From positions 1 to 38,281 of the forward strand of contig JAQWTJ010000040.1 of NCBI GenBank assembly GCA_029242765.1: DNA of 38,281 bases, in the 5' to 3' direction. Of the stretch, positions 1 through 38,281 are shown piece by piece. Position 1 is the stretch's first letter. Every line of letters begins with the position of its first letter. The notes below the pieces were generated by a model. It did not search any database. It worked only from the letters and a program-made list of their open reading frames with translations, and had not been told where the DNA came from. This DNA comes from Flavobacteriales bacterium. GTDB taxonomy: Bacteria > Bacteroidota > Bacteroidia > Flavobacteriales_D > Sanyastnellaceae. The position numbers and the translations under genes are program-made.

Positions 1-1
1 C

Positions 2-190
2 ATCACCAACACAGACTCCGGGACCATCACCAACTCCGCAGACATCATCAACTACATGACCATCGACAACTCCGGGACCATCACCAACACAGACTCCGGG
101 ACCATCACCAACAACTACGGGACCATCACCAACTCCGGGACCATCACCAACTCCGGGACCATCAGCGGAAATCCGGTTATCGAGGAGTGA
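2..190 (+). CDS. C-terminal end of a hexapeptide-repeat protein (partial)
   Basis: One frame is open from the left edge to a TGA at 188-190 and encodes 62 residues. It is built almost wholly of six-residue units of the form G-T-I-T-N-S, with some units stretched by one or two residues (GTITNTDS, GTITNNY) and two diverged units. The last unit runs into a non-repeat tail, GNPVIEE. Regular short T/I/N/S/G repeats with an isoleucine at a fixed place suggest a beta-helix or beta-solenoid, as in adhesins and other surface proteins; that is inference. The tail does not look like a type IX secretion sorting domain. The start and any signal peptide lie outside the window. The repeats stay in frame and the codons are near-identical, so this is coding and not an intergenic satellite. 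Confidence 0.7.
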   Translation: MTNTDSGTITNSADIINYMTIDNSGTITNTDSGTITNNYGTITNSGTITNSGTISGNPVIEE

Positions 191-321
191 TAGTGCAGAC
201 GCAGTCAGTAGTTTTTATCGTCAAATGAATGGGAAGGCTGCTTTGACGGAAAAAAACGAACCGCCCCATTGAACCCTGCGATTGAGCTAATGGCCAGTAA
301 TATCAAGTCTTTCAAAGGGGC

Positions 322-357
322 AAAAAAAAGACAAGCCTCAAAAAATCGAGACTTGTC
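322..357 (-). terminator. Rho-independent terminator of tRNA-Asn
   Basis: Read on the minus strand, a 10-bp stem (arms at 348-357 and 330-339, one T-G wobble, 8-base loop) is followed by eight T residues (322-329). It lies just downstream of the tRNA-Asn gene in its direction of transcription. Confidence 0.85.
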
Positions 358-362
358 CAGTT

Positions 363-439
363 TGGCTCCCCCACCTTGACTCGAACCAGGGACCTACTGA
401 TTAACAGTCAGTCGCTCTAACCAGCTGAGCTATGGGGGA
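363..439 (-). tRNA. tRNA-Asn (GTT)
   Basis: The minus strand reads as a full cloverleaf. The acceptor arms TCCCCCA and TGGGGGA pair perfectly, the D-arm contains AGCTCAGCTGGTTAGAGC, and the anticodon loop CTGTTAA gives anticodon GTT. The T-arm carries GGTTCGAGTC. The discriminator base is G, as expected for tRNA-Asn, and the CCA end is encoded (363-365). Confidence 0.97.
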
Positions 440-501
440 ATAGTTCCGAACTCATGGGTTTAATGCCGATGCTGTTGCGTCGACGACCGTGAAACGGACG
501 G

Positions 502-532
502 CGAAGATACAACCTACATCATAGATTCACAA
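502..532 (-). promoter_or_regulatory. Candidate promoter for tRNA-Asn
   Basis: On the minus strand TTG (530-532) is followed after 20 bases by TATCTTCG (502-509), a 7/8 match to the Bacteroidota -7 element TAnnTTTG at the usual spacing. The predicted start near 496 would leave a leader of roughly 55 bases before the tRNA. Confidence 0.5.
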
Positions 533-534
533 CG

Positions 535-542
535 TACTTTTG
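535..542 (+). promoter_or_regulatory. Candidate -7 element of the pfkB-family gene
   Basis: TACTTTTG matches TAnnTTTG exactly and lies 28 bases before the ATG at 571. No good TTG is seen 17-23 bases upstream. The site sits next to the -33 box of the opposing tRNA-Asn promoter. Confidence 0.5.
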
Positions 543-570
543 CAGCTGAATCAGCACAAACTGTAGCGCC

Positions 571-1533
571 ATGCCTTTGCACGGAGACTCCATTTTAGCC
601 GTAGGAACGGTGGCCTTTGACACCATTCGAACCCCCTTTGGCGTACGCGAGCGTGTTGTGGGTGGCGCCGGCACTTATGCCGGCTGGGCTGCAAGCCGAA
701 TTTCGGGAAGTGTTGGCCTGGTTTCAGTGATTGGAGAGGATTTCCCGCAAAGTGAGCTGGAGCAGATGCAAGCGGCCGGTATGGATTTATCTGGGGTGGA
801 GCTGCGCCAAGGAGAAAAGAGCTTTTTTTGGTCCGGAGCCTACCACATGGATTTAAACACCCGCGACACGTTGGCGACGGAGTTGAATGTGTTGGCAGAT
901 TTCAAGCCTGTTGTGCCGGAGAAATGGCGCAATGCAAAGTGGCTGTTGCTAGGGAACATTGACCCGGTGCTCCAGCTGAGCGTGCTTGACCAAATGGAGG
1001 AGCGCCCGCAATTGACGGTATTGGACACGATGAATTACTGGATGGAGAGCGCCATGGATGGCCTGCTCGCTGTGATTTCGCGTGTCGATGTGGTGTCAAT
1101 CAATGACGACGAGGCGCGTCAACTTTCCGGCCAGCACTCGCTTGTTCGGGCGGCCAAACACATCCTATCCATGGGCCCTAAATACGCGATTATAAAGAAG
1201 GGTGAGCACGGCGCGTTGTTGTTTCAGAACAATGCAAACGGAGCACTCGAGTTCTTTTATGCCCCAGCCTTACCGCTAGAAGAGGTGGTGGACCCCACCG
1301 GCGCTGGAGACACGTTTGCCGGGGGATTTCTAGGCCACATTGCTCGTTGCGGCACGACCGATTTTGACACACTTAAGCAAGCCGTTGTGGTGGGCAGTGC
1401 CCTTGCCTCGTTCACATGTGAGGCTTTCGGGGCGGAGCGTATTCGCACCGTGTCCGAAGAGGAGCTGTTGGAGCGCGTTGACACATTCCGCACGCTTGTG
1501 GATTTCACCCCCATTGCCGCGGTCGCCATTTGA
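571..1533 (+). CDS. PfkB-family sugar/nucleoside kinase
   Basis: The 320-residue protein has the ribokinase/PfkB fold signatures. The N-terminus reads ILAVGTVAFDTI followed by a Gly-rich VVGGAGTYAGWAAS substrate loop. The C-terminal ATP-site signature is VVDPTGAGDTFAGGFLGHI, where D247 is the expected catalytic base. Length is normal for the family. Such enzymes phosphorylate sugars or nucleosides with ATP in the cytoplasm; the substrate cannot be read from the sequence, and Bacteroidota copies are usually annotated only as carbohydrate kinase. The start is the first ATG after a TAnnTTTG element. The gene converges on the M23 peptidase with only 11 bases between the two stops. Confidence 0.9.
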   Translation: MPLHGDSILAVGTVAFDTIRTPFGVRERVVGGAGTYAGWAASRISGSVGLVSVIGEDFPQSELEQMQAAGMDLSGVELRQGEKSFFWSGAYHMDLNTRDTLATELNVLADFKPVVPEKWRNAKWLLLGNIDPVLQLSVLDQMEERPQLTVLDTMNYWMESAMDGLLAVISRVDVVSINDDEARQLSGQHSLVRAAKHILSMGPKYAIIKKGEHGALLFQNNANGALEFFYAPALPLEEVVDPTGAGDTFAGGFLGHIARCGTTDFDTLKQAVVVGSALASFTCEAFGAERIRTVSEEELLERVDTFRTLVDFTPIAAVAI

Positions 1534-1544
1534 ACCGCCACCGA

Positions 1545-2432
1545 TTAGGGTGAAGCGGGGCGTTGGTTCCCTTCGAAAGAGATGCGCTCGGCGGGATCGA
1601 GAACCTGACCGTTTTCCCACAGCTCGAAATGCAAATGAGGCCCGCTGCTGTGGTCGCCGGTATTGCCAATAATTCCGATGATCTCGCCCACTGATACGAC
1701 GTCGCCCGTGGACTTGTTCAATCGGCTGTTGTGTTGATAGATGGAGACCAATCCGAAGGCGTGTTGCAACACCAATGTGTTCCCGCCTAAAGCCGTGTAG
1801 CCCGCGAGCAACACAACCCCAGGGGCTACGGCGTGCACCCCAGACCCCGCAGGAGCCACAAGGTCTACACCCAAGTGCCCGCCCGCTAAATCAAAAGCGG
1901 CCGACACGGTGCCCAGCAAGGGTGGCATCAGCAATTGTCCCGTTTCACCCGGAACCCCCTCAGCGCTTACCACAAAAGCATCTTCAGCCTGTATGCGTTG
2001 GCGCATAGCATCCAAGGCGTCGGTACTCAAAGAACTGTCGATAGAAACGGTGTCGATAGACACAGAGGGGTCAAAGGGCGCGGAACCGACGATTTCTCCG
2101 CGAAAGATTGCGTTGAGGTGAGCGAGATACTGTTCTTGGAGGTCGAGGCGATGCTGCAAGGAGTCCGCAAGCAAAAAAGTTTCAACGGTTTGCTGCCGGT
2201 AGTCATCCGAAACGTAGCCCGGGACAACATATGCGCGCAGGGGCGTGAGGGCAAACAACACATATGAGAAAACCATTAATAGAAATCCCGCAACGCCAGC
2301 CAAACCAATCACTTGAAAGGGTGTGAGCATCAAGGCCCACTTCTCGTGGAAGGTGAGATCCTCTTGGAGAATCAGCCGAAACTTGCTGAACATGCCGCCC
2401 GTTTCTGATTTATTCTTATCGTTTTTCGCCAT
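1545..2432 (-). CDS. Membrane-anchored M23-family metallopeptidase
   Basis: The 295-residue protein has a short cytoplasmic N-terminus, one membrane span (FQVIGLAGVAGFLLMVFSYV), a linker likely to form a coiled coil, and a C-terminal LytM/M23 domain. The zinc and catalytic residues look intact: HLGVD (H..D), YQHNSRL, and the HLHFE motif. Family members cut peptide cross-links in peptidoglycan, or activate amidases when residues are missing; here the set looks complete, so endopeptidase activity outside the inner membrane is likely. The ATG at 2432 (MAKNDKN) is preferred to an in-frame ATG 30 bases upstream because the extra residues are not family-like. It diverges from sprE. Confidence 0.88.
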   Translation of the reverse strand: MAKNDKNKSETGGMFSKFRLILQEDLTFHEKWALMLTPFQVIGLAGVAGFLLMVFSYVLFALTPLRAYVVPGYVSDDYRQQTVETFLLADSLQHRLDLQEQYLAHLNAIFRGEIVGSAPFDPSVSIDTVSIDSSLSTDALDAMRQRIQAEDAFVVSAEGVPGETGQLLMPPLLGTVSAAFDLAGGHLGVDLVAPAGSGVHAVAPGVVLLAGYTALGGNTLVLQHAFGLVSIYQHNSRLNKSTGDVVSVGEIIGIIGNTGDHSSGPHLHFELWENGQVLDPAERISFEGNQRPASP

Positions 2433-2492
2433 TGCCGCGCCAAATATCACACGTCTGCACATTTGTAGGGCTATTTAGAAGGGGATTTGAAA

Positions 2493-2500
2493 TATTTTTG
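2493..2500 (+). promoter_or_regulatory. Candidate -7 element of the sprE-bactofilin-atp run
   Basis: TATTTTTG matches TAnnTTTG exactly, 18 bases before the ATG at 2519. A TTG lies at 2463-2465, farther upstream than usual (27 bases). Confidence 0.45.
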
Positions 2501-2518
2501 CGGTCGCATGGTTCTACA

Positions 2519-5191
2519 ATGCCTATGAGCACGCCTTCCAATTTTCGTTTTATCGCTCTGCTGTTTGCGGGTTTGTTCCTCTACGGCTGCACCACACAGC
2601 GGGACGGAAGATTCTACCGCGCATACCACAATACGACCTCCCACTACAACGGTTTCTATTATGCCAGACTTGCTATGGAGGAGGCTGACGAAAAGCTGTT
2701 GGAGAACCGAGAAGAGGACTGGGACGAGGTGATTCCACTGTTCGTGTACGGAACAGAAGACGACGCCGACTTTATGTACCCGCTGATGGAGCGGGCCATT
2801 GAAAAGTGCTCTCGCGTTGTGGAGCGACACGCGATGACGCCAGGCTCACGGAGCAAAAAAGACTTTAAGCGCCCGAAGCTCAACCGGTGGATTGACGACA
2901 ACTACACCATCATTGGAAAAGCTCATTTTCACAAAGGGGAACTTGGAAAGGCGGAGGAGGTCTTTAAATATTTGCAGCGCAAACACAAAGAGCCGGACAG
3001 CCAAGTTGCGGCGTTCACCTGGCTTGCGCGAACATATATGGCCCAGGAAAACGCCCCGAAAGCTAACGCAGCTTTGATTAAGGCTACGGGCGAGCGCGAA
3101 GCAGAGGATCAATTGCGTGCGGACGCCTTTTTAGTTCACGCAGAATTTTTACTCACCCAAGGCAATTTGGAGGAGGCGGTGAAGCGCATTGAGCGCGCCA
3201 TACCGATGATTAAACCAAAGAAGGACCGGGCGCGACCCACCTTTGTTTTGGCCCAACTCAAGCAACGCATGCACCGCTCACAAGAGGCCACTGAGCTTTT
3301 TGATGATGTCGTACGTCTTCGTACGCCGTACGAGATGGAATTTCAAGCGCGCATTCAGCAAGCGATGGCTTTTGAACGCCGCGAGGGCAGCAGTGAAGGC
3401 ATTCGCGAGGTGCTGTTTGATTTGCTTGAAGAGGACAAGAACGAGCCCTATTTCGATATGGTCTACTACGCGCTGGCCACCCTTGATCTAGAGGAGCGCA
3501 ACCGTGATCAAGGCATGGACCACCTGAAAGAGGGGCTGGCCCTGGACTCGGAAAATCGCCGCACGCGCATGAAGAGTTTTTTACGTCTTGCAGACTTGCA
3601 CTTGGAAGACCGAGAATATGTACCTGCGCAGGCGTATTACGACAGCACCTTGTCGAATATGGAGGAGGACCATCCGCGATACGACCAGGTTCGGAACAAC
3701 GCATTGAGCCTGACGGAACTGGTGGAGTATTTGACGGTGGTGTATGAAAAGGACAGCGTGCTGGAGCTTTGCGATCTTGATGAGACATCTCGACTGAATC
3801 GTATACGGGACATTTTGTATGATCTGCAGGAGGCGCTCGATGCGGAGGCCGAAGCAGCTGAATTGGCAGCAGAGCAAGAAATGCAGGACGCGCTGTCAGC
3901 AGGGGGGAGTGAGACGGCTTGGTGGCCATACAATCCTCGTTTGCGCCGGGCGGGCTATGACTTCTTTTATGACCGATGGGGCGACCGACCTTTGGAAGAC
4001 AATTGGCGTAGAAGCAGTAAGATGGGCGGGGCCTTCGCTGATATTGAAGAGGCGGCCGAAGAAAACGTCACCGAGGACTGGGCCGAAACAGGGGGGGAGT
4101 TGCCCACAGAAGAGGAGCTGATGGCCTCCCTGCCATGTGACTCAGCGGGGCGTGCAGAAGCCGAGATCGCCATTGCTACAGCGATGTATCAGAGCGGCGT
4201 GGTTTACAAGGAAAAGTTGCAAGACTTGGAAAACGCCACAGAGACTTGGACGGACCTTGTGGCCCGCCTGGATGAGAGCGACGAACATCCGCTGGCACAT
4301 TACCAACTGTTCCGCACGTATTTGTCTCGAGAGGAGAACGAAAATTATCAAAACCCGTTTTGCGAGACGTGCAATTCAAAATACTGGGGAGACCAAATTC
4401 TACTACGCTACCCGGATAGTGAGTGGGCGTTGATGGTTGAAAACCCGGACTTTGTCGACCTTGAAGAGCAGCGACGTATGGAGGAGTTGGCCGTCTATGA
4501 GGAGTATGTGCTGCGCTACTACAACAACAAGGACTACGAACAAATCGTGATCGAGGTGAAGACCCTGCTTGACAGTGTTCCAGACAACACTCAGGCTTGC
4601 AGGTACCTGTACCTGAAAGCGCAGTGCATCGGTTGGCTCGACGGGCGTGTTCACAGCCGGCAGAACTATATCGAGGCCCTGAAAGGGGTGATGGCCTCCT
4701 GTGATAGCACGGAACAGGCGGTTTCGGCTGCGACGATTCTTGCGGGCCTAGGTGAGGGGCCAATAGACCAGGGTAGAAAAGACGAAAACGGAAAGAAGGA
4801 GTCGCCGCTGGAGGAGGGCCCATTTGTGGACAACCCCGTGCTCGAGCACTACTTGGCTGTGATTATTCCAGTTGAAGGCCGCAACGCAGAAGAAGTCAAG
4901 GCCCAGCTTTCAGACTTCAGCCGACAGTACTTTGCTTCAGCAAAACTCCGGGTAACCTCAAACCTATTGAACCGCGAAAGTCAATTGGTCTTGATTAAAC
5001 AATTTGCACGGAAAGACAAAGCGATGGACTTTTACAATGTTTTGACGAACAACAGGGAATCCATGATTGAGTTCAACACATCCGGGTATCAAGTGTTTGC
5101 AATTCACACCGAGAATTACGTAGAGCTATTCAAGGGCAAGGACATTGAGGGCTATATGCGCTTCTTCAACACCCACTACACAAAAAATTAA
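2519..5191 (+). CDS. sprE: SprE/PorW-like TPR lipoprotein of the type IX secretion system
   Basis: The 890-residue protein begins with a lipoprotein signal ending LYGC (lipid-bearing C24). A conserved N-terminal region follows (RFYRAYHNTTSHYNGFYYA, then AIEKCSRVVERHAM and WIDDNYTIIGKAHF). Many TPR-like helical repeats come next, then an acidic stretch rich in Glu and Asp. The C-terminal domain starts LEHYLAVIIPVEGRNAEEV and resembles the end domain I recall for SprE. SprE in Flavobacterium and PorW in Porphyromonas are envelope lipoproteins needed for type IX secretion and gliding. The neighbourhood (divergent M23 peptidase, bactofilin and atp genes downstream) agrees with my memory of flavobacterial sprE loci. 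The ATG at 2519 is chosen because it gives a clean lipoprotein signal; an ATG at 2525 is also possible. The TPR-lipoprotein call is firm; the SprE assignment is from memory. Confidence 0.78.
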   Translation: MPMSTPSNFRFIALLFAGLFLYGCTTQRDGRFYRAYHNTTSHYNGFYYARLAMEEADEKLLENREEDWDEVIPLFVYGTEDDADFMYPLMERAIEKCSRVVERHAMTPGSRSKKDFKRPKLNRWIDDNYTIIGKAHFHKGELGKAEEVFKYLQRKHKEPDSQVAAFTWLARTYMAQENAPKANAALIKATGEREAEDQLRADAFLVHAEFLLTQGNLEEAVKRIERAIPMIKPKKDRARPTFVLAQLKQRMHRSQEATELFDDVVRLRTPYEMEFQARIQQAMAFERREGSSEGIREVLFDLLEEDKNEPYFDMVYYALATLDLEERNRDQGMDHLKEGLALDSENRRTRMKSFLRLADLHLEDREYVPAQAYYDSTLSNMEEDHPRYDQVRNNALSLTELVEYLTVVYEKDSVLELCDLDETSRLNRIRDILYDLQEALDAEAEAAELAAEQEMQDALSAGGSETAWWPYNPRLRRAGYDFFYDRWGDRPLEDNWRRSSKMGGAFADIEEAAEENVTEDWAETGGELPTEEELMASLPCDSAGRAEAEIAIATAMYQSGVVYKEKLQDLENATETWTDLVARLDESDEHPLAHYQLFRTYLSREENENYQNPFCETCNSKYWGDQILLRYPDSEWALMVENPDFVDLEEQRRMEELAVYEEYVLRYYNNKDYEQIVIEVKTLLDSVPDNTQACRYLYLKAQCIGWLDGRVHSRQNYIEALKGVMASCDSTEQAVSAATILAGLGEGPIDQGRKDENGKKESPLEEGPFVDNPVLEHYLAVIIPVEGRNAEEVKAQLSDFSRQYFASAKLRVTSNLLNRESQLVLIKQFARKDKAMDFYNVLTNNRESMIEFNTSGYQVFAIHTENYVELFKGKDIEGYMRFFNTHYTKN

Positions 5192-5196
5192 CCCCC

Positions 5197-5646
5197 ATGG
5201 CACGCAACGCACGCACCACAGAATACACCCCCGACGCCTCTATCAACCGCATAGTTGAAGGCACACGCATTGAGGGCGAGATCCAATGCGAAAGCAACAT
5301 CCGCATCGACGGCGTTTTCGTCGGCACACTCCGTACGGCAGGCCGACTGGTTATCGGACCCAAGGGTTCGGTGCAAGGCCAAGTCAATTGTGAGGACTGT
5401 GAACTGGAAGGGCGCCTTGAAGGCGACATCACGGTTACGAAACTGCTGTCACTAAAGGCCAAAAGCCGCCTTGAGGGCGACGTGGCTTACGGTCAACTCT
5501 CAGTTGAGCCCGGCGCAGAGGTTGTAGGCACGTGTCGTTTGGTCACACCGAACACGTCAAGTGCGGCAAAAGCCAACACAAAGGCCCCAGCAACATCTTC
5601 TACGAAGAGTTCCAGCGGGCCAGCCCCGATGAAGGCGACCGCGTGA
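5197..5646 (+). CDS. Bactofilin (polymer-forming cytoskeletal protein)
   Basis: The 149-residue protein has the bactofilin core: VEGTRIEGEIQCESNIRIDG and then repeated short beta-strand units with glycines (GRLVIGPKGSVQGQV, LEGRLEGDI, SRLEGDVAYG). It ends in a low-complexity Ala/Ser/Thr/Lys tail. Bactofilins polymerise without nucleotide into filaments on the inner face of the membrane and often work with M23 peptidases in shaping the cell wall, which fits the M23 gene 2.7 kb upstream. It starts 5 bases after sprE stops and its stop overlaps the atpZ start. Confidence 0.92.
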   Translation: MARNARTTEYTPDASINRIVEGTRIEGEIQCESNIRIDGVFVGTLRTAGRLVIGPKGSVQGQVNCEDCELEGRLEGDITVTKLLSLKAKSRLEGDVAYGQLSVEPGAEVVGTCRLVTPNTSSAAKANTKAPATSSTKSSSGPAPMKATA

Positions 5647-5846
5647 AGCGTCGCCGAGGACAAGCTTTCGTTCGATACTCTTCGATGGCCACTTCGATGG
5701 GGGTGACTATTGGACTGGGCGTGTGGCTCGGAATGAAACTGGATGAGCACTGGTCGCTCGAAACACCCTGGGCCACGATTACCGGAGCACTGCTCGGGGT
5801 GACGATTGCAACCTACCGGGTCATTCAATCTCTTACAAAGCTTTAA
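5643..5846 (+). CDS. atpZ: AtpZ-like small membrane protein of the ATP synthase operon
   Basis: The GTG at 5643 overlaps the bactofilin TGA (GTGA) and gives 67 residues, the usual AtpZ size; the frame is open farther upstream, but that part lies inside the bactofilin gene and is not AtpZ-like. A basic N-terminus (KRRRGQAFVRYSSM) precedes two membrane spans, MGVTIGLGVWLGMKLDEHW and WATITGALLGVTIATYRVI, with the short polar turn between them typical of the family. AtpZ with AtpI is linked to Mg2+/Ca2+ supply or assembly of F1Fo. Operon position directly before the Fo genes supports the call. Confidence 0.85.
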   Translation: MKRRRGQAFVRYSSMATSMGVTIGLGVWLGMKLDEHWSLETPWATITGALLGVTIATYRVIQSLTKL

Positions 5847-5860
5847 TCACGCGTTGTGCG

Positions 5861-6238
5861 ATGTCAGTAAAACTATCTTTCACAGCGATCAATGCTATTG
5901 CAGCCCTGATTTTGTGGGCTGTGCTGCAATTTTTGAACCCGCCGATTACCGAAGCAGTGCGCCCGTTTTTGCAGGGCGTCGTGGCGTTCTATTTGGTGGT
6001 GAATTTGGTATTGGCTAAGGCGCTTCGAATCAAACCGAACGACTCGAAAGGCAAGCAAGTTCGATCGGTCATGGTGGCCTCGTTGGCGAAAATGCTCCTT
6101 ACACTCGGATTTATAGGGCTTTATCTTGTGATAATAGGTGAGGACCCGGTTGTTTTCGGAATAGCTGCATACCTTATATACGCTGTGTTTTCGGTACTCT
6201 TAACCGCGTCCGCAACACGCAACAAGAAGTCCTCATAA
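5861..6238 (+). CDS. Four-span membrane protein in the AtpI position
   Basis: The 125-residue protein is almost wholly hydrophobic, with four predicted spans near residues 8-27, 36-55, 72-92 and 97-117, and a basic loop (RIKPNDSKGKQVR) between spans 2 and 3. It sits between atpZ and atpB, where AtpI is found in other bacteria. The length and four-helix pattern fit AtpI, but sequence likeness is weak, so the call rests largely on position. It likely acts in the inner membrane in ATP synthase assembly or ion supply. It starts 14 bases after atpZ. Confidence 0.65.
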   Translation: MSVKLSFTAINAIAALILWAVLQFLNPPITEAVRPFLQGVVAFYLVVNLVLAKALRIKPNDSKGKQVRSVMVASLAKMLLTLGFIGLYLVIIGEDPVVFGIAAYLIYAVFSVLLTASATRNKKSS

Positions 6239-6290
6239 GCCCGACGGAAAGTTTTGTGCAGTCTGCGCGCTGTACCTCAAGACTTGTGTC

Positions 6291-6298
6291 TATTTTTG
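6291..6298 (+). promoter_or_regulatory. Candidate internal -7 element before atpB
   Basis: TATTTTTG matches TAnnTTTG exactly, 26 bases before the preferred atpB start, in the 86-base gap after the AtpI-like gene. No TTG is seen at the normal distance. It could give the ATP synthase genes a supply of transcript independent of sprE. Confidence 0.4.
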
Positions 6299-6324
6299 CC
6301 GCGCAATTTGACGCGTCGCCCCTT

Positions 6325-7437
6325 ATGGCACACCCCGCACTCTGTTCCAGTATCCTTCGATCAACGGCTTTCCGTTTGTTGACCTTCGGTTTGGCTGCGC
6401 TCATTTCCACGACGGCTTTCGCCCTTTCAGAGGCTGACCACGGTGATGAGGAAGAGACGCCCGACATAGGTGCCTCGATCATGCACCACATTGCTGATAC
6501 GTACGAGATTCATTTTTTCGGGGACGTGAGTTTGCCCCTACCGGTGATTATTTATGCTCCATCGCACGGATGGGACGTATTCCTGAGCAATGCAGCGGCA
6601 GGCGACCACCCCTACCACGGCTCATCAGGCCTGTGGTACACATATCATCACGGCGCCCTAAGTGTCTCGGCTGAGGAGCCCGTGGCCCACGCCGACCACG
6701 GAAATGAAGGTGCAGAACTCGTGTTCTACGACCTCTCCATCACCAAGACGGTTTTCGGACTCTTGATGATTCTAGCACTGATGGTGTGGATGTTTTCATC
6801 TGCCGGTCGGGCCTACAAGAAGCGCCCGGGCCAAGCTCCGAAGGGCCTGCAAAACGCGCTGGAGCCGCTTATTTTGTTCGTTCGTGACGAGATTGCGGTT
6901 CCAAGTATTGGAAAGCACGCGGATCGGTACTTGCCGTTTCTTCTGACCACCTTCTTCTTCATCTTCATGAGCAATTTGCTCGGATTGATACCATTCATTG
7001 GAGGGTTCAACATCACCGGTACACTGGGTGTCACCCTGATGCTTGCGACCGTCGTTTTCATCATCACGACGGTTTCTGGAAACCGCCATTACTGGAAGCA
7101 CATTTTGTGGCCGGACGATGTGCCGCTCCCCATCAAGCTCATCTTGGTGCCAATTGAGATCATCAGCATCTTTTTAAAGCCGATGGTTTTGATGATCCGA
7201 TTGACGGCTAACATTTCTGCGGGCCACATCATCATTATCGCTTTAACGTCACTCATCTTCTTGCTGGGTGACTATGGACAGAACATCCCAGCCGGTATCG
7301 GAACGGGTGTGTTCTCTGCCCTGTTTATGATCTTTATGTACTTGATTGAATTCCTTGTGGTGTTCCTTCAGGCCTACGTCTTTACGCTTCTGGCTGCGCT
7401 GTATTTCGGCGACGCCACACAAGAGGCGCATCATTAA
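6325..7437 (+). CDS. atpB: ATP synthase Fo subunit a
   Basis: From the ATG at 6325 the protein has 370 residues. This start places a signal-peptide-like segment first (RLLTFGLAALISTTAFA), which an ATG 69 bases upstream would bury. An extracytoplasmic region of roughly 100 residues follows, rich in His, Asp and Glu (HGDEEE, MHHIADTYEIHF, GDHPYHG, YHHGA, HADHGNE). Then comes the usual membrane part. The key motif IRLTANISAGHII contains the essential arginine (R292) that works with the c-ring glutamate in proton passage. Bacteroidota subunit a is generally longer than that of E. coli, so the extension fits the phylum, though its job is unknown. Confidence 0.93.
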   Translation: MAHPALCSSILRSTAFRLLTFGLAALISTTAFALSEADHGDEEETPDIGASIMHHIADTYEIHFFGDVSLPLPVIIYAPSHGWDVFLSNAAAGDHPYHGSSGLWYTYHHGALSVSAEEPVAHADHGNEGAELVFYDLSITKTVFGLLMILALMVWMFSSAGRAYKKRPGQAPKGLQNALEPLILFVRDEIAVPSIGKHADRYLPFLLTTFFFIFMSNLLGLIPFIGGFNITGTLGVTLMLATVVFIITTVSGNRHYWKHILWPDDVPLPIKLILVPIEIISIFLKPMVLMIRLTANISAGHIIIIALTSLIFLLGDYGQNIPAGIGTGVFSALFMIFMYLIEFLVVFLQAYVFTLLAALYFGDATQEAHH

Positions 7438-7465
7438 GTAAACAACCAACCTTAATCCATACAAC

Positions 7466-7711
7466 ATGGAACTTGCAACTATCCTTATGGAAACCTCGAT
7501 GAATGCGGGACTCGCTAGCCTCGGAACTGGCGTTGCCGCTGTCGGAGCTGGAATCGGCATCGGTCGGATCGGCGGATCAGCCCTTGAGGCGATGGCTCGC
7601 CAGCCAGAAATGGCCAATGATCTTCGCGCAAACATGCTTATCGCTGCCGCTTTGGTGGAGGGCGTCGCCCTGTTCGCGGTGATTATTTGCCTGATCGTCG
7701 CACTCGCCTAA
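7466..7711 (+). CDS. atpE: ATP synthase Fo subunit c
   Basis: The 81-residue protein forms a two-helix hairpin with the polar loop ARQPEM and the ion-binding carboxylate at E65 (ALVEGVALF). Helix 1 carries the Gly-rich packing stretch GAGIGIGRIGG. The residue after E65 is Gly, not Ser or Thr, and there is Ile where Na+-coupled c subunits carry the helix-1 Gln. Proton coupling is therefore likely. The gene sits 28 bases after atpB. Confidence 0.97.
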   Translation: MELATILMETSMNAGLASLGTGVAAVGAGIGIGRIGGSALEAMARQPEMANDLRANMLIAAALVEGVALFAVIICLIVALA

Positions 7712-7730
7712 GCGTCTAAGCACCGCTATT

Positions 7731-8228
7731 ATGGACGCGCTGCTGAATCCCGCTTTTGGGACGATCATTTGGTCGAGTATCTCTTTCTTGGTTGTTCTCT
7801 TCCTGCTTAAACGCATGGCTTGGGGACCAATTTTGGAGGGCCTCAAAGACCGCGAAGAAGAAATCGATGGGGCGTTGAACGCCGCTAAGACAGCTCGGGA
7901 GCAACTCGAGGGTCTCAAGGCTGACAACGACCGCCTTTTGGTCGAGGCCCGTGTAAAGCGGGACGCCATGCTGAAGGAGGGCCGTGAAATGGCCAACCGA
8001 ATGGTGGCCGAGGCCAAGGGCAAAGGTGTAGAGGAGGCCGACCGGATGGTTGAGGCTGCTCGCACGGCCATCGAACACGAACGTTCTGCAGCTGTTGCGG
8101 AGTTGAAATCGGAAGTGGCCAAGCTCAGCTTGGAAATTGCCGAGCAACTCGTTCGCACGCAGCTGACCCAGGATGCAGGTCAGCAGGAGCTCGTTTCCCG
8201 CATGATCTCAGATTCAAAGCTGAACTGA
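7731..8228 (+). CDS. atpF: ATP synthase Fo subunit b
   Basis: The 165-residue protein has one N-terminal span (IIWSSISFLVVLFLLKRMAW) and then a long charged helix rich in Ala, Glu, Lys and Arg (for example AKTAREQLEGLKADNDRL), as expected for the stator stalk that ties Fo to F1. There is one b gene here and no b'. It lies 19 bases after atpE, and its stop is one base before the atpH start. Confidence 0.95.
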   Translation: MDALLNPAFGTIIWSSISFLVVLFLLKRMAWGPILEGLKDREEEIDGALNAAKTAREQLEGLKADNDRLLVEARVKRDAMLKEGREMANRMVAEAKGKGVEEADRMVEAARTAIEHERSAAVAELKSEVAKLSLEIAEQLVRTQLTQDAGQQELVSRMISDSKLN

Positions 8229-8229
8229 T

Positions 8230-8784
8230 ATGCCCATCACCGCAGTATCTCGCCGCTATGCCAAGTCCTTGTTGGGGCTGGCCACGCAACAGAACGCCGT
8301 GGACGCCGTGGACGCTGATATGCGCACCATTGCCGAAACGATTCGCGCCAACAATGAGTTGGAGGCCGTTCTGGGCAGTGCTGTAATACGCGGTGGACGC
8401 AAGGAAGCAGTGCTCAAAGCCCTGTTTCCCGATGCGCACAAGCTGTCGCTCGACTTTTTATCCCAACTAACAAGCCAAGGCCGCGGTGCCTTGGTCTTGG
8501 ACGCGGCTGTCGCGTTAATTGATGCAGTGCGCACCGCGCGCGGTATTGTGACAGCCGAATTGACCACCGCTGTTCCTCTTGACGAAAAACGTCTGGAGGA
8601 GATCATGTCGCTTATCAGTGAGATTCACCCCAGCGGTGTCGAACTGACCCAGCTCGTGGACCCGGAACAAATAGGCGGCTTCAAGCTGCTGGTCGGGGAC
8701 CGCATGGTCGACACCTCGGTGCGTTCGTCTTTACAGTCGATGCACCGGGATTTTACAAACCACCCTTACGAACCGGGCCGCTAA
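8230..8784 (+). CDS. atpH: ATP synthase F1 subunit delta
   Basis: The 184-residue protein has the OSCP/delta pattern: [12 protein letters not shown] at the N-terminus, a helical domain, and the C-terminal signature ([20 protein letters not shown] followed by [11 protein letters not shown]). It joins the top of F1 to the b stalk. Its order after atpF and before atpA is standard. Confidence 0.95.
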
Positions 8785-8800
8785 GCCCGGCGTTTACATC

Positions 8801-10387
8801 ATGATGTCGAAGATTAAACCCGCAGAGGTCTCAGCTGTTTTACGTGAACAGCTTGCAGGAACCAAGACCGCAGCTGACCTCCAAGAGGTCGGATCCGTGC
8901 TCCAAGTGGGCGACGGAATTGCTCGCATTTACGGATTGTCAAACGTAGAATCCGGCGAGCTCATTGAATTTGAAAACGGGGTGCGCGGCATCGCTTTGAA
9001 CCTAGAGGAAGACAATGTAGGCGCCGTATTGCTAGGCCCTTCAGGAGACCTCAAGGAAGGTTCAACCGTAAAACGTTTGGGCCAAATTGCCTCGGTAAAA
9101 GTGGGCAACGGTATGCTCGGTCGTGTGGTGAACACACTCGGCGAGCCGATTGACGGCAAGGGCCACATCAAGGGCGACCTTTTTGAGATGCCCATTGAGC
9201 GCAAGGCGCCAGGCGTGATTTATCGTCAACCTGTGAGCGAGCCGCTTCAAACCGGCATCAAGGCCATCGACTCGATGATTCCCATTGGACGTGGCCAGCG
9301 CGAGTTGATTATCGGTGACCGTCAGACGGGCAAGAGCTCTGTCGCGATTGATACGATCATCAACCAGAAAGAATTTTACGATCGCGGCGAGCCCGTGTTT
9401 TGTATCTACGTTGCAATCGGACAGAAGGGTTCGACGGTGGCCGGTGTTGTGAATATGCTCGAGGCTGCTGGCGCGATGGCGTACACAGTGATCGTTGCTG
9501 CCACGGCCGCTGACCCAGCTCCACTTCAGTTCTACGCTCCGTTTACGGCGGCGGCCATCGGTGAGTTCTTCCGCGATACAGGCAAGCCTGCGTTGGTTGT
9601 TTATGATGACCTGTCGAAGCAAGCGGTTGCTTACCGGGAGGTCTCGTTGTTGCTCCGTCGTCCTCCGGGCCGCGAGGCATACCCAGGAGACGTATTCTAT
9701 CTGCACAGCCGCCTATTGGAACGCGCGTGCAAGGTGATCAATGACGACAAGCTCGCCAGCGAGATGAACGACCTGCCCGACAGCCTGAAGCCGATCGTTA
9801 AAGGCGGCGGCTCTCTTACGGCGCTCCCCATCATTGAGACCCAGGCGGGCGACGTGTCGGCCTACATCCCAACGAACGTGATTTCGATCACAGACGGTCA
9901 GATTTTCTTGGAGTCAAGCCTATTCCTTTCAGGGGTCCGACCCGCCATCAATGTGGGCATCTCGGTGAGCCGCGTTGGGGGGTCGGCACAGATCAAGCCT
10001 ATGAAAAAGGTGTCGGGAACGTTGAAGCTTGACCAAGCCCAATACCGCGAGCTCGAAGCCTTTTCGAAGTTCGGTTCAGACCTGGACGATGCAACAAAGG
10101 CAATCCTTGGAAAAGGCATGCGCAACGTGGAGATCCTCAAGCAAGGGCTCAACTCACCGATGCCGGTTCAAGAACAGACCGCAATTATTTACGCAGGAAC
10201 CAAGGGTCTTTTGAAGGACGTTCCAGTGAACAAGGTGGGCGAGTTTGAGCGCGCCTACATCGATTACTTGCGCGCGGGCCACGCTGACACGCTGGAGGCT
10301 TTGGCAGCAGGAAAATATAGCAAGGACGAAGAGGCCGTATTGGCTGCCGCTGCCAAGGAGGTGAGCGCACAATTCGCAAACGCGTAA
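8801..10387 (+). CDS. atpA: ATP synthase F1 subunit alpha
   Basis: The 528-residue protein, a normal length, carries the Walker A loop GDRQTGKSS (from residue 172), the segment [17 protein letters not shown] with the Walker B region [14 protein letters not shown], and the alpha/beta signature [17 protein letters not shown]. It begins with two ATG codons, so the true start may be 8801 or 8804. Alpha holds the non-catalytic nucleotide sites of F1. The catalytic beta subunit gene (atpD) is not in this window. Confidence 0.98.
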
Positions 10388-10410
10388 GTTCGCAAAGCAA
10401 CTAGAGTAGA

Positions 10411-11289
10411 ATGTCTGGAGGCCTTAAAGAAGTTAGAAGCCGAATTGCGTCAGTCGGCAGCACCATGCAGATCACGCAGGCGATGAAGTTGGTTTCAGCT
10501 TCAAAGCTTCGCCGTGCACAAGAGGCTGTCACGCGCATGCGCCCCTACGCTTCTAAACTTCAGGAGATTCTTCAGAACGTGAGCGGTTCGTTAGACAGCG
10601 CCGAAAACCCGTACGCCATAGACGCGGGAAAAGGCAAAGTGCTACTCGTTGCGATCACTTCGAATCGCGGGCTGTGCGGGCCGTTTAACAACAATGTAAT
10701 CAAGGCGGCCCACCGCCGCATTGCCGAACTGAAGGGTTCAGAGATTCATTTGTTGAGCCTTGGCAAGAAATCGGCTGATGTCTTTGCACGAACGGAGCAT
10801 CATGTGACGCTGGATTTGGGAGATAAGCCGCACGACATTTTCGACAACCTTGACTTCACAAGCGCTTCTCGCGTTGCGGACCAACTGATGAAGGCCTTCG
10901 TCGACGGCACCTACACACACATTGAAATCATCTACAACCGGTTTGTCAATGCGGCCACGCAAGACCTGCAGGTGGAGCCCTTCTTACCGATTCAGCCGCC
11001 CTCGACCGACGGTGAATCGAGCACTTCGACGGAGTATTTGTTTGAACCTTCACAAGAGGAGATAGCACTGAACGTGATACCCAACACACTGAAGACGCAG
11101 CTGTACAAAGCGCTTCTTGACAGCTTCGCCTCGGAGCACGGCGCCCGCATGACGGCGATGCACTCCGCCACGGACAACGCCACGGAAATGCTTCGGGAGT
11201 TGAAGCTGACCTATAACAAGGCGCGCCAAGCTGCAATTACTGGAGAAATCCTCGAGATTGTTGGCGGTGCTGAAGCTCTCGAAGGCTAA
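10411..11289 (+). CDS. atpG: ATP synthase F1 subunit gamma
   Basis: The 292-residue protein has both end signatures of gamma: KEVRSRIASVGSTMQITQAMKLVSASKLRRA (partly quoted: STMQITQAMKLVSASK) near the start and ARMTAMHSATDNATEMLREL near the end. These form the coiled-coil central shaft of F1. The stop TAA shares its last base with the ATG of the histidine kinase that follows, instead of being followed by atpD/atpC. Confidence 0.96.
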   Translation: MSGGLKEVRSRIASVGSTMQITQAMKLVSASKLRRAQEAVTRMRPYASKLQEILQNVSGSLDSAENPYAIDAGKGKVLLVAITSNRGLCGPFNNNVIKAAHRRIAELKGSEIHLLSLGKKSADVFARTEHHVTLDLGDKPHDIFDNLDFTSASRVADQLMKAFVDGTYTHIEIIYNRFVNAATQDLQVEPFLPIQPPSTDGESSTSTEYLFEPSQEEIALNVIPNTLKTQLYKALLDSFASEHGARMTAMHSATDNATEMLRELKLTYNKARQAAITGEILEIVGGAEALEG

Positions 11290-12755
11290 TGAGAGGACCC
11301 GCAACACGGGTCCCATTGAGTCGGCGCATTTTTTGGGCCATGTTGGTGGTGACCGCCTTAGGCTTCGCGCTGACGGCCGCAACCACACTTAAGAACTTTT
11401 CTGACCTCGACATCACGTACAACGCCAAGCGTCTGTTGCGAAAGGAGGCGGCAATGACCAAGAGCTTGAACTATGCCCTGCACGACGCTGTGGGGGATAC
11501 GATTGAGGCATACGCTTTGAGTTGGTCGGTTATGCCGCGCGGTTTTGCTGAGCGCATTGTCGAAATTGCCAAGGTCCACAACCAAGCTTTTGCGGTGTAC
11601 CGATTGGATGGGAGCCTGTTTGTCTCATCAACGGTGCGTTCACCTGAGAATGAAGGATTTTCCGTTCAAGTGGATCCGGAGGTGACCATTGCCTTAGCAC
11701 AGGGCACGTCGCGCTATGTCGTGTCGCTGGGTGGCGGTTCGAACATGGCCTATTGGTACCAGCGCAACAACGACGAGCGACCTGTGGCACTTGTCGCGGC
11801 TCGGTATGCTGAGCGAAAGCTGGACGAATTGGGCCGCCGAGAATTTATGGGGAACATGGCCGCGGTGTACTTTGTGATTCTGCTTGCGGCTGCTTTGCTT
11901 GCTTGGGCGCTATCGAGATCGATTGCTCGCCCTCTAAAGCAGATTGGAGAGGCGATGGACCGCGGTGCGGCTTCGGACAAGTTCGAATTGATCGAATTTC
12001 AAGGGTCCGAGGAGATTTCTCTCCTTGTAAATCAATACAACCGCATGGTTGACCGTGTGCGCACGTCGTCCGAGGCTCTGGCCCATTCTGAACGCGAGGG
12101 CGCCTGGCGGCAGATGGCTATGCAAGTGGCGCATGAGATAAAAAACCCTCTGACCCCCATGAAGCTGGGCATTCAGCAGCTGGAGCGCGCCATCTCCGAT
12201 GATGCGCCGGACTTGAATGAGCGTTTTGCCAAGCTCGCCACCGTATTGCACGGCCAAATCGATTCACTCAGCCGCATGGCCACGGGCTTTTCTTCACTGG
12301 CCCACATTCCTCAGCGCGCCCACGAGTCGGTGCGCATAGCCGACGTGCTAGCGGATGTGCTCGCCTTGCACCGCCGTGTAGACGTTGGCCCGGTAGAAGC
12401 CCCCCCCAGCGACACATTTGTGCAAGGGGACCGCGAACAGCTCGTGAGGCTTTTCGGGAATCTTGTTATCAATGCACAACAAGCCATAGGGAAGAGTGAG
12501 GGGAGCGTTCACTTTGAGGTGTGCTCTGAAGCGGAGGCCTTAACAGTTTCGGTTGTGGACAACGGCCCGGGTGTCTCAGGAGCGCTCATGGACCGAATCT
12601 TTGAACCGCAATTCACGACGCGCGGATCGGGCACAGGTCTAGGCTTGGCCATCAGTCGCGCCATCGCCGAAGACCACGGCGCCCAAATCGGGCTGAACTC
12701 AAATACTGAAGGCGGCGCTACATTTTGGGTTCGATGGCCTGTCAATCCGGCGTAG
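11289..12755 (+). CDS. Membrane sensor histidine kinase, NtrY-like
   Basis: The 488-residue protein has a first span near residues 14-34, an extracytoplasmic sensor region of about 155 residues, and a second span near 190-212 followed by a HAMP-like linker. The phospho-acceptor motif is AHEIKNPLTPMKL (H282). The catalytic domain has an N box (NLVINAQQAIG), G1 (VVDNGPGVSG), F box (IFEPQFTT) and G2 (GSGTGLGLAI). HEIKNPLTP is the form usual for NtrY-type kinases. It should autophosphorylate and pass phosphate to a response regulator, but none is adjacent. The start overlaps the atpG stop by one base, so it is probably translated together with the ATP synthase. Confidence 0.9.
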   Translation: MRGPATRVPLSRRIFWAMLVVTALGFALTAATTLKNFSDLDITYNAKRLLRKEAAMTKSLNYALHDAVGDTIEAYALSWSVMPRGFAERIVEIAKVHNQAFAVYRLDGSLFVSSTVRSPENEGFSVQVDPEVTIALAQGTSRYVVSLGGGSNMAYWYQRNNDERPVALVAARYAERKLDELGRREFMGNMAAVYFVILLAAALLAWALSRSIARPLKQIGEAMDRGAASDKFELIEFQGSEEISLLVNQYNRMVDRVRTSSEALAHSEREGAWRQMAMQVAHEIKNPLTPMKLGIQQLERAISDDAPDLNERFAKLATVLHGQIDSLSRMATGFSSLAHIPQRAHESVRIADVLADVLALHRRVDVGPVEAPPSDTFVQGDREQLVRLFGNLVINAQQAIGKSEGSVHFEVCSEAEALTVSVVDNGPGVSGALMDRIFEPQFTTRGSGTGLGLAISRAIAEDHGAQIGLNSNTEGGATFWVRWPVNPA

Positions 12756-12935
12756 GGCCGAGCTCAGCCCAATACGCGCCTATGGTAAAGGTTGTTTCCC
12801 AGCGCCATAGAGTTGTTCACAACCCGCACAAAGCAACACCACTGCATTTGCTCCACATTATTTGGAGATTATGTGCAATATTGCGCCGATTCATAAGAAT
12901 TGGCAAAACCAGCCTACAACCAAAAACTTTACAAT
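12756..12935. other. 180-base intergenic gap before susC
   Basis: This gap must hold the susC promoter, but no exact TAnnTTTG is seen. The nearest are TAGAGTTG (about 12807) and an AT-rich ATTATTTG (about 12859). A 6-bp inverted repeat (CTATGG/CCATAG, 12780-12785 and 12805-12810) has a 19-base loop and no T-run, so it does not read as a terminator. Confidence 0.4.
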
Positions 12936-15900
12936 ATGAAAACCAAGCTAATGCTGCTCGCGGCGATGATCGCGTTTGGAACCTCGGCCCTTTGGGCGCA
13001 GAGTGTGACGGGCACAGTTTCAGATGCCAGTGATGGCGGTGGCCTGCCCGGTGTGGCAGTCCTTGTCGACGGATCAAACGTCGGTGTGATGACAGATATG
13101 GACGGAAACTACTCAGTCAATGCCGCCGCAGGTGACGTGTTGGTCTTCAGTTTTGTTGGATACAGCACAGAACGCCGGGAGGTGGGATCTGGCTCAATCA
13201 ACGTTTCACTCAAAAGCGGCGTGACACTTGATGAGGTGGTCGTGACTGCTCTCGGGGTTTCTCGAGAAAAGAAGTCGCTTGGCTACTCTGTTCAAGAGCT
13301 TGATAACGGGGCCTTTACTAATGCGCGCTCTGAGAACATCGTTCGCTCACTTTCTGGAAAGATTGCGGGTGTGCAGGTGACCTCGGGAACATCCATTGGC
13401 TCGTCTTCTAAGGTGTTGCTTCGCGGTGCGAGCTCAATCACAGGTGACAACCAACCGTTGTTTGTTGTGGACGGTGTACCTATGGACAACTCAGACTACT
13501 CAGGATACAACCAGCAGCGCTCTGTAGGTGGATACGACTATGGCAACGCCATTTCGGACATCAACCCTGACGACATTGCATCTGTATCTGTGTTGAAAGG
13601 CCCCGCGGCTGCAGCGCTCTACGGATCGCGCGCCTCGAACGGCGCCATCGTTATCACAACGAAGACAGGTGAAGGCCACCGCGCTTCTGGCAAGAGCGGC
13701 CTTGGCATCTCGGTCTCTTCAGGGGTTGCTTACAACAACGTGTATGTGCTGCCGAACTACCAAAATTCCTACGGCGGAGGCGCAGGCACAGCTTGGGTTG
13801 ACACCATTGACGGGGACCTCATTCCGGACTACGGATATGATGGTTCTTGGGGCCCCAAGCTAGACGGCACAATGGTCCGTCATTGGGACAGCTGGGACGA
13901 AGGCCACCCAGAGTATGGACAAACCCGTGCCTGGTCTCCTTCAACCAGCGACGTTGATGAGTACTTCCAGACGGGCGTGACCACCACCAATAACATTTCG
14001 GTTGCGGGGTCTACGGACGAAAGCTCGTTCCGCCTCTCCTATACCAACCACGATCAAACGGGTGTTTATGAGAACTCTTCATTGGACCGCAACACCCTTT
14101 CGTTTTCTGGGACGCAGCAAATTTCTGACAACCTCAAGGCGTCGGCCAGCGTGAACTATGTGCAGAGCAAGGGTGCCAATCGTCCGATGACAGGTTACGG
14201 TCAATCCATCATGTCGCAGTTCACTCAATGGGGACAGCGCCAGCTTTCAATGGACCGCTTGCGCGACTATAAGAACCCTGACGGAACCCAGCGTACATGG
14301 AACCGGAACAGTGCCGCTGATCCAGCTCCCCACTATTGGGACAATCCATTTTGGGAGCGCTATGAGAACACGCAGAATGACCAGCGCGACCGTGTGTTTG
14401 GAAATATGAGCTTGACGTACAAGATCAATGACGTGTTCTCTTTCACAGGGCGCGCCTTGACCGACTTCTACACAGACCGTCGCGAAGAGCGCGTTGCTGT
14501 AGGCGGCGTTAATATTAGCTCGTATAGCGAGAGCACACGCCAGCTGCATGAGACCAACCTCGACGCCTATTTAAACTTCACGGACGATCTCAGTGACGAC
14601 TTGAGTGTAACGGGTTTTGTAGGAGTGAACCAACGGACCCGCAACTACAAGCGCCTTAACGCATATACGCTCGGCGGTCTGAACACCCCGGGACTCTACA
14701 CCATCAACAATGGTGCAGACGGATATGAAGTGGGCGACTTTGAGTCAAACCGGACGGTGAATTCAGTGCTTGGAAGTGCAAGCTTCGGATTCCAACGCAA
14801 GTTCTACGTTGACATCACAGGCCGAAATGACTTCAGCTCTACATTGCCTGAGGCAAGCAACAGCTACTTTTACCCATCGGCCACGGCCAGCTACGTCTTC
14901 AGCGAAGACTTCGACCTGGAAGGTGTGAGTTTTGGTAAAGTTCGCTTCGGGTGGGCCCAGGTCGGTAACGACACGAACCCCTACGAAACGGGCACAACGT
15001 ACGCTGTGAATAGCAACTTCGGCAACAGTGGATCGGCCACGGTGCCAAACGCTCAGAACAACCCAAATCTTCGTCCAGAGAAGACCAGCAGCTGGGAGGC
15101 AGGACTGGAGCTGAACTTGTTTATGGACAAGGTTCGCTTGGACTTGACCTACTACAGCAGCACAACGGAAGACTTGATCTTCAATGTGCCTGTATCAGCC
15201 GCTTCAGGTTACTCAAGCGCGGTGCTCAATGCTGGTAAGACCTCGAATAAAGGAATCGAGCTGGCCGTAGAGGCCACGCTTGTGAACACAGAGGACTTGC
15301 GCTGGGACATCGGCGTGAATTACGCGAAGAACACAAACGAACTTATTGAACTGTCAGAAGGTGTAGAGAACCTGCAATACGCTTCGCTCTTCGGTACGAC
15401 TCTCGAGGCACGACCAGGCCAACCGCTTGGAACGTTCTACGGCTACAACTTTGTCTTTGATGACGCCGGCAACAAATTGGTTGACGACGACGGTTACTAC
15501 ATGAGAAGTGATGAAGTCGAGCCGATCGGTTCGATTCTTCCAGAGTACACAGCCGGTGTGAACACCACACTCCAATACAAGGACCTCAGCTTCTTTGCGT
15601 TGGTTGACATCCAGAAAGGTGGATCATTGCACAGCTACTCAAACCAGTGGGGCAAGTACTCCGGTACGCTTTACGAGACGGTTTGGGACGAGGACGGCAA
15701 TGACATGCGTGATCCTGATTACGCCGGAATCGTCGTGGAAGGTGTGAATGCCACAACGGGCGAAGCCAATACGGCAGCCATCAGCCCAGGGGCTCACTTC
15801 TTCTACAACCAAGGGTACATTATTCACGCTGCTGACCAGTACGACGCATCGTACGTCAAGCTTCGTGAGATGCGGCTTGATTACAACATTCCTGCAGACA

Positions 15901-16088
15901 TGATGGAGGGTTCGCCCTTCTCTAATGTTAGCTTGGGCGTGTTCGGTCGCAACCTTGCAATCCTTTCATCTAACGCTCCCCACATCGACCCGGAGGTGGC
16001 CACATCGGCATCAAACATCCAGGGCTTCGAGGGCGGTCAGCTTCCTGCTGAGCGCACCATTGGCGTGAACCTCAAGTTCACACTCTGA
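12936..16088 (+). CDS. SusC/RagA-family TonB-dependent outer-membrane transporter
   Basis: The start at 12936 gives a clean signal peptide (MKTKLMLLAAMIAFGTSALWAQ); an ATG 36 bases upstream adds residues that spoil it. The 1,050-residue protein has a carboxypeptidase-regulatory-like domain (about 24-97), the SusC TonB-box-like motif LDEVVVTALG (98-107), a plug with LRGASSITGDNQPLFVVDGVP and SVLKGPAAAALYGSRASNGA, and a long beta-barrel ending in NLKFTL. With its SusD partner it forms a lidded channel that imports large ligands using energy passed by TonB. No glycoside hydrolase or peptidase lies next to it, so the ligand cannot be guessed. Confidence 0.95.
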   Translation: MKTKLMLLAAMIAFGTSALWAQSVTGTVSDASDGGGLPGVAVLVDGSNVGVMTDMDGNYSVNAAAGDVLVFSFVGYSTERREVGSGSINVSLKSGVTLDEVVVTALGVSREKKSLGYSVQELDNGAFTNARSENIVRSLSGKIAGVQVTSGTSIGSSSKVLLRGASSITGDNQPLFVVDGVPMDNSDYSGYNQQRSVGGYDYGNAISDINPDDIASVSVLKGPAAAALYGSRASNGAIVITTKTGEGHRASGKSGLGISVSSGVAYNNVYVLPNYQNSYGGGAGTAWVDTIDGDLIPDYGYDGSWGPKLDGTMVRHWDSWDEGHPEYGQTRAWSPSTSDVDEYFQTGVTTTNNISVAGSTDESSFRLSYTNHDQTGVYENSSLDRNTLSFSGTQQISDNLKASASVNYVQSKGANRPMTGYGQSIMSQFTQWGQRQLSMDRLRDYKNPDGTQRTWNRNSAADPAPHYWDNPFWERYENTQNDQRDRVFGNMSLTYKINDVFSFTGRALTDFYTDRREERVAVGGVNISSYSESTRQLHETNLDAYLNFTDDLSDDLSVTGFVGVNQRTRNYKRLNAYTLGGLNTPGLYTINNGADGYEVGDFESNRTVNSVLGSASFGFQRKFYVDITGRNDFSSTLPEASNSYFYPSATASYVFSEDFDLEGVSFGKVRFGWAQVGNDTNPYETGTTYAVNSNFGNSGSATVPNAQNNPNLRPEKTSSWEAGLELNLFMDKVRLDLTYYSSTTEDLIFNVPVSAASGYSSAVLNAGKTSNKGIELAVEATLVNTEDLRWDIGVNYAKNTNELIELSEGVENLQYASLFGTTLEARPGQPLGTFYGYNFVFDDAGNKLVDDDGYYMRSDEVEPIGSILPEYTAGVNTTLQYKDLSFFALVDIQKGGSLHSYSNQWGKYSGTLYETVWDEDGNDMRDPDYAGIVVEGVNATTGEANTAAISPGAHFFYNQGYIIHAADQYDASYVKLREMRLDYNIPADMMEGSPFSNVSLGVFGRNLAILSSNAPHIDPEVATSASNIQGFEGGQLPAERTIGVNLKFTL

Positions 16089-16116
16089 TCTTTTAAACTC
16101 TGTAATAACTAAGGAC

Positions 16117-17580
16117 ATGAACAAGAACATTTTCCTTCTCGCTGGCTTGATAGTAGCCATCGCTTTCACGGGGTGCCGAAAGGACTTCGAAGAAATCAAT
16201 ACGAATCCCAATGAGCCGACGGCTGTGTCGACCGGCTTCTTGCTGACTGCTGCGCAAAAGCGCATCATGGACGAGAACATGGACTCTTTCTGGGGCAGCC
16301 GCCGCGGAATGCAGATGTCTCAATTCTGGTCATCTAACCAGTACTCCAATGAGAGCCGCTACCAATTCCGTTCGGATGTGACCAACGGCGCTTGGCGTGA
16401 CTTTTACGCGGGTGTGCTGCAGGACCTCCAGCAGATTATTAACCTGAACACGGACTCTCCGGATGACGTATCGGGTTACGGTGACAACGGCAATCAGATT
16501 GCTGTGGCCACGGTGCTGCAAGCGTGGACTTACCAGTTGCTCACGGATGCCTTTGGTGCTATCCCTATGGGAGAGGCCTTAACCGGTACGGATAACCTGT
16601 CCCCAGCATACGACAGCCAGCAAGCCGTGTACGGCAAGTTGGTTTCGATGCTCGACGGCGCAATCGCAGGTATGGATGCAGGGGCCCCTGGCCCGAACGG
16701 CGACCAGATCTACGGAGGCGACATGAGCGCTTGGGCTACGTTTGCGAATAGTTTGAAGCTTCGCGTGGCGATGCGGATGTCGGACGTTGACGCGGCCGGA
16801 GCGAAAGCAGCCGGTGAGTCAGCTATAGCTGGTGGCGTAATCACAGCAAATGCTGACAACGCTGCATTCCCATATATCGATGCTGCACCGAACAACAACC
16901 CCGTTAACGAGGCAAACAAGACACGGAATGACTTCGCTGCATCCAACACGATGATCGATTTCTTGACGGGCCTGAATGACCCGCGTATGCAAATCTATTA
17001 CGAGCCTTCAGCTTCTGATGGCGTGTACATTGGTGAAGTGTACGGTTTGGATGAGACCAATGCGGCTTTGACACCTGACGCTGTGGTTTCACAGCCTGGT
17101 GCGATGGCTCTTGGTGGAGCATTCCCTGGAATCTTCATGGATGCTGCTCAAGTGAACTTCTTGCTTGCCGAGGCCGCTGAACGCGGATGGGCCGGTGCAG
17201 GAGACGCTGAGGCCAACTACAACGCTGGTGTGACTGCGAGCTTTGAATTCTGGGGTGCTGATGGCGCTGCCGACTACTTGGCGCAAGCCGATGTGGCCTA
17301 CGGTTCTGCTGCGGGCACATACAGTGAGCGTATCGGTCGCCAGAAGTGGGTGGCATTGTACATGCAAGGCCAAGAGGCTTGGGCTGAGTACCGCCGGATG
17401 GACTTCGGTGTGTTGCTCCCTTGTGCCGACGGTGCTTTAGCTGGTGACGGCAGTGTGCCATCTCGTATGGAGTACCCGCTTGATGAGCAAACGCTCAACT
17501 ACGATAGCTACTCTGCAGGTGTGGCCTCTTTGGGAGGTGCGGACGCCTTGGAGACCAAGCTTTGGTGGGACGTCAACTAA
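16117..17580 (+). CDS. SusD/RagB-family surface lipoprotein (SusD-like_2 type)
   Basis: The 487-residue protein has a lipoprotein signal ending FTGC (C20), then RKDFEEINTNPNEPT, a motif common in the second SusD-like subfamily. The helical region contains AWTYQLLTDAFGAIPMGEAL, the usual sequence around the TPR-like helices, and a C-terminal part with QKWVALYMQGQEAWAEYRRM. It sits on the outside of the outer membrane and closes over the SusC barrel to hold ligand. It starts 28 bases after susC and is followed by a strong terminator, so the pair is a two-gene unit. Confidence 0.93.
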   Translation: MNKNIFLLAGLIVAIAFTGCRKDFEEINTNPNEPTAVSTGFLLTAAQKRIMDENMDSFWGSRRGMQMSQFWSSNQYSNESRYQFRSDVTNGAWRDFYAGVLQDLQQIINLNTDSPDDVSGYGDNGNQIAVATVLQAWTYQLLTDAFGAIPMGEALTGTDNLSPAYDSQQAVYGKLVSMLDGAIAGMDAGAPGPNGDQIYGGDMSAWATFANSLKLRVAMRMSDVDAAGAKAAGESAIAGGVITANADNAAFPYIDAAPNNNPVNEANKTRNDFAASNTMIDFLTGLNDPRMQIYYEPSASDGVYIGEVYGLDETNAALTPDAVVSQPGAMALGGAFPGIFMDAAQVNFLLAEAAERGWAGAGDAEANYNAGVTASFEFWGADGAADYLAQADVAYGSAAGTYSERIGRQKWVALYMQGQEAWAEYRRMDFGVLLPCADGALAGDGSVPSRMEYPLDEQTLNYDSYSAGVASLGGADALETKLWWDVN

Positions 17581-17636
17581 GACGGCTCTAATTGAACGGC
17601 GCGGCTTGCCGCGCTGCGATTCACAATCGAACTTGA

Positions 17637-17670
17637 AAGCCCTGCCGGAAACGGTGGGGCTTTTGATTTT
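17637..17670 (+). terminator. Terminator after susD
   Basis: An 11-bp stem (17637-17647 with 17652-17662, two G-T wobbles) closed by a GAAA tetraloop runs into TTTTGATTTT. It ends at the stop of the converging cyclase gene and may stop weak read-through from that side too. Confidence 0.85.
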
Positions 17671-18433
17671 ATGCCCAGTGAGCCGGGTAAATCAGCGGCC
17701 TTGATGGGGCGGCATCGTTCACCCAAGGGGCCACTTGTAGGTTCAGCAGAAAGATGCCGTCAGGCGCTGCGGGTGGAACCGCGATAAGCTCGGTGATTGT
17801 TGCGGTTTTCCGGGGCGCCGAGGGCACTCCAAAAAAGACATGGTGTGCAGCGAGCTCCCCGCCGTCAACTTCAGGGTCGACCGATGGCAAATCGACGAGC
17901 AGATGTTCTACGCCGTGCTTCACCAGAGCCCTCATAAGCTCAGGGTCGAAGTAGGGTGGACTGGTGTTTGACCAATCCCTTAGAAGATCGTTTTTAGGGC
18001 CTGTATGCGTCCGAACAATGACAGCCTGAGGGACGACATCGTTTCCAGGCATCACAGCGCTCAAAGCAGCCCAAAACGCGTCAAGCGTCAGAACGTTTTC
18101 GTCGGGTGCAAGGGTGACGAGCACTGCGAGTAAATGTGCCGGTGGGTATCCTTCTGAAAGGGGTTGCTTGCCGCCATCAATGTGGCCGAGCGTTTCAGTG
18201 TGTGTGCAATGCGCGTGCGGATTGAACTGCTGGTCATAAAAGTTAACGGCACCGCCTTCTGCGACGCTCCCAATCCAATCGCCGTTTCGGACAGGCTGCT
18301 GCGTTGCCGGGCCCTTGTACCAAGCCCGGGGCAGGCCCGATACAGGGTCGACGGGCAAGCTGAGGTCGACAGCTCGATCAGGGGCCACCTCGGCCACAAC
18401 GGTCTTTCCTTTGAACTCCAAAGACAATTTCAT
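17669..18433 (-). CDS. Cyclase-family (kynurenine formamidase-like) hydrolase
   Basis: The 254-residue protein starts at MKLSLEFKGK; an upstream in-frame ATG adds 15 residues that run into the neighbouring terminator. The family metal site is visible as NPHAHCTHTETLGHI, a variant of the usual HxGTHxDxPxH with Cys for Gly and Glu for Asp. AVIVRTHTGPKNDL and VEHLLVDLPSVDPEVDGGEL match later conserved parts, and HHVFFG lies near the end. Members are Zn/Mn amidohydrolases such as kynurenine formamidase, but the substrate here is unknown. It is transcribed alone between two terminators. Confidence 0.8.
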   Translation of the reverse strand: MKLSLEFKGKTVVAEVAPDRAVDLSLPVDPVSGLPRAWYKGPATQQPVRNGDWIGSVAEGGAVNFYDQQFNPHAHCTHTETLGHIDGGKQPLSEGYPPAHLLAVLVTLAPDENVLTLDAFWAALSAVMPGNDVVPQAVIVRTHTGPKNDLLRDWSNTSPPYFDPELMRALVKHGVEHLLVDLPSVDPEVDGGELAAHHVFFGVPSAPRKTATITELIAVPPAAPDGIFLLNLQVAPWVNDAAPSRPLIYPAHWA

Positions 18434-18465
18434 GTTGGAAAAGTACCGCGGAATGTGCAGCGCAT

Positions 18466-18497
18466 AAAAAAGCCCCACCAGGATCGGCAGGGCTTTT
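18466..18497 (-). terminator. Terminator after the outer-membrane barrel gene
   Basis: On the minus strand a 12-bp stem (18486-18497 with 18468-18479, two wobbles) and a 6-base loop run into six T. The arms are nearly the same as those of the susD terminator, in the opposite orientation. Confidence 0.85.
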
Positions 18498-18539
18498 CTA
18501 AAATATCATAGCCGAGTAAACTCGACACGCGACCGAGGC

Positions 18540-19388
18540 TTACTCGAAGAGGTAGCCCAAGCGCAAGGAAGCGCCGAACTGTGTGCCCACGTTGAACGTG
18601 CCTTGGTAGCCGTCAAACGCTCCGCCGATGTCCAGAGGATTGCTCCCCAAGGTTACGAGGTCGACGGTGCCAGCTACATTGCCCTGTGCATCAGCATCAG
18701 CTGGAAGGCCGTAGCGAAGGTTGAAAGCAACGAGATCGGTAGCGCTCACCGTCATGTCCTTTACAGAAGTGCTGTAGAAGCCGAGGCCCGCCTCAGCACC
18801 GAGGTACAACGCGTCAGAGATGTAAAAGTCAAAACCGCTCAAGAGGTTCAAACCGATCACCGTAGCGGATTGAGCTAAAGTCTGGGTCCACACGATGTAC
18901 TTCTCAAGCTGACCGATGTTGTCAAGGTCATTTGACCCCCAGTACTCTTGTGCGTAACTGCGGTTAAGCATGCCGTATCCAATCTCCACTCCAACGTAAG
19001 GAGACAAGCGGTCGGTTCCGTCGAAATGCTTCTCAATACCCGGGGCCAAGCCGAAGGAGAAAGTAGTGAAGGTGTTGTGCAGCTCAGGGCTCACAGGATC
19101 TTCAGAGCTCAACGCGCCTTCAATGGCGGGAACGATGAATCCGAATCCGGCATCACGCCAACCCACTTCCGAGTCAGCATTGTTGCTGAAGGTTAGGGAG
19201 AGGCGGAAAGCTTTGTCCTCGTCGAGGAATTTCCGGTACTTAATGGTTGAGGCATCGATGGGTGCATCTTCCACAGAAAGTGGCGTGAAAGAAAATTCGA
19301 TGTTGTGCTCGCTGCCGAGCTGCTTCTGCGCTTGTGCGGCAGTTACGACGAGGCCCACAAGGGCAATCGCGATCAGAATGTGCTTCAT
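18540..19388 (-). CDS. Outer-membrane beta-barrel protein (hypothetical)
   Basis: The ATG at 19388 gives 282 residues with a signal peptide (MKHILIAIALVGLVVTAAQA). The mature part alternates short amphipathic strands with turns (LSPYVGVEIGYGMLNRSY, GLNLLSGFDFYISDALYLG, ASLRLGYLF) and ends in an aromatic residue followed by Glu, as in small barrels of about 8-12 strands. No catalytic motif is seen. An ATG 93 bases upstream in the same frame would put 31 charged residues before the signal and is rejected. It is a single-gene unit with its own terminator; the function is unknown. Confidence 0.75.
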   Translation of the reverse strand: MKHILIAIALVGLVVTAAQAQKQLGSEHNIEFSFTPLSVEDAPIDASTIKYRKFLDEDKAFRLSLTFSNNADSEVGWRDAGFGFIVPAIEGALSSEDPVSPELHNTFTTFSFGLAPGIEKHFDGTDRLSPYVGVEIGYGMLNRSYAQEYWGSNDLDNIGQLEKYIVWTQTLAQSATVIGLNLLSGFDFYISDALYLGAEAGLGFYSTSVKDMTVSATDLVAFNLRYGLPADADAQGNVAGTVDLVTLGSNPLDIGGAFDGYQGTFNVGTQFGASLRLGYLFE

Positions 19389-19519
19389 TAGAGTTGCAAA
19401 TTGATGGTTTCCGGGCGCAATAAAGGGCGTTTCCCGGTATCCTCGGAACATTTCAGCGGATTTTCCATGTTTCCTTTTCATGGGATGTTACTTTTCAGGG
19501 GCCAACGCATCTCAACTCC

Positions 19520-20266
19520 GTGAAGACTTTTGCCCTCTTTTTATTCCTAATGCCCGGATTAAACTCCTGCAACATCGATTGTATTCAAGGCAGCAACCAA
19601 GTGACCACGCAAGAGTTTGAATTGGGCCATGTGCACGCGGTGGAATTGGCCTCATCCTTTGATATTGTGATAGTTCAATCTGAGACAGATCAGCAGCGAA
19701 TCTGGGCAAAAGGCAGTGAAAATATGATGGACCATCTCGATCTGGAGGTGAGCAGCGGATTTCTCCAGGCCAAACTTCGCCCGGGCTGTTTCTTCAACTA
19801 CAACCTTGTGTTGTTTGTGGAAGTCCCCTATTTGTCTAGAGTTTCCGTCTCGGGCTCAGGTGATATTGCCGTCGGAGGTTTTAATGCACCCATTGAGCGG
19901 CACCTGAGCTTTTCGCGGGAAATTCAAGTGCGAGTCAATGGGTCGGGAGACATCACTATTAAGGACATAGAAGGAGTCGAGGTGTTCGAAGTGATCATCA
20001 ACGGCAGCGGCGACGTGGACTTTTCTGGGCCAATTTCAGAGGCCAACTTGCTCTCTGTCACTATCAATGGTAGCGGTGACGTGGATGCGCGTGCGGTTCC
20101 AAGCCAACGCGTGAAGGCAGGAATTTTCGGCAGCGGCGATGTTCAGGCCCATGCGCTGGAACGTTTGGATGTAGAAATCTATGGCAGTGGTGACGTGGAC
20201 TATCTGGGAGACCCTTTAAAGGTCAAGGCTACTACGGAAGGGTCGGGGAGCGTGCAGCGATTATAA
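19520..20266 (+). CDS. DUF2807 (GIN-domain) lipoprotein
   Basis: The 248-residue protein starts at a GTG with a short lipoprotein-type signal ending LNSC (C17). The body carries seven evenly spaced turns of the type GSGD-I/V (SGSGDIAV, NGSGDITI, NGSGDVDF, NGSGDVDA, FGSGDVQA, YGSGDVDY and a final EGSGSVQ), the mark of the DUF2807 beta-solenoid. The family is sometimes called a putative auto-transporter adhesin, but a function has not been shown to my knowledge. Its stop is 12 bases from the converging glmS stop. A TACTTTTC (19489-19496, 7/8 match to TAnnTTTG) may be its -7 element. Confidence 0.85.
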   Translation: MKTFALFLFLMPGLNSCNIDCIQGSNQVTTQEFELGHVHAVELASSFDIVIVQSETDQQRIWAKGSENMMDHLDLEVSSGFLQAKLRPGCFFNYNLVLFVEVPYLSRVSVSGSGDIAVGGFNAPIERHLSFSREIQVRVNGSGDITIKDIEGVEVFEVIINGSGDVDFSGPISEANLLSVTINGSGDVDARAVPSQRVKAGIFGSGDVQAHALERLDVEIYGSGDVDYLGDPLKVKATTEGSGSVQRL

Positions 20267-20278
20267 GCGGTTGCGGGG

Positions 20279-22135
20279 CTATTCGACCGTGACGCTTTTT
20301 GCAAGGTTCCGCGGCTGGTCCACGTCGCGTTTGAGCAGCACAGCGATGTGATAGCTCAGCAGCTGAAACGGCACGGTGCTCAAGAGCGGAACAAGGGCAT
20401 CGGCGGTCTTTGGCACCTCGATAATATGCTCGGAAAGTGCTGCGGCATGAGTGTCTCCTCGCGTAACGACGGCGATGATGCGGCCGCCCCTTGCTTTGAC
20501 CTCTTGCATATTGCTCACAACCTTCTCATAATGAGCATCCTGCGTGGCAACAAAAAAGATGGGCATGTCTTCATCGATCAAGGCGATGGGTCCGTGTTTC
20601 ATCTCGGCCGCGGGGTAGCCCTCGGCGTGGATATAACTGATCTCCTTCAGCTTTAGCGCACCTTCAAGAGCCACAGGGAAGTTGTATCCGCGGCCCAAGA
20701 ACAGCGCGTTGGGGGCATGAGCGTAAGCTTTGGCTATTTCAACAATGGTTTGCTCTTGGGCGAGGATAGATTCAAGCTTTTCAGGCACGCTTTGCAACTC
20801 GACGAGCATTCGGCCGAATGTTGCGCCGTCAATTTTTCCACGCAGCTCACCTACACGCAGGGCAACCAAGGCCAGGACCGCGACTTGAGCCGTGAAGGCT
20901 TTGGTGGACGCGACGCCAATCTCAGGGCCAGCGTGTGTGTACGCCCCCGAGTCAGCTTCGCGGGCAATGCTTGAGCCGACCACATTGCAGACGCCGAAAA
21001 TGTGGGCGCCACGCTCTCGAGCCATACGTATGGCCGCTAATGTGTCAGCCGTCTCGCCCGATTGTGAAATAGCGATCACGATGTCGCCCTTGTTGATCAC
21101 AGGGTTGCGGTAGCGGAACTCTGAGGCGTATTCGACTTCTACGGGAATGCGGGCGAAGTCTTCGAAGAGGTACTCCGCGACCAGCCCGGCGTGCCAGGAC
21201 GTGCCGCAGCCGACAACGATGACACGCGAGGCTGCGGTCCACATTTCGCAGTGGTCGTCAATTCCAGCCATTCGGACGACCCCGTGGTCGAGCCTCACCC
21301 GACCGCGCAAGCAATCGGCGATGGACCGGGGTTGTTCGTGGATTTCCTTGAGCATGAAATGCTCATAGCCGCCCTTCTCGATGGCCTCCATCTCCATTTC
21401 GAGAGCCTCCACCACTGGTGTTACAGTGTGGTTGCCGATGGTGCGAATTTTCAAGCCGTCTTGCAGTGAAATCCGCGCAATTTCTTCGTCTTCGAGGTAG
21501 ACCACATTTTTCGTGTACTCCACAATGGGTGTTGCGTCTGAGGCGACGAAGTACTCCCCGTCACCGATGCCTAGCACGAGCGGGCTTGATTTTCTTCCCA
21601 CGACGATAACGTCTGGGTCTTGCGTGTCGATTACCGCGATGGCGTATGCGCCGACCACTTCAGCAAGTGCATTGCGCACAGCTGTAAACAAATCACAACC
21701 CTCAATAGCGAGAATTTCTTCAATCAGATGGACGAGCACCTCAGTGTCCGTTTCACTTTCAAAGGTGTGCCCGCGCTGTGCAAGGCTCTCCTTCAAAGGG
21801 TGAAAGTTCTCAATGATTCCGTTGTGAATCAAGGCCAATCGCCCGTTGCCGCTCAGGTGCGGATGGGCGTTCACGTCATTGGGCGCCCCGTGAGTGGCCC
21901 AGCGCGTGTGGCCAATCCCTGCGCGGCCTTGCGGCTCTGCCGAACCGATTTCAGCAACCAAGTCGGCCACCTTGCCCTTCTTCTTGAACAGTTGCAACCC
22001 TTTAATATCGCCTCCAGCCTGGGGGACAATGGCGACCCCAGCGGAGTCATAGCCCCGGTACTCAAGGCGGTGCAGCCCTTTGATTAGCAAGGGAAGGATG
22101 GGTCGTTCTCCAAGATATCCAACAATGCCGCACAT
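20279..22135 (-). CDS. glmS: Glutamine-fructose-6-phosphate aminotransferase
   Basis: The 618-residue protein has the N-terminal glutamine amidotransferase domain starting MCGIVGYLGERP, with C2 as the nucleophile and the RWATHGAPNDVNAHPH and HNGIIEN motifs. Two SIS isomerase domains follow (VVGCGTSWHAGL, ISQSGETADTLAA, LGRGYNFPVALEGALKLKE), and the end is DQPRNLAKSVTVE. It makes glucosamine-6-phosphate from fructose-6-phosphate and glutamine, the entry step to UDP-GlcNAc, peptidoglycan and LPS. It is the last gene of a three-gene minus-strand unit, 14 bases after the DUF4270 gene. No glmS ribozyme is visible in that short gap. Confidence 0.98.
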   Translation of the reverse strand: MCGIVGYLGERPILPLLIKGLHRLEYRGYDSAGVAIVPQAGGDIKGLQLFKKKGKVADLVAEIGSAEPQGRAGIGHTRWATHGAPNDVNAHPHLSGNGRLALIHNGIIENFHPLKESLAQRGHTFESETDTEVLVHLIEEILAIEGCDLFTAVRNALAEVVGAYAIAVIDTQDPDVIVVGRKSSPLVLGIGDGEYFVASDATPIVEYTKNVVYLEDEEIARISLQDGLKIRTIGNHTVTPVVEALEMEMEAIEKGGYEHFMLKEIHEQPRSIADCLRGRVRLDHGVVRMAGIDDHCEMWTAASRVIVVGCGTSWHAGLVAEYLFEDFARIPVEVEYASEFRYRNPVINKGDIVIAISQSGETADTLAAIRMARERGAHIFGVCNVVGSSIAREADSGAYTHAGPEIGVASTKAFTAQVAVLALVALRVGELRGKIDGATFGRMLVELQSVPEKLESILAQEQTIVEIAKAYAHAPNALFLGRGYNFPVALEGALKLKEISYIHAEGYPAAEMKHGPIALIDEDMPIFFVATQDAHYEKVVSNMQEVKARGGRIIAVVTRGDTHAAALSEHIIEVPKTADALVPLLSTVPFQLLSYHIAVLLKRDVDQPRNLAKSVTVE

Positions 22136-22149
22136 AATTTCAGAAGGTT

Positions 22150-23508
22150 CTAATCGGAATAAGTGATGACAAATTTGGCGGAGTTTTCCGCGTCGTGGCC
22201 TGAAACGACAAGCTGCTCGAGCGCCACGGAAGACAGCTCGGAATACAGTAAAATTTCACGTTGTTCGAGCGCTCCGGTGAGCATTTGTTGGATGGTGCGC
22301 GGCATGTTAAGGACATAACCTCCGCGTTCGGCATCATATTGCCCTCCATAGGTGGCGGCCAACCCAAATAAGTCGGGCGCCAAAGCAAAGCCGCCGTCGG
22401 GGTCGCGTAAAATTGCGGTCAACTTATTGGGGAGCGGAAGCTTGGAATTGTTCCCCTGGATGGCGGGCAAGAATAATTCGGCTTTGTTCACCGCGCGCCC
22501 GGTGAGCGAGTCGCTGTCCCACCCCTGGATACCTGGAATTTTCACCAATAGAAACGAGCCGGCCCCTCCGAGCAGGCAAAGTTCTTGATCCCCGGCGACT
22601 TCAAGCGAATCATTCAACCCCACGTAGGCCGAAGACCAGTTGTGGTGGAATTGATTGACACGAGCACAATTGGCGTTGATAGGAAAATCGTAAGACGAAG
22701 TGTCGCTGTCGTTGTGGTAGTAAAGGCGTAGCATGGATGCTCCAGAGATACCGTCTACACCCACGATTCCGCCGCCGCCTGAAACGGAGCGCACCCGCAG
22801 GCCGGGGAAGTACTCAAGCCAACTGGCATTGTCCTCAAAAACGGTTGAGTCGGCGTCCACGATGGCCTGGGCAAATTCCAATTGGAGTGGGATGCGCACC
22901 TGGGCTGTGAGCGTGTCGTCGCCCAAGTAATAGGGTGCTTGTGGGTGCATCACGATGGGTTGTTCCGCCGCAATTGCAATGTTGATGCCGTGCGTGTCAA
23001 AGCGATCAGTGGTGTAATATGAGGTGTCAATGGACAAGCTATCCACGAGTTGCTCCACCTCCAAATATTGAGGATGATTTGCGCCGTATGCGGCATTGCT
23101 CACGTGCCTTAACACCAGTGCCGCGCTGTCTGCCGTGGCATTCTCCCCGAAAGTGAAACCGGTTTCTGACAGGCGCAATTGGGTTGAAAACCAGGCCTTT
23201 GTGAGCCCGGAGACGGGGTCGTAGTTGGTTCCAATCAAGCTGAGGCCGCGTTCGTCAGACCGCACGGAGTCGGCGGCTACGGTAGCAAGTTCCAGCTGCA
23301 CGGTGTCTTGGTGCAGCGAGAGAAGTTCGCTTTCCGGCTGTAAACCAAGTCCCAAGTTGTGCTCAGGGCGGATGCATCCGCTAAGGGCAAACAAGGCAAG
23401 CGAACAAGCTGCCAATGCAGTGAATGTGGAAGCGAATGCAACGAAAGAGGTTCGCTGGGCCGTCGAAGGGTTTTCTCGCAGTGGCTGCGAAAAAGTAAAA
23501 AACGCCAT
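22150..23508 (-). CDS. DUF4270 lipoprotein
   Basis: The 452-residue protein starts at MAFFTFSQPLREN, 10 bases after the preceding gene stops; a longer frame upstream lies inside that gene and is not real. A long signal region ends LSGC (C45). The rest looks like an all-beta extracytoplasmic protein with features I associate with DUF4270, such as SLIGTNYDPVSGLTKAWFST and the end region LYSELSSVALEQLVVSGH. The gene order half-length glycogen synthase > DUF4270 > glmS next to panC is one I recall as common in Bacteroidota. Function unknown. Confidence 0.82.
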   Translation of the reverse strand: MAFFTFSQPLRENPSTAQRTSFVAFASTFTALAACSLALFALSGCIRPEHNLGLGLQPESELLSLHQDTVQLELATVAADSVRSDERGLSLIGTNYDPVSGLTKAWFSTQLRLSETGFTFGENATADSAALVLRHVSNAAYGANHPQYLEVEQLVDSLSIDTSYYTTDRFDTHGINIAIAAEQPIVMHPQAPYYLGDDTLTAQVRIPLQLEFAQAIVDADSTVFEDNASWLEYFPGLRVRSVSGGGGIVGVDGISGASMLRLYYHNDSDTSSYDFPINANCARVNQFHHNWSSAYVGLNDSLEVAGDQELCLLGGAGSFLLVKIPGIQGWDSDSLTGRAVNKAELFLPAIQGNNSKLPLPNKLTAILRDPDGGFALAPDLFGLAATYGGQYDAERGGYVLNMPRTIQQMLTGALEQREILLYSELSSVALEQLVVSGHDAENSAKFVITYSD

Positions 23509-23518
23509 GAAAAATGTA

Positions 23519-24346
23519 TCAACCCTCAACGGCCATCCCCTTTCCCTCGAGGATGGTGTCATAGAAATTGGCAATCTCAGCCGAATTGAATTCGCCGGTG
23601 AACGGCATGGTCGGCAAATCGGCATTGTCGATGGCCGCCTGCGTGCCAGCACCGAGTTCTTCAGACCCGACAATTAAAGCATCCGAATGCTCTATGGCTA
23701 TAGAGTTGAGTGCATCAGTGGTTGGCAATTTGAGCGACGTGATCATTTTAGGGTCGATGCCGTCGAAGGCGATCTTGTTGCTCATAGCGCCGTTGAGTGT
23801 ACCCTCAAACTGTTCGTCGTACAAGCTCGTGATGATCTTTGTGTTCTCGAAGTGCGCGTCGCCGGCAAACAAGGTCTTCATGTAGAGCGGGACGAGCGAT
23901 GACATCCAGCCGTGGCAATGGATGATGTCTGGTGCCCAGCTCAATTTGCGAACTGTTTCCAAAACGCCGCGAGCGAAAAAAATCGAGCGCTCATCATTGC
24001 TTGCGACCAGTTTGTCCTTGTCGTCAAGCCACGTGACTTTTTTCTTAAAGTACTCCTCGTTGTCGATAAAGTACACCTGGATGCGGGCCGTAGGAATCGA
24101 GGCCACCTTGATGATCAAAGGGTGGTCTGTGTCGTTGATGTTGAGGTGCATCCCGCTGAGGCGAATCACCTCGTGGAGTTGGTGGCGACGCTCATTGATG
24201 ACGCCAAAGCGTGGCATAAACACGCGAATTTCACGGCCCTTCTCGTGGATAGCCTGCGGCAAGTGGCGGGCTGTACGCGACAAATCACTCTCCGGAAGGA
24301 AGGGCTTGATGGCTTGTGAAACGTATAGGATGCGGGTTTTGCTCAT
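23519..24346 (-). CDS. Half-length glycogen/starch synthase-like protein (GT5 N-terminal domain only)
   Basis: The 275-residue protein resembles only the N-terminal Rossmann domain of glycogen synthase: KTRILYVSQAIKPFLPESDL, then REIRVFMPRFGVINER, then the pocket motif PDIIHCHGWMSSLVPLYMK and a late SDALIVGSEEL. Full enzymes have about 470-500 residues and a second domain holding most of the ADP-glucose site; that half is absent here. The Lys-x-Gly-Gly loop near the N-terminus of true synthases is replaced by PESDLSRTARHLP. The frame is intact and ends cleanly just before the next gene, so this is a short family and not a fresh truncation. Synthase activity is doubtful. Confidence 0.82.
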   Translation of the reverse strand: MSKTRILYVSQAIKPFLPESDLSRTARHLPQAIHEKGREIRVFMPRFGVINERRHQLHEVIRLSGMHLNINDTDHPLIIKVASIPTARIQVYFIDNEEYFKKKVTWLDDKDKLVASNDERSIFFARGVLETVRKLSWAPDIIHCHGWMSSLVPLYMKTLFAGDAHFENTKIITSLYDEQFEGTLNGAMSNKIAFDGIDPKMITSLKLPTTDALNSIAIEHSDALIVGSEELGAGTQAAIDNADLPTMPFTGEFNSAEIANFYDTILEGKGMAVEG

Positions 24347-24385
24347 GAATCGAAAGGAATTCGGTACAACAACAGGCTATTGCTA

Positions 24386-24393
24386 CAAAAATA
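24386..24393 (-). promoter_or_regulatory. Candidate -7 element of the glmS operon
   Basis: On the minus strand TATTTTTG matches TAnnTTTG exactly, 39 bases before the ATG at 24346, in the 87-base gap shared with divergent panC. No TTG is seen at the usual distance upstream. Confidence 0.45.
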
Positions 24394-24433
24394 ACGCATT
24401 TTTGGCGAGAAATCACCAGGAAAAGGGCCCTAA

Positions 24434-25321
24434 ATGCCTTCGACTTCGTCAACGTTCACAAAGGTTTTGAATAATTCTGCGTTCTGTACCCTAGCGGCGG
24501 ACTTGCAATCAACACTTCGCCCATTTCGCGCTGCCGGAGAAAAAGTGGTGTTTGTGCCCACTATGGGGGCCTTTCACGCAGGCCATCAATCACTTATCAA
24601 TGCTGCACGTGGTATTTCGAGCCAGGTCTGGGTCAGCATTTTTGTCAACCCCACACAGTTCAATAAGCCCTCCGATCTGGCCGCTTATCCTCGGCAATTG
24701 GATGCGGACTGTAGGCTTGCCGCTGAAGCGGGCGCTGCGGGCGTGTTTGCGCCCAATTTCCAAGAAGTTTATCCAGGGCTTCAGGCCAACACTGTGCCAG
24801 AAGTCGATTACGGCCTCTTGACTTCAGCGTTGGAGGGGCAACAACGTCCAGGCCATTTCAATGGGGTGGTGCAGGTGGTTCGGAGGCTTTTCGAGCTGGT
24901 GGACCCCGACGTGGCCATGTTTGGAGAGAAGGATTATCAGCAGTTCGCAGTGGTTTCGGAGTTGGTGCGACGCGAGAAGCTGAGCGTTGAAATTGTTGGG
25001 GTGCCGACGGTGCGGGCAGCTGACGGGCTCGCATTGAGCTCGCGCAATGTTCGACTGAGCGAGGACGCGCGCCGATCAGCATTGCGGCTTTCAGAAGAAA
25101 TCAAGGCCGTCGCTTGCGCCCCAAACCCTAACCTCGCAGCATCCCAGGCCTTTGTTCGGCTTTCCGCCGATCCCCTCATAGCGCCGGAATACCTATCCGT
25201 TGTGGCCGCCGACACCTTCGAGAACTGGACCCCTGAGCTCTCCACGGCGGCTCGCGTCCTTGTGGCCGCCCAAGTTGGAGGCGTGCGCTTGATCGACAAC
25301 ATCGCCGTCCGGCCTGCCTGA
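24434..25321 (+). CDS. panC: Pantothenate synthetase
   Basis: The 295-residue protein has all the family marks: VPTMGAFHAGHQSLI with the HIGH-like nucleotide motif, FVNPTQFNKPSDLAAYPR, the central FGEKDYQQF, and the C-terminal ALSSRN. It joins pantoate and beta-alanine with ATP to make pantothenate, the precursor of coenzyme A, in the cytoplasm. It diverges from the half-length glycogen synthase gene. The first ATG is used; the first 20 or so residues are poorly conserved, so a later start is possible. panB and panD are not in the window. Confidence 0.95.
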   Translation: MPSTSSTFTKVLNNSAFCTLAADLQSTLRPFRAAGEKVVFVPTMGAFHAGHQSLINAARGISSQVWVSIFVNPTQFNKPSDLAAYPRQLDADCRLAAEAGAAGVFAPNFQEVYPGLQANTVPEVDYGLLTSALEGQQRPGHFNGVVQVVRRLFELVDPDVAMFGEKDYQQFAVVSELVRREKLSVEIVGVPTVRAADGLALSSRNVRLSEDARRSALRLSEEIKAVACAPNPNLAASQAFVRLSADPLIAPEYLSVVAADTFENWTPELSTAARVLVAAQVGGVRLIDNIAVRPA

Positions 25322-25435
25322 GCTCGTGAGATAGCGCGGGTCAGAATTCGCAGCCCCCCCCTGAACTCAAATTGCCCCTCTTGTCGCACGACAATTGAGC
25401 GAACTTTGAACGAACTTCGCACAAATTTGAAGGCT

Positions 25436-25624
25436 ATGGGTGCTATTGGACCAATGCAAATCGTACTGATTGTTTTTGTCGTACTGCTGCTTTTTGGCGG
25501 CCGTAAAATCCCCGAACTCATGCGCGGACTGGGCAAGGGCATGAAGGAATTCAAGGACGCTTCGCGCGATTTGACTGACGATTCGTCGGAGGATGACAAC
25601 GGGAAGTCGGACGACAAGAAGTGA
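25436..25624 (+). CDS. tatA: Sec-independent protein translocase TatA/E
   Basis: The ATG at 25436 gives 62 residues: a short N-terminus ([13 protein letters not shown]), one span, the [16 protein letters not shown] hinge and amphipathic helix with FK, and an acidic/Lys tail. These are the standard features of TatA, which forms the pore that moves folded proteins across the inner membrane. A TTG 30 bases upstream is in frame but adds a charged stretch before the span. tatC is not present here. The stop overlaps the GTG start of the next gene. Confidence 0.93.
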
Positions 25625-26925
25625 GTCGGATTAGCTTGCTTTTTCTTGCCGTTTCACTTGCATACGGTGTTGCGGCGGCGCCTGCTTTTGCAGTGAATCA
25701 AGCTCAACGGGAGTCGTTCAAGCTTGAGCCGGATTCGATTGTGAAGGTTGATGTGGCCGAGCTTGACACGGTCGCTGTACGGCCAGCACCTCAAGTATGG
25801 GCGCCCGATTCAGCTTGGCTGGCTTGGTGCGCTGACGAGGTGTGTTTGAGCACGGATTCGCTCGTGTGGTACGCGGGGACGACGAGCGGTGAAATTGGAA
25901 GAAACCTGGATACAGCAGCGGTGTTTCGCGCATTGGCTTCGCTGGATCGGAACAGCCCGTTGGCCCTTGATCCGCGTGGCGCCGTGCTGGACCGGGTGAT
26001 CTTTTTCCTCAAGCACCGCCCGGTATTTTTAGGCCGGATGCTCGGCCGATCACAGCATTACTTTCCCCTTTTTGAAGAGCAACTTGACGCACACAACCTG
26101 CCCTTGGAGCTCAAATATTTGCCCATCCTTGAGAGCGGCTTGAATCCGACAGCCCGCTCACCTGTTGGGGCTACGGGTTTGTGGCAATTCATGTTCAGAA
26201 CGGGACAAAGCATGGGGCTTCTCGTAAATTCATGGGTGGACGAGCGGCGCGACCCGCACCGGTCTACTGCAGCGGCCTGCCGGTATTTAGCGAAGCTGCA
26301 CGGGATGTATGACGATTGGCCACTGGCGCTTGCAGCATACAACGCCGGTCCGGGTAACGTAAACAAAGCCATGCGCCGCTCAGGGGGGCGAACATTTTGG
26401 GAGATTCGTCGCTTTTTACCGCGCGAAACTCAGAAATACGTCCCATCGTTTATTGCCCTGAATTATGTGATGGAGCATCCCCAAGACTGTGGCCTGGTGC
26501 CGACCAATCCTTGGCCGTCCTGGCCCGTGATGGACACGATTGTGGTCAAGCGAAACCTCAGATTTGAGCAAATTGCTGTAGCCCTAGGCGTCAGTGAGGA
26601 CATGGTTGAACGCTACAACCCAATGTACCGAAAGCGAATTATTCCGGGCGCTGTGGAGGGCGGCTGGCCTGTTTGTTTGCCGGTGGAGAGCATTCCTCAG
26701 TTTTTGGCGATGTGGCCTGAAATGCTGGACATTGAGCCTTACAAGACCCCGGAGGTGAGTTTTGAGCCCGAGGTGATCAGTTACCGCGTCAAATCGGGCG
26801 ATGTATTGGGCACGATTGCACGTCGTCATGGCGTTTCGGTACGAGATTTGAGGAGTTGGAATAACCTGCGCGGCGATGTGATTCGCGTCGGCCAACGCTT
26901 GTACATCCACGCTGACCCTCGTTGA
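25621..26925 (+). CDS. MltD-like lytic transglycosylase with LysM domain
   Basis: The 434-residue protein starts at a GTG that overlaps the tatA stop (GTGA) and opens with a signal peptide ([19 protein letters not shown]). The SLT domain has the catalytic glutamate in [10 protein letters not shown] (E171), then [18 protein letters not shown] and [16 protein letters not shown]. One clear C-terminal LysM ([20 protein letters not shown] to VGQRLYIH) binds glycan; a weaker LysM-like unit precedes it ([20 protein letters not shown]). It cleaves peptidoglycan glycan strands in the periplasm to give anhydro-muropeptides. Confidence 0.93.
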
Positions 26926-26931
26926 CCCCTG

Positions 26932-28008
26932 ATGACCCTCCTGCTCCGCCCATTTCGCCGGTCTCATTCCGCCTCGCCCACGGTACGGACGCCTCTGCTG
27001 CTCGCTGGCGCGGTGTTTTGCTTGTGCGCCTGCGGAAGCGGCAATTCACGGCAAGATGTGCGTGCGATGCTGCCTGGAAAAGTGGGCCCCGCCGGTGAGG
27101 TGGTGATTGTGGCCGAACAACACACGTGGACACAAATTCAAGGCGCCGTGGAGGAAATCATGGAACGCCCCGCCTTGGTTTTGCCTCAGTATGAGCCTCG
27201 CTTTGACATCAAGCATTTGACAACAAAGGAATTCAATCGTTTTTGGAAGCCTCATCGCAACCTGATCGTCTTTGATATTGCCGACCGAGTTGACACCCAA
27301 ACCCCAGCGATGATCATCGGTAAGGAGAAGTATGCAAAAGACCAGGTGTATGCTGTGGTTAAGGCCCGGACGGCAAAAGCGGCCGCAGCAGTGTTTGTAG
27401 AAAGAGGAGATGAATTGGCCGATTTGATTGAGAGGACGGAGGTGCAACGCATTTTGAATCTTCACGCGCTGAGCAGCAGTGAAACGATTGAGCGCCGTCT
27501 TGTTGACGGACACCGCCTGCATTCAGTCATTCCTCGAGACGTGAAAATTGTGGAAGACAGCCCTGAATTTCTTTGGCTTCAGCGTTCGCTGACGAGACTC
27601 AAGGGCAACAACAACCACGACGTGCAGATGGGTTTTTTTGTCAGCCGCGAGCCGTACACCGGTCCCCAGATGTTCTCCATGCAGGCCATGCTGGCTCGCC
27701 GAGATTCTGTGCTGCGGAAGCACGTCTCGACGGAGGTTCCGGGCAGTTTTATGGCCACAGAATACGCGCGCACCCCGCGTTATGAAGAGATCGAGCATCA
27801 CGGCGGTTTTGCTTCAACGCTTCGCGGGTTATGGAAAATGGAGGGCGACTTTATGGGCGGTCCTTTCAGCGCCATGTGCTGGGTGGATGACGCTTCAAAC
27901 GAATTGGTTACCGTCGACGGCTACGCGTACGCGCCGTACTTTTCCAAGCGCGAATACTTGCGAGAGGTTGAGGCCATAGTCCGGTCGTTTAAACAAGTTC
28001 CAAATTGA
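26932..28008 (+). CDS. DUF4837 lipoprotein
   Basis: The 358-residue protein has a lipoprotein signal ending LCAC (C34), then a conserved region with GEVVIVAEQHTWTQIQGAVEE, RFDIKHLTTKEFNRFW and RNLIVFDIADR. A second half carries GPQMFSMQAMLARRDSVL and GGPFSAMCWVDDASNELVTV. I recall this layout for DUF4837, a Bacteroidota-specific family often next to a LysM transglycosylase gene; its function is not known. It starts 6 bases after the transglycosylase stop and ends one base before the next gene's ATG. Confidence 0.8.
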   Translation: MTLLLRPFRRSHSASPTVRTPLLLAGAVFCLCACGSGNSRQDVRAMLPGKVGPAGEVVIVAEQHTWTQIQGAVEEIMERPALVLPQYEPRFDIKHLTTKEFNRFWKPHRNLIVFDIADRVDTQTPAMIIGKEKYAKDQVYAVVKARTAKAAAAVFVERGDELADLIERTEVQRILNLHALSSSETIERRLVDGHRLHSVIPRDVKIVEDSPEFLWLQRSLTRLKGNNNHDVQMGFFVSREPYTGPQMFSMQAMLARRDSVLRKHVSTEVPGSFMATEYARTPRYEEIEHHGGFASTLRGLWKMEGDFMGGPFSAMCWVDDASNELVTVDGYAYAPYFSKREYLREVEAIVRSFKQVPN

Positions 28009-28009
28009 C

Positions 28010-28441
28010 ATGAAATACGCATTCCACTATACCCTTCGAGAAGACGGCCCAGCGGGCGAAATCATCGAGGCCACGGTGCCTGAGGAGCCGTTTGTGTACA
28101 CCAAAGGCGACGAGGACGTCTTACCGGGGCTGGCAAAAGCCGTGTGCGCTGCCAGCGTGGGCCAACCGCTCCAAGTGTTAATCCCCTGTTCTGAGGCGTA
28201 TGGCCCTGAATTGGATGACGCCTACGCCGTCCTCCCTAAATCCCAATTTATCGACGACCAAGGCCTTGACGAGGATGTGTTGAAAGAAGGCGAGGTCGTG
28301 TTGATGCGCGATGACAACGGGGATGAGATTCACGGTGTGGTTGTGGAGGTTGTGGGGGACAATGTGGAGGTGGACTTCAACCATCCGCTCTGTGGCATTG
28401 ACCTTCATTTCGAAGTCCATTTGATGTCGGTAACCAAGTAA
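28010..28441 (+). CDS. SlyD-like FKBP-type peptidyl-prolyl isomerase
   Basis: The 143-residue protein has the FKBP half (FHYTLREDGPAGEIIEAT, then GDEDVLPGLAKAV), an inserted flap domain of the SlyD type with EAYGPELDDAYAVLPKSQF, and the closing VDFNHPLCGIDLHFEVHLM strand. SlyD-type enzymes isomerise prolyl bonds and act as chaperones in the cytoplasm. The His/Cys-rich metal-binding tail of E. coli SlyD is absent. No signal peptide is seen, unlike the neighbouring lipoproteins. Confidence 0.88.
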   Translation: MKYAFHYTLREDGPAGEIIEATVPEEPFVYTKGDEDVLPGLAKAVCAASVGQPLQVLIPCSEAYGPELDDAYAVLPKSQFIDDQGLDEDVLKEGEVVLMRDDNGDEIHGVVVEVVGDNVEVDFNHPLCGIDLHFEVHLMSVTK

Positions 28442-28462
28442 CTCAACCCACAAAACGAAGGC

Positions 28463-29314
28463 ATGAAAGGGGCACATTGGACCACGGCGATTTCAACGGT
28501 GCTGGGCGTGGCGAGCACCTTGGCGGTGTTGGGTTTGGTTGTAGCTGCCGGGGGGCTGAGCCAGGCGTTGGGCAAAGAAGTGAAGGCCGGGCTGCGCATG
28601 CAAGTGGAGCTGGTGGCGCGCACCACTGCAGAGCAGGGCCCGCAGATCGCAGCGAAAATAGCAAGCTGGCCCCAGGTGCTCGAGGCTGAATTTATCAACT
28701 CGGAAGCAGCCGCAAGGGACTTAGAGCAAGAGCTCGGAACTTCGTTTATGACCTTTTTAGGGGAGTCGCCACTCCCCCCATCTGTCGAGCTTCGTTTGCA
28801 CCCTGATGCGGCCAATTCCGACGCCATTCACCACCTTGAAACGCTCCTGATCGGACTGAACGGCGCGGTGCGCGTCAATGCACCGTGGAGCATCATTCGA
28901 CATTTAGAGGGCGCCACTACCCGCTGGTTCTGGCCGGTGACCCTGTTGTTTTTAGCACTTCTTGCTTTGTCGGCGGCCCAGATCTATCACGTGATCAAAT
29001 TATCAGTGCACGGAAGGCGCTTTGTGATCCGAAGTATGGAATTGGTGGGCGCCCGCCCGCGTATGATTCGGCGCCCATTCTTTTGGGAGGGCATGGGCTA
29101 TGGCTTTGTGGGCGGTGTATTGGCCTTCGCTGCCGTGATTGCCGCCTTGGGGGCTTTTCGCCCCATGGCACCGGCTCTGTTCTCGCACATCACCCCGACC
29201 CATTTGGCTTCATTGGCTGCGGTCCTCACATCTGCAGGCCTACTGATTGCCGGCGGCTCTTCTTTTTGGGCGGTTCGCAGTTTGCTAGGCGCCTCGCTCG
29301 ACCGCCTGCACTGA
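28463..29314 (+). CDS. ftsX: FtsX-like cell-division permease
   Basis: The 283-residue protein has one N-terminal span (STVLGVASTLAVLGLVVAA), an extracytoplasmic domain of about 120 residues, then three spans. The cytoplasmic loop RRFVIRSMELVGARPRMIRRPFFWEGMGYG is characteristic of FtsX. With the ATPase FtsE it controls peptidoglycan hydrolases at division. ftsE is not adjacent, which I recall as usual in Bacteroidota. Transglycosylase and uppP genes in the same run fit a wall-growth role. Confidence 0.9.
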   Translation: MKGAHWTTAISTVLGVASTLAVLGLVVAAGGLSQALGKEVKAGLRMQVELVARTTAEQGPQIAAKIASWPQVLEAEFINSEAAARDLEQELGTSFMTFLGESPLPPSVELRLHPDAANSDAIHHLETLLIGLNGAVRVNAPWSIIRHLEGATTRWFWPVTLLFLALLALSAAQIYHVIKLSVHGRRFVIRSMELVGARPRMIRRPFFWEGMGYGFVGGVLAFAAVIAALGAFRPMAPALFSHITPTHLASLAAVLTSAGLLIAGGSSFWAVRSLLGASLDRLH

Positions 29315-29346
29315 CCCCAACCTCAACCCGCATTACATTTGTCGCC

Positions 29347-29613
29347 ATGGCCACATCGAACTCCGCCCCGAACGCCCCGCAATTCGCTTTCGAACGCAAG
29401 AATTACATCGCTCTGCTAACCGGCCTGTTTCTAATCGCTTTGGGCTTCGTCTTGATGTATGGAGCCGGCTCGACCGATCCCAATGAATTTTCGGAAGACA
29501 TTTTTTCGTTCCGCCGCATTACCCTAGCACCACTTACGGTGTTGGCTGGCTACGGCGTGGTGTTTTTCGCCATCCTCAAGCGATTTCCCCCCACCGATCG
29601 CACTGAAGGGTGA
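29347..29613 (+). CDS. DUF3098 small membrane protein
   Basis: The ATG at 29347 gives 88 residues: FAFERKNYIALLTGLFLIAL, with a first span, then GFVLMYGAGSTDPNEFSEDI and FSFRRITLAPLTVLAGYGVV with a second span. This fits DUF3098, which lies between ftsX and uppP in many Bacteroidota. The same frame is open far upstream inside ftsX, but that part is out-of-frame ftsX sequence and not protein-like. Its stop overlaps the GTG start of uppP. Function unknown. Confidence 0.9.
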   Translation: MATSNSAPNAPQFAFERKNYIALLTGLFLIALGFVLMYGAGSTDPNEFSEDIFSFRRITLAPLTVLAGYGVVFFAILKRFPPTDRTEG

Positions 29614-30446
29614 GCTGGTGGGAGTCCATTCTATTGGGCCTGCTTCAGGGTCTCACTGAATTTCTGCCGGTTTCGTCGAGCGGGCATTTGGAGTTGGGCA
29701 AGGCCTTGTTCGGTATTGAGGATGGCGGCCTGATGTTCACAGTATTGGTGCATGGCGCCACCGCTTTGAGCACCGTGGTGGTCTTCCGAAAGGACATCCT
29801 AAAAATCACCGTAGACCTTTTTGCCAATTCACCCGACGGTGCTCAGGCCCGCCGCTTCACCGGCTGGATTCTGCTCTCCATGATTCCCGTGGCTGTTGTG
29901 GGCTTCACAGCGCGCGACTATTTGGAGGCCCACGCAACGGGCAACACGGCCTTGGTCGGCGCAGCACTCCTGTGCACTTCGGCCCTGCTCTGGTTCGCAC
30001 ACCGAAAGCACGCTCAATTTGCCACCCGTACGGACCAGAACGAGCATCGCTTGCTGTCCATCCGTCCGGCCGTAATGATGGGCCTGGCTCAGGCCGTAGC
30101 CGTCATTCCAGGGATTTCCCGCAGCGGCGCCACCATTTCGACCGGCCTGCTGCTCGGCCTTTCTCCTGCGACCGCCGCCCGCTTCAGCTTCCTGATGGTG
30201 CTGCCTCCGATTTTAGGGGCTACGCTATTGGAAGTCAAGGATCTTTTGGCGGCACCTGTTGTTGAAGCTTCCGGCGCCCTGATCAGCTCGCCTGCGGTGC
30301 TGGCACTGGGGGCCGCTGCGGCCTTTTTCAGTGGTCTTTGGGCCTGCAGCTGGATGATGCGCGGCTTGGTTCGCGGAGGCCTCAAAGTCTTTGCCGTGTA
30401 CTGCGCTGCGGCCGGAGCGCTTTCATTGATTGTCTCTTATGTCTAA
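29610..30446 (+). CDS. uppP: Undecaprenyl-diphosphatase
   Basis: The 278-residue membrane protein has the BacA/UppP motifs: LQGLTEFLPVSSSGHLELG near the start and VIPGISRSGATIS in the middle. It removes one phosphate from undecaprenyl diphosphate so the lipid carrier for peptidoglycan and polysaccharides can be reused, and its overproduction gives bacitracin resistance in other bacteria. It starts at a GTG overlapping the DUF3098 stop (GTGA). Confidence 0.96.
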   Translation: MSWWESILLGLLQGLTEFLPVSSSGHLELGKALFGIEDGGLMFTVLVHGATALSTVVVFRKDILKITVDLFANSPDGAQARRFTGWILLSMIPVAVVGFTARDYLEAHATGNTALVGAALLCTSALLWFAHRKHAQFATRTDQNEHRLLSIRPAVMMGLAQAVAVIPGISRSGATISTGLLLGLSPATAARFSFLMVLPPILGATLLEVKDLLAAPVVEASGALISSPAVLALGAAAAFFSGLWACSWMMRGLVRGGLKVFAVYCAAAGALSLIVSYV

Positions 30447-31005
30447 AATGTACAACCCCTCGATATCCGTTTTGCTTGCACTGGTTGTCACCGTCCTGAT
30501 GTCGGCGTGCAATGCCGCCCAGTTCACTGTGCCCATGCCGCCAAACAAGCGCGACTTAACGAAAATCCCCTTGGCCTTCCAGGGCGTATGGAGCGATGGC
30601 GAGACGACCATAACCGTGCAACAGACTACTTTTTATCACACGGACGCGGAGGAGTCCATGGAAGTGGGCCCCAATTTTCGCGTTCGAAAAATGGCCGGTC
30701 AACTCGTGCTGAGCTTTCCAGAGGACAAAGGCGCTTTGGACCGCTGGACGGTGATCCTCGCCGATGTGATCAATGGCAATTTGATCCTTCGAGAATTTGA
30801 CCCTGAAGACGAGCATGCGCTTGCCGTTTGGGAAGAGGTTCTTTTAGACCAAGGCGTTCACATCGTCAACGAGAATAACGAGACAATGATTCTCTCACCC
30901 ACAAAGAGTGAATTCAAGTCATTGATTAGGCGCGGGGCATCCACTTTTTTGGGCGAATACCACCGGGTTCCTAAGCCATCAAGCCCGCCACCTCAGTCCA
31001 ATTGA
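30439..31005 (+). CDS. Unknown lipoprotein at the end of the envelope operon
   Basis: From the ATG at 30439, which overlaps uppP by 8 bases, the protein has 188 residues; a TTG 9 bases upstream and an ATG at 30448 are alternatives. The signal ends MSAC (a lipobox-like site), followed by NAAQFTVPMPPNKRD. The mature part looks beta-rich (AFQGVWSDGETTITVQQTTFY, WTVILADVINGNLILREF) and ends in a Pro/Ser tail. I recognise no family. In many relatives truB follows uppP; here this gene takes that place. Its last 35 bases overlap the converging SOD gene. Confidence 0.72.
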   Translation: MSKMYNPSISVLLALVVTVLMSACNAAQFTVPMPPNKRDLTKIPLAFQGVWSDGETTITVQQTTFYHTDAEESMEVGPNFRVRKMAGQLVLSFPEDKGALDRWTVILADVINGNLILREFDPEDEHALAVWEEVLLDQGVHIVNENNETMILSPTKSEFKSLIRRGASTFLGEYHRVPKPSSPPPQSN

Positions 31006-31678
31006 TCCGGCGCAGCACGGCCTTGATGTAATCGCCGCGGCGGTTCTGATAGTTTAGATAGTATGCGTGCTCCCAAACGTCGATGCCGACCAGCGGCCGG
31101 CCGGTGCGCTTGACCCTGCGCTTCATCAAGGGGTTGTCTTGGTTTTCTGTGGTGCAGATAAACAGATCTTCCGGGTTCTCGTCACCTTGGCACAACCACG
31201 CCCAACCTGAACCGAACCGCGTACCAGCCGCACGAAGCAGTCGACCTTCAAGTTTTTTGAGCGAACCGAAATTGGCCTCGATGCGGTTCAGCAATAAGCC
31301 ATCAGGAGCACCGCCGCCTGGGGTGAGAATGCGCCAATACAGGCTGTGGTTGAAATGACCGCCGCCGTTTCTCCGCAGAGCCACGTCATCCGGCCCAAGA
31401 CTCATAAGCAATTGCTCCAGTGCTTGACCTTTTAAAGCGTGGCCGTCGAGCGCTTCGTTCAGTTTTCGCACGTATCCGGCGTGGTGTCGACCGTGGTGTA
31501 TGCTCATCGTCTCTGCATCGATGTCTGGGGCCAGTGCATCGAGTGCGTAACCTAGATCAGGCAACGTGAATTCATCACGATTAGCGCTCGAACACCCCAG
31601 CAAAGAAGAGACCAACGGAAAGGCGACCAATCCGGCCGAAGCAGCAGACGAAAGCTTGAGAAATTCACGTTTGTTCAT
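30971..31678 (-). CDS. Exported Fe/Mn superoxide dismutase (putative lipoprotein)
   Basis: The 235-residue protein carries the full SOD fold. The expected metal ligands are H61 (SIHHGRHHAGYV), H111 (GGGHFNHSLYW), D200 and H204 (DVWEHAYY). GGGH and the Gln in TTENQDNPL (Q180) point to the Mn or cambialistic type rather than the strict Fe type. Unlike cytoplasmic SOD it has an N-terminal signal: NKREFLK resembles a Tat motif with Lys-Arg, and SSLLGC gives a lipobox with C29. It should turn superoxide into peroxide outside the inner membrane. It diverges from the AsmA-like gene by 53 bases. Confidence 0.9.
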   Translation of the reverse strand: MNKREFLKLSSAASAGLVAFPLVSSLLGCSSANRDEFTLPDLGYALDALAPDIDAETMSIHHGRHHAGYVRKLNEALDGHALKGQALEQLLMSLGPDDVALRRNGGGHFNHSLYWRILTPGGGAPDGLLLNRIEANFGSLKKLEGRLLRAAGTRFGSGWAWLCQGDENPEDLFICTTENQDNPLMKRRVKRTGRPLVGIDVWEHAYYLNYQNRRGDYIKAVLRRINWTEVAGLMA

Positions 31679-31731
31679 CGGGATGAAATCTACCTAATTT
31701 TCGCTCGAGAATAGCGGCGCCCACAACACAC

Positions 31732-34185
31732 ATGATCCGACTTGTTAAATACACCACTTTCGCACTGCTGATTTTGGTTGCAGGAGTGGTATTCTGGTGG
31801 TTTGGACCGGCGCGGCAGGGCGAAGCAGTCGTTGAGGCGGTGCTGAGCGGCGTCGAGAAGCACTTGGCCGTGGATGTCCAGGTGGGTGAGGTCTCGTGTG
31901 AGTTTTGGCGGCATTTTCCTAGCGTGGGCGTCTTGCTGGAATCGGTTCAAATTGATGACGCCTTAGCCCCCGGCCAAGCTTTTTTAGACGTGCAACAGAT
32001 GGATGTGCGTTTCAATTTGTGGGACATCATCCGGGGTGAATACGCAGCACAGCGCGTTGTAATCCAAGGCGGCACTTTGGACCTTTTATCGACCACCGAG
32101 GGGGACAACTGGCATTTTTGGAAAGACGCCGAAGGGCCGGCAAGCCCCTTTCAATTGGCCTTGCCTGATGTGCGCCTTGAAAGAGTCGAACTCACCGGCC
32201 GCTTTGTTCAAAAGGGCTCGTCGACTTCGCGATTTTCCGCTTCCGTTGGGGTGGCTACAGCTCAGCTTGAGTACACCGATGGCAGCTGGGATATCCGCGG
32301 GGGTATTGATGCGCGCTCTGTGCAATTTTTAATGGGCACGACGCAATACGTGGACTTTGACGACCTCAATGCGCACATGGCTGTTGCGTGGAACGGCCCG
32401 ACAAAAACGGTTGAAGTGTCGTTTGAGGCAGAAACCGGCGGTGTGGATTTTCAGGGGGATGTACGGCACGGGGAGGGTGATTTTGATATGAATTTGAGCG
32501 GGATAAAGACGGATTTGCAGGCGGTTCGCCCGGCCTTGCCCCCGTTCATCTTGGCCTCGTTGGAAGGGCTGGAGATGGCGGGGCTCAGCGATTTTGACGT
32601 GTCCCTATCGCAATCCACATCGGCCAATTCCATCAGCTGGGGCGTTCGCCTTGAGCCGCACATGGCTGAGGTTGCGGCTTTCGGTCAGCGGTTGGACGAA
32701 GTCAGTGGAGCATTGCGCCTGTCCCCCCAAGGGGAGCTAATCCGCATTGATTTCACAGGGGCACGTGCACGCTGGAGTGGAGGCGGCTTGACACTAAACG
32801 GGTCGTGGACAGGCTCAGAGCATTGGGGAAAACTAGACGCGGACGTGGCTTGGTCTGGCGATGTGATGGCCCTAGCCGGCGCGCTCAAATCAGCCGGCCA
32901 CGCCCAAGCTTCTTTAGACCGCATGGAAGGGGCAATTGAGTGGAAGGGGCATTTGACTGGCGTGACATCTGAAGCCGCCACGGCGGACGACTGGTCGATT
33001 GCCGGTGAGTTGGTGGCAAATCGCTTGGTTTTGGGCGAGACATTTGCGCCGCTGAGTGCCGTTTCCAATTGTAGAATCAACATCGAGGGAGACCAGATTC
33101 AGGCCCAACTTGAGGCCGAAACTCCTGGCGGCGTGTTGGACCTATTTGCAAGGGGGCCATTCAGCCGGACCGGCTGGTCGATTGTTGCGAAGGCCGATGA
33201 ACTGGACTTGGAGGCGCTTCAAAAGTCGGCGACATCTCGCAGGGCGGACAGCACGTCTGCCGGCGTGTCCAGCGGTGTAGTCGGGGCAGAGGCTTTGAGC
33301 GTCAATATTGACGTAAACATCACCCGAGCGACGCACGGTGCCCTGACACTCGAAGGCTTGGAGGCCAAGGCCGCCCTGCTTGGCGAGTCGCTGATGATTC
33401 AAGACTTTTTTGTTTCGATGTGCGGTGGATCGGTGCTGGGAAGCGCCGAATGGTCGCCACTAGACCTTACCGCGCAATTGCAGGCCTCGAACCTGGACTT
33501 GCACGCACTACTCGCACAAACCAACGGCCTAGGCCAAGACGTTGTGTCAGCGGACAATATTTATGGAACGGCGGCATTGAACGGCACGATGAATTGGAGC
33601 TCCCGACGCGCACAGGGCCACGAGCTGGAGGCTGACTTTGTGGCGACCGTTCTCAACGGCGGCTTGCAGAAATTCGAACTTCTTGCCCGCATCCCAGAGG
33701 CCATTCGAGAGCAACGGAGCATGGGCACCATTGCGGACGCAGACGATTTGCAGCGACGCCTTGCGCACGTTCGATTCGCTGAAATCACCCACCGTTTCAC
33801 TGTTGCAGAGGGGGCCATTGAATTCGCACCGGTGCACATCGTCTCGGACGCATTGGACATCGGTATTGGGGGCCGATATTCTTTTGATGGAGGGGTTGCG
33901 TACACCGTGGACTTTGCGCTGCGAGACTTGCGAGACCAGCGCTCGGAGTTCGGCGAGGTGGAGGACGATGGGTTGGGCCACCGATTCTTCTTGGGCATCG
34001 GGGGCACGGTCGATGATCCGGAATTCTGGTACGACCGCTCCGCACACAACGCCTTTCGAAAAGCGCGCCGCCAATCGATATTTTCTGGGACCAACCAATC
34101 GCCCGATGCGAAGCTTCCGCCGAAGCCAAATACCTCATTTGCAGGAGATGGGACCGACGATGAATCAGAGGATGACGATTTTTAG
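31732..34185 (+). CDS. AsmA-like large inner-membrane-anchored protein
   Basis: The 817-residue protein has a single N-terminal span (YTTFALLILVAGVVFWWFG), then a long beta-rich region starting in the AsmA manner (VEAVLSGVEKHLAVDVQVGE, LLESVQIDDALAPGQAFLDV, MDVRFNLWDIIRGEYAAQRV). The AsmA C-terminal part is seen near the end (YGTAALNGTMNWSSRR; FELLARIPEAIREQ; FTVAEGAIEFAPVHI). The end is acidic. AsmA/TamB proteins bridge inner and outer membranes and help lipid transport or outer-membrane assembly; that role is inferred from the family. A terminator lies about 25 bases after the stop. Confidence 0.85.
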   Translation: MIRLVKYTTFALLILVAGVVFWWFGPARQGEAVVEAVLSGVEKHLAVDVQVGEVSCEFWRHFPSVGVLLESVQIDDALAPGQAFLDVQQMDVRFNLWDIIRGEYAAQRVVIQGGTLDLLSTTEGDNWHFWKDAEGPASPFQLALPDVRLERVELTGRFVQKGSSTSRFSASVGVATAQLEYTDGSWDIRGGIDARSVQFLMGTTQYVDFDDLNAHMAVAWNGPTKTVEVSFEAETGGVDFQGDVRHGEGDFDMNLSGIKTDLQAVRPALPPFILASLEGLEMAGLSDFDVSLSQSTSANSISWGVRLEPHMAEVAAFGQRLDEVSGALRLSPQGELIRIDFTGARARWSGGGLTLNGSWTGSEHWGKLDADVAWSGDVMALAGALKSAGHAQASLDRMEGAIEWKGHLTGVTSEAATADDWSIAGELVANRLVLGETFAPLSAVSNCRINIEGDQIQAQLEAETPGGVLDLFARGPFSRTGWSIVAKADELDLEALQKSATSRRADSTSAGVSSGVVGAEALSVNIDVNITRATHGALTLEGLEAKAALLGESLMIQDFFVSMCGGSVLGSAEWSPLDLTAQLQASNLDLHALLAQTNGLGQDVVSADNIYGTAALNGTMNWSSRRAQGHELEADFVATVLNGGLQKFELLARIPEAIREQRSMGTIADADDLQRRLAHVRFAEITHRFTVAEGAIEFAPVHIVSDALDIGIGGRYSFDGGVAYTVDFALRDLRDQRSEFGEVEDDGLGHRFFLGIGGTVDDPEFWYDRSAHNAFRKARRQSIFSGTNQSPDAKLPPKPNTSFAGDGTDDESEDDDF

Positions 34186-34208
34186 CGCTTGAACAAGAGA
34201 CGACGATA

Positions 34209-34239
34209 CGGTCTTTCTGAAAGACCAACCGCTTTTTTT
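34209..34239 (+). terminator. Terminator after the AsmA-like gene
   Basis: A perfect 7-bp stem (34210-34216 with 34220-34226, 3-base loop), or an alternative longer stem with a bulge using CGGT and ACCG, is followed by seven T (34233-34239). Confidence 0.6.
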
Positions 34240-34244
34240 AATAG

Positions 34245-34269
34245 TTGTATGTTAATATTCCTTATCTTG
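34245..34269 (+). promoter_or_regulatory. Candidate promoter of the 34.27-34.38 kb RNA/leader
   Basis: TTG (34245-34247) is followed after 15 bases by TATCTTG (34263-34269), which is TAnnTTTG with one T missing. Both the spacing and the box are slightly off consensus. It lies right after the AsmA terminator, where new transcription must begin. Confidence 0.4.
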
Positions 34270-34270
34270 A

Positions 34271-34376
34271 GCTCCCCCGAGGTCCGCGAGGAATAGGGCA
34301 CTTAACCAGATTGACGCAGAGGCATTTTTATGCCTGTCAGAAGCCCCGGCGAAAGCCGGGGTTTTTTCGTTCTTCT
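34271..34376 (+). ncRNA. Candidate structured small RNA or leader of the histidine kinase gene
   Basis: This non-coding stretch lies between a terminator plus promoter-like site and a very strong terminator. It folds into at least two hairpins: TGAC/GTCA (34312-34315, 34336-34339) with AGGCAT/ATGCCT (34320-34325, 34330-34335), a four-base bulge on one side and a TTTT loop; and the terminator stem at 34341-34364. The 5' part (34275-34279, CCCCG) can also pair with the 3' arm of the terminator (34357-34361), which would break the terminator. It could be a free small RNA or an attenuator of the kinase gene that begins at 34397. I do not recognise it as SRP RNA, tmRNA or RNase P RNA. A 6S-like RNA of flavobacteria is possible but not shown. 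Confidence 0.5.
34341..34367 (+). terminator. Strong terminator upstream of the second histidine kinase
   Basis: A 10-bp stem (34341-34350 with 34355-34364), GC-rich with a GAAA tetraloop, runs into six T (34362-34367). It lies only 29 bases before the kinase ATG and in the same direction. Confidence 0.9.
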
Positions 34377-34396
34377 AACGGAACTTGCACCCACTA

Positions 34397-35893
34397 ATGC
34401 AACACCTTGCACATAAACAGCGGTGGAAGGTCGCTTTGTTCGCTGCAGCAGCGTTCATCGTTGGCTTGACGCTGTGGTATTCATCCACGATTGCCCGCAC
34501 ACTTCGGCACGAAGAACAGCACAAGGTTGAGCTTTGGTCTGAAGCAATTGTTCAAAGAGCTGAACTGGTCCGTTACACCGATCGCCTCTTTGATTCGCTG
34601 CGTGTTGAGGAGCGCACCAAGGCCGACTTGCTGTTTTCGGCGTACGAAATTTTCGAGCAGCTTGGGACGGACGCAAAGACCGACGTGACGATGATCATGA
34701 ACGTGATCCAAGCCAACCGAACCATCCCACTCTTGGTTACCGGCCCGGATCGTGAAATTCAATGGACGGCCAATTTGCCGCCTCACGTTGCCACGGATTC
34801 CCTGGCTCAAGACTCGTTGATTGCCGTCCTTTCTGAGCGAGGAGCAGTCATTGATATCGGTGCGGGCCGAACGTACATATACTACGATGAGAGCAAGAGA
34901 TTTCGGGAGCTACAGGCTGTAATGGCGGACTTGATTTACTCTTTCATTAGCCAGACCGTGATTAATTCGGCATCGATTCCTGTGCTGCTGGTCGACAGCA
35001 CCCACACGCGCATTTTGCGGGCCGAACGCATTGCCGCGTCTGATCTGCGTGACACGACAGCCTTGATCGCAGCGTTTTCTAAGGCCAACCCCTCGATTCC
35101 CCTCGATTTACCGTCGGCGGGCCGCCAGTACATCATGTATGACGAGTCCTTGGTCTTGAAGCAATTGAGATACTTCCCGGTCATCCAACTGTTGATCATC
35201 GGCGGTTTCCTTCTGTTTGCCTACCTCATTTTCAGCACCTTCAGGCGGGCAGAGCAGAACCGAGTGTGGGTTGGTATGGCGAAGGAAACGGCGCATCAAT
35301 TGGGCACCCCGCTCTCTGCATTGTTGGCCTGGGTTCACGTGTTGGAAGAGCAGGGCCTCGACCCGAAAGTGATCGTCGAGCTGAACAAAGATTTGGACCG
35401 CCTTCAAACGGTGACAGACCGCTTCTCAAAGATCGGCTCCGAGCCCGAGTTGCACGCTGGCGACCTCGGAGAGTTCGTCCGATCGTCGATGGGTTACATG
35501 CAGCCGCGCATGCCGCGGCGCGTGATCTTCGAGCTCGACATCGCCCCCAAGGTCTCTGCAAAATTCAGCCCTTCCCTGTACGGTTGGGTATTGGAAAACC
35601 TTGTGAAAAACGCCGTGGACGCTATGGCAGGCGAGGGCACCTTGAAGCTCCATTTGCATGTGGACGGCTCCAATGCAACGCTCGATATAAGCGACTCGGG
35701 CAAGGGCATTCCCAAGGCTCATCATCGGAGTGTGTTCGAGCCGGGCTACACCACGAAAAAGCGAGGATGGGGCCTGGGCTTGAGTTTGGTCAAGCGCATC
35801 GTCGAGCATTACCACGGCGGGAAAATTTTCGTTTTGCGTTCCGAAGAAGATTCAGGGACCACATTCCGTGTGACTTTGCCGTTGGAATCCTAG
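34397..35893 (+). CDS. Membrane sensor histidine kinase
   Basis: From the ATG at 34397 (a TTG 12 bases upstream is also in frame) the protein has 498 residues. Span 1 (about 12-32) and span 2 (about 259-281, VIQLLIIGGFLLFAYLIFS) frame an extracytoplasmic domain of about 225 residues with no motif I know. The phospho-acceptor is in KETAHQLGTPLSALLAW (H300), the form common in Bacteroidota kinases. The ATPase domain has NLVKNAVDAM, ISDSGKGIPK, VFEPGYTTKKRGWGLGLSL. No response regulator is adjacent. A strong terminator lies just before the start, and the tRNA-Leu promoter overlaps its 3' end. Confidence 0.9.
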   Translation: MQHLAHKQRWKVALFAAAAFIVGLTLWYSSTIARTLRHEEQHKVELWSEAIVQRAELVRYTDRLFDSLRVEERTKADLLFSAYEIFEQLGTDAKTDVTMIMNVIQANRTIPLLVTGPDREIQWTANLPPHVATDSLAQDSLIAVLSERGAVIDIGAGRTYIYYDESKRFRELQAVMADLIYSFISQTVINSASIPVLLVDSTHTRILRAERIAASDLRDTTALIAAFSKANPSIPLDLPSAGRQYIMYDESLVLKQLRYFPVIQLLIIGGFLLFAYLIFSTFRRAEQNRVWVGMAKETAHQLGTPLSALLAWVHVLEEQGLDPKVIVELNKDLDRLQTVTDRFSKIGSEPELHAGDLGEFVRSSMGYMQPRMPRRVIFELDIAPKVSAKFSPSLYGWVLENLVKNAVDAMAGEGTLKLHLHVDGSNATLDISDSGKGIPKAHHRSVFEPGYTTKKRGWGLGLSLVKRIVEHYHGGKIFVLRSEEDSGTTFRVTLPLES

Positions 35894-35911
35894 TTCAAGG
35901 CCGTATCTTTG
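35882..35911 (+). promoter_or_regulatory. Promoter of tRNA-Leu
   Basis: TTG (35882-35884), 19 bases, then TATCTTTG (35904-35911): an exact match to the Bacteroidota primary-sigma consensus at ideal spacing. The predicted start falls a few bases before the tRNA 5' end at 35922. The -33 box lies within the last codons of the histidine kinase gene. Confidence 0.8.
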
Positions 35912-35921
35912 CGCCCCCGCT

Positions 35922-36003
35922 GCCCGGATGGCGGAATTGGTAGACGCGCGCGACTCAAACTCGCGTTCCGCAAGGAGTGTGGGTTCGATTCCCACTCCGG
36001 GTA
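35922..36003 (+). tRNA. tRNA-Leu (CAA)
   Basis: The acceptor arms GCCCGGA and TCCGGGT pair (one G-T), and the D-arm reads GGCGGAATTGGTAGACG, typical of tRNA-Leu. The anticodon stem is CGCGA/TCGCG with loop CTCAAAC, anticodon CAA. A long variable arm (GTTCCGCAAGGAGT) marks a class II tRNA. The discriminator is A as expected for Leu. CCA is not encoded, unlike the tRNA-Asn gene in the same window. Confidence 0.96.
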
Positions 36004-36028
36004 CACAGGTCCGCAACAGACCGCATAG

Positions 36029-36056
36029 AAACCCTGGCTGAGAGGCCGGGGTTTTT
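36029..36056 (+). terminator. Terminator after tRNA-Leu
   Basis: A 10-bp stem (36029-36038 with 36045-36054, one G-T wobble, 6-base loop) leads into five T (36052-36056). It overlaps the stop of the converging glycosyltransferase gene. Confidence 0.8.
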
Positions 36057-37260
36057 AGTTCAGCATGGTCCGCACACTTTGTAGATAGCGTTGAATGGCA
36101 TCAGGCCAATTGTGGCCCGCGTTAATGCTCGACGATGCGCTTGATCGAAACGCTTCAAGGTGAGTTGAGGAAGACCTGAGCTTGAGAATTGCGCTTGAAA
36201 TTGACTCGGGGTCATTTGCGCGATGAATCAAACCAGAACCTGTGGCCTGCACCAATGCAGCCTGACTCGGGCAGTCGCTCACAATCAAGGCTAATCCAGC
36301 ATGGAGGTATTGAAAAAGTTTGTTGGCGTGGGTGGTGTCATGGTGGGTGTTCCTAAGGATTGGACACACCCCCACCTTGGAAACGTGGAGGTAGCCCCCA
36401 ATGGAGTTCAACGGCTGAAACCCCTCTAGATGAATGCGCTCTCCATGAGGGAGAGTTCTTTTTAGATTGGCCAATACATGCTGTTCTTGTTTGCTGTTGC
36501 CCACAAGGACCAACTGTAAATTGTCATATTTAGCCGCTGCTAAAGAGAAGCCTTTGAGCAGCGATTCCGTGCCGCGACGAAGTGAAGTGTCACCGAAATA
36601 GAGCAATACAAATTGCCCCTCAAAACGCTTCTCAAGCTCGCGCGATTCAAAGGCCCCTAAATCATCTGGCCAGATGTAGTTACTTAAGACAACACTCTTT
36701 TCGGCACTGAATCCGACTCGACTTCGGCATTCAGAAGAAGCCTCATCCGTCACAAAAACCAGACGGTTAGCTGCAACTACCGCCCGTTCCTCTAAGGCAA
36801 CCCAACGGCGATGTGATATGAGCAGCCGTCCAAGCCCTTTTTGAGAAAATGCATACTCCTGAATTATCTCCGGCAGGTTCTCGGCGATATCAAGCACAAT
36901 GATTTTCGGACGGAGACGCTTGATGGCTCGCTCGACCCCTGGCCAAACGTAGATGTTATACACGTGAAGAATGTCCGGGCGAAAGTCCTCGATCTCCCGG
37001 GCGATAGCTTTAGAAATTAAGCGGCCGTATAGGCTGCAGTCTGCGCTGAGTGCCACGGCTTTCGCTCCAATGCGCCCCACCTTCACGTGCCGCACCTCCA
37101 CGCGGCCCTCCATTTCCAAGTCTCCGGCCGTGGATTTCGTTTCGGGATCGAGGCACAGGCAACGCACTTGACAGCCGGCTTCGGAAAGCGCTCGACTCAT
37201 ATTGGAAACCCTTATTTGCCGCCGAATGCTGAGGTCGGTGATTATTAGAATTCGTTCCAT
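36055..37260 (-). CDS. GT4-type glycosyltransferase (GT-B fold)
   Basis: The 401-residue protein has the two-domain GT-B layout: MERILIITDLSIRRQIRVSN at the start, DFRPDILHVYNIYVWPGVER, then a C-terminal nucleotide-sugar domain with FVLLYFGDTSLRRGTESLLK, LQLVLVGNSKQEQHVL, HLEGFQPLNSIGGYLHVSKVG and KLFQYLHAGLALIVSD. The E-x7-E motif of GT4 is not clear, so the family is inferred from overall pattern. It likely adds a sugar to a surface polysaccharide at the membrane. Its start lies 16 bases inside the end of the pyruvyltransferase gene, so the two are probably translated together. Confidence 0.85.
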   Translation of the reverse strand: MERILIITDLSIRRQIRVSNMSRALSEAGCQVRCLCLDPETKSTAGDLEMEGRVEVRHVKVGRIGAKAVALSADCSLYGRLISKAIAREIEDFRPDILHVYNIYVWPGVERAIKRLRPKIIVLDIAENLPEIIQEYAFSQKGLGRLLISHRRWVALEERAVVAANRLVFVTDEASSECRSRVGFSAEKSVVLSNYIWPDDLGAFESRELEKRFEGQFVLLYFGDTSLRRGTESLLKGFSLAAAKYDNLQLVLVGNSKQEQHVLANLKRTLPHGERIHLEGFQPLNSIGGYLHVSKVGVCPILRNTHHDTTHANKLFQYLHAGLALIVSDCPSQAALVQATGSGLIHRANDPESISSAILKLRSSSTHLEAFRSSASSSINAGHNWPDAIQRYLQSVRTMLN

Positions 37261-38075
37261 GGAGCAGCAGATAACAATCGGTCACTGTTAAAATGGCACG
37301 TATCATTCAGGTGTAATGTGTCTAGCATTTTGAGCGATTCACCGGGGTTGACCCGTGTGGAATCAATCGCGCCCCGAGAAACACCCGCGCCATAATCGTT
37401 GAATTTGAAGTCGCCTCCATACAGCTTATTGTTGAGCGTGATCCGTGCGTTGGGAATCCCATATGCGTCGGCCATAATTAAGCCGTGAAGAGAGCTTGAT
37501 ACGACGCGGTCGACAGAAAGCAATTGGGAAATGAACTCTTCCCTGCCAGCACAAATGTCAATAATAAGAGCGCCTTCATCCGCCCATTTTTCTAACACCG
37601 AGTGGCCCACATCGCAATAATGAGGAATCACCCCCCAACGATGAGATGTTTCACGACCTGACGAACGCGGCCTGATTTGAGGGTAGAGCATTGCGGGGTC
37701 CCCAAACACCTTTGGAACGGTCATCCCAGCGCGAACCAGCACCTCTCTTGTGTGTGGCCCACGGACGGCAAGAATATTCAACTGACGCCCACCGCAACCC
37801 AGAGCTTTGGGAGAAATAGTTCCAGCGCCCCACACCGTATCCCCCGGCATAGAGAAGGCCATAACGCTTCCAACAGCGAGCAACTTTCCCGCAGCATAGG
37901 GGTCAGAAATTTCAGCGAGTGGACGCGGAGAAAAATGATTGCAGATGGAAAGGCCGATGATGTCACCCCAATTGTTTGGATGATTGACATTCGTATAATG
38001 GAAGACTGACGAGCCAGGAGAAACTCGCTGAGTCGGGCGTTTGAAGGTGTGTCGAAAGAATCTTTCCCACTGCAT
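37245..38075 (-). CDS. Polysaccharide pyruvyltransferase family protein
   Basis: The 276-residue protein shows the family marks: NNWGDIIGLSICNHF near the start, NILAVRGPHTREVLVRAG, KVFGDPAMLYP, RWGVIPHYCD, VDRVVSSSLHGLIMADAYG and FKFNDYGAG. Members move pyruvate from phosphoenolpyruvate to a sugar of an exopolysaccharide or cell-wall polymer. It is the first gene of a two-gene minus-strand unit with the glycosyltransferase. TACCTTTT upstream is a 7/8 match to TAnnTTTG. Both genes have lower GC than the rest of the window. Confidence 0.88.
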   Translation of the reverse strand: MQWERFFRHTFKRPTQRVSPGSSVFHYTNVNHPNNWGDIIGLSICNHFSPRPLAEISDPYAAGKLLAVGSVMAFSMPGDTVWGAGTISPKALGCGGRQLNILAVRGPHTREVLVRAGMTVPKVFGDPAMLYPQIRPRSSGRETSHRWGVIPHYCDVGHSVLEKWADEGALIIDICAGREEFISQLLSVDRVVSSSLHGLIMADAYGIPNARITLNNKLYGGDFKFNDYGAGVSRGAIDSTRVNPGESLKMLDTLHLNDTCHFNSDRLLSAAPWNEF

Positions 38076-38120
38076 GCCAGGGTTCCTATTTGAGGCGAAA
38101 AAGGTACACTCTCTTGCTCA

Positions 38121-38147
38121 TTGTTGTTGGAGGTGGCGTTATTTTTG
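38121..38147 (+). promoter_or_regulatory. Candidate promoter of the right-edge gene
   Basis: TATTTTTG (38140-38147) matches TAnnTTTG exactly, with TTG boxes 16 (38121-38123) and 23 (38114-38116) bases upstream. The predicted transcription start falls almost on the ATG at 38152, so the message may have little or no leader. Confidence 0.5.
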
Positions 38148-38151
38148 CCCC

Positions 38152-38281
38152 ATGCTTACTTGTCGTGTACTTTTTTTTGGAGCGGCCACCCTTTTTATGG
38201 CTGCGCCGTCTCTTTTGGCTCAGGCCGTTTTGCACCAGCCGTATTTAGGCGTGGGCCTCACAGCCGGGGTGTACGCAGCAA
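38152..38281 (+). CDS. N-terminus of an exported, probably outer-membrane protein (partial)
   Basis: An ATG opens a frame that runs off the right edge (43 codons). It encodes a signal peptide (VLFFGAATLFMAAPSLLAQA) followed by VLHQPYLGVGLTAGVYAA, which reads like the first strand of a small outer-membrane barrel. The rest of the gene is outside the window, so the family cannot be named. Confidence 0.65.
   Translation, partial: MLTCRVLFFGAATLFMAAPSLLAQAVLHQPYLGVGLTAGVYAA

Follow-up and report, generated by a model that had tools for sequence, protein, structure and literature searches.

A conserved putative sponge small RNA before a histidine kinase gene, and the box-terminator module of its candidate partners

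The window, a stretch of 38,281 nucleotides, is one contig of a 110-contig, 2.22 Mb genome (G000 below). In it an AsmA-like gene (31732..34185, + strand; PF05170, E 2.4e-14) is the upstream, and a histidine kinase gene (34397..35893, +; PF02518, E 9.5e-25) the downstream, neighbour of the gap that is the subject here, with a tRNA-Leu (35922-36004) 3′ of the kinase gene. The Fe/Mn superoxide dismutase and BacA-family genes (30971-31678 and 29610-30446, respectively) that lie 5′ of the AsmA-like gene are ordinary. An Rfam scan of the window at the gathering cut-off gave two tRNAs and nothing else. The kinase was matched in 94 of 100 relatives, among them all 17 genomes of the genus (in G014 by a partial match), and its nearest named records are MAGs labelled Flavobacteriales bacterium, with one Crocinitomicaceae bacterium within the first nine. 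A sequence-only reading had put the gap at 199 bases, a figure that holds with TTG at 34385, the start given in the open reading frame list, as the beginning of the kinase frame; from the stop at 34185 to the ATG the count is 211. That reading also began the gap with a terminator (34210..34239, +). A hairpin can be seen there by eye and is possibly a weak terminator of the AsmA-like gene, but 38 of 200 shuffles fold equally well and the terminator scan does not report it.

The gap seems to contain the gene for a conserved small RNA, ~98 nt long and here termed RNA A (34270..34367, +, with an inferred 5′ end), a putative sponge small RNA whose candidacy draws on its presence in 17/17 genus genomes, its fold and compensatory pairs. 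The promoter-like stretch that had been noticed before the non-coding part is present and is kept in relatives: the region ATGTTAATATTCCTTATCTT (34249..34268, +) contains a -7-like TATCTT at 34263-34268 and, by script, GTTAATATT occurs in 15 of the 17 relatives, always 12 bases 5′ of TA[TC]NTT, itself found in all 17. TATCTT is close to the Bacteroidota -7 element, given as TAnnTTTG in the relevant passage of one source (PMC7366714), the match being inexact. A sigma-70 scan did not detect the RNA A promoter, and it is through conservation in relatives that it becomes recognisable.

The roughly 100 non-coding bases with a bulged hairpin that had been described are confirmed, as ~98 bases with a second hairpin before the terminator. 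The bulged 5′ hairpin, P1 (34276..34298, +), is predicted by folding and has two-sided change in 9 of its 10 pairs among 17 sequences; in the window's own sequence it is short, with 3 + 3 pairs. The second, P2 (34312..34339, +), also comes from the fold, and single folds of the relatives have a hairpin in the same place, often weak and of different sequence. Between them stands the anti-box CUUAACCAGAUUG (34301..34313, +), which is near invariant (CTTAACCA-AT is invariant in alignments A1 and A2) and mostly unpaired, the mean unpaired probability over 10 bases being 0.94 in the window and 0.60-0.97 across the 17 genomes; its complement is present in the B loci dealt with below. The RNA closes with an intrinsic terminator, P3 (34340..34367, +), recognised by the terminator scan and by the fold and with 99.4% of cells paired in the 17 sequences. 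Here the GC-rich stem, the GAAA loop and the six T (34362-34367) are as first read, as is the kinase ATG, at 34397, 29 bases further on. The folding energy of 34273-34369 is -39.7 kcal/mol against a shuffle mean of -27.9 (z -3.8), better than 200/200 shuffles. Upstream of the promoter region, a conserved box, AGACGA (34198..34203, +), is exact in 15/17 genus genomes and sits 83-87 bases 5′ of the anti-box in 12 of its 15 carriers, and at -103 in the window; it may be a regulator binding site, or possibly an upstream promoter element.

Conservation of RNA A is well supported by sequence comparison. Covariance model R1, together with reading of the loci, finds it as a single copy before the same kinase in 17/17 genus genomes, with one order of parts in all 17: promoter-like GTTAATATTnnnTATnTT (its first part exact in 15), hairpin, CTTAACCARAT, hairpin and terminator. 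The R1 search covered 114 family genomes, i.e. the 17 of the genus and 97 others, with stricter filters and with 30 first-look candidates scored per genome, so that a diverged copy could be missed. The sole match among the 97, in G115 (E 0.065), was rejected, as it shares little beyond the terminator and TTTAACC, and R1 run against 85 loci around kinase relatives in other genera gave one match, at E 9.2.

In the structure-fitted alignment 91.3% of 333 cells are paired, a percentage that leans upward because the structure, including the P1 pairs, was set by hand on alignment A2 after single folds had been read and alignment A3 was then fitted to it; 14 of the 20 pairs have two-sided change, nine of them supplied by the ten P1 pairs. 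With partners slid by one base ~49% remain paired, and this slide control and the single folds agree with the structure. Shuffles equalled it in 0/500 cases on four measures and in 3/500 on a fifth, in a test where kin sequences can outscore shuffles even without structure. From alignment A1, made with plain MAFFT, RNAalifold recovered the terminator only. The covariation for which the sequence-only reading had looked to relatives is found, as compensatory pairs in the 17 genus sequences, and with conservation in 17/17 genomes it argues for the free RNA of about 100 bases that had been one of its two proposals.

Partners for the anti-box were sought in the same 17 genomes, the choice of box, made on RNA A, preceding the search for its complement. 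The pattern TYTGGTTAAG, complementary to the first ten bases of CUUAACCARAU, has 97 sites, 17 being RNA A itself and 80 others. A reversed control pattern is commoner in the genus (221 sites), so that it is the position of the box sites, and not their number, that constitutes the evidence. Five small-RNA-like loci, B1 to B5 (19, 14, 14, 16 and 2 copies, respectively), take in 65 of the 80, with at least one in each genome; L180, labelled B1 by the script, was reassigned to ‘other’ on reading. According to the script, a terminator stands directly 3′ of the box at 60/65 B sites (18, 14, 14, 14 and 0 for B1 to B5) versus 0/15 of the remaining sites, the five failing B sites having a stem mismatch, a different loop region or, as in both B5, few T. 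Nine of the 27 distinct terminator-passing B contexts of the genus also lie inside an open frame of at least 100 codons on some strand. Rfam gave, for the scanned B regions, no match or matches far below cut-off. The window's own genome carries B1 (C107), B2 (C87), B3 (C48) and B4 (C45), and each genome sets one RNA A against one to seven exact-box B loci.

B1 lies between glutamate-dehydrogenase-like and epimerase-like genes (names from reading of translations). In five genomes (G005, G007, G009, G003 and G012; L163-L167) it occurs as tandem pairs 197-241 bases apart, and three-copy arrays of other box loci are seen in genera g6 and g2 (L277, L278 and L354). In the B1 of G013 (L146 1464-1512) the terminator hairpin looks as though its tip had been flipped: the top reads GGACGTTTCC, whereas GGAAACGTCC, its reverse complement, is usual.

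What a sponge would call for, a conserved and accessible site complementary to its candidate partners, is present throughout the genus, the anti-box being 0.60-0.97 unpaired and its complement occurring in B loci of 17/17 genomes. For G000, the RNA A box and the box of its own B1 are predicted to pair over 13 bases, with one G-U, at -14.7 kcal/mol, opening cost excluded. The B4 box is predicted to be only 16-40% unpaired. Since the boxes hardly vary, A-B pairing is of a kind that covariation cannot prove, and an A-to-G change of RNA A in G000 and G011 is answered only by a G-U pair. Against shuffles, whole-length A-B duplexes for 44 genome-matched pairs had no reliable advantage (z +1.0 to -4.8), and their energies are uninformative because each RNA's own fold is ignored.

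Judged by its distribution, the box-terminator module is old. Model R2, consisting of the box UUUGGUUAAG and a terminator, was used to search the 114 family genomes at E up to 0.01 and matches 102 of them, in 21/21 genera, with rough E-values, many of which are between 0.0001 and 0.01. Reading of 29 R2 sites took in 24 from ten other genera (21 with the exact box) and five from the genus, all of the latter with a variant box; relatives of B4 are clear in genera g3, g5, g10, g13 and g14. Six other genera were sampled with one genome apiece: of the 62 exact box sites there, 28 have a terminator next to them on the 3′ side, whereas a random control of 24,000 positions on 30 loci of the same six genomes gave 1.2%. 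An AACG terminator loop is frequent in the module. By eye, the UUUUGGUUAAGG box may also be at the 3′ ends of ordinary transcripts (L299 and L305 in g12, L327 in g2 and L331 in g6). B-type modules are also seen in genera without a detected RNA A, so it was probably not for RNA A that the box came into being.

The anti-box orientation is met with in front of some start codons. At 5 of the 62 other-genus sites the anti-box does not lie in a long frame and is followed, after 0-9 bases, by an ATG with at least 80 open codons, and four of these frames (L315, L325, L326 and L334, in g5, g12, g2 and g6, respectively) begin like one secreted repeat-protein family, homology being judged by BLASTP for L315 and L157 versus L325, and by eye on ~80 residues for L326 and L334. 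Longer members carry GCTDATACNYDP-type repeats; Pfam gave no model at cut-off for L325, L315 or L157. The family matches 113/114 genomes, with 20-25 matched stretches per genus genome, and many matches are in open frames of ~3000 residues. Thirty loci of the family, 17 of them from the genus, were read for an upstream anti-box. Seven of the 17 have one with at most two mismatches just 5′ of the start, making eight genomes with L180 included, and these eight genus loci look like one ortholog group and so are not independent. Partial anti-boxes were seen at one g16 locus and five g5 loci, the others having none or a start that could not be set.

A looser count, with the anti-box 0-10 bases before an ATG frame, gives 9/62 for the other genera and 4/52 for the genus versus 4.5% at random, so that there is no clear excess in the genus. 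The genus target search, for CTTAACCAA within 22 bases before an ATG, found 39 matches, fewer than the 50 of the reversed control, and A and B loci account for 24 of the 39. No target carrying an anti-box was seen in G000. At a further 6 of the 62 other-genus sites the anti-box is followed by a terminator (L304, L323, L320, L324, L345 and L338). At L304 and L323 the anti-box shares bases with a long frame's stop codon; the anti-boxes of L320, L324 and L345, in genera g2, g6 and g12, are intergenic and adjoin a GDPD gene. RNA A may have its counterparts in these GDPD-side sites, which could, as a guess, be separate transcripts.

The interpretation that we favour, and consider reasonably probable, is that RNA A is a stand-alone target-mimic sponge of the B siblings. 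Its own promoter and terminator would give a transcript of ~98 bases in which CUUAACCARAUUG is unpaired between two hairpins, and this box would form a 10-13 base duplex with UUUGGUUAAG, the sequence that immediately precedes the terminator in the otherwise unrelated B1-B5 RNAs. The B loci, presumably transcribed, would most likely use UUUGGUUAAG as a seed against CUUAACCAAA-type sites at the start codons of mRNAs for large secreted repeat proteins, an action likened to that of FopS on susC mRNAs in Bacteroides. With a near-invariant, mostly unpaired box that complements their shared box, RNA A most likely soaks up the B RNAs; by titrating or destabilising them, it would relieve repression and free the messages. 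More tentatively, and with rather less confidence, a family-wide 3′ ‘code’ can be envisaged, in which UUUGGUUAAG and a terminator, often with an AACG loop, mark unrelated regulatory RNAs and genera have evolved or kept an anti-code RNA of their own (RNA A, or the GDPD-side RNA in three genera), so that one switch would free the mRNAs of large surface proteins.

A module common to RNAs with unrelated 5′ parts, which may by eye end some mRNAs in other genera and in which the AACG terminator loop is frequent too, could also function at RNA 3′ ends chiefly in protein binding or stability, with RNA A masking UUUGGUUAAG or competing for it. This is unlikely, as by itself it leaves unexplained why anti-boxes stand at the start codons of one protein family. 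Reversal of the direction of control, with RNA A as the effector, CUUAACCAAAUU as its seed and the B RNAs as redundant decoys that titrate it, would account for the one to seven exact-box B loci per RNA A, as expected of multi-copy decoys. We regard it as quite improbable, however, given that B-type modules are in 102/114 family genomes and RNA A in the genus alone, and that anti-boxes were found before start codons of one protein family in a start-codon search made in the anti-box orientation.

The sequence-only reading's other proposal, that RNA A attenuates the kinase in cis, an alternative fold relieving termination at P3, we consider very improbable. Between terminator and kinase ATG the window has 29 bases, in which a separate promoter would not obviously fit, and the CCCCG:CGGGG pairing on which the proposal leaned does exist, but its score is reached by 98 of 200 shuffles and it is not conserved in relatives. 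For pairing of the RNA before P3 with the P3 3′ arm, the number of shuffles, out of 200, that do as well ranges from 88 to 200 across the 17 genomes, so that in none of them is the pairing above shuffles (the arm was taken as 4-7 bases in seven genomes and in full in ten, G000 included); there is thus no conserved antiterminator pairing of the type that an attenuator or riboswitch would have. From the terminator to the first aligned kinase residue there are 71-129 bases in 15/17 genomes, and reading of the sequences places a promoter-like ATACCTT in this interval in 10/17. In G000 and its nearest relative, G011, the distance is 29 and 58 bases, respectively, and the motif is missing, so that in these two the kinase may be reached by read-through. 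Further, the anti-box has candidate partners in trans. Least credible of all is that RNA A represents the genus's own diverged version of 6S RNA, an idea that could draw on the lack of a 6S-Flavo match in the 17 genus genomes and 100 relatives, where absence is not established since control genomes were silent or below cut-off, and that is opposed both by the RNA's shape of hairpin, open box, hairpin and terminator, in place of the closed rod with a central bubble that is 6S RNA, and by a permissive Rfam scan of the gap (34180-34420, E up to 10), whose ten matches, none near cut-off and most on the terminator, do not include the 6S-Flavo model (RF01685) that had been suggested as a candidate.

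The favoured sponge interpretation bears on known systems in several ways. It is chiefly in gut Bacteroides that small-RNA networks of Bacteroidota have, to our knowledge, been described. In Bacteroides thetaiotaomicron, FopS and GibS are described, in passages of one report, as multi-copy siblings that repress surface-protein mRNAs via a shared seed near the start codon; FopS, of ~65-70 nt, has its seed in an open 5′ part and is bound by its protein antagonist, the RRM protein RbpB, and its consensus, with the R1 seed in the 5′ part, has been deposited in Rfam (PMC11697453). Like them, the B RNAs would be multi-copy siblings in Bacteroidota for which a shared seed acting near start codons is proposed. 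Unlike FopS as described in those passages, they have the box directly 5′ of the terminator and unrelated 5′ parts, and the antagonist proposed is an RNA. Neither RNA A nor the scanned B regions matched FopS in the Rfam copy used, which may lack a FopS model. A search for Hfq had no hit in the 17 genus genomes, with the control detected in five of 14 known genomes; Bacteroides has no obvious Hfq or ProQ according to a passage of a source that elsewhere mentions small-RNA sponges in general terms (PMC7366714). Among the open-licence papers searched, literature on sponge RNAs in Bacteroidetes or Flavobacteri yielded general mention only, and the open-licence matches listed gave no description of RNA A or of the box.

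RNA A matches no Rfam family at the gathering cut-off. With 6S-Flavo (108 model positions) it has in common that it would be a small stand-alone RNA, and it differs in shape and in having no match in the permissive cmscan. Another parallel is with bacterial sponge RNAs. SroC, for example, acts as a sponge for GcvB, relieving repression by base pairing with this small RNA, and RNA A would likewise pair with small RNAs and relieve the repression that they exert. The system is directly testable as a set, comprising RNA A, the four B loci of its own genome and, as candidate targets, a defined class of surface-protein mRNAs. In contrast to sponges of the SroC type, RNA A appears to be equipped with a promoter and terminator of its own, and it would act on several siblings through a 3′ box that they share; a 3′ module shared by many small RNAs, together with anti-module RNAs, would differ in wiring from the arrangement of one small RNA and one sponge.
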